The notes below the pieces were generated by a model. It had not been told where the DNA came from. It did not search any database and was given only the letters and a program-made list of their open reading frames with translations. Positions 1 through 64,000 of a DNA stretch of 64,000 bases are shown one piece after another. Position 1 is the first letter of the stretch. The number at the start of each line of letters is the position of its first letter. A program made the translations under genes and the position numbers. Source of the DNA: Hyphomicrobiales bacterium (GTDB taxonomy: Bacteria > Pseudomonadota > Alphaproteobacteria > Rhizobiales > Beijerinckiaceae). Location: assembly GCA_947455995.1 (NCBI GenBank), contig CANGQA010000002.1:1-64000 (forward strand), in the 5' to 3' direction.

Positions 1-1037
1 AAGCCCCTATAGCCCGGTGCATCCGGATTGGTGCGAACCAGCATGGTCATCATATCAGCGCGAACCGAATGGGTGATCCATGTCTTGTTGCCGGTGATGC
101 GGTAGGTGTCGCCCGTCCTTACGGCGCGTGTGCGCAACGATGCCAGATCGGAACCGGTATTCGGCTCGGTAAAGACGGCGGTCGGCAGGATTTCGCCGCT
201 GCCAATGCGGGGCAACCAATGGGCTTTTTGTTCTTCGGTGCCACCGCACAAAATCAACTCTGCGGCAATTTCCGAACGGGTACCAAGAGAACCAACCCCG
301 ATATAGGCGCGAGACAGTTCCTCGGAAACCACACACATGGATTCCTTGCCCAAACCCATGCCGCCAAATTCCTCGGGCAAAGTGAGGCCGAACACGCCCA
401 TGCCGGCGAGGCCTTCCACCACTTCCATCGGAATATATTCATTCTTGAGGTGCCATTGATGCGCATAGGGCTCAACTTCGGCAGCCGCGAATTTGCGCAT
501 TTCGGTGCGGATGGATTCCAGTGTCTCATCAAGGCCAGGGTCTCCCACCGTCGCAGCGCCTTGCTGCTGGCCCATGAGCGTCACAAGACGGGCCCGATTG
601 GGGGCGCAATTGCTCGTATGCAAAAGGGTCTCAATCTCGGGGGTCATCACGGATGTTACGGTCGACTGTGCAAGACCGAGATCCCCCAAGCGCACCATCT
701 CGCCCTGACTCATTGGAATGCCGCCAAAAATTTGGGCCAGATATTCTCCAGTGCCGATGCTGATCAGCAGACATTCTATTTCACCCAAGCGGCCTTGGCT
801 TTCGAGCCTCTGGCCATAGGCTGCCAATTCACGGATCGCCTCGCTATAGGTTGCCAGCCATGCCAAGCCGTGGGCGGCTCGTTGCTCCTGTTCAAGCAAT
901 GCGGATGACAGGGCACCATCAAGAGTGACGCGGCTGCGCACAGTGTGTGTGGCAAGATCCAGCACAATACGGGCCGTGTCAGCAGCCAATAGGGCTTGAG
1001 ACACAATGGTGGCAGGTGAGATTATTGCTGAAGACAT
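1..1037 (-). CDS. mcd: (2S)-methylsuccinyl-CoA dehydrogenase, 3' part beyond window edge
   Basis: Flavin-dependent acyl-CoA dehydrogenase that oxidises methylsuccinyl-CoA to mesaconyl-CoA in the EMC pathway. The reading frame is open from the ATG at 1037 down to base 1, giving about 345 codons; the C-terminal part lies outside the window. The first ~160 residues form an N-terminal extension that ordinary acyl-CoA dehydrogenases lack and that is typical of Mcd. The standard fold then begins (ETLESIRTEMRKFAAAEVEPY), with the FAD/substrate region EPNTGSDLASLRTRA near residue 300. AGGAA lies a few bases upstream of the start. Proximity to ccr and ecm supports Mcd over a generic acyl-CoA dehydrogenase. 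The family is clear; the substrate is inferred from the extension and context. Confidence 0.85.
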   Translation of the reverse strand, partial: MSSAIISPATIVSQALLAADTARIVLDLATHTVRSRVTLDGALSSALLEQEQRAAHGLAWLATYSEAIRELAAYGQRLESQGRLGEIECLLISIGTGEYLAQIFGGIPMSQGEMVRLGDLGLAQSTVTSVMTPEIETLLHTSNCAPNRARLVTLMGQQQGAATVGDPGLDETLESIRTEMRKFAAAEVEPYAHQWHLKNEYIPMEVVEGLAGMGVFGLTLPEEFGGMGLGKESMCVVSEELSRAYIGVGSLGTRSEIAAELILCGGTEEQKAHWLPRIGSGEILPTAVFTEPNTGSDLASLRTRAVRTGDTYRITGNKTWITHSVRADMMTMLVRTNPDAPGYRG

Positions 1038-1152
1038 GCTGCTGTTCCTGTGAAAAGGTGCAATGCAGCATGCCTTGCTGCGTTGCGCTTATCAATGCCC
1101 CCTTTGTCTTATGGGCCGGGCCACAGGACCATGCGCGTTCATTGCATGCGGT

Positions 1153-2040
1153 CTAGCGTTTAACGGTCAAGGCGACCCCAAGGACCGAAAGGCCCATGCC
1201 GATGGCCTGCACCAGCGAAAGCTGTTCACCGAACAGATAGAAGCTTTCGATGGCGACGGCTGGCGGTATCAGATAGATCAGGGCAGCGGCGCGCGACACC
1301 TCGCCCTCGCGGATCAGAAAGAGCCACAAACCGATAGCACCAACCGAAATGGCCAGTACCGACCACGCCATAACGATGATCATGGTGCCGGTCCACTCGA
1401 TATGCATCGGTTCCAGCAGATAGGCCGCTGGCAGAATGGTCAAAAAAGCACCGCAATATTGCAGAACACTCAGGGTGCGCAGATCGCTGGAAGGAATAAA
1501 ACGCTTTTGATAGAAACTGCCGACGGTCGCCGAAAGCATGCCGATGACATTGATGCCGATCAGGATGATGTCCGCTGTCAGGGCATCAAGGCCGAGGCTT
1601 TGCAATTTGGGTGCGAGCACACAGGACATGCCCAAGAATCCCAGGCTGATGCCGATCCATTGCATGCGGGTAATGCGCTCGCCCAGAAATACCGGTGCCA
1701 GCAAGGCGGTGGCAATGGGCTGTATGGCAGCGAGCAGGCCGGAAATCACGGCAGGCAAACCATGTCGGACAGCCCACCAGACCCCGCCGAGATAGATGGT
1801 ATGCAGAAAAACTCCGGAAATCAGGGCATGCGCCATATGCCTACCGCGTGGCCATTTGGCTCCTGCAGCCACAGCAATCACCGCCAGCACCGAGCCTGCC
1901 AGCAAAAAGCGGAGGGCAAGAAAGGTCAGCGGGTCAGCATGATCGACCGAGGCGCGCGCGACAATCCAGCCTGTCGACCACAGCAACACAAAGAATACCG
2001 GAGCCAGCCGCAAGACAAGCGCATGATGGTGGGGCGACAT
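1153..2040 (-). CDS. EamA/DMT-family membrane transporter
   Basis: Ten-helix inner-membrane protein of the drug/metabolite transporter superfamily, 295 residues, the usual length for two tandem EamA repeats. The N-terminal repeat shows the family-like SLRFLLAG-type segment (LALRFLLAGSVLAVIAV), and the second half repeats the pattern ending in GxxLSVLGVALTVKR. Members export amino acids, metabolites or drugs; nothing here fixes the substrate. It lies between mcd and ccr on the same strand, with about 110 bp on either side, so it could be co-transcribed with the EMC genes. A role in that pathway is not shown. Confidence 0.85.
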   Translation of the reverse strand: MSPHHHALVLRLAPVFFVLLWSTGWIVARASVDHADPLTFLALRFLLAGSVLAVIAVAAGAKWPRGRHMAHALISGVFLHTIYLGGVWWAVRHGLPAVISGLLAAIQPIATALLAPVFLGERITRMQWIGISLGFLGMSCVLAPKLQSLGLDALTADIILIGINVIGMLSATVGSFYQKRFIPSSDLRTLSVLQYCGAFLTILPAAYLLEPMHIEWTGTMIIVMAWSVLAISVGAIGLWLFLIREGEVSRAAALIYLIPPAVAIESFYLFGEQLSLVQAIGMGLSVLGVALTVKR

Positions 2041-2148
2041 GGACTGCGAATCCTAAAACGTGTGAAGAGCAAAGATTCCTTCTCTTAGCCGAGTTGGACC
2101 CCAGCTGGCTAATTTTATTGCGCCATGCGAATGGCGGGCGGAACACTC

Positions 2149-3429
2149 TCAGCGCGGCGCGAGATGCGGTTGGGCCTCCAACACATCGTCGAAACTGCGC
2201 AAGCCGGGTCGTTGGGCATTGACCAGCACGGCCATATTGCCGGGTGCATGCTGGTTTTTCCACATTTTGGTGTGCGCCAACGGAATATTCTGCCAGTCAA
2301 ACACTTCGCTCATACAGGGATCGATGCGGCGGTCGATGACGAATTGATTGGCTGCACTGGCCTGTTTGAGATGCGCGAAATGCGAGCCCTGAATCCGCTT
2401 CTGCCGCATCCAGACGAAGCGGGCATCAAAGGTGATGTTGAAGCCGGTGGTGCCGGCGCAAAAAACGATCATCCCGCCGCGTTTGGCGACAAATGTGGAG
2501 ACAGGAAAAGTCTGCTCGCCGGGATGTTCAAAAACAATATCCACATCCTTTTTGCCGGTAATATCCCAGATGGCTTTACCGAATTTACGGGCTTCGCTCA
2601 TGAAGGTGGTGAATTCGGGAGAATTGACTTTGGGCAGCTGGCCCCAGCAGTTGAAATCCTTGCGGTTGATGACACCCTTGGCCCCAAGACCCAGCACATA
2701 ATCGCGCTTGGATTCATCCGAAATCACACCGATTGCATTGGCTCCCGACGCTGCGCATAATTGCAAACCGAATACGCCAAGCCCGCCGGATGCACCCCAG
2801 ACCAACACATGATCACCGGGGCGAACGATATGGGGCGCGTGGCCGAACAGCATTCGATAGGCTGTCGCCAGCGTCAGCGTGTAGCAGGCACTTTCTTCCC
2901 ATGTCAGATGTCGAGGGCGCGGCATCAACTGGCGCGATTGGACGCGGCAGAACTGCGAGAAGGAGCCATCCGGCGTCTCGTAGCCCCAGATGCGTTGCGA
3001 GGTGGAAAACATAGGGTCTCCGCCGTTGCATTCCTCGTCGTCACCATCATCCTGATTGCAATGGATGACCACTTCGTCGCCCACTTGCCAGCGGCGCACC
3101 TTGCGGCCTACCGCCCAGACAATGCCAGACGCGTCGGAACCGGCAACATGATAGGGTGTCTTGTGGGCATCAAGTACCGAGATCGGCTCGCCGAGCGCGG
3201 CCCAAACTCCATTGTAGTTGACACCTGCCGCCATCACCAGAACCAGCACCTCGTCATCGCCGATCGTCCAAGTGGGCAGTATTTCGAGCTGCATGGCCTG
3301 TTCTGGGGGGCCATGCCGTTCCTTTCGGATCGACCATGCCCACATGCTTGCAGGCACATGGCCAAGCGGAGGGATTTCGCCAATGGCATACAGATCTTTC
3401 AACGGCGCATCATGGGGAGTGATCGTCAT
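2149..3429 (-). CDS. ccr: crotonyl-CoA carboxylase/reductase
   Basis: Reductive carboxylation of crotonyl-CoA to ethylmalonyl-CoA with NADPH and CO2, the key step of the EMC pathway. It is a 426-residue MDR-superfamily protein: a GroES-like N-terminal domain with the long CCR-specific insertion (IHCNQDDGDDEECNGGDPMF), then a Rossmann domain with VWGASGGLGVFGLQL near residue 210. The C-terminal part (DITGKKDVDIVFEHPGEQTF, MRQKRIQGSHFA) is typical of Ccr. The start is supported by AAGGAG immediately upstream. The gene diverges from ecm, with a 319-bp shared control region holding palindromes. Ccr is a strong marker of this pathway. Confidence 0.95.
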   Translation of the reverse strand: MTITPHDAPLKDLYAIGEIPPLGHVPASMWAWSIRKERHGPPEQAMQLEILPTWTIGDDEVLVLVMAAGVNYNGVWAALGEPISVLDAHKTPYHVAGSDASGIVWAVGRKVRRWQVGDEVVIHCNQDDGDDEECNGGDPMFSTSQRIWGYETPDGSFSQFCRVQSRQLMPRPRHLTWEESACYTLTLATAYRMLFGHAPHIVRPGDHVLVWGASGGLGVFGLQLCAASGANAIGVISDESKRDYVLGLGAKGVINRKDFNCWGQLPKVNSPEFTTFMSEARKFGKAIWDITGKKDVDIVFEHPGEQTFPVSTFVAKRGGMIVFCAGTTGFNITFDARFVWMRQKRIQGSHFAHLKQASAANQFVIDRRIDPCMSEVFDWQNIPLAHTKMWKNQHAPGNMAVLVNAQRPGLRSFDDVLEAQPHLAPR

Positions 3430-3748
3430 CGGTGACTCCTTGAGAATGTGGTGCTTGCCTCATGAATGTCTTTGCCGGATCCGGCATAAACGGGAAGAAT
3501 GATGAACGGTATTGCTGCACTGCGCCATAAGCTAAAAGTTGAGGTCAGGCATAAATTTGGATCAAATGGGCAAAAAAATGCAACTTTCACGATTACGGCA
3601 CCTGTTCTCTTCATCTTAATGCTGAGTGACAGACGAACAAAGATGCCGCATGATATCGAATGTTGCGATGCAATATAGCCTGCAAAAAGACTCTTCAACG
3701 ATGCAGACCCTTCACCAATGCAGACCCTTTACCAATGGTGGTGCCGAG
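3430..3748. promoter_or_regulatory. ccr/ecm divergent control region
   Basis: The 319 bp between the divergent ccr and ecm starts must hold both promoters. Visible elements: a perfect 14-bp palindrome TGCCGGATCCGGCA at 3473-3486, about 45 bp upstream of ccr; an inverted repeat TTGCGATGCAA at 3663-3673; and a 17-bp tandem direct repeat at 3701-3734. Short-chain acyl-CoA responsive regulators of the RamB/PccR type bind TTGC/GCAA half sites in related bacteria, so the second element is a reasonable operator candidate. That assignment is inference. Confidence 0.5.
3701..3734. repeat. 17-bp tandem direct repeat upstream of ecm
   Basis: Two adjacent copies of ATGCAGACCCTTCACCA (3701-3717) and ATGCAGACCCTTTACCA (3718-3734), differing at one base. 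They end 14 bp before the chosen ecm start. Each copy begins with ATG and the first lies in the ecm frame, so the repeat could also lengthen the N-terminus if an upstream start is used. Confidence 0.8.
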
Positions 3749-5764
3749 ATGACGACGACTGCAAGTTCGCCCGCCCGCAAGCCAGGCGCTTCCTCGATCA
3801 ACCCGGCAACCATCGATAAGCCGTGGATTTTCCGGACCTATGCGGGCCATTCAACCGCTGCGGACTCGAACGCGCTGTATCGGGCTAATCTTGCCAAAGG
3901 GCAGACAGGCCTCTCTGTCGCATTCGATCTGCCGACCCAGACAGGTTACGATCCCGATCATGTGCTGGCGCGTGGTGAGGTTGGCAAGGTTGGGGTTTCG
4001 ATTGCCCATCTCGGTGATATGCGTGCGCTGTTTCATGCGTTGCCAGTGGTCGAGATGAACACGTCGATGACCATCAATGCCACAGCCGCATGGTTGCTGG
4101 CCCTGTTTGTGGCTGTCGCTGACGAGCAGGGCGCGCCGCGTCATCTATTGCAGGGCACAACCCAGAACGACATCATCAAGGAATATCTGTCGCGCGGCAC
4201 TTATGTGTTTCCGCCAGCGCCATCAATGCGGTTGATCCGTGATACGATTTTGTTCGCCACCTCCGACATGCCGAAATGGAACCCGACCAATGTGTGCTCC
4301 TATCACTTGCAGGAGGCCGGGGCGACGCCCGTACAGGAATTGGCCTTTGCGCTGGCCACAGCCATTGCCGTGCTGGACGAGGTCAAGGCGTCGGGTCAGT
4401 TCACCGATCAGGCCTTTGGCGAGATTGTCGGCCGCATTTCGTTTTTCGTGAATGCAGGCATGCGCTTTGTTACAGAATTATGCAAAATGCGTGCATTTAC
4501 CGAATTGTGGGATGACATTACCCGGGATCGCTACGGAGTCACTGATGAAAAACATCGGCGGTTCCGCTACGGTGTGCAGGTCAATTCCTTGGGGCTGACC
4601 GAGCAGCAACCGGAAAACAACGTCTATCGCATTTTGATTGAAATGCTGGCGGTGGTGTTATCCAAGCGGGCGCGGGCGCGTGCGGTGCAGCTTCCTGCCT
4701 GGAATGAGGCGCTGGGCCTGCCGCGTCCATGGGATCAGCAATGGTCTTTGCGGATGCAGCAGGTCATGGCCTATGAGACCGATTTGCTCGAATACGGCGA
4801 TATTTTTGACGGTTCGACCGAGATCGAACGCAAGGTGGCTGAATTGAAAGAAGCGGCGCGTTTGGCGTTGTCAGAGATAGAGGAGGCCGGCGGGGCTGTA
4901 GCGGCCATCGAACAGGGTCTGATGAAACGGGCGCTGGTGGAATCCAATGCACGCCGGATTGCAGGCATCGAATCGGGTCGTCAGGTCGTGGTGGGAGTTA
5001 ATCGCTGGGGCGACAGCGAACAATCGCCGCTGACAGCGGGCGAAGGCACAGTGATGACCGTGTCCGAACAGGTTGAAACCGATGCGGTGTTGCGGATCAG
5101 GGAGTGGCGCGACAATCGGGATGGATCACAGGTGGCCAAGGCACTGGCAGAGCTGGAACAGGCGGCCCGTTCCGACACCAATATCATGGACGCATCGATC
5201 CTCTGCGCCAAAGTGGGGGTGACCACCGGTGAATGGGGCGAAACCTTGCGGAACGTGTTTGGTCGTTATCGTGCGCCCACTGGCGTGACGTTCGATACCT
5301 GCACCGATCCTGCCGACGACGAGGTGCGGATGGTGGTGGCCGATTTGGCCGAACTGCTTGGCGAGACCCCGCGCATGCTGGTCGGCAAACCGGGGTTGGA
5401 TGGCCATTCCAATGGAGCAGAGCAAATTGCTTTGCGGGGCCGTGATGTCGGTTTCGATGTAACCTATGAAGGTATTCGCCTCACACCCGAAGAGATTGTT
5501 GCCCAGGCATTAGCCACCCGGGCGCATGTGGTGGGGCTGTCGATCTTGTCGGGCTCGCATGTGCCCTTGGTTCGCGATGTCATGGCGCGGATGCGCAATG
5601 CGGGCTTGGCGCATATTCCGGTGGTGGTGGGCGGCATTATTCCGCCTGATGACGAAAATGTGCTTCGCAATATGGGTGTGACGGCCATTTATACGCCGAA
5701 AGATTATGCGATGGATGCCATCATGAAGGATATTGTGCGGATTGTGCGCAAATCCATCACCTGA
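3749..5764 (+). CDS. ecm: (2R)-ethylmalonyl-CoA mutase
   Basis: Adenosylcobalamin-dependent mutase converting ethylmalonyl-CoA to methylsuccinyl-CoA. The open frame extends upstream to 3626, but the ATG at 3749 gives 671 residues, close to the family length, and the preceding residues look non-conserved. The N-terminal catalytic barrel carries FRTYAGHSTAADSNALYR and LSVAFDLPTQTGYD. The C-terminal B12-binding domain carries the DxHxxG motif as KPGLDGHSNGAEQIALRG, followed by GLSILSGSH and VVVGGIIPPDD. Methylmalonyl-CoA mutase is the nearest alternative, but the single-chain ~670-residue architecture beside ccr and mcd points to Ecm. It is divergent from ccr. Confidence 0.93.
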   Translation: MTTTASSPARKPGASSINPATIDKPWIFRTYAGHSTAADSNALYRANLAKGQTGLSVAFDLPTQTGYDPDHVLARGEVGKVGVSIAHLGDMRALFHALPVVEMNTSMTINATAAWLLALFVAVADEQGAPRHLLQGTTQNDIIKEYLSRGTYVFPPAPSMRLIRDTILFATSDMPKWNPTNVCSYHLQEAGATPVQELAFALATAIAVLDEVKASGQFTDQAFGEIVGRISFFVNAGMRFVTELCKMRAFTELWDDITRDRYGVTDEKHRRFRYGVQVNSLGLTEQQPENNVYRILIEMLAVVLSKRARARAVQLPAWNEALGLPRPWDQQWSLRMQQVMAYETDLLEYGDIFDGSTEIERKVAELKEAARLALSEIEEAGGAVAAIEQGLMKRALVESNARRIAGIESGRQVVVGVNRWGDSEQSPLTAGEGTVMTVSEQVETDAVLRIREWRDNRDGSQVAKALAELEQAARSDTNIMDASILCAKVGVTTGEWGETLRNVFGRYRAPTGVTFDTCTDPADDEVRMVVADLAELLGETPRMLVGKPGLDGHSNGAEQIALRGRDVGFDVTYEGIRLTPEEIVAQALATRAHVVGLSILSGSHVPLVRDVMARMRNAGLAHIPVVVGGIIPPDDENVLRNMGVTAIYTPKDYAMDAIMKDIVRIVRKSIT

Positions 5765-5770
5765 TGCCGC

Positions 5771-5785
5771 GTCCCGTATCGGGAC
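5771..5785 (+). terminator. hairpin after ecm, weak terminator candidate
   Basis: GTCCCG at 5771-5776 pairs perfectly with CGGGAC at 5780-5785 around a TAT loop, six bases after the ecm stop. There is no T-run, so it may be an RNA-stabilising hairpin or a degenerate edge of the adjoining repeat array rather than an intrinsic terminator. Confidence 0.4.
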
Positions 5786-5882
5786 ATATTCGGCTGAATG
5801 GAGAACATCCGGTGTCCGAATCGGCACTGGCGGCTTTGGCCCGGTCATTCAGGATGCTGGCAAGACAGAAGCGTTGTTATGG

Positions 5883-5897
5883 TTAATAAAAGCCTAA
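5883..5897. promoter_or_regulatory. CtrA-like box, repeat unit 1 (one mismatch)
   Basis: TTAA-N7-CTAA, one base away from the CtrA consensus TTAA-N7-TTAA. It sits at the same position in its repeat unit as the perfect boxes of units 2-4. Confidence 0.45.
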
Positions 5898-6026
5898 TAT
5901 TGCCTGTCTTTGTCATCCCCAATCAAGACAGTTCGGGGACGAGCGGGAACAGGGCGTGACCGAATCGGGATTGATGGTTTTGGCCGCTTGATTCACACAT
6001 CTGGCACTATCAAACCGTCGTGATGG

Positions 6027-6041
6027 TTAATCGAAACTTAA
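6027..6041. promoter_or_regulatory. CtrA-like box, repeat unit 2
   Basis: Perfect TTAA-N7-TTAA (spacer TCGAAAC), matching the alphaproteobacterial CtrA consensus. It lies 30 bp after the TGATTCACA box of the same unit. Confidence 0.6.
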
Positions 6042-6170
6042 AACCTGATGTCTGTGAAATCCCGATTCAGGACAGTTCGGGGGCGAGCGGGAACAGGCCG
6101 TGACCGAATCGGAATTGGCGGTTTTGGCCTACTGATTCACAGTTCTGGCACTATCAAACCGTCATGATGG

Positions 6171-6185
6171 TTAATCGAAACTTAA
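6171..6185. promoter_or_regulatory. CtrA-like box, repeat unit 3
   Basis: Perfect TTAA-N7-TTAA with the same spacer as unit 2, exactly 144 bp downstream of it. Confidence 0.6.
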
Positions 6186-6314
6186 TACCCGATCTCTGTG
6201 AAATCCCTGTTCAGGACAGATCGGGGATGAGCGGGAACAGGCCATGTCCGAATCGGCATTGATGGTTTTGGCCGCTTGATTGATCCGGCTGGCAAGTCCT
6301 GGGGCTGATTATGG

Positions 6315-6329
6315 TTAATACGCTCTTAA
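6315..6329. promoter_or_regulatory. CtrA-like box, repeat unit 4
   Basis: Perfect TTAA-N7-TTAA. The spacer (TACGCTC) differs from that of units 2 and 3 at most positions while both half sites are kept. That suggests constraint on the box itself rather than mere recent duplication. Confidence 0.6.
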
Positions 6330-6457
6330 GAACCCAGATTTGGCCAATCCCTTTTCGGGATCAATCAGGGACAAGCGCGAACAGGCCATGACCGAATCGG
6401 GATAGTGCCTTGTGCGGTCACGTTGTCGATCGTTGGCAATAGAATTCACAAGTGAGG

Positions 6458-6466
6458 TTATCCACT
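6458..6466 (+). promoter_or_regulatory. DnaA-box-like site
   Basis: TTATCCACT differs from the DnaA consensus TTATCCACA at the last base. It lies within the fifth repeat unit, which is 20 bp longer than the others, just before that unit's TTAA element. A single near-match is weak on its own. The related nonamers TGATTCACA at 5989-5997 and 6133-6141 resemble the G-boxes of the Caulobacter origin (TGATCCACA). Confidence 0.35.
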
Positions 6467-6603
6467 ACTGTGAACATCGTTAATAAATGGTAATTGCCAA
6501 GTATTTTCAATTCCTTGTTCGGGACAAAACGCATCTAACCATGAACGGAACCAGTCCGAATCGGGGTGGAATCAGCTGAATGGGATTGGTAAAATATTGC
6601 TGC

Positions 6604-7497
6604 TTACAGCTTGGGATCGGGCCAGCCGCGCCGCTTTGCTGCTGCAGTCATGGTGTTGGCTAACAGGCAAGCAATGGTCATCGGCCCGACACCGCCAGGC
6701 ACAGGCGTGATGAATGAGGCCCGGGTTGAGGCCGAGACGAAATCAACATCGCCGACCAGCCGGGTTTTGCCCTCTCCCTTGGAGGGATCCGGGATCCGGT
6801 TGATGCCGACATCGATCACAATCGCACCTGGCTTGATCCAGTCACCTTTGACCATTTCGGGACGGCCTACAGCGGCCACCAGAATATCGGCACGCCGGCA
6901 AATGGCAGGCAGATCGTGACTCCTGGAATGGGCTATAGTGACCGTGCAGCTTTGGGCCAGCAGCAATTGCGCCATCGGTTTGCCGACAATATTGGAACGC
7001 CCCACCACCACGGCTTCAAGCCCTGCAAGATCAGCCTTGACCGATTGAAGCAGTTTCAGACTGCCCAACGGCGTGCAGGGGACCAAGCCGCCGGTCCCGG
7101 TCATCAATCGTCCAGCATTGATCGGGTGGAAGCCGTCGACATCCTTGGCAGGGTCAATGGCAGCAATGACGGCATCGGCATCAATCTGGGCGGGCAGCGG
7201 CAGTTGAACCAGAATACCGTCCACCGAAGGGTCGGCATTGAGGGTGGCGACAACAGCCAGCAATTCGGCCTGTGTTGCCGTTTCGGGAAGCATATGTTCA
7301 ATCGAATTCAAGCCCGCCTCTTTGGTCATTTTGATTTTGGAGCGGACATAGACCTGAGAGGCCGGATTGTTGCCCACCAGCACAACGGCAAGGCCAGGCA
7401 CAACGCCGTGCCGGTCCAGAATATCGGCGGCATAGGCGGCCACTTTGGCGCGAAGGTTCGCTGCAATGGTGGTGCCGTCAATCAATTGTGCTGTCAT
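6604..7497 (-). CDS. folD: bifunctional methylenetetrahydrofolate dehydrogenase/cyclohydrolase
   Basis: Cytosolic FolD interconverts 5,10-methylene-, 5,10-methenyl- and 10-formyl-tetrahydrofolate with NADP. It is 297 residues, the normal length. Family signatures are [13 protein letters not shown] (with the catalytic lysine), [27 protein letters not shown] for the Rossmann loop, and [13 protein letters not shown] near the C-terminus. It heads a minus-strand run with yggU and yggT. Its 3' end abuts the repeat array. Confidence is high because all motifs are intact. Confidence 0.96.
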
Positions 7498-7537
7498 TCC
7501 CGTGATCCTTCATCGTCAAACTGAGAGAGACTGGTGA

Positions 7538-7867
7538 TTATCCGTTCAGGCTTTTGTGGAGTGCAGCCAGCAGCAGATCGGTGTGGCCTGATAGCGTCAC
7601 TGTTTTGAGTCGACTGGTGGCGCCTGATGTGACGCTTGCATGGCTGCGGCCAACCGCACATGCCTTGGCAAGCAGGGACTCAAGGGCTGCATTGGCTTCA
7701 CCGTTTTCGGGGGCACAACGCACCCGGGCCTTGAGCACGCTGCGGTCATCGGACAATGCGCCAATCCCGTCAAGCGCATCGCGCCCGCCCTTGGGGGTCA
7801 GACGCACCAGAACCTCAAGTCCTTCGGGTAAAATACGGCAGGCTGGAAGCGGATCAACCATGATCAC
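7538..7867 (-). CDS. yggU: DUF167/YggU family protein
   Basis: A 109-residue protein of the YggU (DUF167) family with the typical core VRLTPKGGRDALDG near residue 20 and VRCAPENGEANAALESLLAKA in the middle. The molecular function of the family is not established. It lies 16 bp downstream of yggT on the same strand, the common yggT-yggU pairing, and 40 bp before folD, so the three are probably one transcript. Confidence 0.88.
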   Translation of the reverse strand: MIMVDPLPACRILPEGLEVLVRLTPKGGRDALDGIGALSDDRSVLKARVRCAPENGEANAALESLLAKACAVGRSHASVTSGATSRLKTVTLSGHTDLLLAALHKSLNG

Positions 7868-7883
7868 ACCACCTTAGACAGGA

Positions 7884-8174
7884 TCAAAATACATTGGGAT
7901 AAATGTAATAGACGATCACTTTTTCAATAAACATGATCACCAGCAGCACCACAATCGGCGACAGGTCGATGCCGCCCATATAAGGCAGGACACGCCGTAA
8001 GGGGCGCATGACCGGTTCGGTAATACGGTAGAGGCCCTGACAGACGCCGCGCACAAAATCATTGCGCATATTGATGACATTAAAAGAAATCAGCCAACTC
8101 AGCACCGCCGTGGCGATGATCATCCAGCTGAACATTTCGAGTGCGATCAATACAACATCGAGCAAAGCACGCAT
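7884..8174 (-). CDS. yggT: YggT family membrane protein
   Basis: Small integral membrane protein of 96 residues with two hydrophobic segments (about residues 5-30 and 68-90). The family signature lies between them: ITEPVMRPLRRVLPYMGGID followed by SPIVVLLVIMFI. YggT proteins are implicated in osmotic tolerance and are often encoded beside yggU, as here. The precise role is unknown. Confidence 0.88.
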   Translation of the reverse strand: MRALLDVVLIALEMFSWMIIATAVLSWLISFNVINMRNDFVRGVCQGLYRITEPVMRPLRRVLPYMGGIDLSPIVVLLVIMFIEKVIVYYIYPNVF

Positions 8175-8261
8175 CGCAATCCCCCTTTGTCACATCTCTT
8201 GCGACATCTGTCTTATGGCGTTCCGCAAGACAGATGCCGGTAAGGGATCTGTTGAGACCAA

Positions 8262-8837
8262 TCAGTCTTTGGCGCGTTCGACGTAAGAGGCGTCCTCGGT
8301 CATGATGACCACGCGGGTGCCAACGGCGATGTGGGGAGGCACCATAGTGCGCACACCATTCGACAGTTTGGCAGGCTTGAACGATGAAGAGGCCGTTTGG
8401 CCCTTCATTGTCGGTTCGGTATCAACGATTTCCAGCACCATGCGGGCCGGCAGCTCGATCGACACGGCATTGCCCTCGTAAACCGAAAGAATGCACTTCA
8501 TGCCTTCCTGGAGGAATGGAGCGCGATCACCCACGACATCTTTGGAAACCGATACCTGATCGTAATTTTCATTGTTCATGAAATTGAAACCGTCGGCATC
8601 CTCGTAGAGGAAGTTGTAATCCTTGTCTTCGACAAAAGCGCGCTCGACCTGCTCGGTTGTGCGGTAACGCTCCGATACTTTGACGCCATCACTGATCCGG
8701 CGCATATCAAGCTGGGTCACAGGTGTGCCCTTACCGGGATGGATATTTTCTGCTGTCAGGATGACATAGAGATGTCCGTCCTTTTCAACAATATTGCCCT
8801 TGCGAAGCGAACTGGCGATGACCTTCACGTTACTCAT
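8262..8837 (-). CDS. efp: translation elongation factor P
   Basis: EF-P relieves ribosome stalling at polyproline stretches. The 191 residues cover the three beta-barrel domains (KOW-like, then two OB-like). The modified loop reads IHPGKGTP, with the target lysine at residue 36. The lysine, rather than arginine, fits beta-lysylation by EpmA/EpmB, and both enzymes are encoded divergently just upstream. C-terminal [19 protein letters not shown] is typical. The 186-bp gap to epmA would hold both promoters. Confidence 0.96.
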
Positions 8838-9023
8838 CCTTGGCTTAGGCCCGTCTCATGCGCGGGCATCGAAACATCTTTGGCAGATCAAATCCATGCA
8901 GCAAGATCATACACTGCGCGGGCGCTTTTCCCATATTCGACCGCTGGTTGCCAGTGTAAAATCATATTTTGCCATATTTGATGGTATCAACACAAACCTG
9001 CCCTTGCCTGATCGGGATTCGCA

Positions 9024-10073
9024 ATGAGTGATTTTTCGCCGTTTTGGTCGCCTGACAAGCACCGCGACCGCCGCCCCCTGCTGATGGCCCGCAATGCCAT
9101 CAAATCGGCCTTGCGGGGTTGGTTCGAGGCGCGCGACTTCATCGAGGTTGAAGCCGGACAGTTGCAGGTCTCGCCCGGCAATGAAACGCATCTGCATGGA
9201 ATATCGGTGACGCTGCGCCGACATGATGGCCGGACGGAACCGCTTTATCTGCATACATCCCCTGAATTTGCGTGCAAAAAACTGTTGGCGGCCGGTGAAA
9301 CCCGTATTTTTGACTTCGCGCGGGTGTTTCGAGACCGCGAGCGCGGTGTGCTGCATGCGCCCGAATTCACCATGCTGGAATGGTATCGGGCTGGCGGGTC
9401 GCTTGACGATCTGATGGCGGATTGCGCTGACCTGCTGCAGCACGCCGCCAGAGCCTGTCACAGCACACAGTTGCAGTTCCGTGGTTCCGTCGCCGATCCT
9501 TTTGTGATGCCTGAACGGCTGAGTGTGCAGGACGCCTTTGTCAGGTATGCGGATATTGATCTTTTATCCAGCACGCCCGAAGGGGTGCCGGATCTGTCCA
9601 TCCTCGCCATGGCCGCGCGGGAGCGCAAGATCAGGGTGGCCGAAGATGATAGCTGGTCGGATTTGTTCAGCCGGATTCTGGTCGAGAAAATCGAACCCGA
9701 ATTGGGGCATGGCCGTTCCACCATCCTCCATCACTATCCGGTGCACGAGGCGGCTTTGGCACGTCCCTGTCCTGCCGATCCAAGGGTTGCCGAACGGTTC
9801 GAGCTTTATGCCTGCGGTGTCGAACTGGCCAACGGTTTTGGTGAATTGACCGATCCGCTCGAGCAGCGCCGGCGGTTTGAAGAGGATATGGCCCTCAAAC
9901 AACGGATTTACGGGGAGATTTATCCAATAGACGAGGAACTGCTGTCAGCCCTCTCATTGATGCCTCCAACATCAGGAATTGCCTTGGGGTTTGACCGTCT
10001 GGTGATGCTTCTGACTGGTGCGCCCCGCATCGATGATGTGCTATGGACACCGCTCGCGCCATTGTCGGCCTGA
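9024..10073 (+). CDS. epmA: EF-P--(R)-beta-lysine ligase
   Basis: Class II lysyl-tRNA synthetase paralog lacking the anticodon-binding domain. It activates (R)-beta-lysine and attaches it to the EF-P lysine. At 349 residues it has only the catalytic core: motif 2 as FRDRERGVLHAPEFTMLEWY, and motif 3 as SGIALGFDRLVMLLTG at the C-terminus. It starts divergently from efp and is followed 18 bp later by epmB, so the three genes form a complete modification module. A real lysyl-tRNA synthetase would be ~500 residues, which rules out that reading. Confidence 0.94.
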   Translation: MSDFSPFWSPDKHRDRRPLLMARNAIKSALRGWFEARDFIEVEAGQLQVSPGNETHLHGISVTLRRHDGRTEPLYLHTSPEFACKKLLAAGETRIFDFARVFRDRERGVLHAPEFTMLEWYRAGGSLDDLMADCADLLQHAARACHSTQLQFRGSVADPFVMPERLSVQDAFVRYADIDLLSSTPEGVPDLSILAMAARERKIRVAEDDSWSDLFSRILVEKIEPELGHGRSTILHHYPVHEAALARPCPADPRVAERFELYACGVELANGFGELTDPLEQRRRFEEDMALKQRIYGEIYPIDEELLSALSLMPPTSGIALGFDRLVMLLTGAPRIDDVLWTPLAPLSA

Positions 10074-10091
10074 ACCTGACCGGAACGATTC

Positions 10092-11144
10092 ATGACAAAA
10101 TCGCCGAAATCCGCCCATTCGCTTGCGCAGTTGGCAGCCCTTGGGCTGATCGATGTGGATGAACAGGATCGGTTGGCCCCGATTGCCGCGCGTTATGCCA
10201 TAGCCGTTACTGCTCCGATGCTGGATTTGATCGCGGAGGGGGATCGTCATGATCCGATTGCCCGCCAGTTTCTGCCCCGTATGGAGGAGGGAGTCGCTGG
10301 AGCCTTCGAGCGGGATGATCCTGTCGGAGACAATGCGTTCAGTCCTTGTCCGGGGATCGTGCATCGCTATCCTGATCGCGCTTTGTTGAAACTGGTATCG
10401 ATTTGCCCGGTCTATTGCCGCTTCTGCTTTCGCCGCGAGATGGTCGGTCCCGACAAAGGCGAGGGATTGAGCAAGGACCAACTGACCCAAGCCATCGCCT
10501 ATCTGTCCGACACACCGTCGATTTGGGAAGTGATTGTGACAGGTGGTGATCCGCTCATCCTGTCACCCCGCCGCTTGCGGCAGGTGGTGGAGGCGCTGGG
10601 CCGCATTCCCCATATCAAAACCATCCGGTGGCACTCACGCGTGCCGGTTGTCTCGCCCGATCATATCACCACGGAACTCGCCGAAGCGCTTTCCGCGTCG
10701 GGCAAGATCAACTGGGTGGCTATCCATGCCAACCATCCGCGCGAATTCACGCCCGCATTTGCAAAAGCCTGTCAAACCCTCCGGGCGGCAGACATCGGCC
10801 TGCTCAGCCAGAGCGTGCTGCTCAAAGGCATCAACGATAGCATCGAAACACTCGTCGGATTGATGCGCGGCTTTGTTGAACACGGTATCCGGCCCTATTA
10901 TTTGCATCATCCGGATCTGGCGCCGGGCACAGGCCATTTCCGTTTAAGCCTGTCGGAAGGCAAGGCATTGGTTGAAGGTCTGCGCGGCCATCTGTCGGGT
11001 CTGGCACAGCCAACCTATGTGCTCGATATTCCCGGCGGTTATGGAAAAGTCTCAATCCTGTCTGATGCAGTCACCATCGAGACGGCGGACCAGGCGCGCA
11101 TACGCGACAGGCATGGTGTCTTTCATTCCTACCCCCCGGTATGA
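10092..11144 (+). CDS. epmB: EF-P beta-lysylation protein, lysine 2,3-aminomutase
   Basis: Radical-SAM, PLP-dependent aminomutase producing (R)-beta-lysine for EpmA. The CxxxCxxC cluster motif is CPVYCRFCFRREMVG near residue 110, followed by VTGGDPLILSPRRL and the C-terminal YVLDIPGGYGK. The 350 residues fit EpmB rather than the longer clostridial-type KamA. It is co-directional with epmA. Its 3' end overlaps by 16 bp the 3' end of the convergent kinase gene. Confidence 0.93.
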   Translation: MTKSPKSAHSLAQLAALGLIDVDEQDRLAPIAARYAIAVTAPMLDLIAEGDRHDPIARQFLPRMEEGVAGAFERDDPVGDNAFSPCPGIVHRYPDRALLKLVSICPVYCRFCFRREMVGPDKGEGLSKDQLTQAIAYLSDTPSIWEVIVTGGDPLILSPRRLRQVVEALGRIPHIKTIRWHSRVPVVSPDHITTELAEALSASGKINWVAIHANHPREFTPAFAKACQTLRAADIGLLSQSVLLKGINDSIETLVGLMRGFVEHGIRPYYLHHPDLAPGTGHFRLSLSEGKALVEGLRGHLSGLAQPTYVLDIPGGYGKVSILSDAVTIETADQARIRDRHGVFHSYPPV

Positions 11145-12592
11145 TCCATCTCCGGTGTGGCACCATGCACGCTCGATGTGTCGTCGTCCTCACCAGTAAA
11201 GGTCAACCGCACCACGGTGACCGAGCAGGAGGCCTCGGCCACCACGCGGGATGACACGCTGCCGAGATAACGCCGCAGCGTGGAGTGTCCGCGCGCTCCC
11301 ACCACGATATGGTCTACGCTGTTGAAACGCGCATAATCGAGAATGGCCTGGGCCGGATCGACCGCCTCGATCACATGGAAACTGACACTTTCTTCCAGCA
11401 GATCGAGACTGCGTGCCCAATCCTTGAGAGCAACCAGCCGCTTGAGATAGATATTGCGCCCACCTTGGTCGAGGGCTTCGTCGAGCTTGACCAGCGAGGT
11501 TTTCAATACGGTCAGACAGACCAGTCGTGCTTCGGGATCGGTTTCGAGCAGACGCCTGACCAACCGCTTGACCGCATCGCTGATTGCATCGGCCTCGTCG
11601 ACCGAAAAATCCAGCGCGCACATAATGATCGGGGCCTTGTCGAGACGGTCCGCCACCCGCATCGGGGGTGCGATCACGCGATTTTGGCCCTGCCACCAGT
11701 TTTTGACACGTTTGACAAAGCCAGGTGATTTGGTGCGCGCCGCCCGCTCTGTTAGCACCACCTGATCAGGATTGCGCAAGGCATGGGCAAGTTGTCCGGC
11801 TGTCTGGAAGCGGTCATCAGGATCGACCTCCAGACATTTCAGGATGATTTCTTGTAACCATGGGGCGATATGGGGCTGTAAAGCCCGCAAAGGCCGTGGC
11901 TCGTGATAAAGCCGCTGACGCATGCCGGCTCGGGTTGAAGGATTGCCGAACGGTTTCTCGCCGCTGGCCATTTCATACAGCACCACACCAAGCGCAAAAA
12001 TATCGCTGCGCGGATCAGTGCGGATACCCAATACCTGTTCGGGAGCCATATAGGCGTTGGTACCGATCGGCTGATCGGATTCTTCGGCGAGCAAATCCGG
12101 CAATTCATCATGACGGGCGAGCCCGTAGTCGATCATCACAGCGGGGCCGCTTTCGCGCAGCATGATATTGGCCGGTTTGACATCGAGATGGATGACATGC
12201 TGGCGGTGGATGTCTTGCAAGGCGGTGGCGATTTTTGCCCCCAGCCAGCACACATCTTCAGGCGACAAGGGGGCATCCTTCAGACGGGCATCAAGAGATT
12301 TTCCAGGAAGCCGTTCGATCACCAAATGCGGGAGGATTGCAAAATCACCCACCGCAATCACCGCAGGGACATGCGGTCCGGTCAGGCGCGGGAGGATCAT
12401 ATGTTCGATTTCAAAACCGATTATGGCGGAGTGGTCGTCGCCTTCACCGAGAAACGGGACTTTCATCAACATCGAGCGTGTTTCGCCCGCTTTGGTGACG
12501 CGCCACAAGGCGGCCATACCCCCGGTATGGACCAATTCTTCCAGCTTGAAACCGTCGATCACCCGACCGGCACGCAAACGGTGGCTTTCCAT
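11129..12592 (-). CDS. Ser/Thr protein kinase with C-terminal UspA domain
   Basis: Fusion of a Hanks-type kinase (about residues 12-270) and a universal stress protein domain (about 330-475), 487 residues. Kinase features: Lys44 in MLMKVPF, catalytic loop HLDVKPAN with Asp137, DYG instead of DFG at 155-157, and YMAPEQV. The glycine loop (HTGGMA) is degenerate. The Usp part ends with VVGARGHSTLRRYLGSVSS, close to the ATP-binding pattern of UspA. No transmembrane segment is evident, so it is probably cytosolic. It follows a metallophosphoesterase gene after 2 bp, implying one transcript. Substrates are unknown. Confidence 0.9.
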   Translation of the reverse strand: MESHRLRAGRVIDGFKLEELVHTGGMAALWRVTKAGETRSMLMKVPFLGEGDDHSAIIGFEIEHMILPRLTGPHVPAVIAVGDFAILPHLVIERLPGKSLDARLKDAPLSPEDVCWLGAKIATALQDIHRQHVIHLDVKPANIMLRESGPAVMIDYGLARHDELPDLLAEESDQPIGTNAYMAPEQVLGIRTDPRSDIFALGVVLYEMASGEKPFGNPSTRAGMRQRLYHEPRPLRALQPHIAPWLQEIILKCLEVDPDDRFQTAGQLAHALRNPDQVVLTERAARTKSPGFVKRVKNWWQGQNRVIAPPMRVADRLDKAPIIMCALDFSVDEADAISDAVKRLVRRLLETDPEARLVCLTVLKTSLVKLDEALDQGGRNIYLKRLVALKDWARSLDLLEESVSFHVIEAVDPAQAILDYARFNSVDHIVVGARGHSTLRRYLGSVSSRVVAEASCSVTVVRLTFTGEDDDTSSVHGATPEMDHTGG

Positions 12593-12594
12593 GC

Positions 12595-13377
12595 TTAACT
12601 CCCTACAAACAACCGTTTGGCAAGACGCTCGGCCATGGCTTGAGGCATGGCGGTTTCTCTGATTTTTTGGGCTGTCAATTCAATGTCATAAGACACGCGG
12701 TAGATGGTGTATTCGCGTTTGGCTGTATCATATAGGGCCCAGCACGCCGCCGGATTGTGGTCGCGGGGCTGGCCGACAGCTCCCACCACCATCAAATAGT
12801 GCCGAATTGTGGAAATCGGGATCGGCTTGCCGGTGAGTGGCGTGAAGGCGGCTGCGGGGCGTCGGGGGCTCATATGATAGAGCTCGGGCACATGGGTGTG
12901 GCCGCAAAAACTGAGGCGTGCATCGGTGAGCCGCATCGAGCGTTCGGCCTCGCGCGGTGTATTGATATAATCCCACAAAGCGGGCGCCCAGGCATTGGCA
13001 TGGACATACAGCCGCTCCTCTTGCCGATGCGACAGCGGCAGGCTGGTCAGATACTCGACAGAATCAGGGGTAAGCCGGGTGAGGGTCCATTCGATTGCCC
13101 TGCGCGCCAGCTCGTTCATGCTGGACGTCCCTTCGCGCAATGAGGCATCATGGTTGCCGCGCACGACAAGGGCACCTTTGGCTTGCAGATCGCGCACCTG
13201 ATCGGTGCACCATTGCGGATCAGGGCCGTAGCCGACCACATCACCCAATATCACCAGCTGGTCATAGCCGCGCCGCCCGGAGTCTAGCAAACAGGCTTCA
13301 AATGCCGCCCGATTTCCGTGAATATCCGCACAAAACGCGATCCGCACAGTCTCTCTATCCCTTTTGACCTGTGCCAC
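12595..13377 (-). CDS. calcineurin-like metallophosphoesterase
   Basis: Two-metal phosphoesterase of 260 residues. The five motifs are present: ADIHGNRAAFEA near the N-terminus, LGDVVGYGPDP, RGNHDASL, the histidine in LYVHANAW, and CGHTHVPEL. This is the YfcE/MJ0936-like group, whose members hydrolyse phosphodiesters or phosphoproteins. It is the first gene of a two-gene unit with the kinase-Usp protein (2-bp gap). That makes an opposing phosphatase role attractive, but it is only inferred. Confidence 0.88.
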   Translation of the reverse strand: MAQVKRDRETVRIAFCADIHGNRAAFEACLLDSGRRGYDQLVILGDVVGYGPDPQWCTDQVRDLQAKGALVVRGNHDASLREGTSSMNELARRAIEWTLTRLTPDSVEYLTSLPLSHRQEERLYVHANAWAPALWDYINTPREAERSMRLTDARLSFCGHTHVPELYHMSPRRPAAAFTPLTGKPIPISTIRHYLMVVGAVGQPRDHNPAACWALYDTAKREYTIYRVSYDIELTAQKIRETAMPQAMAERLAKRLFVGS

Positions 13378-13408
13378 TCTGCCTGCCAGGATGGCACAAG
13401 GTAAATAG

Positions 13409-13429
13409 ACCTATTAGTTGAATAGGTCG
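13409..13429. promoter_or_regulatory. inverted repeat upstream of malyl-CoA lyase gene
   Basis: GACCTATT (13409-13416) and AATAGGTC (13422-13429) form a perfect 8-bp inverted repeat with a 5-bp centre. It lies in the divergent gap between the phosphoesterase and the lyase, about 114 bp before the latter. Operator or hairpin; the regulator is unknown. Confidence 0.4.
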
Positions 13430-13542
13430 AATGATGGCCCTGCCATAGCCCTTTTGGTCACGTGACAGGCGGTCATTTCGCGTTATCTTGCTTTAAAATT
13501 CTCTTGGTTGCCCAGATTGACTCGTCCCACAAGGATTACCCG

Positions 13543-14430
13543 ATGTCCGCCCTTCTCAGACCCCGCCGCAGTGTTCTCTATATGCCAGCCTCCAATGCCC
13601 GCGCACTTGAAAAGGCCAAGGTGCTGGATGCCGACGGAATCATTATTGATCTCGAGGACGCAGTGGCCCCCGATGCCAAAGATCTGGCCCGCCAACAGGC
13701 CTGTGCTGCGATTGCCGCAGGTGGTTTTGGACGCCGCGAGGTGATTTTGCGAGTCAACGGGCTCGATACAGCTTGGGGACACGCGGATGTGGCGGCGGTA
13801 GCCAAAGCAGGGGCGGATGCAGTCCTGTTTCCTAAAATTTCGAGCGCTGGAGAAGTCGCCCGTTGCGAGGCTGCTCTGAGAGATGCCGGTGTTTTGGAAA
13901 AATCCAAATTGTGGATCATGATCGAAACGCCGCTGGCGATTTTGAACTTGAGAGAGATTGCCGCGACTGCGGCCATGCCTTCAAGCCGCTTGAGCTGTTT
14001 TGTCATGGGCACCAATGACCTTGCCAAAGAGACCCGCGCCCGCCTGACGCCGGGACGCATGCCTATGCTGGGCTGGCTGTCCACTGCTGTCGCTGCCGCG
14101 CGCGCCCATGGGCTCGATATTCTCGACGGCGTCTATAACGGCTTGCAAGATGAAGCCGGACTGATCCGTGAGTGCGAAGAAGGTCGTGATATGGGCATGG
14201 ATGGCAAGACCCTGATCCATCCGAACCAGATATCTCCGGCCAATCAGGTATTTGCTCCCTCCGATCAGGAGATCGAACAGGCGCGCACCATTGTTGCGGC
14301 CTTCGATCTGCCTGAAAACCAGTCCAAAGGCGTCATCACGGTTGATGGCCGCATGGTGGAATTGATGCATGCCGAGATGGGCCGGCGCACGCTGGCCATT
14401 GCCGAAGCGATTGCCGCCCGCCAGGTTTGA
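13543..14430 (+). CDS. HpcH/HpaI (CitE-like) CoA ester lyase, probable malyl-CoA lyase or malyl-CoA thioesterase
   Basis: Mg-dependent TIM-barrel protein of the citrate lyase beta-subunit family. The ATG at 13543, preceded by AAGGATT, gives 295 residues starting MSALLRPRRSVLYMPASN; the frame is open upstream to 13462 but that part looks non-coding. Motifs include GIIIDLEDAVAPDAK, FPKISSAGEV, IMIETPLAILNL and GMDGKTLIHPNQI. In the EMC pathway such proteins cleave beta-methylmalyl-CoA and malyl-CoA (Mcl1) or hydrolyse malyl-CoA (Mcl2). The sequence resembles the shorter CitE-like branch more than classic Mcl1, so the exact activity is open. Confidence 0.85.
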   Translation: MSALLRPRRSVLYMPASNARALEKAKVLDADGIIIDLEDAVAPDAKDLARQQACAAIAAGGFGRREVILRVNGLDTAWGHADVAAVAKAGADAVLFPKISSAGEVARCEAALRDAGVLEKSKLWIMIETPLAILNLREIAATAAMPSSRLSCFVMGTNDLAKETRARLTPGRMPMLGWLSTAVAAARAHGLDILDGVYNGLQDEAGLIRECEEGRDMGMDGKTLIHPNQISPANQVFAPSDQEIEQARTIVAAFDLPENQSKGVITVDGRMVELMHAEMGRRTLAIAEAIAARQV

Positions 14431-14457
14431 AAAAGCCTTAAAAATGGAGGCAAAAGA

Positions 14458-14478
14458 CCACGGGAGATGCTCCCGTGG
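14458..14478 (-). terminator. terminator hairpin between malyl-CoA lyase family gene and quiC
   Basis: CCACGGGAG (14458-14466) pairs with CTCCCGTGG (14470-14478), a perfect 9-bp stem with a 3-base loop. Read on the minus strand it is followed by TCTTTTG, so it best serves the quiC transcript. It may also stop the convergent lyase transcript. Confidence 0.7.
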
Positions 14479-14488
14479 CTGTGCAGTG

Positions 14489-16381
14489 TCAACTGATGGC
14501 GCGGCGGGAGTCCTGTGAGCGGGCTTGGGCAACCAGACGAACCGGCGTATTGGCCGCGCCGAACAGATCATAATCGCGTCTCTCAAGCACTTCGAAGAAG
14601 AAGCGCTCATCGAATGATTCCGTATAGATATGGAAAAATTCGCCTGTTGCACTGCGGTCATACAAAATGCCCAGACCGCGCATCTGTTCCAACAAAGCGG
14701 GATCGAGATCAAAGCGGGCGGCCAGATCGGCATAATAATTATCAGGGATGGGCAGGAACGTGACCCCTTCCGAGCGTGCCTTTTCGACAAAGCTGAAAAT
14801 ATCGGGAGTTTCAAAGGCGATTTGCTGGACGCCCGATCCCGATGTCGCATCGAGGAAACGTGCCAGCACAGTGGCTCCGCCATCCGACACATTCAACGGA
14901 ATTTGCACCGAGCGATTGGGTGTGCGCACGCAACGGCTGTAAAAGGCCCCATAAGGATCTGCAACTTCGACCTGCGGCACATCCTCGAAGCCCAGAACTG
15001 TCTTGTAGAAGGTCAGCCACGTGAAAAATTCCGGTCGGCGCACTGTATTGGAGAGATGGTCGATGCCGGTGATAGGCCCCGCTGCCTGTGCCGCTTGCTC
15101 GAACACGAAATCACGTTCCCAGAAGCTCAATCCTTCCGGCGTATCGGAAATCAGATAGATCAGACTGCCTTCAACACCGCGGACTGCAGGGATTGTTGCT
15201 TCGCCCGCCCCGATTCGGCCATGATAGGTTGTGGCACCCAAGGCATTGGCGCGTTCAAGCGTCTGGTCAACATGATCAACCGCAAGGGCCATGGCGCACA
15301 CGGATGTGCCATGGACCAGATAGAATGAATGGGCAAAGCCGTCACGTTCGCGATTGATGACGATGTTGACGTCGTTCTGGCGTAGCAACACCACTTCCTT
15401 TGAACGATGTTGCGCTACTTTCTGGAAGCCCAGACCGCGCAAGACTGTTTCCAGCTTGTCACCTTCGGGGCCGGATGTCGCAAATTCGACGAATTCGACC
15501 TTGGAGACCGTGCTGGGTGACGGCAGATGCGCACCGGGAAGCCGCTCAATGTCTGGCGTGTTGCCGGTTTTGGCGATGCGCTCGGCGCAGGCCTCGAGCG
15601 CACGCATGCCGTCCAGCGCGATCTGGCCGGGTAGGGCACCACGGAATTGGTCATTGAAAATTTCGAGCGATACCGGACCGCGATAGCCTGTAGCAAGACA
15701 GGCTTCGATAAAGGCATCGACGGGCAGATCACCCTGCCCGGGGAAGCACCGGTGGTGGCGGCTGAGCGCCAGCGCATCCATCAAGAGACCGGGTGCATCG
15801 GCAACCTGTACCAGTGCGATCTTGTCTCCGGGCAATTTGGCCATCGGTGCAATCGGATTGCCGCGCACGCAGGCATGGAAACTATCCAGAACCAGTCCGA
15901 GATTAGGCCGATCGGCCTGCTCGACCAGATGCCAAGCCTGCATCCAGTCTTTGATATGGGTGCCCCAAGCCAGTGCCTCGTAGCCGATCCGCAGCCCGCG
16001 CGCACCGGCCCGATCCGCGAGCTCCGCCAAATCGGCGGCAGCTTGCCGGTCATCGTTGATTGCCTCAGGACTGACATTGGAGCACAGACATAAAAGATTG
16101 ACGCCCAATTCGTCCATCAGATCGAATTTGCGTTCGGCACGCTCGAAATTGCGCAGGCGGGCGGCGGCAGGCATGGCCTCGAAATCGCGCATCGGCTGCA
16201 AGGCAACGATCGAAAGACCCAAATCATCCGCCATGTGTCTTACATCGCTGGGGCGGCCATTGAAGAAGGTCAGATCATTTTCGAACAATTCGACCGCCCG
16301 AAAGCCGGCTTTGGCAATTGCGGACAGCTTGCTTTCCAATGTTCCGCCCAGACAGACGGTAGCGATTGACCACGCGAACAT
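14489..16381 (-). CDS. quiC: 3-dehydroshikimate dehydratase fused to HPPD-like domain
   Basis: Two-domain enzyme of 630 residues. Residues 1-280 are a xylose-isomerase-like TIM barrel that dehydrates 3-dehydroshikimate to protocatechuate (WSIATVCLGGTLESKLSAIA, LVLDSFHACVRGNP, CFPGQGDLPVDAF). Residues ~290-620 are a vicinal-oxygen-chelate region like 4-hydroxyphenylpyruvate dioxygenase (ITGIDHLSNTV, GSGVQQIAFETPDI, FHIYTESFDERFFFEVLER). This fusion is known from QuiC1 of Pseudomonas. The start follows AGGAGATT. Divergent GntR, importer and shikimate dehydrogenase genes support quinate/shikimate catabolism. No protocatechuate ring-cleavage genes are in the window. Confidence 0.88.
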   Translation of the reverse strand: MFAWSIATVCLGGTLESKLSAIAKAGFRAVELFENDLTFFNGRPSDVRHMADDLGLSIVALQPMRDFEAMPAAARLRNFERAERKFDLMDELGVNLLCLCSNVSPEAINDDRQAAADLAELADRAGARGLRIGYEALAWGTHIKDWMQAWHLVEQADRPNLGLVLDSFHACVRGNPIAPMAKLPGDKIALVQVADAPGLLMDALALSRHHRCFPGQGDLPVDAFIEACLATGYRGPVSLEIFNDQFRGALPGQIALDGMRALEACAERIAKTGNTPDIERLPGAHLPSPSTVSKVEFVEFATSGPEGDKLETVLRGLGFQKVAQHRSKEVVLLRQNDVNIVINRERDGFAHSFYLVHGTSVCAMALAVDHVDQTLERANALGATTYHGRIGAGEATIPAVRGVEGSLIYLISDTPEGLSFWERDFVFEQAAQAAGPITGIDHLSNTVRRPEFFTWLTFYKTVLGFEDVPQVEVADPYGAFYSRCVRTPNRSVQIPLNVSDGGATVLARFLDATSGSGVQQIAFETPDIFSFVEKARSEGVTFLPIPDNYYADLAARFDLDPALLEQMRGLGILYDRSATGEFFHIYTESFDERFFFEVLERRDYDLFGAANTPVRLVAQARSQDSRRAIS

Positions 16382-16385
16382 TTTT

Positions 16386-16405
16386 AATCTCCTATATTTC
16401 TATAA
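16386..16405. promoter_or_regulatory. operator-like motif, copy 1 (quiC/gntR gap)
   Basis: On the minus strand reads TTATAGAAATATAGGAGATT, overlapping the quiC ribosome-binding site. A near-identical copy lies at 17255-17275 upstream of the ABC importer and a shorter one at 17217-17234. A TTGCCG-N17-TATGAG promoter on the minus strand lies just upstream. This is a candidate site for the adjacent GntR regulator. Confidence 0.5.
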
Positions 16406-16505
16406 ATCTCATATCTTTTTTTTAATTTTGCGGCAATGCTTGAATTGCGCTTCGGAACGAATTAATTTCATTCAAGACAAGCGGCAGGCCGTGAAGGACA
16501 GAAAC

Positions 16506-17219
16506 GTGAGTGATGATCATTCAAAACCAGACCATTCCAAAGGCGATGCTTCGGGCACATTGACCGCGCAGCTTTATGACCGTTTGCGTCGTGACGTGAT
16601 TATGGGTGCTCTCGAGCCGGGGGCCAAGTTGAAACTCGAAGGCTTGAGCAAATCCTATGAGGTCAGCGTCAATACCATGCGCGAGACTTTGTCGCGGCTG
16701 GCTTCCGATGGTCTGGTGGTTGCCGAGGGGCAGCGTGGATTTACCGTTCCGCCTGTATCAATCGAGGATTTGCGTGATATCACCCAGATGCGGCAATTGC
16801 TGGAATGTCATGCTTTGCGCCAGTCGATTGCCCGTGCGGATCTCGAATGGGAGGCACAAATCGTTGGTTGCTATCATAAATTGTCGCGGGTCGAGGCGGT
16901 GGTGGAAGATGATCCAGACCGCTGGGGTGCGGATTGGGAGCGCTACAACGAAGAGTTCCACACGGCCCTGATCGCCAATTGTGGATCGCGCTGGCTGCTG
17001 CTGTTCAGACAGGCCATGTATGAACAGAGCCAGCGTTACCGCATGCTGTCCCTCAAAACCCGCCCCTTTCCGCGTGCCCAGTCTGCCAACGAACACAAGC
17101 AAATTCTTGATGCCGCTCTGGCACGCGATGCCGAGCGGGCAGTGGTTCTTCTGGAAGCCCATATTCTTAAAGGCGCACAAACGGTCGCTGTCAACGAGAC
17201 GGTTCCGAAGAAATCCTGA
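16506..17219 (+). CDS. GntR/FadR-family transcriptional regulator of the quinate/shikimate cluster
   Basis: DNA-binding repressor or activator of 237 residues from a GTG at 16506, preceded by AAGGACAG; the long frame upstream to 16056 runs antisense through quiC and is not credible. An N-terminal winged helix (YDRLRRDVIMGALEPGAKLK, SVNTMRETLSRLASDGLV) is followed by an all-helical FCD ligand domain with the metal-binding pattern (EFHTALIANCG, EHKQILDAALARDAERA). It is divergent from quiC and upstream of the importer genes. Its effector is probably a shikimate-pathway acid; that is inference. Confidence 0.88.
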   Translation: MSDDHSKPDHSKGDASGTLTAQLYDRLRRDVIMGALEPGAKLKLEGLSKSYEVSVNTMRETLSRLASDGLVVAEGQRGFTVPPVSIEDLRDITQMRQLLECHALRQSIARADLEWEAQIVGCYHKLSRVEAVVEDDPDRWGADWERYNEEFHTALIANCGSRWLLLFRQAMYEQSQRYRMLSLKTRPFPRAQSANEHKQILDAALARDAERAVVLLEAHILKGAQTVAVNETVPKKS

Positions 17220-17234
17220 TAGAAATTCTGAGAT
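17217..17234. promoter_or_regulatory. operator-like motif, copy 2
   Basis: TGATAGAAATTCTGAGAT, overlapping the gntR stop codon. It shares ATAGAAAT and GAGAT with the other two copies of the motif. Confidence 0.35.
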
Positions 17235-17254
17235 AAAACACATAAAATAGGATA

Positions 17255-17275
17255 TTATAGAAAAAATAGGAGATT
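17255..17275. promoter_or_regulatory. operator-like motif, copy 3 (importer promoter)
   Basis: A 21-bp match to the copy before quiC, TTATAGA(A)5 TAGGAGATT, differing by one base and a one-base length change. It touches the -35 element of the importer promoter, a sensible place for a repressor. Confidence 0.5.
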
Positions 17276-17302
17276 GACGGAAAGAATTTTATTTTCTAGG
17301 GT
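17274..17302 (+). promoter_or_regulatory. sigma70-type promoter of the ABC importer
   Basis: TTGACG (17274-17279), a 17-bp spacer and TAGGGT (17297-17302). It would give a leader of about 245 bases before the binding-protein gene. That leader holds a hairpin, CCGGTT at 17365-17370 pairing with AACCGG at 17375-17380. Nothing else is evident in the gap from 17220 to 17555. Confidence 0.5.
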
Positions 17303-17555
17303 GTTCGCACGCAGGACGTTTGTTCGATATGCGAACAAATTAGCAGTAATCTGCAAGCCTAAAACCGGTTCCAAAACCGGATAATAAAACGGGTCGCGGG
17401 TGCGTTGTGTGTGTGGAGGGGATGATTTTGATCCGCTGCAAGGCTTTAGGAGCTTTGCCTGCGATTAAGAGACTGATAGAAACACACCAGACGTCGCATC
17501 GTCTTAAAAGATTTGTCTGAATAAATCGGACTTTATATCAGGGAAGGATAGGCAT

Positions 17556-18707
17556 ATGATCTTGAACACATCTCGTTTGATGGGGGCTTTGCTGGCTGGT
17601 GGCTTGGCATTGACGGCCCAAAGCGCTACGGCGCAGCAAACTCTTTATCTGCCAAATGTTGTTGAACTCTCGGGTGCAGGTGCTGTGTCCGGTACAAATT
17701 GGCGTGACGGTATTATTCTGGCTGTTGAAGAAATTAATGCCAAAGGCGGTTTGTTGGGCCGCAAAATCGAGCTTGAAAATCTAGACACGCAGTCGGATGC
17801 CGGCATTTCGCGGACACAGGTCCAGAAGGTGCTCGACAAAAACCCCTATGTCGTGCTTGGTCCGGTATTTTCCGGCTCGGTGCTGGTCGATCTGGCGCTG
17901 ACAGCACAGGCAGAAGTGCCTGAAATCATGGGTGGCGAAGCCGCAGCCATTACCCAGAAGGGCAGCAAATATATTTTCCGCACATCTTTCGGCCAGCAGA
18001 GTTCGATCCCCAAGGTTGCCAATTACATGCGCGACGGCTTGAAGGCCAAGAATGTTGCAGTGGTTTGGGTCAACAATGACTTCGGTAAAGGCGGCCGCGA
18101 TACGTTTGTGAAGGAAATGGCCAAGAACGACATCAAGGTTGTCGCCGATATTTCCACCGAATCCGGTCAAGCCGATTTCTCGGCCGATGTGGTGAAGGTG
18201 AAAGCGGCAAATGCCGATGCGATCTTCGTCTATACCAATGAAGAAGAAAGCGCCCGCTTCCTGAAGGAAGCCCGCAAGCAGGGCATCAAGACGCCTCTGA
18301 TTGGTGAAACCACTCTGCTCGGGCAGAAAGTGATCGAGTTGGCTGGCGATGCCGCCAATGGGGTTCGCGGCCATATCGGTCTGACTGCCGATGCGCCTGT
18401 TCCTGCCATTCAGGAATTCGCCAAACGCTTCAAGGCTCGCTTCAACTATGTCAACGACCACAACGGCATCAAAGGCTACACTGCCGTTTATATGATCAAG
18501 GCTGTGACTGAAAAAATCGGCAAGTTTGACTCCAAACTGTTTGCCCAGACCCTGCATGGTATGACCATCAAGCCTGAACAGGAGCCGGGGATTCTGATGG
18601 AAGCCTCATGGGATGCCAATGGCGATATCGACCGCGCCAGCTTCCTGGCCGAAATCGTCGATGGCAAACAGAAGATCGTCGAGATTTTGCCAAAACTCAG
18701 CAAGTAA
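17556..18707 (+). CDS. branched-chain amino acid-type ABC transporter, periplasmic binding protein
   Basis: Periplasmic Leu/Ile/Val-type binding protein of 383 residues with a Sec signal peptide (hydrophobic core LLAGGLALTAQSA, probable cleavage after ATA before QQTLY). The mature part shows the type I fold: GRKIELENLDTQSD, VLGPVFSGSVLVDL, RTSFGQQSSIPKVANYM, VWVNNDFGKGGRDTF. In this cluster the ligand may be shikimate, quinate or a related aromatic precursor rather than an amino acid; LivJ-like proteins are often recruited for aromatic acids. The ligand is not proven. The permeases and ATPases follow. Confidence 0.88.
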   Translation: MILNTSRLMGALLAGGLALTAQSATAQQTLYLPNVVELSGAGAVSGTNWRDGIILAVEEINAKGGLLGRKIELENLDTQSDAGISRTQVQKVLDKNPYVVLGPVFSGSVLVDLALTAQAEVPEIMGGEAAAITQKGSKYIFRTSFGQQSSIPKVANYMRDGLKAKNVAVVWVNNDFGKGGRDTFVKEMAKNDIKVVADISTESGQADFSADVVKVKAANADAIFVYTNEEESARFLKEARKQGIKTPLIGETTLLGQKVIELAGDAANGVRGHIGLTADAPVPAIQEFAKRFKARFNYVNDHNGIKGYTAVYMIKAVTEKIGKFDSKLFAQTLHGMTIKPEQEPGILMEASWDANGDIDRASFLAEIVDGKQKIVEILPKLSK

Positions 18708-18726
18708 GTTTTGTTCTTTGTGGATC

Positions 18727-18747
18727 GGTCGGCCTGACTGGCCGGTC
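18727..18747 (+). terminator. stem-loop between binding protein and permease genes
   Basis: GGTCGGCC (18727-18734) pairs with GGCCGGTC (18740-18747) with two G-U pairs. It sits shortly after the binding-protein stop codon in a 327-bp gap with no gene. Such hairpins commonly protect the binding-protein mRNA or reduce read-through into permease genes. No T-run follows, so attenuation is more likely than full termination. Confidence 0.45.
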
Positions 18748-19034
18748 CACGTCCTAGGGTTGATCCGGTTCATTGGGATCTAGCCGTCAGGTCTTTCCGG
18801 TTGAACGGGATTGCGCAGGTGGTCTCCGGAACAGTTGACTAAGCGTGGCAGCGTCCTCGCACCATATCTCGTAGCGAATGAACTTTGTGTATGGACTGAT
18901 CGGTGTCGCATGAGGGCGGAAAGCCCGCTCTCGATGCGCAGCTGTTGCATATGGGGTCACCCACAACACCACCTTTTGCCAAAGGCACGGCACAAGCGAA
19001 AAGCGGGTCCCTGCCACAGAACGGAACCATAGGA

Positions 19035-19913
19035 ATGGCCGCTTTTATCCAACTTTTCGTATCCGGCTTGGCGACAGGGGCGATTTACGCTCTGGTGGCC
19101 GTCGGCTTCATGTTGCTGTGGCAGACGTCGCAAACCATCAATTTCGCACAAGGCGAATTTGTGATGATCCCGGCCTTTTTTGTGTTGTGGGCCATCAAGA
19201 TTCTCGGTGTGGGGTTCTGGCCGGCCGTGGGCATTGCGGTGCTTGCTTCGTTGCTGATCCTGGGTCTGCTGTTCAAACGTGCGATCGTCGATCCGATGCT
19301 CAAGCATGGCGTATTGCCACTGGTCATTTCGACCATCGCGCTCTCGATCTTCCTCAAGGAGGCGGTAAAGGATTTCTATTCATCGCAAGCCCAGCCTTTC
19401 CAGGCGATGATCCCCTCGGAAGATCTCCACCTGTTCGGCGCAGTCATTTCGAGCCAGAGTATTTTCATTCTGCTGATCGCGAGTGCGGCGGTTTTGGGCC
19501 TCAACAAGCTGTTGAACGGTACCCGCCTTGGCCGCGCCATGCAGGCGACGGCGCAAAACCCTTCAGTGGCCAGGATCTTGGGGATCCCCGTCGAGCGGAT
19601 GATCATGTACACATTTTTGATCAATGCGCTCTTGGTGGCACTTGCCTCGCTGATGATCAGCCCGATCTACCTGGCCAAATTCACCAATGGGGACACACTC
19701 GGTCTTGCCGCTTTTATCGCGGCAATTGTTGGCGGGTTTAATCAGGTGCGCGGTGCGATTGTCGGCGGCCTGATCTTGGGCGTGATCGAAAATCTCGCTG
19801 CAGCCTATATTTCGGCCCAATATCGCGGTGCCATACCGCTGATTTTGCTGATTGTCGTGATCTTGTGGCGTCCACAGGGCTTGATGGGCCGCGCAGAGGA
19901 GCGCACGGTATGA
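19035..19913 (+). CDS. ABC transporter permease, LivH type
   Basis: Inner-membrane permease of 293 residues from the ATG at 19035; the frame is open to 18903, but those residues are hydrophilic and not family-like. The start MAAFIQLFVSGLATGAIYAL is characteristic of LivH proteins, with about eight hydrophobic segments and the coupling loop TRLGRAMQATAQNPSVARILG. It partners the LivM-type permease, whose start overlaps its stop (ATGA), and the two ATPases. The substrate follows that of the cluster's binding protein. Confidence 0.9.
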   Translation: MAAFIQLFVSGLATGAIYALVAVGFMLLWQTSQTINFAQGEFVMIPAFFVLWAIKILGVGFWPAVGIAVLASLLILGLLFKRAIVDPMLKHGVLPLVISTIALSIFLKEAVKDFYSSQAQPFQAMIPSEDLHLFGAVISSQSIFILLIASAAVLGLNKLLNGTRLGRAMQATAQNPSVARILGIPVERMIMYTFLINALLVALASLMISPIYLAKFTNGDTLGLAAFIAAIVGGFNQVRGAIVGGLILGVIENLAAAYISAQYRGAIPLILLIVVILWRPQGLMGRAEERTV

Positions 19914-20941
19914 TGGATTTTCTCACCTCTCGTGCCTTCAAAGGCACGGTCTTTGCGCTGCTCATGGTTGGTTTGATTGTCCTGCCCTTCTTCCTGCGTC
20001 CCTTTGGGCTGTTGCTGATTGCGATGTGGATGGTTCATGCGGTGGCGGCACTCGGTCTCAACCTCACATTGGGTTATGCCGGCCAGATCTCCATGGCGCA
20101 GGGTGCCTTTGTCGGAATCGGGGCCTATTGCACTGGCCTGATGACACTGGCCGGGGTGCCCTATCCGATTGCCTTCCTGTGCTCGGGCGTGCTTTGCTTT
20201 GGAATCGGCTGGATTTTGGGCTATCCGGCCCTGCGCGTTCAGCATCACTATCTTGCCTTTGTCACTTTGGCGTTTTCCACGCTGGTCTTTTTGATCATGC
20301 GCAACGAGGAATGGCTGACCAACGGCATTTATGGCCTCACCGATATTCCCCGTCCAATCCTGTTCGGCTGGAATACCGGCAAGGCCCAGGATTTCTATTT
20401 TTTCACTTTGCTGATGACCAGTATTCTGGCCTTCTGTGTCTGGTGGATCATCCGCTCGCCATGGGGACGCGCCTTTGTTGCCTTGCGTGAAAATCCGGTG
20501 CGGGCGTTGTCGCTCGGGGTTGATACCCGCCGCTACACGCTGATGGCTTTTGCGATGGGATCGTCAATCGGCGGCTTTGCCGGTGCACTCTATGCGCCGT
20601 TGGTACAGTTTTTCGAGCCGAATTCGTTCTCGCTGACACTGTCGCTTAAATTGCTGCTGATGGTGATCGTCGGGGGCGCAGGCACTTTCTTCGGTCCGTT
20701 TATCGGTGCGGCCACCGAGGTCCTGTTGCCGGAATGGCTTCGCATTGCGCAAGGCTATTATCTGATCATCTATGCGATGCTGGTGATGATCTTGATGATG
20801 TTCTGCCCGACAGGAATCATCGGCCTGGGTGAGCGTTTCATCTCCCACCTGCGCCAGAAGAAGATTTCGTCGGAGCGTTCAGCACAGGCGGAAGCGATGG
20901 GGCAGGACAAGGCAGGGAATAATGGGGGGGCAGGACAATGA
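19910..20941 (+). CDS. ABC transporter permease, LivM type
   Basis: Inner-membrane permease of 343 residues starting at the ATG that overlaps the stop of the preceding permease; GAGGAG lies upstream. LivM signatures are LGLNLTLGYAGQISMAQGAF and the coupling segment SPWGRAFVALRENPVRALSLG. Several hydrophobic helices follow, then a charged cytoplasmic tail of about 30 residues. The stop overlaps the ATPase start (ATGA), which indicates translational coupling. Confidence 0.9.
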   Translation: MMDFLTSRAFKGTVFALLMVGLIVLPFFLRPFGLLLIAMWMVHAVAALGLNLTLGYAGQISMAQGAFVGIGAYCTGLMTLAGVPYPIAFLCSGVLCFGIGWILGYPALRVQHHYLAFVTLAFSTLVFLIMRNEEWLTNGIYGLTDIPRPILFGWNTGKAQDFYFFTLLMTSILAFCVWWIIRSPWGRAFVALRENPVRALSLGVDTRRYTLMAFAMGSSIGGFAGALYAPLVQFFEPNSFSLTLSLKLLLMVIVGGAGTFFGPFIGAATEVLLPEWLRIAQGYYLIIYAMLVMILMMFCPTGIIGLGERFISHLRQKKISSERSAQAEAMGQDKAGNNGGAGQ

Positions 20942-21681
20942 CGCCGGTTTTGCAAGTCACCAATATCCGCAAACAATTCGGCGGTTTGACAGCTGTCGAC
21001 GGTGTGTCCTTTAGTGTCAATGAAGGCGAAATTCTTGGCATTATCGGTCCGAACGGATCGGGAAAGTCGACCCTGTTCAATTGCGTGCTGGGCCAGTTGC
21101 AGCCGACGGAAGGCGAGGTGCGTGTCGACGGAGAATTGGTCACCGGCTTGCGTCCTTGCGATTTGAACAGGCTGGGCGTCAGCCGTACGTTCCAACTGCT
21201 TCAGGTTTTTCCGCAGCTGTCGGTGCGTGACAATTTGATCCTTGCCGGACAGGAACACAAAGGCAGCATGGGAACGCGGCTACTGGGTGCGCGTGATGCC
21301 GGTCTGACCGAAGCTGCAAACCGGATGATCGAATTTTTCCGCTTGAGCCATGTGGCGGATGAAAAGGCTGGCGGTCTCAGCTATGGCCAGCAAAAGCTTC
21401 TTGATGCTGCAATGGCCTTTATGGCGGGGCCGCGACTGGTTCTGCTTGATGAGCCTGCGGGCGGGGTCAACCTGACCATGCTGAGCCATCTTCGCGAGCG
21501 TTTGCAGGCGATCAACGCGGAGCAGAATGCCACCTTCGTGGTGATCGAGCACAATATGGAATTTGTGATGGCGCTATGCGATCGCATCATTGTGCTGGCC
21601 GAAGGCAAAGTGATTGCTGAAGGCACTCCCGACGCTATCCGTTCCAACCCCGAAGTGATCGAGGCCTATCTTGGACACTGA
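20938..21681 (+). CDS. ABC transporter ATP-binding protein, LivG type
   Basis: Cytoplasmic ATPase of 247 residues. Walker A is GPNGSGKST near residue 40, the signature is LSYGQQKLLDAAMAF (a variant with YGQQ), and Walker B is LVLLDEPAGGVN. The segment VSRTFQLLQVFPQLSVRDNL and the C-terminal GTPDAIRSNPEVIEAYLGH are typical of LivG. It works with the LivF-type ATPase, which begins 11 bp before its stop. Confidence 0.92.
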   Translation: MTPVLQVTNIRKQFGGLTAVDGVSFSVNEGEILGIIGPNGSGKSTLFNCVLGQLQPTEGEVRVDGELVTGLRPCDLNRLGVSRTFQLLQVFPQLSVRDNLILAGQEHKGSMGTRLLGARDAGLTEAANRMIEFFRLSHVADEKAGGLSYGQQKLLDAAMAFMAGPRLVLLDEPAGGVNLTMLSHLRERLQAINAEQNATFVVIEHNMEFVMALCDRIIVLAEGKVIAEGTPDAIRSNPEVIEAYLGH

Positions 21682-22417
21682 ACACACCACCGTTTTGGCG
21701 CTGGACAATATCGTCGCCGGCTATGGGGCGATGACCATTCTCAATGGCACCACTTTCAAGGTCCGGCGTGCGACGATCACCACGGTGATCGGTCCCAACG
21801 GCGCAGGTAAATCTACCGTATTCAAAACGATTTTCGGCATGTTGAAAGCGCGAGCAGGGACGATCACTTTTGATGGTACCGATATTACCAACACGACGCC
21901 CCGCCATTTGCTGGCATGCGGCATTTGCTATGTGCCCCAGGGTCGCAATATTTTTCCTGAATTGACAGTGCGTCACAATCTGGAACTGGGCGGCTTTGCA
22001 GCACCGTCGAGCATCAACATCGACGAGCGGATAGAGGCAGCCATGGTCCGTTTTCCAATTTTGCGGCAGAAGGCCGATGCACAGGCTTCGACCCTGTCGG
22101 GTGGTCAGCAGAAGTTGCTGGAAATCGCCCGTGGCCTGTTGCTTGATCCCAAGCTGATCCTGATCGACGAGCCTTCCATCGGCCTTTCGCCTTTGATGGT
22201 GCAGGAGACTTTCGATATTTTGAAAAATCTCCGCGCCAAGGGTGTCACGATCTTGATGGTGGAGCAGAATGCCAAAAGTGCATTGCAGATCTCCGATGAT
22301 GGGCTTGTGCTTGAACTCGGGCGCACTAGGATGGCTGAAACAGCTGAAACGCTTCTGAACGATCCGCGCGTGGGGCAATTGTTCCTTGGCGGTGCAATGG
22401 AGCCAACGGCTGCCTAG
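21671..22417 (+). CDS. ABC transporter ATP-binding protein, LivF type
   Basis: Second ATPase of the importer, 248 residues, starting at a TTG at 21671 that overlaps the LivG-type gene by 11 bp. Walker A is GPNGAGKST, the signature LSGGQQKLLEIARGL, and Walker B LILIDEPSIGLSP. GICYVPQGRNIFPELTV is typical of LivF. Overlapping starts through four genes argue for a single transporter transcript. Confidence 0.92.
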   Translation: MDTEHTTVLALDNIVAGYGAMTILNGTTFKVRRATITTVIGPNGAGKSTVFKTIFGMLKARAGTITFDGTDITNTTPRHLLACGICYVPQGRNIFPELTVRHNLELGGFAAPSSINIDERIEAAMVRFPILRQKADAQASTLSGGQQKLLEIARGLLLDPKLILIDEPSIGLSPLMVQETFDILKNLRAKGVTILMVEQNAKSALQISDDGLVLELGRTRMAETAETLLNDPRVGQLFLGGAMEPTAA

Positions 22418-22437
22418 TCCAGTGCGGAGAAACGGCG

Positions 22438-22863
22438 ATGCTGCAAGAACTGACTTTGAGTGACCATGATGCGCGGATCGCTGTTGAGGTGATCAGGGCT
22501 GAAACAGAAAAACGCGGCAAAAGTGCAGTGATTGCTGTGGTTGATTCCCGCGGCGAGCTGATCAGCCTGTTGCGTATGGACGGTGCGGCCTTCAGTTCGG
22601 TCAATGTCGCCACCAACAAGGCCTTCACCGCTGCACGCCTGAAACGCCCCTCGAGCCTGATCGGGCGCAATGCCCGCCATCCTGAAACGGGTTTCAATAT
22701 TTCCTATTACAGCGATCCGCGTTTTATCGGCTTTAGCGGTGGGTTGCCGGTGATCATCGATGGGCAGACAGTGGGTGCGGTAGCCGTTTCCGGTCTGACC
22801 GAAGCCGAGGACGAGGAACTGGCCGAACTGGCCATTGCTGCTATTCGCGCTGCCAATTCGTAA
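22438..22863 (+). CDS. GlcG/HbpS family protein
   Basis: Small cytosolic protein of 141 residues in the GlcG/HbpS (DUF336) family, with the core AVIAVVDSRGELISLLRMDGA, SVNVATNKAFTAA and GGLPVIIDGQTVGAVAVSG. Family members bind haem or corrinoids or occur beside catabolic operons, as with glcG; the biochemical role is unresolved. It lies 20 bp after the importer ATPase and 19 bp before the shikimate dehydrogenase, so it is part of the catabolic operon. Confidence 0.85.
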   Translation: MLQELTLSDHDARIAVEVIRAETEKRGKSAVIAVVDSRGELISLLRMDGAAFSSVNVATNKAFTAARLKRPSSLIGRNARHPETGFNISYYSDPRFIGFSGGLPVIIDGQTVGAVAVSGLTEAEDEELAELAIAAIRAANS

Positions 22864-22882
22864 TCAACAAAGGACGTCCCTG

Positions 22883-23725
22883 ATGAGCCATCCCGATCAT
22901 TATCTTCTTGCCGGCGTCATGGGTTGGCCGGTGATGCATTCACGCTCACCGAAATTGCACAATTACTGGTTGGCCCAGCATGGCCTGATCGGCGCCTATA
23001 TGCCGTTGGCAATCAAGGAAGCAGGTCTGGAAAAAGCCCTGCGCGCTCTGCCCGCTTTGGGCTTTTCCGGATGCAATCTGACCATTCCCCACAAGGAAAA
23101 GGCGATGAAAATCGTCGATCATCTCGATCCGGTCGCCAAGCGCATCGGGGCGATGAATTGCGTGATTGTCGGTGCGGATGGCTCGCTATCGGGCACTAAT
23201 AATGATGGTTTCGGCTATATTGCCAGCATCCGCGAGGCCAAACCCGACTGGCGGGCCGATGCGGGTCCTATCACTGTGCTGGGAGCAGGTGGCGCGGCGC
23301 GTGCTGTGCTGGTGAGCCTGATTGACGAAGGTGCAAAAGAAATACGCCTGACCAACCGTACCGCCTCGCGCGCCGATGATTTGGCCAGCGAATTCGGTGG
23401 TCCGATCAAAACTGTGGCTTGGGATGACCGGCATGATGCCCTGCAAGGGTGCGGCATGCTCATCAACACCACGTCGCAAGGCATGGTCGGCCAACCTGAC
23501 ATGGATCTGAAGCTGGACCTGTTGCCCCATTCTGCCCTTGTTTCGGATATCGTATATATCCCGTTGGAAACCCCGTTACTCTCGGCAGCGCGGCAGCGTG
23601 GAAATACGACGGTCAATGGTTTGGGGATGCTGTTGCATCAGGCCAGACCCGCATTCAAGGCGTGGTTTGGTGTCATGCCCGACGTGACACCCGAATTGCG
23701 CAAGATGATCGAAGCGACGATCTGA
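22883..23725 (+). CDS. aroE: shikimate/quinate dehydrogenase
   Basis: NAD(P)-dependent oxidoreductase of the AroE family, 280 residues from the ATG at 22883 (AAAGGACG upstream; the open frame before it is not conserved). SRSPKLHNYW binds the substrate, the catalytic lysine is in NLTIPHKEKAM, the partner aspartate in GTNNDGFGY, and the Rossmann loop is GAGGAARAVLV. The location in a cluster with 3-dehydroshikimate dehydratase and an importer suggests a catabolic role, oxidising shikimate or quinate, rather than the biosynthetic AroE. The symbol denotes the family. Confidence 0.87.
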   Translation: MSHPDHYLLAGVMGWPVMHSRSPKLHNYWLAQHGLIGAYMPLAIKEAGLEKALRALPALGFSGCNLTIPHKEKAMKIVDHLDPVAKRIGAMNCVIVGADGSLSGTNNDGFGYIASIREAKPDWRADAGPITVLGAGGAARAVLVSLIDEGAKEIRLTNRTASRADDLASEFGGPIKTVAWDDRHDALQGCGMLINTTSQGMVGQPDMDLKLDLLPHSALVSDIVYIPLETPLLSAARQRGNTTVNGLGMLLHQARPAFKAWFGVMPDVTPELRKMIEATI

Positions 23726-23779
23726 CCTAAGCAAGTATCCGATCTTCAAAAATTATTCTTGAATTCAGGAGTTTGAACC

Positions 23780-24547
23780 ATGTCTCACCATCCTTTCTCG
23801 CTTGTTGGCCGTGTGGCCCTCGTGACTGGCGCCTCCCGCGGTCTTGGTTGGGCCATGGCCGAACAGCTGGCAGCAGCAGGCGCCCATGTCGTACTCAACA
23901 GCCGCGATGCCGTGGCGCTGACCAAGCAGGCCAAGTTGCTGCATGACCGCGGCCAGAAGGCCTCGGTCGAAGCCTTCGACGTCACCGATACCCATGCAGC
24001 AGAAATGGCTGTGGAACGGATCGTGAAAGCGCACGGGCGGCTGGATATTCTGGTCGGCAATGCCGGTATCCAGCATCGCAACGCCATCGAGGACTGGAAG
24101 GGCGATGATTGGGATCGGGTGACCGATGCCAATCTGAAAGCGTGCTTCTTTCTCGCGCAAGCGGTGGCAAAGCCGATGAAGGCCCAGAAATTCGGGCGGA
24201 TTATCTTCACCACCTCGATCACAGGCCTGCTCGGTCGCGCCACCATCCATGCCTATGTTGCCTCCAAGGCTGGTTTGGCGGCGATTACCCGCTCGCTTGC
24301 CGCTGAATTGGGTGAAAGCGGCATTACCAGCAATTCGATTTGCCCTGGCTATTTCGAGACCGAAATCAACACGGCTTTGCTCGCCGACGAGGCTTTTGTT
24401 ACCCGAATCAACAACCGCACCGCATTGAAGCGCTGGGGTAAGCCTTCCGAGCTCGGCGGCGCTGCAGTGTTTCTGGCCTCCGAGGCCGCAGGCTATATTA
24501 CGGGCCACCAGCTGGTGATCGACGGTGGCTTTACCTCCACCATGTGA
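23780..24547 (+). CDS. short-chain dehydrogenase/reductase
   Basis: Classical SDR of 255 residues with TGASRGLGWAMAEQL for cofactor binding, NAG at GNAGIQHRN, serine in TTSITGLLG and YVASK as the catalytic pair. The C-terminus ITGHQLVIDGGFTSTM is like gluconate 5-dehydrogenases, so a polyol or cyclitol substrate is plausible, for example a quinate-type alcohol. The substrate cannot be deduced. It is the last gene before a strong terminator, 54 bp after the shikimate dehydrogenase. Confidence 0.85.
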   Translation: MSHHPFSLVGRVALVTGASRGLGWAMAEQLAAAGAHVVLNSRDAVALTKQAKLLHDRGQKASVEAFDVTDTHAAEMAVERIVKAHGRLDILVGNAGIQHRNAIEDWKGDDWDRVTDANLKACFFLAQAVAKPMKAQKFGRIIFTTSITGLLGRATIHAYVASKAGLAAITRSLAAELGESGITSNSICPGYFETEINTALLADEAFVTRINNRTALKRWGKPSELGGAAVFLASEAAGYITGHQLVIDGGFTSTM

Positions 24548-24574
24548 GAGCGGCCAACCGATCCAGATCCAGAT

Positions 24575-24607
24575 CCCCGGAACAGTTAGTCTGTCCGGGG
24601 ATTTTTT
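24575..24607 (+). terminator. rho-independent terminator of the quinate/shikimate cluster
   Basis: CCCCGGA at 24575-24581 pairs with TCCGGGG at 24594-24600. The stem extends inward by CAG/CTG past one bulged A, and a run of six T follows. It separates the SDR gene from mesaconyl-CoA hydratase. Confidence 0.85.
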
Positions 24608-24709
24608 ATGCCCTCGGCATCGCGCAGTCTTAGTCTAAAAGGGCACGCATTCGTACTTGCTGCAATGCGGGAATGTGTTCGACAATGGTGGCTTGAGGGA
24701 GATACGAAA

Positions 24710-25765
24710 ATGGGTATTGCCAAAACCGGAACTGGACGCTTTTTCGAGGATTTTCGTCTGGGCGATGTGATCCCGCACGCAACCCCACGGACAGTCACAA
24801 GCGGTGATGTGGCGCTGTATACCGCGCTTTACGGCGGACGGTTTGCAGTCCAGTCATCGGATGAATTCGCCCGTGCCATCGGCTATCCGCAGGCACCTGT
24901 TGACGATCTTCTGGTGTTTCATATCGTTTTCGGCAAAACCGTGCCCGATATTTCGATCAATGCGGTGGCCAATCTCGGCTATGCATCGTGCCGCTTTCTT
25001 GCCCCTGTCTATCCCGGAGACACGCTCTCGGCGACATCCGAAGTGATCGGTTTGAAGGAAAATTCCAATGGCGAAACCGGCGTGGTCTATGTCCGTTCGC
25101 GCGGGTTCAACCAGCATGGCGATACGGTACTGGACTATGTGCGTTGGGTGATGGTGCGCAAATCCGATCCCGCCAGTCCGGCTTTGTTGCCCCATATTCC
25201 CGATCTGCCCGGCTGTCTGGAGGCCGATGCTTTGGGGGATGCCTGTCCGGTGATCGTGCCCGATGATTATGATCCGGTGTTGTCGGGCTCGTTGTTCCGC
25301 TTTGCCGATTACGAGATCGGCGAACGGATCGACCATGTTGACGGCATGACCGTGGAAGAGGCCGAACACCAGATGGCAACTCGGCTCTATCAAAACACCG
25401 CGAAAGTGCATTTCGATGCCTTCCATCAGGCTCATAGCCGGTTCGGCAAGCGATTGATCTATGGCGGAGTGGTGATTTCACTGGCCCGTGGCCTGTCTTT
25501 CAACGGTTTGGGCAACGTATTCCATGTGGCAGCCATCAATGCGGGCCGTCATGTTGCGCCGCTCTTTGCTGGAGAGACGGTTTTTGCTTGGAGCGAGGTG
25601 CTTGATAAGGCCACTTTGCCCGGGCGCGACGATGTTGGTGCCCTCAGAATGCGGCTAGTGGCCACCAAAAACCGTCCCTGCCATGATTTCCCGTATCTGG
25701 AAGGCAAGGCCTATGACCCCGCTGTGATCCTCGATCTCGATTATTGGGCGTTGATTGTTCAGTAA
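24710..25765 (+). CDS. mch: mesaconyl-CoA hydratase
   Basis: Hydrates mesaconyl-CoA to beta-methylmalyl-CoA in the EMC pathway. The ATG at 24710, preceded by TTGAGGGAG, gives 351 residues; the upstream frame overlaps the terminator and is not coding. Two hotdog (MaoC-like) halves are visible: FFEDFRLGDVIPHATPRTVT to about residue 165, and FRFADYEIGERIDHVDGMTV to the end. NTAKVHFDAFHQAHSRFGKRL carries the likely catalytic region. The tandem MaoC architecture and the EMC context make Mch the best call. Expression with downstream sdh is possible but the gap is 127 bp. Confidence 0.88.
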   Translation: MGIAKTGTGRFFEDFRLGDVIPHATPRTVTSGDVALYTALYGGRFAVQSSDEFARAIGYPQAPVDDLLVFHIVFGKTVPDISINAVANLGYASCRFLAPVYPGDTLSATSEVIGLKENSNGETGVVYVRSRGFNQHGDTVLDYVRWVMVRKSDPASPALLPHIPDLPGCLEADALGDACPVIVPDDYDPVLSGSLFRFADYEIGERIDHVDGMTVEEAEHQMATRLYQNTAKVHFDAFHQAHSRFGKRLIYGGVVISLARGLSFNGLGNVFHVAAINAGRHVAPLFAGETVFAWSEVLDKATLPGRDDVGALRMRLVATKNRPCHDFPYLEGKAYDPAVILDLDYWALIVQ

Positions 25766-25892
25766 AAATCATAAAGAGGGGTTTTTTTTCTCCGCCCCCT
25801 AGCCTAATGGTCATATCGACCTATGATTGCAGAATGGTGCAGATCAGTTTAGAAGCACTGCACAAACTTGCTTCGGGAAAGCGAAAGTGTCC

Positions 25893-26291
25893 ATGGCTCA
25901 TTCGAAACCGCCTCTCCATCGCCCATTGTCGCCGCATTTGCAGATTTATCGCCCTGCGTTGACCATGATCATGTCGATTGTCCACCGCATTACGGGTGCG
26001 GCTTTGTATTTCGGCACTGTTATTCTTGCCGTATGGCTGATGACAGCGGCCACCAGCGCATCGAGTTTCGCGGTTGTGCATGGCTTTTTGGGGTCATGGT
26101 TCGGTCAGTTGATCCTGATCGGTTACAGCTGGGCCTTGTTGCATCATATGTTTGGCGGCATCCGCCATTTTGTCTGGGATACGGGCCGTGGCTTTGGCGC
26201 AGACGAGCGCCATCTGTTTGCTGTTCTGACCCTGGTGGGTTCTGTGCTTTCGACTGGCCTGATCTGGGTCGTCGTTTATTCAGTCAGGTAA
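25893..26291 (+). CDS. sdhC: succinate dehydrogenase cytochrome b556 subunit
   Basis: Membrane anchor of complex II, 132 residues from the ATG at 25893 (upstream frame to 25827 not conserved). HRPLSPHLQIYR and SIVHRITGAALYFGT are hallmarks near the N-terminus, and the haem-ligand region is LHHMFGGIRHFVWD. Three membrane helices are evident. It is the first gene of sdhCDAB, with 5 bp to sdhD. Confidence 0.95.
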   Translation: MAHSKPPLHRPLSPHLQIYRPALTMIMSIVHRITGAALYFGTVILAVWLMTAATSASSFAVVHGFLGSWFGQLILIGYSWALLHHMFGGIRHFVWDTGRGFGADERHLFAVLTLVGSVLSTGLIWVVVYSVR

Positions 26292-26296
26292 AAACC

Positions 26297-26689
26297 ATGT
26301 CCGACGCCACTTCAATGAAAACACCGATGAAACGGGTGCGCGGTCTTGGGTCTGCCAAGACCGGTACCGATCATTTCTGGACCCAGCGTCTGACCGCCGC
26401 GGCCACCATGCTTCTGGCTCTTGCGCTCGTTGTTGTGCTGGTCAGCACTGTTGGCAAAGATGCGGTTGCAGCACGCGCCGTGCTGGCGCAACCATTGGTT
26501 GCTGTTCTTTTGCTGCTGTTCATTGTCAGCGGCATCGCCCATATGCGGATCGGCATGCAGGTGATTATCGAGGATTATGTGCATGAGGAAGGCGCGAAAG
26601 TCATCGCGCTCGGTCTCAACACGTTTTTTTCGGCCACCATCGCTGTGGTCTGTCTGTTTGCTGTTCTTAAATTGAGTTTTGGAGGCTGA
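26297..26689 (+). CDS. sdhD: succinate dehydrogenase membrane anchor subunit
   Basis: Second complex II anchor, 130 residues, three hydrophobic helices. Family features are [20 protein letters not shown] at the N-terminus and [19 protein letters not shown] around the haem-binding histidine. The apparent long frame from 25868 is an out-of-frame extension over sdhC, so the start is ATG at 26297. The stop lies 4 bp before the sdhA start. Confidence 0.94.
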
Positions 26690-26693
26690 AACC

Positions 26694-28526
26694 ATGGCAT
26701 CGCAGCAGGGCTCAACAGCAGCACCATCCGTGAATGGTCTGGCCTATCCGATCACCGATCATACGTTTGATGTCGTGGTGGTTGGTGCGGGCGGAGCGGG
26801 TTTGCGCGCAACAGTGGGTTGCGCTCAGGCCGGACTTCGTACCGCATGTATTTCAAAGGTCTTTCCGACCCGTTCGCATACGGTTGCAGCACAAGGTGGC
26901 ATTTCTGCCTCGCTCGGCAATATGGGTGCGGATGACTGGCGCTGGCACATGTATGATACCGTCAAGGGGTCAGACTGGCTGGGCGATCAGGATTCGATCG
27001 AATATCTGTGCCGCAATGCTCCGGCTGCCGTATACGAGCTGGAACATTGGGGTGTGCCGTTCTCGCGCACCGAAGAAGGCAAGATTTACCAGCGTCCTTT
27101 TGGTGGCATGACCACCGATTTCGGCAAAGGCATCGCCCAGCGGACCTGCGCGGCAGCTGACCGGACCGGCCATGCGATTTTGCATACGCTTTATGGTCAG
27201 GCTTTGCGCAATGCGACCGAATTTTTCATCGAATATTTCGCCATCGACCTGATTATGGATGAAGAGGGCCGCTGCCGTGGCGTGGTTGCCTTGAAGATGG
27301 ATGACGGTACGATCCACCGTTTCCGTTCACATCTGGTGATTTTGGCGACAGGCGGTTATGGCCGCGCCTATTTCTCGGCGACATCGGCCCATACCTGCAC
27401 AGGTGACGGCAATGCGATGGTGCTGCGGGCGGGCCTGCCATTGCAGGATATGGAATTCGTGCAGTTCCATCCTACTGGTATTTACGGTGCAGGCTGCCTG
27501 ATTACCGAGGGGTCGCGCGGTGAAGGTGGCTATCTGACCAATTCGGAAGGCGAGCGCTTCATGGAGCGTTATGCGCCTTCCGCGAAGGATCTTGCTTCGC
27601 GCGACGTGGTGTCACGCGCCATGACCATGGAAATTCGCGGTGGTCGCGGCGTGGGTAAAAACAAGGATCATATCTATCTGCATCTTGACCACCTCGATCC
27701 GAAGATCCTGGCCGAACGTCTGCCCGGCATTTCGGAAAGTGCCAAGATTTTTGCAGGCGTCGATGTGACGAAGGAGCCGATTCCGGTTCTGCCGACCGTG
27801 CATTACAACATGGGCGGTATCCCGACCAATTTCCACGGCGAAGTGCTGACCAAGAAGGACGGTGATCCTGATCGGGTTGTGCCTGGCTTGATGGCAATCG
27901 GCGAAGCGGCTTGCGTGTCGGTGCATGGTGCCAACCGTCTGGGCTCCAATTCCTTGATCGATTTGGTGGTGTTTGGACGTGCTGCCGGTCTGCGCGCCGC
28001 CGAGCTGGTGACAGCTGGTGAACGCCATGCAGATTTGCCCAAGACCTCGGCTGATCTGGCCTTGTCGCGTCTTGACGGGTTCCGTCATGCTTCGGGTGGA
28101 ACCGCAACGGCTGAACTGCGGATGGATATGCAGCGCACGATGCAGAACAATTGCGCGGTGTTCCGCACCGGCGACGTACTGGAAGAAGGCCATACGCTGA
28201 TCCACAAGGTCGCTGGCGGCAAGGATGACATCCGTGTCACCGACCGTTCGCTGATCTGGAACACCGATCTGCTGGAAACGCTGGAATTCGACAATCTGAT
28301 CGCCCAAGCGGTGGTGACGATGGATTCGGCCCTCAACAGGCAGGAAAGCCGCGGCGCGCACGCGCGCGAGGATTTCTCGGCCCGTGATGACGTGAACTGG
28401 ATGAAGCATACTTTGGCCTGGCTCGATGAAAAGAATGCCAAGGTCAAAATCGACTATCGTCCGGTGCACACCTATACAATGAGCAACGACATCCAATATA
28501 TCGAGCCAAAAGCTCGCGTGTATTGA
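26694..28526 (+). CDS. sdhA: succinate dehydrogenase flavoprotein subunit
   Basis: FAD-containing catalytic subunit, 610 residues from the ATG at 26694 with GGAGG just upstream. [18 protein letters not shown] binds FAD, and the covalent flavin histidine is in [17 protein letters not shown]. The active-site segments [36 protein letters not shown] and [20 protein letters not shown] are intact. The C-terminus carries [20 protein letters not shown]. Normal length and no defects. Confidence 0.97.
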
Positions 28527-28554
28527 TCCTGAAGGTCTGGAACGGGAAGAGATC

Positions 28555-29334
28555 ATGGTCCAGTTGAACCTCCCCAAGAACTCCCGCGTCGGTGTTGGCA
28601 AAGTGTGGCCAAAGCCTGCAGGAGCAAAGAATCTGAAAGAATTCCGGATCTATCGCTATGATCCGGATGGCGAGAGCAATCCGCGCACCGATACCTATTT
28701 CGTCGATCGTGACGATTGCGGCCCGATGATTCTGGATGCCCTGTTGTGGATCAAGAACAAGATTGATCCGACATTGACCTTCCGCCGCTCGTGCCGCGAG
28801 GGGATTTGCGGGTCATGCGCGATGAATATTGACGGGCTGAACACGCTGGCCTGCACAAAGGGCATGGATGATGTGCCCGGCGTGGTCAAAATCTATCCTT
28901 TGCCGCATATGCCTGTGATCAAGGATCTGGTGCCTGACCTGACCAATTTCTACGCCCAGCACGCATCGGTCGAGCCCTGGTTGCACACAAGCTCGCCGCA
29001 GCCAGAAGCCGAATGGAAACAGTCGCATGATGACCGCGAAAAGCTCGATGGTCTTTACGAGTGCATCTTGTGCGCCTGCTGCTCGACCTCTTGCCCGAGC
29101 TACTGGTGGAATGGCGACCGCTATCTCGGTCCTGCGGCTCTGTTGCAGGCCTATCGCTGGCTGATCGATTCCCGGGACGAGGGCACTGGCGAGCGTCTGG
29201 ATGCGCTGGAAGATCCGTTCCGTCTCTATCGTTGCCATACCATCATGAATTGTGCCAATACCTGCCCGAAGGGTTTGAACCCCGCCAAGGCGATTGCCGA
29301 AATCAAGAAGATGATGGTCTCGCGTCAGGTTTGA
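28555..29334 (+). CDS. sdhB: succinate dehydrogenase iron-sulfur subunit
   Basis: Electron-transfer subunit of 259 residues. The 2Fe-2S motif is [15 protein letters not shown] with the downstream cysteine in LACTKG. The 4Fe-4S motif is [17 protein letters not shown] and the 3Fe-4S region is [20 protein letters not shown]. It is the last gene of sdhCDAB and is followed by a clear terminator. Confidence 0.97.
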
Positions 29335-29365
29335 CCTCGGCTGTCCGGGCAAGACGATGACCGAT

Positions 29366-29396
29366 AAAAAAAGGGCACCTCAGGGTGCCCTTTTTT
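29366..29396. terminator. bidirectional terminator after sdhB
   Basis: GGGCACC (29373-29379) and GGTGCCC (29384-29390) form a 7-bp stem with a 4-base loop, flanked by seven A on one side and six T on the other. It can serve sdhB on the plus strand and the convergent MAPEG gene on the minus strand. Confidence 0.9.
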
Positions 29397-29434
29397 GTCG
29401 GTCATTTCTCATAAATGGCTTGGTCTAATCGTTT

Positions 29435-29812
29435 TCAGGCCGTGATTGCCACAACACCTATCGCCAATACGCAAGCAAGACCGACCATCCAGACGATCGA
29501 GCGTAGCAATGGCTTGTCGGTGAGATAGGCACCGATATAGGCGATGCGTGCGAGGATAAAAACAACAGCAAGCGCATTGACCGACAGCGGATCGGCATGG
29601 GTCAGGCCAGCCAATAAAACCACAGCGGCAAAGAAGGGGAATGCTTCGAAACTATTGGCATGGGCAGCGACTGCGCGGGCCTGGCGTCCCTTGAATTTGG
29701 CCATGCTTTCGCGCGGGCGGGCATTGTCATAGCCGCCGCCGCTTTTGGCAAAGCCAACTGCGATATAGGGCAGCAATCCGGCAATCAGGAGACAGTAATA
29801 GGCAATGGTCAT
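29435..29812 (-). CDS. MAPEG family membrane protein
   Basis: Integral membrane protein of 125 residues with four hydrophobic segments, from the ATG at 29812; the longer frame to 29998 adds residues unlike the family. The core RPRESMAKFKGRQARAVAAH ANSFEAFPFF pattern is the MAPEG signature (arginine-rich loop then AHxNxxEAxPFF). Bacterial MAPEG proteins resemble microsomal glutathione transferases, but most are uncharacterised. It is convergent with sdhB and shares its terminator. Confidence 0.87.
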   Translation of the reverse strand: MTIAYYCLLIAGLLPYIAVGFAKSGGGYDNARPRESMAKFKGRQARAVAAHANSFEAFPFFAAVVLLAGLTHADPLSVNALAVVFILARIAYIGAYLTDKPLLRSIVWMVGLACVLAIGVVAITA

Positions 29813-29873
29813 GATCGGACATCCGTGTGATTGGATCCTGTCTACGCAAATGGGACAGGATCGGTTCACAGCC

Positions 29874-30461
29874 TCAATGGGTTTTAAGATGGAAAGGCTG
29901 CAGCCAACGGCGTTGCAGGTCCAGCACGGCGGTGGCAAATCCGTTGGCATCGTCAAAGGCTTCGCTGAAGCGGCTTTCGGCGGTCGCCTCATCGGCATTC
30001 AGCACGCCGATCACGTCACCCGAATCAAAGGTCAACTCGGCCTCGAATTTGCGCGCCAGAGCCTGCATGGCGCGATTATGCGTCAGGCAACTGGCATAAA
30101 GCCGCTTCATGCGGCGGTTGCGGGCCGCCCTGATCACGCGTTTGAACAGAGCCGTGCCGAGACCGCGCCCGCGCCAGCCATTTTCGATGCTGAACGCGGC
30201 TTCCCCGTCCAGTCCATCATGCCCCATATCCCGCAGTTCAGCAGCACCGCGGATCATGCCATCCTCGAAATAGCCAAATGTCACGCCAACCAGCGCAAAG
30301 CAACGCTCGGCATAATCGCTGACAAAGCTATCATTGGCACTCATACCAAACCGGTTGTGGCGGGTATCGGCATCCAGACGCAACAAATGGTCGCGGAAGG
30401 CCGTGAGATCGGTGGGCCATAATTTGCGGATAAAGCCATTTGGCTTGATCACCTGTCCCAT
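29874..30461 (-). CDS. GNAT family N-acetyltransferase
   Basis: Acetyltransferase of 195 residues with the acetyl-CoA binding motif A as NGWRGRGLGTALFKRVIRAA near residue 100 and the following RMKRLYASCLTHNRAMQALA. The substrate is unknown. The C-terminal tail after residue 165 is variable. It diverges from a GST gene; the 177-bp gap holds overlapping palindromes. Confidence 0.82.
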   Translation of the reverse strand: MGQVIKPNGFIRKLWPTDLTAFRDHLLRLDADTRHNRFGMSANDSFVSDYAERCFALVGVTFGYFEDGMIRGAAELRDMGHDGLDGEAAFSIENGWRGRGLGTALFKRVIRAARNRRMKRLYASCLTHNRAMQALARKFEAELTFDSGDVIGVLNADEATAESRFSEAFDDANGFATAVLDLQRRWLQPFHLKTH

Positions 30462-30504
30462 AACACCCTCTTTCGTCCATGACGAATAAACAGACTACAC
30501 GAAA

Positions 30505-30568
30505 CACAAAGTTTGTGCAGCGCACAATTGCCGATAGTTGTGGCAAGAATGTGAAGGTGCTGCACAAA
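30505..30568. promoter_or_regulatory. overlapping inverted repeats in GNAT/GST divergent gap
   Basis: CACAAAgTTTGTG (30505-30517) overlaps TTGTGC-AGC-GCACAA (30513-30527). Its TTTGTGCAGC (30512-30521) recurs inverted as GCTGCACAAA at 30559-30568. Such nested symmetry between divergent genes is typical of a regulator binding site; the regulator is not known. Confidence 0.5.
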
Positions 30569-30638
30569 TTTTAACAAAAGGATCTTTCCAGCGCAGCGGG
30601 ACTGGCTGATAATATAAAAATGAGGGAGATCCAGATCA

Positions 30639-31274
30639 ATGACCCAGGACAACGTGCTTTATTGCTTCGCCCAGTCGGGCAATGCCTACAAGGTCGCACT
30701 TTATTTCGCATTGACCGGCGAGAAGTGGACGCCGCAATTCGTCGATTTTTTCAATGGCGAGACACGCTCGAAAGCCTATCGGGAGGCGGTCAATGCGATG
30801 GGGGAGGTGCCGGTCTTGAAGCGCAAGGACGGGTTGTTTACCCAATCAGGTGCGATTTTAAGCATGCTGGCGGAAGAAAGCGGCCATTTCGCGCCAAAAT
30901 CCGCACATGAACGCTACGAGGTTAACCGTTGGATCCTTTTCGACAACCATAAATTCACCAGCAACTATGCCACTTTGCGGTTTTTGCTGTCCTTTGCCAA
31001 AACCGGTGAGACGGGGGCGACCGAATTTCTGCGCGGACGGGTGAAAGCAGCCTTCAAACTGGCTAACGAGCATTTTGTCAGTCATGAGTTTGCCGCGGCC
31101 GACCGCCCGACCATCGCCGATCTTTCGATGGCAGGTTATGTCTATTACCCCGAGGATGTCGGGATTGACTGGAGCGATTATCCGCATCTGCAGGCATGGA
31201 AAGACCGTATTGCCGCTCTGCCCGGCTGGCAGCATCCTTATGACCTGATGCCGGGACACCCTTTGCCGGCGTGA
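30639..31274 (+). CDS. glutathione S-transferase family protein
   Basis: Two-domain GST-like protein of 211 residues. The N-terminal thioredoxin-fold half begins VLYCFAQSGNAYKVALYFAL and holds the cis-proline in GEVPVLKRKDG and the ligand motif TQSGAILSML. The C-terminal helical half contains RPTIADLSMAGYVYY, the usual N-capping region. The exact class and substrate are unknown. It is divergent from the GNAT gene. Confidence 0.87.
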   Translation: MTQDNVLYCFAQSGNAYKVALYFALTGEKWTPQFVDFFNGETRSKAYREAVNAMGEVPVLKRKDGLFTQSGAILSMLAEESGHFAPKSAHERYEVNRWILFDNHKFTSNYATLRFLLSFAKTGETGATEFLRGRVKAAFKLANEHFVSHEFAAADRPTIADLSMAGYVYYPEDVGIDWSDYPHLQAWKDRIAALPGWQHPYDLMPGHPLPA

Positions 31275-31383
31275 TCTGGTCTTTTCCCATCGTTTGACCC
31301 CTCAAGCGTTCTGGCTGCTTGCTCAAGGCTGCCCGAGCGCTTAGGGGCTTAGTTGTCTTTGCCTCAGTCAGAGTTTTCGTCCC

Positions 31384-32550
31384 GTGAAGCCTATCCGACA
31401 TCAATATGAAAGCATGGCCGCCTCCGGTGCGATCGAGACAGATCAGGCGCAATTGGCGATTGTCGACCGTCTTGACGAGCTGGCGCAAACCCTGAACCAG
31501 CGATCCATTGCCAGCAAGGGCAGTGCGCTGGGCTGGTTGTTCCACAGGACCCGACCCGAGGCTCCCAAGGGCCTTTATATCTGGGGGTCGGTCGGGCGGG
31601 GCAAAACCATGCTGATGGACCTTTTTTTCAATTCGGTGCAGAGCAGTTCAAAGCGGCGGGTCCATTTCCACGGCTTTCTGGCTGATGCCCATGCGCGTAT
31701 CCACACCTTCCGGCAGGGTGTCAAACAGGGCAAGGTCAAGGATACCGATCCGATCCCGCCGGTCGCCGCCCAATTGGCGGCGGAGGCAAAATTGCTGTGT
31801 TTCGACGAATTCACCGTCACCGACATTGCCGATGCGATGATATTGGGGCGCCTGTTTACCGCTTTGTTCGAACTTGGCGTGGTTGTTGTGGCCACATCCA
31901 ATGTCGTGCCTGAACGGCTTTACGAGGGCGGCTTGAATCGCGCTCTTTTTCTGCCGTTCATCGATCTGCTGTCGCAGCGTATGGACATTGCCCAACTCGA
32001 TGCCCGCACCGATTTCCGTATGGAAAAGCTCGGTGGCCTGCCTGTCTATTATACGCCGCTTTCGGGCCATACCAGCGCGGCGTTCGAGGAAGCCTTTCAG
32101 CGTCTTTCAGGAGGGTTGGTGGCCAAGCCGCTCGTTCTCAATGTGTTGGGACACGATCTGGACGTGCCGCAGGCTGCGGCGGGTATGGCGAGGTTCGATT
32201 TTCGGGATTTGTGTGAAAAACCGTATGGAGCCTCCGATTATCTGGCGGTGGCCAAAAAATTCCATACGGTTTTTCTGGAAAATATCCCGAAAATGGCCAT
32301 TGAACGCCGCAACGAGGCCAAACGGTTCATAACGCTCATCGACATGCTTTATGACAATCATGTCAAATTGGTCGCCAGTGCCGAGGTCGAGGCGAATCTG
32401 CTCTATGAAGGGCAGCAGGGCCGCGAGGCATTTGAATTTGATCGCACAGTGTCACGCCTGATCGAGATGCGTTCCGAGGAGTATCTTTCGCATTCCCACG
32501 GCGTCAAGCGGGTGGTGAGCGGCAATACGACAGGCCTGATCGAGACCTAG
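31384..32550 (+). CDS. zapE: cell division protein ZapE (AFG1-like ATPase)
   Basis: AAA-type ATPase of 388 residues, GTG start. Walker A is IWGSVGRGKTMLMDLFF, Walker B is LLCFDEFTVTDIADAMIL, and VVATSNVVPERLYEGGLNR is diagnostic of the AFG1/ZapE family. In Escherichia coli ZapE associates with the Z-ring under stress; the mitochondrial homologue AFG1 affects respiratory complexes. The last four bases overlap the convergent Nramp-like gene. Location next to TCA and respiratory genes is common in alphaproteobacteria. Confidence 0.92.
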   Translation: MKPIRHQYESMAASGAIETDQAQLAIVDRLDELAQTLNQRSIASKGSALGWLFHRTRPEAPKGLYIWGSVGRGKTMLMDLFFNSVQSSSKRRVHFHGFLADAHARIHTFRQGVKQGKVKDTDPIPPVAAQLAAEAKLLCFDEFTVTDIADAMILGRLFTALFELGVVVVATSNVVPERLYEGGLNRALFLPFIDLLSQRMDIAQLDARTDFRMEKLGGLPVYYTPLSGHTSAAFEEAFQRLSGGLVAKPLVLNVLGHDLDVPQAAAGMARFDFRDLCEKPYGASDYLAVAKKFHTVFLENIPKMAIERRNEAKRFITLIDMLYDNHVKLVASAEVEANLLYEGQQGREAFEFDRTVSRLIEMRSEEYLSHSHGVKRVVSGNTTGLIET

Positions 32551-33896
32551 TGGCCAAACAGTTCCGAGCCGATCAGCAGTGAGGCTGCCAGTCCCATGAT
32601 CAATGTGGCGATCCAGCCCATGAATTTGAGGGAGCGGGGCAGCGTCCAGACGCCCATGGTTTGCTTGTCACATGACAGCACCATCATGCCGATCATGATC
32701 GGCACTGCGGCAAAGCCGTTGATGACAGCCGCCCAGAACAACATACGGATCGGGTCGATCCCGATCAGGGTAATCGCTACCCCGCCGAAGGTCGCGGCTG
32801 CAATGACACCGTAAAAGCCGATGGCATCGAGTGGCTTGGCGGCAAGAGTAGCGCGCCAATGCAAGGCCTCGGATACCGCATAGGCCGATGCGCCCGCCAG
32901 AACCGGAACGGCCAGCAGACCAGTGCCGATAATGCCACAGGCAAACAGGAGAAAGGTGAACACTCCGGCGATAGGGCGCAAGGCTTCGGCGGCTTGGGCT
33001 GCAGTGTTGATGGTCACAATACCCTGGCTATGCAGGGTGGCGGCAGTTGTGAGGATGATGGCAAACGAGATGGTGTTGGAAAAGACCATCCCGATCATCG
33101 TATCCCACTTGATGCGGTTGATATGGCCATGCTGGTCACGCGGCGTACCACGCAAGGCCGCAGCGCGGTGGAGATTCAGTTCCTCGACCTCTTGTCCGGC
33201 CTGCCAGATGAACACATAAGGGCTGATGGTTGTGCCGAACACGGCCACCATGGTCAGCGCATAATCACTGGTCCAGCTGATCTCGGGCATGATCAAAGCG
33301 TGGCCGACCTCGATCCATGGTACTTTGATGGTCAACACAGCGATGACATAGACAAAGAGCACCATCGTCAGCCATTTCAACGCACCTGCATAGCGGCGAT
33401 AGGAAACAGTGATTTCGAGTACGACACAGAGCAGCCCAAAAGCGACAGTCATGACTTTTGCAAACAGGTCCGAACCGCCGACCACCAGCCGCAAAGCTTC
33501 GCCCATAGCAGCGAGATCGGCGGCGATGTTGATGATATTGGCAAACAGAACCAGTAGAACCACGCTGATGATCAGCGCAGGCGGGCTGCGGCGTGCTGCT
33601 GCCGCCATCAGGCCCTCACCGCTGGCACGTCCGATCCGGGCGGCAATCATCTGGATGGCAATCATGAAAGGCAGGGTGACAACCACTGTCCATAATTGAT
33701 TGAAGCCGAATTGCGCGCCAGCTTGCGAATAGGTGGCAATGCCGGATGGATCATCATCGGCAGCCCCTGCAACAATTCCAGGGCCAAGCAAACGTTTCAA
33801 TGAGTGGCGGGGATGATTGTTGGCCGTCCCATGTTGCGGCTGGCTTGCCGTTTCGGGGGCAAGCGGTGGTTGGGCTGGCTGTGTGGCATCGGGCAT
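32547..33896 (-). CDS. Nramp-family divalent metal transporter with atypical motif
   Basis: Inner-membrane transporter of 449 residues with about eleven helices. TM1 reads VAGAADDDPSGIATYSQAG, so the canonical DPGN is replaced by DPSG. TM6 reads CGIIGTGLLAVPVLAGASAY, and I see no canonical MPH motif there. Such variants occur in a divergent Nramp branch whose metal preference differs from Mn/Fe carriers; magnesium or manganese would be guesses. A hydrophilic proline-rich N-terminus precedes TM1. It is convergent with zapE. Confidence 0.85.
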   Translation of the reverse strand: MPDATQPAQPPLAPETASQPQHGTANNHPRHSLKRLLGPGIVAGAADDDPSGIATYSQAGAQFGFNQLWTVVVTLPFMIAIQMIAARIGRASGEGLMAAAARRSPPALIISVVLLVLFANIINIAADLAAMGEALRLVVGGSDLFAKVMTVAFGLLCVVLEITVSYRRYAGALKWLTMVLFVYVIAVLTIKVPWIEVGHALIMPEISWTSDYALTMVAVFGTTISPYVFIWQAGQEVEELNLHRAAALRGTPRDQHGHINRIKWDTMIGMVFSNTISFAIILTTAATLHSQGIVTINTAAQAAEALRPIAGVFTFLLFACGIIGTGLLAVPVLAGASAYAVSEALHWRATLAAKPLDAIGFYGVIAAATFGGVAITLIGIDPIRMLFWAAVINGFAAVPIMIGMMVLSCDKQTMGVWTLPRSLKFMGWIATLIMGLAASLLIGSELFGH

Positions 33897-34087
33897 AATG
33901 GGGTTCCCTGATCACAGGACTGTGCGTCCGGATGGGTTCGGGTGCAAGGCCTAACTCGAAAATCATCGAAGAAATCAGTGCTGGAGAAGAGGCCGCAATG
34001 TAGGCCCTCTTGTGGTGATGGCCGTTTAGCTGTCATACATGGTCATTATGTTGTTTTTCAGCCGGGTGCGGGGTTTCGGGCAGTCTT

Positions 34088-34693
34088 ATGGCAGTTTCAA
34101 ACGCAGTACGACAGGACAGGCGGATTTTAGGGATCACGCGAGATCAGGTGCGTCGTTTTGGAGCCTCGCGGTTGACTCTGGTCTCGGTGGCTGAAGAAGC
34201 GGGCATGACCCATGCGAATATTTACCGCTATTTTGCATCCAAACTGGCCTTGTGCGATGCGCTGACGGCTGATTGGATGCGTGAGGTCGAAGGACGGTTG
34301 AGTGCGGTCGTCAACTCGCCCGATCCCGCCGATGATAAGCTCGAACGCTTGCTGCTGGAGGTGATGCGCGTGCATCGGCGGCATCTGACAAGTGAACCCG
34401 AACTCTATGCCCTCCTGATCAATGCCTATGCCGAAAACCGTCTGGTTGCCCGCCAGCATAGGGCACGTATCGGCCAGTTGATCGAACAGATTCTCGATGA
34501 GGGGATTTCAGCGCAAGTGTTTCAGATGACAAGTAAAGAGCGGGCTCTCGGTCTTGTCTTCGACCTGTGTTACCGGTTTTTGCACCCTCAGGCGGTCGGC
34601 ATAGACCGTACCATTCCCGAAAAGGCGGTTGAATCCCGTCACGCAACGGCTGCCCGCGCGGTGGTGATTGCACTGAAAGCCCGTTTGGGATGA
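34088..34693 (+). CDS. TetR-family transcriptional regulator
   Basis: Regulator of 201 residues with an N-terminal helix-turn-helix (GASRLTLVSVAEEAGMTHANIYRYFASK LALCDAL region, residues ~25-60) and a helical ligand domain. The ligand and targets are unknown. It diverges from the Nramp-like gene across 191 bp, so that transporter is one possible target. Downstream is the AT-rich 278-bp region before mdh, including CCTGTT/AACAGG dyads at 34734-34750. Confidence 0.85.
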   Translation: MAVSNAVRQDRRILGITRDQVRRFGASRLTLVSVAEEAGMTHANIYRYFASKLALCDALTADWMREVEGRLSAVVNSPDPADDKLERLLLEVMRVHRRHLTSEPELYALLINAYAENRLVARQHRARIGQLIEQILDEGISAQVFQMTSKERALGLVFDLCYRFLHPQAVGIDRTIPEKAVESRHATAARAVVIALKARLG

Positions 34694-34959
34694 TTCACTT
34701 TTTGTTACAATTTACAAAATTTGTTATTTATTACCTGTTTTTTTAACAGGCGTTCACGAAGTGGTCTCGATCAAAAATTTAGTGCTAATCTATTGTTTTA
34801 AATAGAGAATATCCTGTTTTTCGGCGTTATTTCTATGCCCTATTCTCCTTATTGTTGTCTTTCTTAGTCATTAGCTTGACTTGATCAAGACCGAACGACT
34901 CGATAGGCGATGGGGGATCGGTATCGACCGATTGCTTATTTTTACTCAATTCCGTGTAA

Positions 34960-35934
<975 letters not shown>

Positions 35935-35942
35935 GTGAGATC

Positions 35943-35967
35943 GGGGCAGGTTGATCCTGCCCCTTTT
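35943..35967 (+). terminator. terminator/attenuator between mdh and sucC
   Basis: GGGGCAGG (35943-35950) pairs with CCTGCCCC (35956-35963) around TTGAT, followed by four T. It lies right after the mdh stop and would let mdh be expressed above sucCD. Confidence 0.8.
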
Positions 35968-36026
35968 GCTATGCCTCCTTGCAGGGCGTGATGATCACGC
36001 CCATGCGGCCACACCCGGAGTTTGCT

Positions 36027-37241
36027 ATGAATATCCATGAATATCAGGCCAAGGCGGTCCTGAAAGAGTTTGGTGTACCGGTTCCCGAAGGGTATCCCGT
36101 GCTGACCGCCAGTGATGCGGAAACGGCAGCCAAACAGTTGCCCGGTCCGGTTTGGGTTGTTAAATCCCAGATCCATGCGGGTGGTCGCGGCAAGGGCAAG
36201 TTTGTCGAAGCCGATGCCGGCGAAAAGGGCGGCGTGCGTCTGGCCAAGTCAATCGACGAGGCCAAGCAATTTGTTCATGAAATGCTGGGCAAAACTCTGG
36301 TCACCATCCAGACCGGCCCTGCAGGCAAGCAGGTCAACCGTCTCTATATCGAGGACGGTTCGGCGATTGAAAAAGAATTCTATCTGTCCTTGCTGGTCGA
36401 TCGCGTCAATTCGCGCGTGTCCTTCGTGGCCTCGACCGAAGGCGGTATGGACATCGAAACCGTGGCGCACAACACGCCAGAAAAGATCATCACCTTCTCG
36501 GTGGATCCTGCCACCGGCGTGATGCCGCATCATGGCCGCACGCTGGCCCATGCGCTCGGTCTTGCCGGGGACCTGGCCAAGCAGGCGGGTGATCTGGCGA
36601 CCAAGCTCTATACGGCGTTTGTGACCAAAGACATGGCGATGCTGGAAATCAATCCGCTGATCGTCACCAAGGACGGAAAGCTGCGCTGCCTTGATGCCAA
36701 GATCGGTTTTGACTCCAACGCGCTCTATCGTCACCCCGATATTTTCGCCCTGCGCGACGAGACCGAAGAAGACGCCAAGGAAATCGAAGCGTCCCATCAT
36801 GATCTCAACTATATTGCGCTTGATGGCACGATCGGTTGCATGGTCAATGGTGCGGGTCTGGCAATGGCCACCATGGACATCATCAAGCTTTATGGTTCGG
36901 CTCCTGCCAACTTCCTTGATGTCGGCGGCGGCGCCACCCGTGAAAAGGTGACGGCAGCGTTCAAGATCATCACTGCCGATCCGAAGGTGAAGGGCATTCT
37001 GGTCAACATTTTCGGCGGCATCATGAAATGCGATGTGATCGCCGAAGGCGTGATCGCTGCCGTGCGCGAAGTCGGCTTGCAGGTGCCGCTGGTGGTGCGT
37101 CTGGAAGGCACCAATGTGGAACTCGGCAAGGACATCATCGCCAAATCCGGCCTCGATGTGATCGCGGCCGATGATCTCGATGATGCAGCACAGAAAATTG
37201 TGGGTGCGGTGAAAGCCGCTGGCCAGGCAGGAGCACACTAA
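36027..37241 (+). CDS. sucC: succinyl-CoA synthetase beta subunit
   Basis: ADP/GDP-forming beta subunit, 404 residues, from the ATG at 36027 ([17 protein letters not shown], the usual N-terminus). The ATP-grasp domain holds [17 protein letters not shown], and the C-terminal domain holds [33 protein letters not shown] and [15 protein letters not shown]. The final base overlaps the first base of sucD, so translation is coupled. Confidence 0.96.
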
Positions 37242-38125
37242 TGTCAGTCTTGATCAATGCGCAGACCAAGGTGATCTGTCAGGGCTTTACCGGTAAAAAC
37301 GGGACCTTCCATTCCGAGCAGGCGATTGCCTATGGCACCAAGATGGTCGGCGGCACCTCGCCCGGCAAAGGTGGCTCGGTCCATCTCGGCCTGCCGGTGT
37401 TCGACTCGGTTCTTGATGCGAAAGAGCAGACCGGCGCCGATGCGTCCGTGATCTATGTGCCGCCTCCAGGTGCAGCGGATGCGATCTGCGAAGCCATCGA
37501 AGCGGAAATTCCGCTGATCGTCTGCATCACCGAGGGCATTCCGGTGCTCGACATGGTGCGGGTGAAGCGCTCGCTGTCGGGTTCCAAGTCGCGCCTGATC
37601 GGGCCGAACTGCCCCGGCGTGATGACTGCGGGCGAATGCAAGATCGGCATCATGCCCGGCAACATCTTCAAGCAGGGCAATGTCGGCATCGTGTCGCGTT
37701 CGGGCACGCTGACCTATGAAGCCGTATTCCAGACCACGATGGAAGGCCTCGGCCAGACCACCGCAGTCGGCATCGGCGGCGATCCTGTGAAGGGCACCGA
37801 ATTCATCGACGTGCTGGAAATGTTTCTGGCCGATCCCAAGACCCACTCGATCATCATGATCGGTGAAATCGGCGGTTCGGCGGAAGAAGATGCGGCCCAG
37901 TTTCTGGCTGACGAAGCCAAGCGTGGCCGCTCCAAGCCGGTGGTTGGCTTCATTGCCGGCCGCACGGCTCCTCCCGGTCGTCGCATGGGCCATGCCGGTG
38001 CGATCATCTCGGGCGGCAAGGGCGGCGCGGAAGACAAGATTGCAGCGATGGAAGCCGCAGGCATCCGCGTCTCGCCATCACCCGCACGTCTGGGCAAGAC
38101 CTTGGTGGAACGCCTGAAAGGCTGA
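37241..38125 (+). CDS. sucD: succinyl-CoA synthetase alpha subunit
   Basis: CoA-binding, phosphohistidine-bearing alpha subunit, 294 residues. [20 protein letters not shown] binds Co[21 protein letters not shown] is the family signature, and the phosphorylated histidine is in [16 protein letters not shown]. It is co-transcribed with sucC and followed 5 bp later by a cupin gene. Confidence 0.96.
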
Positions 38126-38130
38126 AACTG

Positions 38131-38472
38131 ATGCGGATGTCGGATATCGCTTTCGCAACGACTGATTGGGCTGCCATAGAGCCGACGCACCATGCAGGTG
38201 ATGCAGGTTCAGCACTATGGCGCACCCGCTCTTTCGGACCGCAAGAGAACCGCATCCGCGTTCGTATGGTTGAATATTCGGCTGGTTATGAAGCCGATCA
38301 CTGGTGTGAAAAAGGGCACATTCTGTTGTGTCTCAAGGGCGAGCTTGAAACCCGTCTGGCGGACGGCCGGGTTTTCACTCTTTCCCCGGGGATGAGTTAT
38401 CAGGTTGCCGATGGTGCCGAGCCGCACCGTTCAAGCAGCCGGCAGGGTGCCACATTATTTGTCGTTGATTAA
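38131..38472 (+). CDS. DHCW-motif cupin fold protein
   Basis: Small single-domain cupin of 113 residues with ADHWCEKGHILLCLKGELET (the motif core) and LSPGMSYQVADGAEPHRSS for the second half of the barrel. The family is uncharacterised; histidines suggest metal binding. Its start lies 5 bp after the sucD stop and odhA follows after 43 bp, so it is embedded in the TCA transcript. Whether it acts on a TCA intermediate is unknown. Confidence 0.85.
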   Translation: MRMSDIAFATTDWAAIEPTHHAGDAGSALWRTRSFGPQENRIRVRMVEYSAGYEADHWCEKGHILLCLKGELETRLADGRVFTLSPGMSYQVADGAEPHRSSSRQGATLFVVD

Positions 38473-38515
38473 TAAGCTGTCTTTATAACAGCGAGTAGAG
38501 GACGAGGAAAACGCA

Positions 38516-41479
38516 ATGGCGCGGCAGGATCAGAACGAAGCATTGTTACAAACGTCTTTTCTTTATGGCGCGAACGCCTCCTATATCGAAGACCTGTATG
38601 CACGCTATCAGGACAATCCGAATTCGGTCGATGCCGAATGGCGCAGCTTTTTCGGCGCGCTGAATGACGATGCCGCCTCGGTCACCAAAAGCGCGAAGGG
38701 CGCCTCCTGGCAGCGCAAGAACTGGCCGATTGCCGCCAATGGCGAACTGGTTTCCGCGCTGGACGGCAATTGGGGTGCGGTTGAAAAGATCGTCGGCGAC
38801 AAGCTGAAGGGCAAGGCCGAAGCAAAAGGCGCGGCTGTTTCGACCGCCGATATCCAGCAGGCAACGCGCGATTCCGTGCGTGCGTTGATGATGATCCGCA
38901 CCTACCGGATGCGCGGCCATCTGCATGCCGATCTTGATCCGCTGCATATGGGCCCCGAAAAGGACCATTCCGAATTGCATCCTTCCGCTTTCGGTTTCAC
39001 CGATGCCGATTGGGACCGCAAGATTTTCATCGATCACGTCTTGGGGCTGGAATACGCGACCTTGCGCGAAATGCAGACCATCTTGCAGCGCACCTATTGC
39101 TCGACCATCGGCTGGGAGTTCATGCACATTTCCAATCCGGCTGAAAAGGCCTGGATTCAGGAGCGCATCGAAGGCCAGGACAAGGAAATCGCCTTCACCC
39201 GCGAAGGCCGCCGCGCCATTCTCAACAAGCTGGTCGAGGCTGAAGGCTTCGAAAAATTCATCGACGTCAAATATACCGGCACCAAGCGGTTCGGTCTGGA
39301 TGGCGGGGAATCGATGGTGCCCGCGCTCGAGCAGATCATCAAGCGCGGTGGCGCGCTCGGCGTCAACGAAATCGTGTTCGGCATGGCCCATCGTGGCCGT
39401 TTGAACGTGCTGTCGCAGGTGATGGGCAAGCCGCACCGCGCCATTTTCCATGAATTCAAGGGCGGCTCCTATGCACCCGAGGATGTCGAGGGTTCGGGCG
39501 ATGTGAAATACCATCTGGGTGCCTCGTCGGATCGCGTGTTCGACGGTAACAATGTGCATCTGTCGCTGACCGCCAATCCCTCGCATCTGGAAATCGTCGA
39601 TCCTGTGGTGCTCGGCAAAGTCCGCGCCAAGCAGGACCAGCATAACGACCAGAGCGAGCGCTCCAAGGTCATGCCTTTATTGATCCACGGCGATGCTGCG
39701 TTTGCCGGTCAGGGCGTTGTGGCTGAATGTCTGGGCCTGTCGGGCCTGAAGGGCCACCGCACCGGCGGTTCGATCCACTTCATCATCAACAACCAGATCG
39801 GCTTCACCACCTATCCGCGTTATTCGCGGTCCTCGCCTTATCCCTCCGATGTGGCGAAGATGATCGAAGCGCCGATCTTCCATTGCAACGGTGACGATCC
39901 CGAAGCGGTGGTGTTCACTGCCAAAGTGGCGACCGAATTCCGCCAGCGCTTCCACAAGCCTGTCGTCATCGACATGTTCTGCTATCGCCGGTTCGGCCAT
40001 AACGAGGGCGACGAGCCTGCCTTCACCCAGCCGCTGATGTACAAGAAAATCCGCGGCCAGCGCACCACGCTCGAACTCTATTCGGATCGTCTGATTGCCG
40101 ATGGCGTCGTGACGGTTGGTGAAATCGACAAGATGAAGGCTGATTGGCGCACCCGTCTGGAAGCCGAGCATGAAGCCGGCCAGGCCTACAAGCCCAATAA
40201 AGCCGATTGGCTTGATGGACGCTGGGCCGGATTGAAAGCCGTGTCGGAAAGCCAGGACGATGCGCGTCGCGGCCAGACCGGCGTCGAGATCGACCATCTG
40301 CGTGAGATTGGCCAGAAGCTCACGGCTATTCCAGAGGGCTTTCAGGCCCACAAGACCATCCAGCGTTTTATGGACAACCGCCGCAAGGCGATTGAAACCG
40401 GCGAGGGTATTGATTGGGCTACCGGCGAAGCACTGGCCTTCGGCACCTTGTTGCTGGAAGGCCATCGGGTCCGGCTTTCAGGTCAGGATTGCGAGCGCGG
40501 CACCTTCTCCCAGCGCCATTCGGTGATCATCGACCAGGAAACCGAGGGCCGTTACAAGCCTCTCAATCATTTGAAACCCGGAGAGCAGGCTAAATACGAA
40601 GTCATCAATTCGATGCTTTCGGAAGAAGCCGTGCTGGGCTTTGAATATGGCTATTCGCTATCCGAACCGAATGCGCTGACCCTGTGGGAAGGCCAGTTTG
40701 GCGATTTCGCCAATGGTGCCCAGGTGGTGTTCGACCAGTTCATCTCGTCGGGTGAACGCAAATGGCTGCGCATGTCGGGTCTGGTTTGTTTGCTGCCGCA
40801 TGGCTATGAAGGGCAGGGACCGGAGCATTCCTCGGCGCGTCTCGAGCGCTTCCTGCAAATGTGCGCGGAAGATAATATGCAGGTCGCCAATTGCTCGACG
40901 CCTGCCAATTATTTCCACATTCTGCGTCGCCAGTTGCGCCGTGAATTCCGCAAGCCGCTGATCCTGATGACACCGAAATCACTGTTGCGTCACAAGCGCG
41001 CTGTGTCACGGCTGGATGAAATGTCGGTTGGTACCTCGTTCCACCGGATTTTGTGGGATGATGCGCAAATGCTGAAGGGCGAGAAGATCAAGCTCGTCAA
41101 AGACAACAAGATCCGTCGTGTCGTGCTGTGCACTGGCAAGGTTTATTATGACCTGTACGAGGATCGTGAAAAGCGCGGCGTCGATGATGTCTATCTGTTG
41201 CGCGTCGAGCAGCTTTACCCATTCCCGGTTAAAGCCTTGGCAACCGAGCTGGCCCGCTTCCCCAATGCCGACATAGTCTGGTGTCAGGAAGAACCCAAGA
41301 ATATGGGCAGCTGGAGCTTTGTCGAGCCCTATCTGGAATGGGTGCTCTCGCATGCCGGCTGCAAAGTGTCGCGGGCCCGCTATGTCGGTCGTGCCGCTTC
41401 TGCCGCAACCGCTACGGGTTTGATGTCACGCCATCTCGCGCAATTGAATGCCTTCCTCGACGAGGCGTTTGCCGTCTGA
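38516..41479 (+). CDS. odhA: 2-oxoglutarate dehydrogenase E1 component
   Basis: Thiamine-diphosphate-dependent decarboxylase of 987 residues. The short N-terminal E2-binding segment (LYGANASYIEDLYARYQDNP) is followed by FGMAHRGRLNVLSQVMGKPH, the thiamine-binding region (HGDAAFAGQGVVAECL to IIDMFCYRRFGHNEGDEP), and the transketolase-like C-terminal part with GYEGQGPEHSSARLERFLQ. Length and motifs are complete. It is followed by odhB after 77 bp. The equivalent E. coli symbol is sucA. Confidence 0.96.
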   Translation: MARQDQNEALLQTSFLYGANASYIEDLYARYQDNPNSVDAEWRSFFGALNDDAASVTKSAKGASWQRKNWPIAANGELVSALDGNWGAVEKIVGDKLKGKAEAKGAAVSTADIQQATRDSVRALMMIRTYRMRGHLHADLDPLHMGPEKDHSELHPSAFGFTDADWDRKIFIDHVLGLEYATLREMQTILQRTYCSTIGWEFMHISNPAEKAWIQERIEGQDKEIAFTREGRRAILNKLVEAEGFEKFIDVKYTGTKRFGLDGGESMVPALEQIIKRGGALGVNEIVFGMAHRGRLNVLSQVMGKPHRAIFHEFKGGSYAPEDVEGSGDVKYHLGASSDRVFDGNNVHLSLTANPSHLEIVDPVVLGKVRAKQDQHNDQSERSKVMPLLIHGDAAFAGQGVVAECLGLSGLKGHRTGGSIHFIINNQIGFTTYPRYSRSSPYPSDVAKMIEAPIFHCNGDDPEAVVFTAKVATEFRQRFHKPVVIDMFCYRRFGHNEGDEPAFTQPLMYKKIRGQRTTLELYSDRLIADGVVTVGEIDKMKADWRTRLEAEHEAGQAYKPNKADWLDGRWAGLKAVSESQDDARRGQTGVEIDHLREIGQKLTAIPEGFQAHKTIQRFMDNRRKAIETGEGIDWATGEALAFGTLLLEGHRVRLSGQDCERGTFSQRHSVIIDQETEGRYKPLNHLKPGEQAKYEVINSMLSEEAVLGFEYGYSLSEPNALTLWEGQFGDFANGAQVVFDQFISSGERKWLRMSGLVCLLPHGYEGQGPEHSSARLERFLQMCAEDNMQVANCSTPANYFHILRRQLRREFRKPLILMTPKSLLRHKRAVSRLDEMSVGTSFHRILWDDAQMLKGEKIKLVKDNKIRRVVLCTGKVYYDLYEDREKRGVDDVYLLRVEQLYPFPVKALATELARFPNADIVWCQEEPKNMGSWSFVEPYLEWVLSHAGCKVSRARYVGRAASAATATGLMSRHLAQLNAFLDEAFAV

Positions 41480-41556
41480 ATTCCAGGACGGGTTGAATTT
41501 CATGACGGGGGAGATAATCCCCCTCTCCCTGCTTAACATCATGTGGAAGTTTTATT

Positions 41557-42771
41557 ATGGCAACAGAAATTCGCGTACCGACGCTTGGTGAATCGGTCTC
41601 TGAAGCAACAATCGGCAAATGGTTCAAAAAGCCCGGCGATGCGGTAAAAGCCGACGAGCCTTTGCTGGAACTCGAAACCGACAAAGTCACTCTGGAAGTC
41701 AATGCACCGGCTGCCGGTGTGTTGGCAGAAATTGTTGCCAAAGACGGTGACACTGTCGGTGTGGGCGCGTTGCTCGGCTCGATCGCAGCGGGTTCCGGCG
41801 CTGCTGTTGCCGCTCCCGTCGCCGCCGCTGCCCCGGCACCTGTCGCTGCTCCTGCTGCTGTCGCAGCTGCGGCCTCGCATGATCATGGCCCTGCCGTGTC
41901 GCGCATTGCCGCTGAAAGCGGGATCAATCCTGCTTCTGTCGCCGCGACCGGCAAGGATGGCCGCGTGACCAAGGGTGATATGCTGGCCGCTGTGGCTGCT
42001 GGTCCTGCTGTGTCCGCTCCTGCCGTCTCCGCTCCGGTGGCGATGCGCGCACCTTCACCTGCCGATGACGCAAGCCGCGAAGAGCGGGTCAAGATGACCA
42101 AGTTGCGCCAGACCATTGCGCGCCGCCTGAAAGAGGCCCAGAACACGTCCGCAATGCTGACCACCTTCAACGAGGTCGATATGACCGAGGTGATGGCCCT
42201 GCGCAACAAGTACAAAGATATTTTTGAAAAGAAACACGGCAACAAACTCGGCTTCATGGGCTTTTTCGTCAAGGCTTGCGTTCAGGCTTTGAAGGAATTG
42301 CCAGCTGTGAATGCGGAGATCGACGGTACCGATCTTGTCTACAAGAACTACTATCATATTGGCATTGCTGTCGGCACCGATAAGGGGCTTGTGGTGCCGG
42401 TTGTGCGCGATGCCGACCAGCTGTCGATCTCGGGTGTGGAAAAGACCATTGCCGATTTCGGTAAGCGGGCCCGTGATGGCCAGCTTAAAATTGATGAAAT
42501 GCAGGGTGGTACGTTCACGATCACCAATGGCGGGATTTACGGTTCGCTGATGTCGACGCCGATCCTCAATGCGCCGCAATCGGGCATTCTCGGTATGCAC
42601 AAGATTCAGGACCGCCCGATGGTGGTCGGCGGGAAGATCGAAGTGCGTCCGATGATGTATCTGGCTTTGAGCTATGATCACCGTATCGTCGACGGCAAGG
42701 AGGCTGTGACTTTCCTTGTGCGCGTCAAGGAAGCGCTGGAAGATCCTGCCCGTCTGGTCCTTGATCTCTAA
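41557..42771 (+). CDS. odhB: dihydrolipoamide succinyltransferase (E2) of 2-oxoglutarate dehydrogenase
   Basis: E2 core, 404 residues: one lipoyl domain (lipoylated Lys43 in [11 protein letters not shown]), an Ala/Pro linker of about 45 residues, a peripheral-subunit binding domain ([20 protein letters not shown]), a second linker, and the catalytic domain ending [18 protein letters not shown] with the active-site histidine. The normal single-lipoyl architecture. The SDR gene begins 14 bp after its stop. Confidence 0.96.
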
Positions 42772-42785
42772 TCCGGAGTAGAACC

Positions 42786-43544
42786 ATGACCACTTTACCC
42801 ACTCGTGCTGTCGCCATTGTGACCGGCGGCAGTCGTGGCATTGGCCGTGCCTGTGCGCGTATTTTGGCCTCACGCGGTTTGGCGGTGGTGGTCAATTACG
42901 TTTCCGATGAAAAGGCTGCTAACAGCCTGGTTGCCGAGATTGGTGCTGCCGGTGGCCACGCCATTGCCGTCAAAGGCGATGTCGGTGTCGAGGCGGATGT
43001 AATGGCGATCTTCAAGGCGGCTGACAGTCTCGGCAGGCTCGCTGTGTTGATCAACAATGCCGGTGTGGTTGATGTTGTAGCCCGGGTAGACGAGATGACC
43101 GTTGAGCGTCTCAACCGTATGATGACCATCAACATCATCGGCACCTTCATTCCCTCGCGTGAGGCGGTTCTTCGCATGTCGACCAAGCACGGCGGCAAGG
43201 GCGGGGTGATCATCAACTTGTCATCGGTTGCGGCCAAATTGGGATCGCCCGGGATGTATGTCGACTATGCCTCGGCCAAGGGTGCGATCGATACATTTAC
43301 TCTTGGTCTGGCGCGCGAAGTGGCTGCTGAAGGAATCCGCGTCAATGCAGTACGCCCGGGTCTGATCGATACCGATATCCATGCCAGTGGCGGCGTGCCT
43401 GACCGGATCGAAAAATTACGCGATCAAATTCCGGTCAAGCGCGAAGGCAGCGCGGATGAAGTCGCGCGTGCGGTGTGTTGGCTGGCCTCTGACGAGGCTT
43501 CCTATGCCACGGGTGCCATTCTTGACGTATCGGGCGGGCGCTAA
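42786..43544 (+). CDS. short-chain dehydrogenase/reductase inside the odh operon
   Basis: Classical SDR of 252 residues: TGGSRGIGRACARIL, NNAGVVDVV, serine in IINLSSVAAKLG, and YASAK as catalytic tyrosine/lysine. It resembles glucose dehydrogenase or 3-oxoacyl-ACP reductase FabG-like enzymes; the substrate is unknown. A good ribosome site (GGAG) precedes it. It sits between odhB and lpdA with short gaps, so it is probably co-transcribed, which is odd for a generic SDR. Confidence 0.85.
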   Translation: MTTLPTRAVAIVTGGSRGIGRACARILASRGLAVVVNYVSDEKAANSLVAEIGAAGGHAIAVKGDVGVEADVMAIFKAADSLGRLAVLINNAGVVDVVARVDEMTVERLNRMMTINIIGTFIPSREAVLRMSTKHGGKGGVIINLSSVAAKLGSPGMYVDYASAKGAIDTFTLGLAREVAAEGIRVNAVRPGLIDTDIHASGGVPDRIEKLRDQIPVKREGSADEVARAVCWLASDEASYATGAILDVSGGR

Positions 43545-43579
43545 GTCGCCAGTTTGGTTGAAAGAGGAAGGATTTTATT

Positions 43580-44983
43580 ATGTCTTATGATCTGATTGTC
43601 ATCGGTACCGGTCCTGGCGGCTATGTCTGTGCCATTCGCGCAGCCCAGCTCGGTTTGAAAACCGCCGTTGTCGAAAAGCGCAAGAGCCATGGTGGCACCT
43701 GCCTGAATATTGGTTGTATTCCTTCCAAGGCTTTGCTGCATGCCTCCGATCTGTTCGAGGAAGCGGGCCATGACTTCGCCAATATGGGCATTACGGTGTC
43801 CAAGCCCAAACTCGACCTGAAGGCCATGATGGGCCACAAGACAGAGGTGGTGGATGCCAATGTGCAAGGTGTGGCCTTCCTTCTGAAAAAGAACAAGGTC
43901 GATGCTTTTTTCGGCACCGGCACCATCGAGGCTGCTGGTCGTGTCAAGGTGACTGCGGATGATGGCAGTTCGCAAGTGCTGGAAACCAAGTCGATCGTGA
44001 TCGCAACAGGTTCGGATGTGGCCAGCCCTCCCGGCGTTGCGGTGCAATTTGACGAGAAGGTGATTGTGTCCTCCACAGGGGCTCTGGAACTGGGTAAAGT
44101 TCCCGGCAAGCTTGTTGTCATCGGCGCTGGCGTGATCGGCCTCGAGCTCGGCTCGGTCTGGCGTCGTCTGGGCGCTCAGGTTACGGTTGTCGAATATCTC
44201 GATCGTATCCTGCCCGGCATGGATGCCGAAGTGGCCAAAAGCTTCCAGCGGATTTTGGAAAAGCAGGGCGTGAGCTTCCAGCTTTCCTCGAAGGTAACAG
44301 CAGTCGAGGCAACCAAATCGGGGGCTTCTGTGACCTTCGAGCCTGTGGCGGGTGGCGCGCCGGCCGTGGTGTCGGGCGATGTGGTGCTGGTGGCAACCGG
44401 CCGTCGTCCCTATACCGATGGTCTGGGTCTCGAAGCGGTCGGCGTAGTCATGGATCGCGGCCGGATCAATATCGATCATCATTTCCAGACCAATATCCCC
44501 GGTATTTTTGCCATCGGTGATGTGGTGCGCGGCCCGATGCTGGCCCACAAGGCTGAAGACGAGGGTGTTGCCGTCGCCGAATTGCTGGCAGGCAAAGCGG
44601 GTCATGTGAATTATGATGTTATTCCGGGTGTGGTCTACACGGCTCCCGAAGTGGCCTCTGTCGGTAAAACCGAGGAAGAACTGAAGGCCGCAGGCATTGC
44701 CTACAAGGTCGGCAAATTCAACTTCAGCGCCAATGGCCGTGCGCGCGCAATGCGCAAGACCGACGGCTTTGTCAAAGTGCTGGCCGATGCCGCCACCGAC
44801 CGCGTGCTCGGCTGCCACATCATTAGCGCCGGTGCTGGCGACATGATCCACGAAGTGGCCGTATTGATGGAATTCGGCGGCTCCTCAGAGGATCTGGCCC
44901 GCACCTGCCACGCCCACCCGACCATGTCGGAAGCGGTCAAGGAAGCCGCCATGGCGGTAGAAAAACGCGCGATCCATAGCTGA
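43580..44983 (+). CDS. lpdA: dihydrolipoamide dehydrogenase (E3)
   Basis: FAD disulfide oxidoreductase of 467 residues that reoxidises the lipoyl arms of Odh[21 protein letters not shown] binds FAD, the redox cysteines are in [33 protein letters not shown] binds NAD, and the C-terminal [14 protein letters not shown] carries the catalytic His-Glu pair. AGGAAGGA precedes the start. A strong terminator follows, closing the TCA block. Confidence 0.96.
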
Positions 44984-45005
44984 TTTTTGCTGTCGCTTGC
45001 GAGAT

Positions 45006-45034
45006 TGGCAGGGCATGTCCCTGCCATTTTTTTT
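45006..45034 (+). terminator. rho-independent terminator after lpdA
   Basis: TGGCAGGG (45006-45013) pairs with CCCTGCCA (45019-45026) around CATGT, followed by eight T. Confidence 0.92.
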
Positions 45035-45172
45035 GATGGTTGTTTTGGGGCAAATCCTAAGCCTTCGTGCAAATTCTGCTTTGACGCGGGCGGGAATAAT
45101 GTTTGTTTCTTGCAAAAGGTTTTATCCGCTCCTCTTACCCACATTTGCCACAAAGAGCTGTAAAGTACCCGC

Positions 45173-45727
45173 ATGGTCCGTAAAATCCTCAAACCGCTCT
45201 GGGTCCTGCTCGCGCTGCTGTTTCTGCTCGAGGCATGGCTGTGGGATCTGATTGCGCCGCCGGTGTCGCGGCTGGTAGCTTTGATCCCTTGGCAGCGGTT
45301 CAAGGCGTGGCTGACCGCAGGGATCGGGGCCATGCCTGCCGCTTGGGTGCTGGCGCTGTTCGTGTTGCCCGATGCGGTGCTGTTCCCGATCAAGCTCGGA
45401 GCCTTGTGGGTCGTCGCCCAAGGACAATTCGCAGGCCATGCGGTGATCGGCATGGGGGTGTTCGTGATCACCAAAATCAGTGGCCTCGCGGTCACCGTGT
45501 TCCTGTTCGATGTCTGCCGTCCCAAGCTGATGGAACTGGCGTGGTTTTGTAAGGTTTATGACTGGGTCTTACAGGCGCGGGTCTGGGCGGGACTTCAGGT
45601 GGCCCCGATCCGCGAGGAGATCAGGATGGTATTGGGACGGATCAAACTGTTTCTCAGCCCGACCCGTGCCACCGTGATACGGTTGATCGAGCGGATTCGA
45701 AGCAAAATGCACCATCGTGGGCATTGA
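45173..45727 (+). CDS. hypothetical membrane protein
   Basis: Protein of 184 residues that I do not recognise as a named family. Three hydrophobic segments are visible (about residues 8-40, 50-72 and 80-110), and the last 50 residues are basic and amphipathic (REEIRMVLGRIKLFLSPTRA). The start ATG is not preceded by a strong ribosome site. It is monocistronic as far as can be seen, between the lpdA terminator and the uronate regulator. Confidence 0.7.
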   Translation: MVRKILKPLWVLLALLFLLEAWLWDLIAPPVSRLVALIPWQRFKAWLTAGIGAMPAAWVLALFVLPDAVLFPIKLGALWVVAQGQFAGHAVIGMGVFVITKISGLAVTVFLFDVCRPKLMELAWFCKVYDWVLQARVWAGLQVAPIREEIRMVLGRIKLFLSPTRATVIRLIERIRSKMHHRGH

Positions 45728-45839
45728 ACTGCCAACCCTGCGACCACTGCTGAATGTCGTCCATCAACCCCTTGCCAAACTGATATACTAGTTTAAGAAT
45801 AGATGCGTGATCTGATCCTTTGGCCAGACGAGCATCAAC

Positions 45840-46661
45840 GTGCAAGACAATTCAGGCAACAATTCAGGCGACAATTCAGGCAACCAGAACAAATCCGAGA
45901 GGCGCGGCAGGCGTGCGCCGATCATGCCGGTTCGGGCGGGTGTCGGGCGGGTGTCAGGTTCCAAAACCGCTTCGGCGATGATCCATACCACCTTGCGGCT
46001 GGACATAATCCAGCTGGTGCGGCGTCCTGGTGATCCGATTTCGGAAAAAGAACTGGCGCAGCAATTCGGGGTTAGCCGCACGCCGGTGCGTGAGGCCCTG
46101 TTGCGATTGGCCGAGGAGCGGCTGGTTGAAATTTTTCCGCAATCGGGCACATTCGTCGCGCGCATTCCGCTTGCCGATCTGCCGGAAGCGATATTGGTGC
46201 GTCGCTCGCTTGAAGTGACCATGGCCGAACTGGCCGCCCAGCGGCGTAAGCCCGAAGGTCTCAATGCGATGGCCAAGGCGATCGAGCGGCAGAAGCTGGC
46301 GGCCGAACAGCAGGATATGAATGCTTTTCACCAAAGCGATGATGATTTCCATGCGGCAATTGCGTTGACGGCCGATCACCCCAGCGTCTGGGGGCTGGTG
46401 CAAAGCGTCAAGACACAGGTAGACCGCTACAGACGGTTGACCTTGCCTGTGCCAGGCCGCATGAAGGCAGTGATCAGCGACCACGAGCCGATTGATGCAG
46501 CCATCCGCAAGGGCCAATCGACTGATGCCATGCGGTTGATGGCCGAACATCTCTTGATGCTGATGCGATTTGCTGAAATCGGCTTGATTGATCCAGACAA
46601 TTTCCTCGGCAATTTTGCGGATGTTCAGGCCTCCGTTCTTGCCGCTCACAAACCTTCCTGA
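45840..46661 (+). CDS. GntR/FadR-family regulator of uronate catabolism
   Basis: Regulator with a winged helix (residues ~47-110: EKELAQQFGVSRTPVREALL) and an FCD domain (FHQSDDDFHAAIALTADHP, SDHEPIDAAIRKGQSTDA). It is upstream of uxaC with a 31-bp gap, so it likely controls these genes in response to a hexuronate; ExuR/UxuR-like. The start is uncertain: the GTG at 45840 lacks a clear ribosome site and the first 14 codons are a 12-bp triplication encoding NSGN/NSGD units. Internal methionines at residues 29 and 47 are alternatives. Confidence 0.83.
   Translation: MQDNSGNNSGDNSGNQNKSERRGRRAPIMPVRAGVGRVSGSKTASAMIHTTLRLDIIQLVRRPGDPISEKELAQQFGVSRTPVREALLRLAEERLVEIFPQSGTFVARIPLADLPEAILVRRSLEVTMAELAAQRRKPEGLNAMAKAIERQKLAAEQQDMNAFHQSDDDFHAAIALTADHPSVWGLVQSVKTQVDRYRRLTLPVPGRMKAVISDHEPIDAAIRKGQSTDAMRLMAEHLLMLMRFAEIGLIDPDNFLGNFADVQASVLAAHKPS
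45847..45882. repeat. three 12-bp tandem repeats in the GntR gene start
   Basis: Unit ACAATTCAGGC(A/G) repeated three times without gaps (45847-45858, 45859-45870, 45871-45882). In frame it encodes Asn-Ser-Gly-Asn/Asp. Copy-number change would keep the frame. Confidence 0.85.
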
Positions 46662-46692
46662 TTGTTGACCGCCCGCCCCTTAAGGATTCCCG

Positions 46693-48102
46693 ATGGCCCA
46701 TCTTCTGCACCCCGACCGCTTGTTGCCCGCTTTGCCTGACACCCGTGCCATTGCGCGGAGGTTGTATGACGGGATCAAAGATTTGCCGATCGTCTCCCCG
46801 CATGGCCATACCGATCCGCGCTGGTATGCCGAGAACGAGGCATTCCCCGATCCCTCGACGCTGTTCGTTGTCCCCGATCATTATATTTTCCGGATGCTCT
46901 ATTCCCAAGGGGTCGATCTGCTTGAACTGGGCGTGCCCGCCAAGGATGGCTCGGTTTCAGAACGCGATTCCCGCACCATCTGGCATCGGTTCTCAGCCCA
47001 TTACCACCTGTTCCGGGGCACCCCGACCCGTGTCTGGTGCGACCATGCCTTTTCGACGCTGTTCGATCTGGATGTGCCTTTGTCGTCTGCGACGGCTGAT
47101 CTGTATTTTGACCGGATCAGCGAGCGCTTGGCGCAGCCTGCTTATCGTCCGCGCGCGATGTTCGAGCGGTTCAATATCGAGGTGATCGCCACCACCGAAA
47201 GCCCGCTGGATCCGTTGAAACACCATGCCACCATCCGCGCCAGCGGTTGGTCGGGGCGCGTGGTAACGGCCTATCGTCCGGATTCGGTTGTCGATCCCGA
47301 TTTCGATGGCTTCCGTGACAATCTGGCGGCTTTTGGTGAGATCAGCGGGTGCGATACCGCCACGTGGAACGGCTATCTGGCGGCGCACAGAAATCGGCGT
47401 GATTATTTCAAAACTTTCGGGGCAACCTCTTCCGATCATGGCCACCCGTCAGCGGCCACCGCCGATCTGCCCCTGGCCGATGCGGAAGCGCTTTATCAGA
47501 AGGTACGCAAGGGCCCGGTATCGGCTGCCGAGGCCGAATTGTTTCGGGCGCAGATGCTGACCGAAATGGCCCGCATGAGCCTTGACGACGGCTTGGTCAT
47601 GCAGATCCATCCGGGATCGGTGCGCAATCATAACCGCTTCTTGTTCAACCGTTTCGGCCGTGACATGGGCGCGGATATTCCAAGCCAGACCAATTATGTC
47701 CAGGCCCTGAAGCCATTGCTGGATCGCTTCGGCAATGAAAAGAACCTGACCATCATCTTGTTCACGCTGGATGAAACCGCCTATTCGCGCGAATTGGCCC
47801 CTTTAGCCGGACACTATCCTTGTTTGCGGTTGGGTCCGCCCTGGTGGTTCTTCGATTCCGTCGAGGGGATGAAACGCTTCCGCGAGCAGGCGGTAGAAAC
47901 CGCAGGCTTCTACAACACCGTAGGCTTCAACGATGATACGCGGGCCTTTCCCTCGATTCCGGCACGCCACGATGTCGCGCGCCGCGTCGATGCCGGATTT
48001 CTGGCCGAGTTGGTGGCCGACCACCGTCTGCGCGAGGACGAGGCGCATGAGTTGGCTCATGATCTGACCTACCGGCTGGTTAAAGACGCTTACAAATTAT
48101 GA
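46693..48102 (+). CDS. uxaC: glucuronate/galacturonate isomerase
   Basis: Uronate isomerase of 469 residues converting glucuronate to fructuronate or galacturonate to tagaturonate. Amidohydrolase-type metal site: VSPHGHTDPRWYAENEAF near residue 35, and conserved QIHPGSVRNHN, plus the C-terminal PARHDVARRVDAGFLAELV. AAGGATT precedes the start. It heads the catabolic operon with uxuA 27 bp downstream. Confidence 0.95.
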   Translation: MAHLLHPDRLLPALPDTRAIARRLYDGIKDLPIVSPHGHTDPRWYAENEAFPDPSTLFVVPDHYIFRMLYSQGVDLLELGVPAKDGSVSERDSRTIWHRFSAHYHLFRGTPTRVWCDHAFSTLFDLDVPLSSATADLYFDRISERLAQPAYRPRAMFERFNIEVIATTESPLDPLKHHATIRASGWSGRVVTAYRPDSVVDPDFDGFRDNLAAFGEISGCDTATWNGYLAAHRNRRDYFKTFGATSSDHGHPSAATADLPLADAEALYQKVRKGPVSAAEAELFRAQMLTEMARMSLDDGLVMQIHPGSVRNHNRFLFNRFGRDMGADIPSQTNYVQALKPLLDRFGNEKNLTIILFTLDETAYSRELAPLAGHYPCLRLGPPWWFFDSVEGMKRFREQAVETAGFYNTVGFNDDTRAFPSIPARHDVARRVDAGFLAELVADHRLREDEAHELAHDLTYRLVKDAYKL

Positions 48103-48129
48103 CAAGAAACGGGGCGGGGAGGTGACACG

Positions 48130-49338
48130 ATGACACGAGCTGCATCGGAAGAATCGCTCAGACAGGCGTGGCGGTGGTTCGGCCCACATGATCCTGTCAG
48201 TCTGGATGATATCAGGCAGGCGGGGGCGACCGAGGTTGTTAACGCGCTGCACGAGTTGAGGCCCGGCGAGGTCTGGACCCGGCAAGCGGTAGCGGATCGT
48301 CAGGCGCTGATTGAGGGCAGCGCCAATGGCCGCACCCCCTTGCGCTGGACGATCATTGAAAGCATTCCGATCCCCGATGACGTGCGGCGGTTGGGCGCCA
48401 AAGCTGAAAGTTCGATTGCCGGATGGCTTCAGAGCATGGAAGCGGTGGCGGCTAACGGTATCTACACGATCTGCTATAATTTCATGCCGGTGGTAGATTG
48501 GTGCCGCACCGATCTCGATTGGGTTCTCCCCACTGGCGCGACATGCCTGCGCTTTGATGCCGACCGTTTTGCGGTGTTCGATCTGTTCATTCTGGAGCGG
48601 CAGGGCGCGGAGAAGGATCACGATCCAGCCCGTCAAGCGCGTGCGCGTGCGCTGTTCGAGGCGATGAGCCAGGATGATATTGATTATATGGTGATGGTGA
48701 TTGCCAGCGCACTGCCCGGCTCGACTACCGATCCTCTGTCGATACCGGCTTTCCGTGCGCGGCTTGAAACCTATCGCGAGATCGATGCGCCGCGCTTGCG
48801 GCAGCATTTGATCGAATTTTTGCAGGTTGTTACGCCGGTGGCCGAAAAGCTTGGCGTGACCCTCACCCTGCATCCCGATGATCCGCCTCGTCCGCTGTTT
48901 GGTCTGCCACGTATTGCATCGACTGGCGCTGATTATCAGGCGCTATTCGATGCCGTGCCGAGCCCCGCCAATGGCATGTGTTTCTGTACCGGATCATTGG
49001 GCGTGCGCCCCGATAACGATCTGGTTGCCATGGCCAGACAATTTGCCAAGCGCATCCAGTTCGTGCATCTGCGTGCCACCCATCGAGAAGCCGACGGGTC
49101 ATTTTACGAATCCGACCATCTCGATGGTGATGTCGACATGGTGGGAGTGATCAAGGCGCTGGTCGAGGAAAACCGTACGCGCAGTGCCGATCACAAAATT
49201 CCGTTCCGGCCCGATCACGGACACCGGATGCTGGATGATCTCAAAAAATCCGTTACACCCGGCTATGCCGGTATTGGCCGTCTGAAAGGGCTGGCCGAAT
49301 TGCGCGGGGTCATCCGTGCCGTGGAGCAATTAACATGA
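48130..49338 (+). CDS. uxuA: mannonate dehydratase
   Basis: Fe/Mn-dependent enzyme of 402 residues converting D-mannonate to 2-keto-3-deoxygluconate. The N-terminus QAWRWFGPHDPVSLDDIRQAG is diagnostic, as are YNFMPVVDWCRTDLDW, HPDDPPRPLFGLPRI and the C-terminal PFRPDHGHRMLDDLKK. Its stop overlaps the uxuB start by 4 bp. Confidence 0.95.
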   Translation: MTRAASEESLRQAWRWFGPHDPVSLDDIRQAGATEVVNALHELRPGEVWTRQAVADRQALIEGSANGRTPLRWTIIESIPIPDDVRRLGAKAESSIAGWLQSMEAVAANGIYTICYNFMPVVDWCRTDLDWVLPTGATCLRFDADRFAVFDLFILERQGAEKDHDPARQARARALFEAMSQDDIDYMVMVIASALPGSTTDPLSIPAFRARLETYREIDAPRLRQHLIEFLQVVTPVAEKLGVTLTLHPDDPPRPLFGLPRIASTGADYQALFDAVPSPANGMCFCTGSLGVRPDNDLVAMARQFAKRIQFVHLRATHREADGSFYESDHLDGDVDMVGVIKALVEENRTRSADHKIPFRPDHGHRMLDDLKKSVTPGYAGIGRLKGLAELRGVIRAVEQLT

Positions 49339-50810
49339 AGCCTGTAACACTTTCTCTTGCCACTTTGGACGCGTTGCCTGCTGCAGTCGAGCGTCCCCGT
49401 TATGATCGCACGCGGGTGCGTTGCGGGATTGTCCATCTGGGTTTGGGTGCTTTCCACCGCGCCCATCAGGCGGTTTACACCGAACAGGTGCTGGCCTCCG
49501 GTGATCTGGGTTGGGGGATTATCGGTGCAAGTCTGCGCTCGCCTGCAACACGCGATGCGCTGGCTCCTCAGGACGGGCTTTACACTGTCTCGGTGCGCGG
49601 ACCCGATGCCCCGCACTATCAAGTCATCGGTGCGATCCAACAGTCGCTCGTGGCTTCCGAAAATCCACAAGCCCTCATTGCCGCCATGGCGCATGAAGAT
49701 GTCAAAATCGTCTCGCTCACGGTGACAGAAAAAGGCTATTGCCATGATCCGGCCACCGGCGAGCTGAACGAGACGCATCCCGATATTGTGCATGATCTCG
49801 CTCATCCAGATGCACCACGTTCGGCCATCGGCTTTTTGATGGCGGGTTTGCGCCACCGCTATGCCAAAGGCTTGAAGCCTTTTACGGTGCTGACCTGTGA
49901 CAATTTGCCAGCCAATGGTCATACGGTATCCAAAGTGCTGCGCCGGTATGCGCAACTGAGTGATCCGGGTTTGGCGGATGCGATCGCACATGATGTGTCT
50001 TTTCCCTCGACAATGGTTGACCGGATCGTGCCTTCGACCACTGATGTCGATCGCGCTACTTTGGCGGAGGCCGGTCTTGTCGATGCGTGGCCGATCATGA
50101 CCGAACCATTTACTCAATGGGTCATAGAGGACCATTTCCCGCTGGGGCGTCCGGATTGGGGACGGTTCGGTGCGCAATTGGTGGCTGATGTGCTTCCGTT
50201 TGAAACCATGAAGTTGAGGATGCTCAACGGTGCCCATTCGACCCTGGCCTATCTGGGCTATCTTTCGGGCTATGACACTGTTGCCGAGGCGATGGGTGAT
50301 GCCGCCCTTGCCGCCCTTGTTGAGCGGATGATGAGTGAGGATATTCCCTCAACCTTAATCATCCCGGAAGGAACCGATGTGGCTGCCTATCGCCAGTCAC
50401 TGCTGGAACGCTTCCGCAATCCGGCCTTACGCCACCGGACGTGGCAGATCGCAATGGACGGTTCGCAAAAATTGCCGCAGCGTCTGCTTGGCCCTGCGCG
50501 GGATTTGCTGGCTCAAGGCCGTCCACTTGACCGGATCGCATTGGGTGTGGCGGCATGGATGCGTTATGTGACGGGTATTGACGAGCATGGCCAGCCCATC
50601 GATGTTCGCGATCCGCTGGCCCAAGAGTTGCGCCAGCGCGCCGATGCCGCTGGCCGCAATAGTGAAGCCCTTGCCCAATCCTTACTGGCCATTGAAGCGG
50701 TTTTCGGCACAGATTTGCCACACAACCCGCATTTTACCACACCCGTCACAAAGGCACTCGATAGCCTCTTTAAACAGGGCGTGAGGGCAACCGTGCAGGC
50801 GCAGTCCTGA
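49335..50810 (+). CDS. uxuB: fructuronate reductase (mannonate oxidoreductase)
   Basis: Long-chain mannitol-dehydrogenase-type enzyme of 491 residues reducing fructuronate to mannonate with NADH. VHLGLGAFHRAHQAVYTEQV binds NAD, and the catalytic lysine lies in the KLRMLNGAHSTLAYLGYLSG segment. TCDNLPANGHTVSKVLR and FPSTMVDRIVPSTT are family motifs. It completes the pathway glucuronate to 2-keto-3-deoxygluconate with uxaC and uxuA. Mannitol dehydrogenase is the alternative, made unlikely by the operon. Confidence 0.94.
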   Translation: MKPVTLSLATLDALPAAVERPRYDRTRVRCGIVHLGLGAFHRAHQAVYTEQVLASGDLGWGIIGASLRSPATRDALAPQDGLYTVSVRGPDAPHYQVIGAIQQSLVASENPQALIAAMAHEDVKIVSLTVTEKGYCHDPATGELNETHPDIVHDLAHPDAPRSAIGFLMAGLRHRYAKGLKPFTVLTCDNLPANGHTVSKVLRRYAQLSDPGLADAIAHDVSFPSTMVDRIVPSTTDVDRATLAEAGLVDAWPIMTEPFTQWVIEDHFPLGRPDWGRFGAQLVADVLPFETMKLRMLNGAHSTLAYLGYLSGYDTVAEAMGDAALAALVERMMSEDIPSTLIIPEGTDVAAYRQSLLERFRNPALRHRTWQIAMDGSQKLPQRLLGPARDLLAQGRPLDRIALGVAAWMRYVTGIDEHGQPIDVRDPLAQELRQRADAAGRNSEALAQSLLAIEAVFGTDLPHNPHFTTPVTKALDSLFKQGVRATVQAQS

Positions 50811-50824
50811 GTGTTGTGCAAATC

Positions 50825-50855
50825 AAAAAAAAGCGCACCAGAAGTGCGCTTTTTA
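50825..50855 (+). terminator. terminator after uxuB
   Basis: AGCGCAC (50832-50838) pairs with GTGCGCT (50844-50850), with an A-run before and T-run after, so it may work in both directions. Confidence 0.88.
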
Positions 50856-50881
50856 TCTGTGTTTGGCTGATCAAATAAGCC

Positions 50882-50899
50882 GTAAGCCCGAAGGCTTAC
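50882..50899 (-). terminator. hairpin after cold-shock gene
   Basis: On the minus strand GTAAGCC-TTCG-GGCTTAC, a 7-bp stem with a stable UUCG tetraloop, located just beyond the csp stop. The T-tail is weak, but the uxuB terminator immediately beyond would back it up. Confidence 0.65.
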
Positions 50900-50908
50900 T
50901 TCATTTGA

Positions 50909-51118
50909 TTACTGAACCTGCAGGTTTACAGCCGACTGACGACCGGTGCGACGATCTGATTCCAGCTCGTAACCGATCTTCTGTCCGTCCTTCAAGCCGC
51001 GCAGACCTGCGCGCTCGACGGCCGAAATGTGCACGAACACATCTTTGCCGCCGTTGTCAGGCTGGATGAATCCATAGCCCTTTTGCTCGTTGAACCATTT
51101 AACGGTGCCCTGTTCCAT
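50909..51118 (-). CDS. cold-shock protein (CspA family)
   Basis: A 69-residue single OB-fold RNA chaperone. RNP1 is GYGFIQPD and RNP2 is DVFVHIS, within the usual frame TVKWFNEQKGYGF. It is preceded by about 200 bp with no gene up to the convergent-free metZ end, allowing a long structured leader as in other csp genes. Not obviously cold specific; alphaproteobacteria carry several paralogues. Confidence 0.93.
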   Translation of the reverse strand: MEQGTVKWFNEQKGYGFIQPDNGGKDVFVHISAVERAGLRGLKDGQKIGYELESDRRTGRQSAVNLQVQ

Positions 51119-51326
51119 GGCGCCGACCTTTCTCTATCAAGTACACTTCAGGTGCAGGGCATTTGCGCACCTGCGGGTTATTCGATCAAGCAAGAGTCCG
51201 AAGCGTGCGCCGTTTCATAAGAAAAGCGGCACAGCAGCCAAGCCAAGTCGATAGATCAAGTGTAATAGAATTTTTTTTTACGTGCAAGGTTCGATCATGC
51301 CATGTCTAGAGCGTGCAACTTATGGT

Positions 51327-52520
51327 TTAAATGGATTCTAAAGCCTGCAATACATCATCCAATAGGTCTTGAGGATGCTCTAATCCGACTGACAGACGCA
51401 CCAAGCCTTCGCTCACCCCCATCAACTCTCTTTGCTCTGGTGTAAAGCGTTGATGGGTTGTGGTCGCAGGATGGGTAATCAGGCTTTTGGCATCGCCTAG
51501 ATTGTTCGAAATCTTAATGAGTTTCAGAGCATTCATGAAACGAAATGCTCCAGACTTGCCGGCTTCGATCTCTAGTGCAATCAGACTTGAACCGCCGCTC
51601 ATTTGCTTGGCAATCAACTCTGCCTGCGGGTGGTCCTGTCGACCCGGATAGATCAGCTTTTTAATCGCAGGATGTCCAGCAAGCGCATCAGCCAGTTCCG
51701 AAGCCGAACGGGTCTGGCGTTCGACGCGCAGCGAGAAGGTTTCGAGCGCCTTCAGCATCACCCATGCATTGAAGGGTGACATTGCAGGGCCGGTCTGCCG
51801 CAGCGGGGTTTTAATAAAGGTGTCGATGAAATGGTTCGAGCCGAGGATGACGCCCCCGAGGCAACGCCCTTGACCGTCAATATGTTTGGTCGCCGAATAG
51901 ACAACGCAATCTGCCCCCAAGGCCAGAGGCTTTTGCCATAAGGCGGTGGCAAAGACATTGTCGACTGTCAAAGTTGCCCCCGCGGCATGCGCTATCGTGG
52001 CGACAGCTGCAATATCGATGATTTCTAGGTTGGGATTTGAGGGGCTTTCTAGAAAAAACACCTTGGTGTTGGGTTTGACCGCGGCTTTCCAAGCCGCCAG
52101 ATCGCGTCCGTCAACCAGTGTTGTTTCAACTCCGAAACGGGGTAGCCATTCTTCAATCACGTAACGACAGGAGCCGAACAGCGCTTGCGCGGCGACCACA
52201 TGGTCCCCGGCTTTGACCTGACCCATCAAGCTCAGTGTCACGGCTGCCATACCGGATGCGGTGGCGCGGGCTGCTTGCGCTCCTTCCAAAGCCGCCATCC
52301 GGGCTTCGAACATGGCAACGGTCGGGTTGGAAAAACGGGCATAGATAAAACCCGGTTCGGAATCATTGAACCGCGCTTCGCATTGCTCGCCTGTGTCATA
52401 GACATGCCCTTGGGTCAGAAAGAGCGCCTCGGAGGTTTCGCCGAAACTGGATCGATGAGTTCCCTCATGCACCATCATCGTGTCGATATGCCAGGCATGG
52501 TTGTGACTTGTTTTCGACAT
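51327..52520 (-). CDS. metZ: O-succinylhomoserine (or O-acetylhomoserine) sulfhydrylase
   Basis: PLP enzyme of the Cys/Met metabolism family making homocysteine directly from sulfide. From the ATG at 52520, 397 residues. IDTMMVHEGTHRSSFGETSEA opens the protein, RFSNPTVAMFEARMAALEGA lies near residue 70, the PLP lysine is in VYSATKHIDGQGRCLGGV, and RLSVGLEHPQDLLDDV closes it. MetZ length and motifs fit better than MetB. The leader contains pairing that could hide the ribosome site. Confidence 0.92.
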   Translation of the reverse strand: MSKTSHNHAWHIDTMMVHEGTHRSSFGETSEALFLTQGHVYDTGEQCEARFNDSEPGFIYARFSNPTVAMFEARMAALEGAQAARATASGMAAVTLSLMGQVKAGDHVVAAQALFGSCRYVIEEWLPRFGVETTLVDGRDLAAWKAAVKPNTKVFFLESPSNPNLEIIDIAAVATIAHAAGATLTVDNVFATALWQKPLALGADCVVYSATKHIDGQGRCLGGVILGSNHFIDTFIKTPLRQTGPAMSPFNAWVMLKALETFSLRVERQTRSASELADALAGHPAIKKLIYPGRQDHPQAELIAKQMSGGSSLIALEIEAGKSGAFRFMNALKLIKISNNLGDAKSLITHPATTTHQRFTPEQRELMGVSEGLVRLSVGLEHPQDLLDDVLQALESI

Positions 52521-52526
52521 GATGCA

Positions 52527-52570
52527 GTCCTTTGTATTCACGAACCCGAAGTTCTGTTTGATGGGAGGAC
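52527..52570 (-). promoter_or_regulatory. structured metZ leader, candidate RNA switch
   Basis: On the minus strand GTCCT (52566-52570) is complementary to AGGAC (52527-52531), which contains the ribosome-binding site 7-10 bases before the start. Between them lies a GAAC-TTCGG-GTTC hairpin (52542-52554). This could sequester the start site. SAM riboswitches often precede metZ in alphaproteobacteria, but I could not match a known class. Confidence 0.35.
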
Positions 52571-52587
52571 CATATCAATTACAAAAT

Positions 52588-52610
52588 CGTTCTGCAATAA
52601 GAACGTTTTT
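52588..52610. terminator. hairpin between dipeptidase and metZ
   Basis: CGTTCT (52588-52593) pairs with AGAACG (52600-52605). Five T follow on the plus strand and ATTTTG on the minus strand. It most likely ends the dipeptidase transcript before metZ. Confidence 0.6.
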
Positions 52611-52664
52611 CCTTTTTAGAGGAATTATGATCGCGCTATCCGCATCTCCGTCGACTATAAAGGC

Positions 52665-53714
52665 TTAACCGATGGTGCGGGTAATGACATCAACCCAGTT
52701 GCGCCAGCAGATTTTTTCCAAGGTTGCGTCGTCAAAGCCATGATCGCGCAACGCGTCAACAAGGTTGGGTAGGCCTGCGACATCGCCCAAAGGAGCCGGA
52801 ATAACCGCACCATCAAAATCAGAGCCCAGCCCGACTTTATCTTCGCCCAGCCGTTCGACCAGATAGACGACATGCCGGACAATGTCGGATAGCGGTGTAT
52901 CCGGCGTGCGCTGTCCATCCGCACGCAAAAAAGCGGTGGCATAATTGACGCCGACCAAGCCGCGGCTTTCACGGATCGCATCCAGTTGCCGATCAGTCAG
53001 ATTGCGTGATTGCGCCGATAATGCATGCGCATTGGAATGGCTGGCAACCAGAGGAGCTGTAGAGAGGGCAGCCACATCCCAGAACCCCTTTTCATTGAGA
53101 TGCGAGAGATCGATCAGGATCCGCTTGCGGTTACAGTGCCGGATCAGATTTTTGCCAAGATCAGTCAGGCCTTCGCCGATATCGGGCGAGCTGGGATAGC
53201 GGAAAGGAACACCATGGGCAAAAATATTGTTGCGGCTCCAGACTGGGCCGATCGATCGCAATCCGGCCTCGTACAACACATCCAGCATCAAGAGATCGGG
53301 GTCAATGGCTTCAGCGCCCTCGATATGGAAAATGGCAGCGATCTTTCCGGCTGCGATCGTTTCCGACAAGTGGACACCCGAGCGTACAATCACAACCTGG
53401 CCAGCCGATTGTTCTGCGATGCGCAGTAAAATACCGGCCATGGCCAAGGTCGCCTCGCATGCATAGGACCGATCGAGAGGGGCGGGCAAAGGCAAGTCAT
53501 AGGTGGAAGTGGTCATCCGGGCATCGGCAGTCCCGGTCGGGATTTGTGCGGGCACATAGATGGCAAAAAAGCCGCCGGCAAATCCCCCTTTGCGGGCGCG
53601 CGCTAGGTCAAGATGGCCATGGGGTATAGGGCTGAAAAACAGTTTTTCAGGCTCTGCCGCCCCTGATTTGTAAAGACGTAAAAGACAATCATTATGGCCG
53701 TCGAAAATTTTCAT
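52665..53714 (-). CDS. membrane dipeptidase (peptidase family M19)
   Basis: Zinc dipeptidase of 349 residues like renal dipeptidase. The metal ligands appear in FDGHNDCLLRL (His-x-Asp), FHIEGAEAIDPD and VASHSNAHALSAQSRNL, with LGSDFDGAVIPAPLGDV towards the C-terminus. No signal peptide is visible, so it is probably cytosolic. Some M19 enzymes act on D-amino acid dipeptides or bacillithiol-type conjugates; the substrate is unknown. It precedes metZ on the same strand but a hairpin separates them. Confidence 0.9.
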   Translation of the reverse strand: MKIFDGHNDCLLRLYKSGAAEPEKLFFSPIPHGHLDLARARKGGFAGGFFAIYVPAQIPTGTADARMTTSTYDLPLPAPLDRSYACEATLAMAGILLRIAEQSAGQVVIVRSGVHLSETIAAGKIAAIFHIEGAEAIDPDLLMLDVLYEAGLRSIGPVWSRNNIFAHGVPFRYPSSPDIGEGLTDLGKNLIRHCNRKRILIDLSHLNEKGFWDVAALSTAPLVASHSNAHALSAQSRNLTDRQLDAIRESRGLVGVNYATAFLRADGQRTPDTPLSDIVRHVVYLVERLGEDKVGLGSDFDGAVIPAPLGDVAGLPNLVDALRDHGFDDATLEKICWRNWVDVITRTIG

Positions 53715-54203
53715 TTCAGGCAGGCTCCACTCTCGAAAATATGGTCATTTGCCAGCCATCATGCCCGCCTGATGCTGCGTTGCGCAAGCAAACAAAATCC
53801 AAATTTGGTTTATTATTCCGATCATGTCCTGGATTAATCTCTTGTGCGATTCCATTTCGTTGTGTATAAAAATTTTATTGTAGTTGGTTATTTATTGAGT
53901 GATCGGGTGTTGATGCACCTGTTATGTATGCCTTTTCGGCATTTTTGTGATCCCGTTTATTTTCACATCGATTTTAAAGATGAACACGCCATGATTTCTA
54001 GTGGTACGCGCGTTGTGCGCAATACATTTTGGCAATTGCCTTCTGTTTTTTCTCCAATTCCTTACGCCCAGCCAGAAAAACGTGTTTCGGTGGAGCCGGT
54101 TTGTCACCCGTACTATCACCAGAGCGAGCAGGAGTTTCGGGCGGAATTGTCCGCACGTTTGGCAAAAGTCTGTAATTACAGTGGAAAGTCATCACGGCGT
54201 TAA
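53715..54203. other. AT-rich gap, no convincing gene
   Basis: Between the dipeptidase and the copper genes. A 119-codon frame (53844-54203, plus) is open, but it lacks a ribosome site, has AT-rich intergenic-like composition in its first half, and shows no recognisable domain. CCAAATTTGG at 53799-53808 is a perfect palindrome about 85 bp upstream of the dipeptidase start and could be an operator. Confidence 0.5.
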
Positions 54204-54276
54204 GCCTTTGGCTGTTGAATAATTGTGGTGCATTGGCCTGTTTCATCCTGCAGGGTTTTGCAGTATGACATAGGCC

Positions 54277-54690
54277 ATGCATGCATTAGCTCGCCTCAGA
54301 TTGTGCCGCTGGCCATCCGTACTCGGGGTGGTTCTGGCCTATGTGTTGGTGGTGCAAGCGCTTGTTGCCCCCTTGCATGCTTTGTCAGGTGTAACCCTTG
54401 CCGGTGATCGCTCGCTGGCGGTGATCTGCCTGTCGCATGAGCGTGCTGCTGTGCCTCACGAGGATCCTGTCCAACAGGCCGATATGGACTGCTGCGATCA
54501 AGGATGCTTGTCTGCCTTGTCTTGGTTTTTTGCTCCTGTGCGCGGGGTAAGCGCTGTCCTTCCGGTGGTGCTTGTGCTCGGCACGCAGCAGCTTAAGACA
54601 GGATTGGCCCACGGATTTCTCCCGCCCGAACGATCAAGCGGCCAACGCCATTCGCCGCGGGCACCGCCCATTTCCTTTGCTGTGATTTGA
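54277..54690 (+). CDS. DUF2946-like copper-associated protein
   Basis: A 137-residue protein with one hydrophobic N-terminal segment (VLGVVLAYVLVVQALVAPLHAL) and a cysteine-rich patch DMDCCDQGCLSAL around residue 70. Short proteins of this type, annotated DUF2946, sit beside copper uptake or delivery genes. The next gene, 58 bp on, is a YcnI-PCuAC copper chaperone, which supports a periplasmic or membrane copper role. Exact function unknown. Confidence 0.7.
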   Translation: MHALARLRLCRWPSVLGVVLAYVLVVQALVAPLHALSGVTLAGDRSLAVICLSHERAAVPHEDPVQQADMDCCDQGCLSALSWFFAPVRGVSAVLPVVLVLGTQQLKTGLAHGFLPPERSSGQRHSPRAPPISFAVI

Positions 54691-54748
54691 TCCTCCGGCC
54701 TGCCGTGGCAAGCCGCTTGTTCAGTCTTTATCAAGCAAATGGAATCCT

Positions 54749-55738
54749 ATGATGTCAGTCGTTCCGTCTCTGATCCGCAGCTTTTTTGCTGCAACTGCTC
54801 TGTTATTCACCGCCCAAACCGCCGTTCTGGCCCACGCTGCACTGGAACAGGACAGGGCCCACGCCAACAGCACCTATAAGGCTGTGATCAAAATTGGTCA
54901 TGGTTGCGAGCATACGGCCACGACAGGGTTGACCGTCCTCATCCCAGACGGGGTGATTGCGGTCAAACCGATGCCGAAAGCCGGTTGGACGCTTGCGACC
55001 CAAACCAAAGCCTATGCCAAGCCCTATGACTATTTCCACAGCACACTGACTGAAGGTGTGCGCGAGATCACATGGGCGGGAGGTAATCTGCCTGACGCCT
55101 ATTATGATGAATTCACATTTCAGGCCTTTATTGCCAAAGATGTGCCTGCCGATACAAAACTTTTCTTCCCCGTTGTGCAATCATGCGAGAAGGGACGGCA
55201 TGATTGGGTTGAGATTCCAACGGTAAATCAAAATCCGCACGATCTGAAATCACCCGCGCCCTCTTTGCTTGTGGTGGCTGCGCAAGTGGCCACTCCCCAA
55301 TCTGTCAAGGCAGGCGGCATGATCATTACAGCGGCGCGTTCACGCGTCACTCCTGCAGGTGCGCCAGTGGCAGGCGGTTATCTGACCATCACCAATGGGG
55401 GGCAACAGGACGATCGCCTGGTCTCGGCATCGATCGAGATTGCCGATAAGACGGAAATACACGAGATGGCCACCAAGGATGGGGTCATGACCATGCGGAC
55501 ACTGCCGGATGGCCTTGTCATCAAGCCGGGCGAGACGATCGAGTTGAAACCAGGCTCATTCCATCTGATGTTTCTAAAACCCAAGCGCCCTTTGGTCGAG
55601 GGCGAGGTTTTGCGCGGTCAGCTGGCCTTTGAGAAAGCCGGACCGGTGTCGGTTGAATTCAAGGTTGAAGGCATGGGGGGCAACCGTGCCGCACCTTCCC
55701 CCGGGGGGGGCGGTGGGCATGCAGGGCATGTCCACTGA
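54749..55738 (+). CDS. periplasmic copper chaperone, YcnI-PCuAC fusion
   Basis: Exported protein of 329 residues. The signal peptide (FFAATALLFTAQTAVLA) is followed directly by HAALE, so processing exposes an N-terminal histidine, the copper ligand of YcnI (DUF1775) proteins. The YcnI domain spans about residues 28-165. The PCuAC domain (about 190-310) carries the H-M-M-H-M copper pattern, with EIHEMATKDGVMTM and GSFHLMFLKPK. The tail GGGGGHAGHVH is His-rich. PCuAC proteins deliver Cu(I) to cytochrome oxidase. A second ATG one codon later is equally possible. Confidence 0.92.
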   Translation: MMSVVPSLIRSFFAATALLFTAQTAVLAHAALEQDRAHANSTYKAVIKIGHGCEHTATTGLTVLIPDGVIAVKPMPKAGWTLATQTKAYAKPYDYFHSTLTEGVREITWAGGNLPDAYYDEFTFQAFIAKDVPADTKLFFPVVQSCEKGRHDWVEIPTVNQNPHDLKSPAPSLLVVAAQVATPQSVKAGGMIITAARSRVTPAGAPVAGGYLTITNGGQQDDRLVSASIEIADKTEIHEMATKDGVMTMRTLPDGLVIKPGETIELKPGSFHLMFLKPKRPLVEGEVLRGQLAFEKAGPVSVEFKVEGMGGNRAAPSPGGGGGHAGHVH

Positions 55739-55754
55739 CACGGGCTCAACAGAT

Positions 55755-55780
55755 CATGGCAGGGGTCATTCCCTGTCATG
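55755..55780. terminator. hairpin between convergent genes
   Basis: CATGGCAGGG (55755-55764) and CCCTGTCATG (55771-55780) pair with one G-T mismatch. It lies between the copper chaperone and the convergent hypothetical gene. No clear T-run. Confidence 0.5.
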
Positions 55781-55802
55781 AGATGCCAAATCAGAGCGGT
55801 TG

Positions 55803-56180
55803 TTACTGATACAATTCCGGAAAGTCGGATTGTTTCAGCAAAACCGTACACCAGCGACCACGGCCATCTTCCAGTGCAGCCAGAGTGCGCTTCAGAATCA
55901 ATTCCTTGTTGCGTTTGAAGGATGTCACCATTTGCTCGTCCTCCCGGTAGGATGTGGCATGGTCGAGATCTTCCAGCACGCTGCGAGGCACAAAAATTCG
56001 GTAATTGGTGCCTGCCCATTCCACGGTGAAGGGCAAAGTCTCTTCCATGGTTTTGTGGTAGGCGAGATCAACCAGCGAGAGAGTGCCCGCAGATGAGGAT
56101 GCCTGATCAACATTACGTGGGAAGGGAACAGAAATATCGTCTGATTCCAGTGTGGAATTTACATGTTCTGAAAATGTCAT
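55803..56180 (-). CDS. hypothetical protein
   Basis: A 124-residue protein from the ATG at 56180 (the frame is open to 56228). No family recognised. It is polar, with a probable beta-rich segment LPFTVEWAGTNYRIFVPRSVLEDL followed by a helical, charged region (MVTSFKRNKELILKRTLAALED). This is vaguely like small DUF1488-type proteins, but that is not firm. Upstream is a 305-bp AT-rich gap. Confidence 0.65.
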   Translation of the reverse strand: MTFSEHVNSTLESDDISVPFPRNVDQASSSAGTLSLVDLAYHKTMEETLPFTVEWAGTNYRIFVPRSVLEDLDHATSYREDEQMVTSFKRNKELILKRTLAALEDGRGRWCTVLLKQSDFPELYQ

Positions 56181-56485
56181 GATGGCTTTGCTTGTCAAAA
56201 GGGAAGGACAACGCAGGTACAAAAACAAAAAAGATATTGAACAAAAAAATACGCGATCAGAGACAGTCGAAGATCAATTTTTTATATGATCAATTGGATC
56301 ACTCTCTCAACAACCATCTTAATTTAGCAAAAAGTAAAAGTGGTGCAAGGTTTAATTATGCTTTCCCCAATCTTTGTCTCTTGATCTTTACGGAGGGGAG
56401 GCCATTATCGCGGGCTGCCGTGCAAAACGGGTCTTGAACGCCGGCACTTTCCGCCTATGGTGGAAACCAAGTGCAAGGTGACAAG
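56181..56485. other. AT-rich intergenic region
   Basis: 305 bp between divergent genes. A short lysine-rich frame (56192-56437) reflects base composition rather than coding. No clear dyad or promoter pair stood out apart from A/T tracts. Confidence 0.5.
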
Positions 56486-57475
56486 ATGACAGTGTTTTCC
56501 GTTCTTGATCTGGTTCCCGTTTCTGAAGGCAAGAGCCCGAGCGATGCCTTGCGCCAATCTCTGGAATTGGCCCGTTTGTGCGAAAGCCTCGGCTATCAAC
56601 GCTATTGGGTAGCCGAACATCATAATATGGTCGGCATTGCTTCGGCTGCAACAGCGGTGGTGGTGGGCTATCTTGCCGGCGGTACCACGACGATGCGGAT
56701 CGGGGCTGGCGGGATCATGCTGCCCAATCATTCGCCATTGGTGATCGCCGAACAATTCGGCACGCTGGAATCCCTTTACCCCAAACGGATCGACCTTGGA
56801 TTGGGCCGCGCACCCGGTACCGACCAAATGACCCTGCGCGCTTTGCGTCGTGATCCCAATGCGGCCGAAGATTTTCCCAATGATGTGCTAGAATTGCAGG
56901 CCTTTCTGGGCCCTTTACAGCCTGACCAGAGGATTCAGGCGGTGCCGGGCACTGATTGTCAGGTGCCGTTGTGGATTTTAGGTTCAAGCCTTTATGGTTC
57001 GCAACTGGCGGCGATGCTGGGCCTGCCCTATGCTTTTGCCTCGCATTTTGCCCCCGATGCGCTGATGCAGGCGCTGCATATCTATCGTGATATGTTCCGC
57101 CCTTCGCAGCAACTCGCCAAATCCCATGCCATGGTCGGGGTCAATGTGGTGATTGCGGATACCGACCAAGAAGCAAAGCATCTGTTCACAACTTTGCAAC
57201 AGCGCAGCACCAATATGCTGAGGGGCAAACGCGGCAAATTGCCGCCGCCGATCGACGACATCGAGACCTATTGGACGCCTGCTGAAAAAGCACAGGCCTC
57301 GCGCATGCTGGCCTGTTCGTTTGTCGGCTCGCCCGACACAGTGCGCCAGGCCTTGCATGATTTTGTCAAGCAGACCGGAGCCGATGAATTGATGGTGGCC
57401 TGCGCGCTGTATGATCACGGCGCCCGCATGAATTCCTACCGGCATCTCGCCGCGATGCAGGCTGAGTTTGGTTGA
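56486..57475 (+). CDS. luciferase-like (LLM) FMN-dependent monooxygenase
   Basis: Class of bacterial-luciferase-like TIM-barrel flavoenzymes, MsnO8 subgroup, 329 residues from the ATG at 56486 (AAGGTGAC upstream). Motifs: [20 protein letters not shown] near residue 40, [34 protein letters not shown], and [20 protein letters not shown]. Such enzymes use FMNH2 for oxidations; the substrate is unknown. Appears monocistronic. Confidence 0.9.
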
Positions 57476-57525
57476 GATGCCAGCCGCGTTGAGACGGGAC
57501 GCAGGGACAAAATCAACGGCAATGC

Positions 57526-57624
57526 TTATTTCTTGGTATCAAACGGATAGCCAAGTAATTCCTCAAGCATAAAGAGGACGAAAAAGGCTAATCCTGCCAG
57601 CCCGAAATATTGTCCGAATTCCAT
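57526..57624 (-). CDS. candidate 32-residue membrane protein
   Basis: Short frame starting MEFGQYFGLAGLAFFVLFML and ending LGYPFDTKK, a single hydrophobic helix with a charged tail. It is preceded by a strong ribosome site (AGGGGGAT, 5-6 bases before ATG). No family recognised. The good ribosome site and amphipathic composition are the only support. Confidence 0.5.
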   Translation of the reverse strand: MEFGQYFGLAGLAFFVLFMLEELLGYPFDTKK

Positions 57625-57807
57625 GGTCGATCCCCCTAAAGAATGAGGACAGGCTAGCAGGATCAGGACGCAATGCAATCTATGCTTGCAATAAATATTG
57701 ATGCAATTTTAGATTTAGTCTTGCATTGCAATCAGGGTAACACGTTCGGATAGAGCCAATATTGAAACAAAAATTGAATTTTTGAATAAAAAGCGATGCG
57801 TAAAATC

Positions 57808-57882
57808 TTATGGATCAAGAAATAGCTTATGAATAAGCAAATAAAGGATCGAAAAGACAATAAGAATGCGCAAACGGCTCAT
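57808..57882 (-). CDS. candidate 24-residue membrane protein
   Basis: Frame starting MSRLRILIVFSILYLLIHKL, a basic N-terminus and one hydrophobic helix. Its ATG begins one base after the stop of the upstream membrane protein (57884-58474), which suggests translational coupling. No family recognised. Confidence 0.4.
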   Translation of the reverse strand: MSRLRILIVFSILYLLIHKLFLDP

Positions 57883-57883
57883 G

Positions 57884-58474
57884 TCATGATCTCGGTAGAT
57901 TTTTGCTTTGGTAATGTTTGACAGGACGTTTAGGAGAGAACGATTTCTTGAATTCGATCTCCCTCTGCCTTTTGGCCTCAGCGGCTTCCACAATCAGACG
58001 GGCAGCTTTGCGGCGGGCGAGGACAAGCATCACCAGCCAGCCGATCAGGCTCAGCAGCGGCACCGAGGCAATGGCCAATCCTGCGAGGATGCGATGAGGC
58101 CAATCGGCCACCATGATCGGTGTATTGGCGGGCGTGTTGCGGCTCAGTGGATCAAAGGAGTCATTGCCACCTTTGCGGACCGAAAACAGATCATTGATGT
58201 TCTGGCTTTTGGCAGGTGGTTGCTCGACCTTTGGAGGGTCTAATTTTCCGGCCTCGGGCTTATCGGGCTTGTTGGTGCCCAATTGCCAGCGGATGGCCAA
58301 GGCTTCATCAGGGGTAGCGCGACGCAAGGCAACGAGATCATCGGACAACCAATAACCGCTTCCAGCCAACCACAGCACAATCACCGAACTTGCCCCTGCG
58401 CGCAACAGCAGGGACTTATTGACAGGGAGGGATGGAACAAGGGGTAATTTCACACGCGCTAAACCTGATGACAA
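57884..58474 (-). CDS. hypothetical two-helix membrane protein
   Basis: A 196-residue protein not assigned to a family. It has a basic N-terminus, a first hydrophobic segment (residues ~27-45), a polar Pro/Lys-rich middle part of ~75 residues likely outside the membrane, a second hydrophobic stretch (LAGLAIASVPLLSLIGWLVM, ~130-150), and a highly basic C-terminal helix (RRKAARLIVEAAEAKRQREI). The arrangement suggests both ends face the cytoplasm. Confidence 0.7.
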   Translation of the reverse strand: MSSGLARVKLPLVPSLPVNKSLLLRAGASSVIVLWLAGSGYWLSDDLVALRRATPDEALAIRWQLGTNKPDKPEAGKLDPPKVEQPPAKSQNINDLFSVRKGGNDSFDPLSRNTPANTPIMVADWPHRILAGLAIASVPLLSLIGWLVMLVLARRKAARLIVEAAEAKRQREIEFKKSFSPKRPVKHYQSKNLPRS

Positions 58475-58746
58475 CTTCGGCCCATTATAAGCATATTTCC
58501 GGCAACAGGGGGAGAGGCAATCGGTGTCGCTTCAAATAAAAGGCTTTTTTCGCCTCACACAGGCCTATGGCTGTAGATGTGACAATCAGTGCGATGCCCG
58601 GCTGCCGGTTCGGAAATATCAAAAAGTGCGCTTTTGATGCTCCTCGGCTTGGTCGGTAAAATGAACCAGTCAAAACATCCCGCATGAGAGACTGGACGCT
58701 CACGCGGGCGGGTTAGCCAGTTTGGGGCTGATCGGGTGGTGTTTGA

Positions 58747-59412
58747 TCAGTTCATGCAGCGGGCTTCCAGCGCATCGATGAAGGAGCGGTCCCATGTGCC
58801 GTCGCGCATGGCTTGCATGGTGGCGTCTTCCTTGGCGTGCTGGGCTTGGGCCTTTTGAATGACCTCTTCGGCAATCGAAGGCGAGAAGGCCAGCAGACCG
58901 TCCTGGTCACCGACAATAATATCACCGGGATTGACAACCATGCCGCCGATCGACACGGGAACGTTGATGGCACCAGGACCGTCTTTATAGGGCCCGCGAT
59001 GATTGACGCCGCGTGCATAGACGGGGAAAGTGCGGGCGGCAATTTCGGCCACATCGCGGATCGAACCGTCGATCACCATGCCGTTGAGACCGATGGTCGC
59101 GCCGTAAAACGACAGGATACCGCCAACCACAGCGTTTTTCATGCCGCCATCGGCATCGATCACCATCACATCTCCCGGGCGGCAGAATTCAAAGGCCCGC
59201 AAAATGGCCAGATTGTCATCACCTCTGGTTTTGACCGTGACAGCGGTGCCGACCATGTGGTGCGGCTTGTGGTACGGGGTAAGGCCGACGCTGCCGGTAT
59301 TGCGGTGCATGTTATCGCTCAACAGTGCCACGGGCAGATCCATCAGGGCAGCGATGATTTCGGGGCTTACCTGCGGGGCAGAGGGATGTTTCTGAATGCT
59401 TGAACCGGACAT
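58747..59412 (-). CDS. RraA-type aldolase (4-hydroxy-4-methyl-2-oxoglutarate aldolase family)
   Basis: A 221-residue RraA/MenG-fold protein. Members cleave 4-hydroxy-4-methyl-2-oxoglutarate or 4-carboxy-4-hydroxy-2-oxoadipate to pyruvate plus a second oxo acid; E. coli RraA instead inhibits RNase E. GDVMVIDADGGMKNAVVGGILS and GMVIDGSIRDVAEI hold the conserved metal/substrate residues, with Arg-Asp in GSIRD matching the aldolase signature. An aminotransferase gene upstream on the same strand suggests metabolism of a hydroxylated glutamate-like compound, an inference. Confidence 0.87.
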   Translation of the reverse strand: MSGSSIQKHPSAPQVSPEIIAALMDLPVALLSDNMHRNTGSVGLTPYHKPHHMVGTAVTVKTRGDDNLAILRAFEFCRPGDVMVIDADGGMKNAVVGGILSFYGATIGLNGMVIDGSIRDVAEIAARTFPVYARGVNHRGPYKDGPGAINVPVSIGGMVVNPGDIIVGDQDGLLAFSPSIAEEVIQKAQAQHAKEDATMQAMRDGTWDRSFIDALEARCMN

Positions 59413-59443
59413 ATCGTTTCCTCTTTCGTGTTGTTTTTGAAAA

Positions 59444-60652
59444 TTAGTTGAGCTTTTGGATCGCTTCGGCGATCAGCGCGGTGCCTTGATCGAGCGTATC
59501 GAGCGAGGTGGCGATTGACATTCTGAAATAAGGCGAAAGGCCATAGGCCGTGCCTGCGACAACAGCAACGCCGACACTGTCGAGCAGATACATGACCAGA
59601 TCGTCATCGCTGGCCAGCACTTTGCCCTCAGGCGTGGTTTTGCCGATCACGTCCTGACAGTTTACATAGAGATAAAATGCCCCTTTGGGCACGCGACAGT
59701 GCAAGCCCTTGATGGCATTGATGCGTGCGGCAGTTTGGTCGCGTCGTTTTTGATAGGTCTCCACGCTCTCGTGGATGAAGGATTGGTCGCCATTGAGCGC
59801 GGCAACAGCCGCCGCCTGGCTGACCGAGCAGCAGTTACCCGCCGATTGAGACAAGAATGTGTTGATGGCATGGATAATGTCTTTGGGGCCAGCCACCCAA
59901 CCGATCCGAAATCCTGTCATGGCATAGGTTTTTGACACGCCATTGATCGCCAGTGTTCGATCTTTCAATTCCGGTGCGGCGGTCAGAAAATGCGGATTGG
60001 GCGTGTTGTCGAACCGGATATGCTCGTAGATATCATCGGTCATGACCAGCACATGCGGATGGCGAAGCAGCACATCCGCCAAGGCCCGAAAGTCTGCAAG
60101 CGAATAGCTGACACCGGTCGGGTTGCTCGGTGTATTCAGCAACAGCCAGCGGGTTTTGTCGGTGATCGCAGCTTCGAGCTGGGCCGGCAGCAACTTGTAA
60201 TCTTGGGTTTCGGGGCATGGAATGGTGACAGGCACACCATCATTGGCAATCGCCATATCGGTGTAAGACACCCAATAGGGGGTGGGCACGATCACTTCGT
60301 CGCCCGGTTCCAGCGTCACAGCAAAGGCGGCATAAATACCGCTTTTGGCGCCGTTGGTGGCGATGATCTCGTTCATGGCATAATCAAGCAGGTTCTCGCG
60401 TTTCAGCTTGGCAATGATGGCTTCACGCAGGGCAATGGTGCCGGCCATCGGTGTATAACGCGTCTGGCCATGATCCATTGCGAGACTGGCGGCCTGACGG
60501 ATATGGGCCGGTGTATCGAAATCGGGCTCGCCGACCACGAGGCTGATGATGCTTCGGCCCTGCCGCTTCAGCTCGTTGGCACGATCGGCAGCAAAAGTGC
60601 TGGGTGAAGGCTTGATGCGTTTGATGCGCGAAGCAATACGAGACTGGTCCAT
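59444..60652 (-). CDS. aspartate-type aminotransferase (class I)
   Basis: PLP aminotransferase of 402 residues from the ATG at 60652 (MDQSRIASRIKRIKPSPSTF, the usual N-terminus). VGEPDFDTPAHIRQAAS, NTPSNPTGVSYS, MTDDIYEHIRFD, and the PLP lysine in NGVSKTYAMTGFRIGW are all present, typical of class Ib aspartate aminotransferases. It is 31 bp upstream of the RraA-type aldolase and divergent from a LysR regulator, so it may act on a specialised amino acid. Confidence 0.9.
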   Translation of the reverse strand: MDQSRIASRIKRIKPSPSTFAADRANELKRQGRSIISLVVGEPDFDTPAHIRQAASLAMDHGQTRYTPMAGTIALREAIIAKLKRENLLDYAMNEIIATNGAKSGIYAAFAVTLEPGDEVIVPTPYWVSYTDMAIANDGVPVTIPCPETQDYKLLPAQLEAAITDKTRWLLLNTPSNPTGVSYSLADFRALADVLLRHPHVLVMTDDIYEHIRFDNTPNPHFLTAAPELKDRTLAINGVSKTYAMTGFRIGWVAGPKDIIHAINTFLSQSAGNCCSVSQAAAVAALNGDQSFIHESVETYQKRRDQTAARINAIKGLHCRVPKGAFYLYVNCQDVIGKTTPEGKVLASDDDLVMYLLDSVGVAVVAGTAYGLSPYFRMSIATSLDTLDQGTALIAEAIQKLN

Positions 60653-60836
60653 GGAGCCCCCACTGAATGGATTGAAGCACAACTTTGCATAATTGCCGCA
60701 TGAAGTGCTGACCAAGACGAATTCATTCTGCCTTTATAGGTATTGCTTATGGTGAGGGTTTTTTTCTACAACTGGCTTTGCCCGGCAGGCTTAAATGACG
60801 CTCAAGAGGGCAAGGCGTAAAAAGCGGAATTATGTG

Positions 60837-61778
60837 ATGAATATCAGACGTTTGCAGTATTTCGTCAAAATCGTCGATATTGGCAGCCTGACCCAAGCCG
60901 CCGATGTGCTGCATGTGGCCCAGCCTGCACTCAGCCAGCAATTGGCCACATTGGAGGCCGAAGTGCGCCAGCAACTGTTGTTGCGGACCACGCGGGGCGT
61001 GACCCCGACAGAGGCCGGAAAAGTACTTTATCGCCATGCCCAGCTGATCTTGCGCCAGTGCGAGCAAGCCAAATCAGAAATGAGTGCATCAAATGCAGGG
61101 ATCAATGGGGCGGTGTCGGTGGGGCTGGCGCCGGGCACTGCTGCTGCAGGTCTTGCTTTACCGTTGTTGCGGACCACCAGAGCCCGCCACCCCGGTATTC
61201 TGCTTTATCTGAACGAGACGTATGGCAGCACTCTTTCGGAAATGATCATGAATGGCCGTATGGATATGGCTGTTCTGTATGGTGGCAAAGTTCCGGTGCA
61301 TGGCCTGTCGTTTCTGCCTTTGCTGAATGAGGAACTTTATCTGGTGGGGCCAAACCGTTTGGGCGCCTATCCCGACGAAGTGCCAATTATAGAATGCGCG
61401 CATCTCGAACTTTATCTGGCGCGTCCTTATAATGTGGTGCGGCGCATGGTGGATGAAGCCTTTGCTGCCGCCAATCTGAAGCCGCATGTCGTGGCCGAAA
61501 TTGAATCGGCAAGCACGCTGACATCGGTGATCTCGGATGGATTGGGCATGACGATTTTACCTGAATCCATGGCCAATCAGGTTCTGGCGTCCTGCGCGGC
61601 TTGGAAATCGCGGCTGATCAATCCGACAATTGTTGCGCCGCTGGCCTTGTGCCAGTCCGATTACCTGCCATTGTCGGAACCTGCACAGGCGATCAAGGAA
61701 ATCCTGCTGGAACTGATCGCCGAATTGCCTCATCACGTGCTTGCCCCCGGCAAAAGCAGCAAGCGCGGCGTGGCATAA
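60837..61778 (+). CDS. LysR-family transcriptional regulator
   Basis: Regulator of 313 residues, Nac-like branch. The winged helix is at residues 1-60 (MNIRRLQYFVKIVDIGSLTQ, AQPALSQQLATLEAEV), and the remainder is a periplasmic-binding-like effector domain. The start is chosen at 60837; GTG at 60834 and upstream methionine at 60795 are possible. It diverges from the aminotransferase and is upstream of the biotin carrier gene; either may be its target. Confidence 0.88.
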   Translation: MNIRRLQYFVKIVDIGSLTQAADVLHVAQPALSQQLATLEAEVRQQLLLRTTRGVTPTEAGKVLYRHAQLILRQCEQAKSEMSASNAGINGAVSVGLAPGTAAAGLALPLLRTTRARHPGILLYLNETYGSTLSEMIMNGRMDMAVLYGGKVPVHGLSFLPLLNEELYLVGPNRLGAYPDEVPIIECAHLELYLARPYNVVRRMVDEAFAAANLKPHVVAEIESASTLTSVISDGLGMTILPESMANQVLASCAAWKSRLINPTIVAPLALCQSDYLPLSEPAQAIKEILLELIAELPHHVLAPGKSSKRGVA

Positions 61779-61893
61779 GGCGCTCTTATTGGGACAAAGA
61801 TATTCCATCTTAGCCTAGCGGCTGGAGCGCCGATACACTGCAATCACAGATGGATGCGTGACCAAACTGCGTAGCCATATCAGGTGGATGCGC

Positions 61894-62289
61894 ATGAATC
61901 TCGCTACAATCAAAGCACTGATCGACAGCATGGCTGGATCATCCCGAACTGAGGCCGAGTGTCAGGAAGGGGCGTGGACGCTCAAACTGACTCGCACGAT
62001 GCCCGGCACTGAAACCTTACAACAGGCTGCCCGGGATGGTGTGCCGGATGAGGTCTCATCGCAGGTTGTGTCGCCACTCTATGGAATCGTGCATTTGCAG
62101 CCGTCACCCGATGCGCCACCGTTTGTCTCGCCAGGCCAGAAGGTCGCCATCGGCGAGCCGCTTTGTGTGATAGAGGCGATGAAAGTGTTCAACCATGTCA
62201 CCTCTGAGCGGGCAGGAACGATTGAAGCCATTGTGATTGGCAATGGGGAAGAGGTTGAAGTGGGACAATTGCTGATGAGCATCTCATGA
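61894..62289 (+). CDS. biotin carboxyl carrier protein-like subunit
   Basis: Biotinyl domain protein of about 131 residues (ATG at 61894; the frame is open to 61858). The C-terminal biotinyl domain reads SPGQKVAIGEPLCVIEAMKV with the biotin lysine in EAMKV, where the usual second Met is Val. Its stop overlaps the biotin carboxylase start. AccB-like genes in this setting accompany 5-oxoprolinase (pxp) genes and are distinct from the housekeeping acetyl-CoA carboxylase. Confidence 0.87.
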   Translation: MNLATIKALIDSMAGSSRTEAECQEGAWTLKLTRTMPGTETLQQAARDGVPDEVSSQVVSPLYGIVHLQPSPDAPPFVSPGQKVAIGEPLCVIEAMKVFNHVTSERAGTIEAIVIGNGEEVEVGQLLMSIS

Positions 62290-63671
62290 TACGACCTGCT
62301 TTCACCAAGGTGCTGATTGCCAATCGCGGAGAGATCGCACTTCGCATTCTTCGTGCCTGCAAGAGCATGGGATTGCACACTGTCGTCGTCTATTCGCAGG
62401 CAGACCGATCTGCCAGCTATGTGGCCCTTGCCGATCAGGCGCTATGTATTGGTCCCGCTCCGGCCAGCCAGAGCTATCTCGACCAGACAGCCTTGGTGCT
62501 TGCGGCCAAAGCCAGCGGTGCTGGGGCGATTCATCCGGGCTTCGGGTTTTTGTCTGAAAATGCCGATTTTGCTGTCCGCGTCGAACAGGCCGGACTGGTG
62601 TTTATCGGTCCGACGCCAGACAATATCAGGGACATGGGCGACAAGATTTCAGCCAAACGGCTGATGATCGAAGCCGGAGTTCCTTGCGTGCCTGGTCCCA
62701 ATCACGCGCTCGATTTCGATTATGACAAGAGCTGTGCATTGGCCCACGAGATCGGCTATCCCGTCATTATCAAGGCGGCAGGCGGCGGTGGCGGCAAGGG
62801 CATGCGGATTGTCACACAAGAGGCAGGCTTGCGCGATGCGCTGTCGCTCACCCGCGAGGAAGCGCGCCGTGCTTTCGGGGCCTCCGATATCTATATGGAA
62901 AAATATTTAGCCCATCCGCGCCATATCGAAATTCAGGTTTTGGCTGATGGCAAGGGGCATGCACTCTGGCTTGGCAGCCGCGATTGCTCGCCACAACGCC
63001 GTCACCAGAAAATGCTGGAAGAGGCCCCTGCTGTGGCCATTGCGCCGGAAATCATCAGTCAGATCGGCGCGCGGTGTGTGGCGGCCTGTGAACGGTTGGG
63101 CTATCGCGGTTTGGGGACATTCGAATTTCTGATGGAGGACGGCGCTTTTTTCTTCATCGAAATGAACACGCGGTTGCAGGTCGAGCATCCCGTCACCGAA
63201 ATGGTCACTGGCATTGATATTGTCGAGCAGCAAATCCGCGTAGCGCTCGGCGAGCCTTTGGCTTTGCGCCAGAGCGATATTTCGCAACGTGGTCATGCGT
63301 TCGAGTGCAGGATCAACGCCGAGGATCCCGAGACGTTTGCACCGTCACCCGGTGTGATTTCGGCATGGCATATGCCAGGAGGTCCGGGCGTGCGCATTGA
63401 TAGCCATGCTTTTGCGGGCTATCGGGTGCCTCCCCATTACGATTCGATGATCGCTAAATTAATCGTGCATGGCGATACCCGCGATATAGCCTTGCGACGT
63501 TTGGCTTTGGCCCTTGATGAAATGAACATCGAAGGGATCAAAACCAATTTGCCTTTGCATCGGGCTTTTGTGCGTGATCCGCAGGTTATCGCCGGCGGGG
63601 TCGATATCCACTATCTCGAAAGCTGGCTGAAAGAGGCCAGCTGGACCAAGGATCAGCACCATGGATCATGA
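62286..63671 (+). CDS. biotin carboxylase-like subunit
   Basis: ATP-grasp biotin carboxylase of 461 residues. KVLIANRGEIALRILRACKS opens it, AAGGGGGKGMRIV binds ATP, and EMNTRLQVEHPVTEMVTGID holds catalytic Glu/Arg residues. It overlaps the carrier gene upstream and pxpB downstream (11 bp). The cluster carrier-carboxylase-pxpB matches gene neighbourhoods where AccBC-like proteins work with the Pxp complex; the acceptor substrate is unproven. Confidence 0.92.
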   Translation: MIRPAFTKVLIANRGEIALRILRACKSMGLHTVVVYSQADRSASYVALADQALCIGPAPASQSYLDQTALVLAAKASGAGAIHPGFGFLSENADFAVRVEQAGLVFIGPTPDNIRDMGDKISAKRLMIEAGVPCVPGPNHALDFDYDKSCALAHEIGYPVIIKAAGGGGGKGMRIVTQEAGLRDALSLTREEARRAFGASDIYMEKYLAHPRHIEIQVLADGKGHALWLGSRDCSPQRRHQKMLEEAPAVAIAPEIISQIGARCVAACERLGYRGLGTFEFLMEDGAFFFIEMNTRLQVEHPVTEMVTGIDIVEQQIRVALGEPLALRQSDISQRGHAFECRINAEDPETFAPSPGVISAWHMPGGPGVRIDSHAFAGYRVPPHYDSMIAKLIVHGDTRDIALRRLALALDEMNIEGIKTNLPLHRAFVRDPQVIAGGVDIHYLESWLKEASWTKDQHHGS

Positions 63672-64000
63672 TCCAGTCGTGAGCATGTTGGGAACTACGG
63701 CCCTGTTGCTGGAAGCAGAGGGCGAAACTTCGCTGGAAACGCAACAGAAAATCTGGTCGCTGTCCTCTCAGGTGTCGGCTTGGCCTGATGTGCTGGAAGC
63801 TGTCCCGGGCATGAACAATCTGATGCTGTGTTTTCGCCAGCCCCCTTTTGATCCACAACCATTGATCGCACGCCTTCAAGACGCATGGCGCGCCGCCAAG
63901 CCAATGACAGTGGAAGGACGGACCATCGAACTCCCTGTTGTTTACGGGGGTGAGGCGGGGCCGCATATGGCGGATGTGATGGCCCATACCGGACTGGATG
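63661..64000 (+). CDS. pxpB: 5-oxoprolinase subunit B / KipI-family, 5' part
   Basis: Beginning of a KipI/allophanate hydrolase subunit 1 type protein (carboxyltransferase domain C/D). The frame is open from the ATG at 63661 to the window end, about 113 residues. SLETQQKIWSLSSQVSAWPD and IELPVVYGGEAGPHMADVM match the family. PxpB acts with PxpA and PxpC in ATP-dependent cleavage of 5-oxoproline to glutamate. pxpC and pxpA would be expected beyond the window. The gene starts 11 bp before the carboxylase stop. Confidence 0.88.
   Translation, partial: MDHDPVVSMLGTTALLLEAEGETSLETQQKIWSLSSQVSAWPDVLEAVPGMNNLMLCFRQPPFDPQPLIARLQDAWRAAKPMTVEGRTIELPVVYGGEAGPHMADVMAHTGLD

Follow-up and report, generated by a model that had tools for sequence, protein, structure and literature searches.

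Between the convergent genes ecm and folD of a Hyphomicrobiales bacterium, in the stretch of 64,000 nucleotides analyzed here (the window), lies a tandem array of 144-bp units that we read, with moderate confidence, as a cis-acting, non-coding cluster of binding sites for more than one protein, which may have arisen as a moved and amplified copy of an element found in many Alphaproteobacteria and may serve as a platform or reservoir. Such a binding array would probably be cell-cycle responsive.

Units and conserved motifs of the array

The array extends over about 5771-6583 (no strand assigned) and so begins before 5812, the start given in an earlier note on this DNA. It sits in an 839-bp non-coding gap between ecm (3626-5764, + strand), which by Pfam encodes a mutase with a B12 domain, and folD (6604-7497, - strand), which encodes a FolD-type enzyme. 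The same note described non-coding tandem repeats of 144 bp at this place, and this description is borne out by TRF, which reports a 144-bp period, and by the six copies of a 22-nt core (repeat family D2), spaced at 144, 144, 144, 144, and 164 bp. The unit is composed of a constrained CtrA-type box, a TCCC...GGGA palindrome and the core GAAC-N10-CGAATC, which reads GATTCG-N10-GTTC on the opposite strand and contains a GANTC site. By this pattern the cores lie on the + strand at 5803..5822, 5947..5966, 6091..6110, 6235..6254, 6379..6398, and 6543..6562. The palindrome GTCCCG-TAT-CGGGAC occupies 5771..5785 (no strand), and versions of it, degenerate to varying degrees, return ~20 bp ahead of the later cores. 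Elsewhere in the window, positions 11129-12592 hold a protein kinase-like ORF with a C-terminal stretch that, by eye, resembles a universal stress domain.

There are five box positions, all on the + strand. Those at 6027..6041, 6171..6185, and 6315..6329 are exact copies of TTAA-N7-TTAA and that at 5883..5897 has one mismatch, just as the earlier note had reported; the fifth (6480..6494, in the 164-bp unit) is degenerate and keeps the left half. By sequence, the full CtrA binding site is therefore present three times exactly and once with one mismatch, and occupancy of these sites is predicted. The one-mismatch box keeps ATGGTTAA, the reverse complement of TTAACCAT, a reported CtrA motif variant (PMC6180460). 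Exact TTAA-N7-TTAA occurs at 24 sites in the 3.13 Mb of the genome, and the Poisson probability of three within 839 bp is ~4e-8, a figure to be read in the knowledge that tandem copies are non-independent events. A genome scan for other box clusters, as the earlier note had suggested, returned a single further pair within 1 kb, on contig C83. That note had also argued that 144 bp is close to 14 helical turns, which would place the boxes on one face; this argument is weak, since 144 bp corresponds to 14.0 turns only if a turn measures 10.3 bp, and to 13.7 turns if it measures 10.5 bp.

The array was followed through the five genomes of the window genus, G000 (that of the window) to G004. A blastn search of 60 genomes, including that of the window, found it in G000, G001, G002, and G003 and as a short piece in G004, so that all matches fall in one genus; its location between ecm and folD is shared by G001 to G003. 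Across the five genomes there are 28 cores, located by the pattern GATTCG-N10-GTTC, and no position in the 144-bp register of G000-G003 is without one. In G004 the ecm side is kept, folD lies ~18 kb off in the opposite orientation and the cores are spaced at 163, 164, 164, and 98 bp. The ~18 kb between array and folD on this contig (C75) seems inverted relative to the window, with one breakpoint at or near the array.

Identity by column across these species separates the motifs from the sequence around them. The left TTAA stands at 0.98 and the right TTAA at 0.82 (resampling p 0.012), the N7 of the box at 0.52 and the linker at 0.42; ATGG reaches 0.96, the N10 of the core 0.84, and the palindrome 0.83, while the value of 1.00 for GAAC and CGAATC is partly circular, the cores having been located by that pattern. 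Over the first four positions, exact half-sites are found in 14 of 15 units on the left and in nine of 15 on the right. The boxes thus stay while the spacers vary, as the earlier note's reading implied, and more firmly so for their left half. A CtrA gene, on which that reading also depended, is present in the genome as an orthologue at 81% identity, together with a GcrA gene. With a CtrA gene at hand and boxes slower to change than spacers, binding of the array by CtrA and some cell-cycle role are plausible. The number of exact boxes is three in G000, two each in G002 and G003, and one each in G001 and G004, and the arrays of the GC-rich genus g5 have no box within one mismatch except one near the G073 array; with so few CtrA boxes in some arrays, or none, the core may matter more than CtrA.

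The array is also rich in GANTC, with ten sites against 1.3 expected from the contig. On the other strand the CGAATCG of the core fits YGAKTCK, the motif of GcrA/CcrM sites (PMC7987155), and a GcrA gene is present; however, GATTCG is also kept in AT-rich genomes of ~1.4 Mb (L229, L233, L234), so methylation need not explain its conservation.

One might suppose that all this reflects neutral tandem duplication of a piece of promoter DNA in which the motifs occur by chance. Unit number does differ by whole units, G001 having one fewer, and in the window array unit 2 and its neighbour, unit 3, look homogenised. We nevertheless consider this account unlikely, as motif columns are held while spacers diverge, and in G004 the core is repeated at 163-164 bp. 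Indels argue in the same direction: the arrays of G000-G003 share 65 to 71 per cent identity, yet none of their six pairwise alignments contains an indel inside the array, events being confined to the first two or last dozen positions, and the largest event is the one whole unit missing in G001. Six other intergenic regions, five of them shorter than the array, gave none to seven indel events per pair; because one of these controls, efp-epmA (186 bp), is as indel-poor as the array, the contrast between array and controls is clear, not absolute.

A related element at Suv3-like helicase genes

The earlier note overlooked the more strongly conserved GAAC-N10-CGAATC and its tie to an element beside a Suv3-like helicase gene. 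A sequence-only profile, R1, was built from 23 units; in the window genome it gives six matches, all inside the array, and it matched 32 of 149 relatives (E <=0.01), five of them of the window genus, although weak single matches in this set may have arisen by chance. GAAC-N10-CGAATC itself is found at least once in 59 of 60 genomes, often as scattered single occurrences among the matches listed, so single occurrences mean little and clusters matter. Arrays at other loci have cores 156 bp apart (G008) or 111 bp apart (G097). The gene for the helicase (PF22527) adjoins a core or cluster in seven of 16 neighbourhoods, and in seven of 12 in a second set. A second profile, R2, matched 30 of 289 genomes of the class at one place each, with the helicase downstream at 26 of these 30 loci (the exceptions are L215, L216, L235, and L236). 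The window genome has no R2 match at E 0.01, as expected if the window array is derived. From these profile similarities we conclude that the core is related to the helicase-side element of many Alphaproteobacteria.

Eight of 14 named records with the helicase, from a plasmid collection, were examined for the element. It is present in S. meliloti (two copies), Rhizobium sp. NLR16a (three), and Shinella sp.; Methylobacterium bullatum, Paracoccus versutus, Sphingomonas parapaucimobilis, Indioceanicola profundi, and Pseudorhodobacter turbinis gave no match to it at E 1. The three copies of Rhizobium sp. NLR16a (L238, 1831-2292) lie ~200 bp apart, which indicates that tandem growth occurred more than once. 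Eighty named FolD loci searched with R1 yielded one match only, at E 0.16, which was left unused. At L207-L234 a conserved element, often with a LexA-type repeat, lies upstream of the helicase start. The open-access literature, searched with the terms that we used, returned no description of element or array.

Read in the direction of the helicase, the element often begins with YANATNT, followed by GAAC-N7-GAA, GATTCG and, at a fixed offset, GTTC-N7-GTTC. The alignment (A8) takes 22 sequences from the 30 class-level loci, adds 15 order-level blocks, and excludes L222, which was mis-placed in alignment A7. The hexamer YANATNT is present in the 19 nt that precede GAAC in 23 of the 37 helicase-linked sequences (against a mean of 1.3 and at most 6 in shuffles), and at a comparable place in one of the 28 units of the window genus. 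GTTC-N7-GTTC is exact at its fixed place in 18 of 42 helicase-side elements and within one mismatch in 15 more, a count of 42 that includes L166 and L243, which were anchored at the wrong GATTCG; shuffles give 0.02 exact and 0.26 within one mismatch. This repeat has been described as the alphaproteobacterial LexA operator (PMC3323433, PMC12907096). The fixed position of a known LexA site makes it a strong inference that LexA controls the Suv3-like helicase gene. While the helicase-side element resembles the LexA operator in this respect, the repeat has been lost from the arrays of the window genus: none of their 28 units has it exactly and one has it with one mismatch, and in other arrays two of 32 units are exact and four of 32 have one mismatch. 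The failure of the array to retain the LexA-type repeat seen beside the helicase counts against the reading that we prefer.

The present distribution of cores is consistent with relocation. The helicase gene of the window genome is on contig C92, and the array is not upstream of it; no core lies within 1.5 kb of the helicase in G000, G001, or G004. In a related genus, G008, G073, and G107 each have one core at the helicase locus and an array elsewhere. The genome G016 has kept an array of three cores at the helicase locus. The array of G073 lies by ecm, between a + strand ORF and ecm on the - strand, and those of G008 and G107 lie by an mcl-like gene. Copying, then amplification, then loss is the order that we infer from these few genomes without a tree. 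The helicase-side arrays of G016 and G080 have three CtrA-type boxes each within one mismatch, and so boxes need not be gained on moving; at that same tolerance, such boxes are absent from the moved arrays of G008 and G107. The array is bordered by the ends of genes in G000 and, as judged from ORF calls, in G073 and G008, making a promoter role for the neighbours unlikely there.

Coding, transcript and origin readings

Coding repeats of 48 residues were considered and rejected on account of stops in all frames of G000 and of the presence of a 164-bp unit. The window array has at least ten stops in every frame, and its longest open run is 53 codons. Open frames in congeners (one minus frame of 224 codons and one plus frame of 181 in G003, and a longest frame of 95 codons in G002) are not common to the window.

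The most serious rival to a binding platform is that the units are small-RNA genes, each under a promoter controlled by CtrA and arranged in tandem like other sibling sRNAs. An intergenic location between converging genes, neither of which offers a target for regulation, would suit such genes, and on the minus strand the box would lie ~40 nt before the conserved block by hand count, near where activating CtrA sites are reported (PMC6180460). Our preferred reading is indeed exposed here, as the conservation could also mean an RNA product. However, a consensus scan of the array, of a kind that may miss alphaproteobacterial promoters, found no sigma-70-like promoter or terminator, and RNAalifold gave a conserved hairpin of only 4 bp for the array units and no fold for the 37 helicase-linked sequences. 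A named 7-bp stem in these 37 sequences shows weak covariation, its score being reached by 16 of 500 shuffles. Rfam covariance models produced a single chance-level match in the window (E 0.22, below the gathering score) and no fitting family at the related loci. Taken together, small-RNA genes seem to us an unlikely explanation, if the best placed of the alternatives. Structured RNA at the helicase-side blocks was a separate candidate, rejected as the 7-bp stem obtained for 16 of them was no excess over shuffles.

The earlier note proposed that the array acts as an origin or a cell-cycle control region. The second part is plausible, as set out above; origin function is unsupported. A CtrA-controlled origin like that of Caulobacter would account for the joint presence of CtrA boxes, GANTC sites, and lower GC in the array, and for a DnaA-box-like sequence, TTATCCACT, at 6458..6466 (+ strand), which is one mismatch from TTATCCACA and is replaced by exact TTATCCACA in the congener G002. 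Two further sites in the window array are one mismatch from TGATCCACA, a DnaA motif of Caulobacter. On the other side, no array of the genus has more than two sites within one mismatch of TTATCCACA, and no facing pair of DnaA boxes (<=3 mismatches) was found in the five genomes. The sign of the GC skew does not change across the array in any of these genomes (left/right -0.018/-0.035 in G001 and -0.036/-0.025 in G004), measured over flanks that are short in places (left ~6 kb in G000 and ~4 kb in G003, right ~3 kb in G002).

Origin marks are instead gathered elsewhere. On contig C17 of G001, away from the array, hemE, PF03618 (COG1806), rho, gidA, parA, parB, and parS form one locus; DnaA-like boxes and clustered GANTC sites occur between hemE and PF03618, and similar box clusters are found on the parS contigs of G000, G002, and G003. 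In all five genomes parS and the array are on different contigs, with no parS (<=2 mismatches) on the contig of the array. In G131, a single contig whose skew was taken from 20 sampled 20-kb pieces plus the element locus, skew turns from negative to positive at 1.49-1.50 Mb, beside parS (1.485-1.487 Mb); the related element, ~330 kb away at 1.158 Mb, has negative skew on both sides. Arrays lie ~154 kb (G016) and ~137 kb (G073) from parS-type sites. The Caulobacter Cori is reported to be bounded by hemE and COG1806 and to contain five TTAA-N7-TTAA sites (PMC1914354). The window array resembles it in having several such sites in a single intergenic region, but differs in lying away from hemE/COG1806 and from any skew flip, in its few DnaA-like sites and in its regular 144-bp units. 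We judge that the joint CtrA, GANTC, and DnaA-like motifs are outweighed by the evidence against an origin, a candidate that we rejected on the sign of the skew, the separate hemE/COG1806/parS locus, and the flip at parS in G131, and that we regard as extremely improbable. An origin-like cluster of CtrA boxes that is very probably no origin is a warning against calling origins from CtrA boxes alone.

A proposed platform away from genes

We therefore return to the array as a cluster of binding sites. In the mechanism that we propose, the helicase-side copy would have moved and been amplified in the window genus, with the old copy lost; CtrA would sit on the boxes and at least one further protein on the core, side by side at a fixed spacing; and the array would serve the chromosome as a binding platform or reservoir, with its timing perhaps set by the cell cycle, being neither a promoter for its neighbours nor an origin. 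A platform or reservoir is preferred to a promoter because the array lies between gene ends and is without the promoter-like hexamer of many helicase-side copies.

Two narrower versions of a role away from the origin can be considered, both of which we hold to be doubtful. The datA and DARS loci of E. coli are titration or control loci away from the origin, and by analogy the array may titrate or control replication or cell-cycle proteins. CtrA, GANTC and sometimes DnaA motifs do occur together, and 31 element intervals (18.5 kb, chosen post hoc) contain four exact DnaA boxes, one each in L019 12987-13830 (G002), L142 (G032), L140 (G033), and L148 (G095). Sixteen neighbourhoods (307 kb) contain only two, inside the G033 and G095 elements, a comparison to be read with the greater A+T richness of intergenic DNA in mind. 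However, exact DnaA boxes are present in only four of the 31 intervals. The other version, to which we give the same low weight, is a movable control locus distant from the origin, in which an SOS-type operator would have been copied off the helicase gene and amplified, would have lost its LexA repeat and become linked to CtrA boxes, and would act in trans or on the chromosome by titrating or timing cell-cycle proteins.

For the Alphaproteobacteria more widely, the analysis uncovers a helicase-side element, without an Rfam family, in many members of the class, with Sinorhizobium meliloti, one Rhizobium, and one Shinella among them. Should the array act at a distance from any gene, it would offer a natural example of regulatory DNA that has been moved, multiplied, and re-wired.
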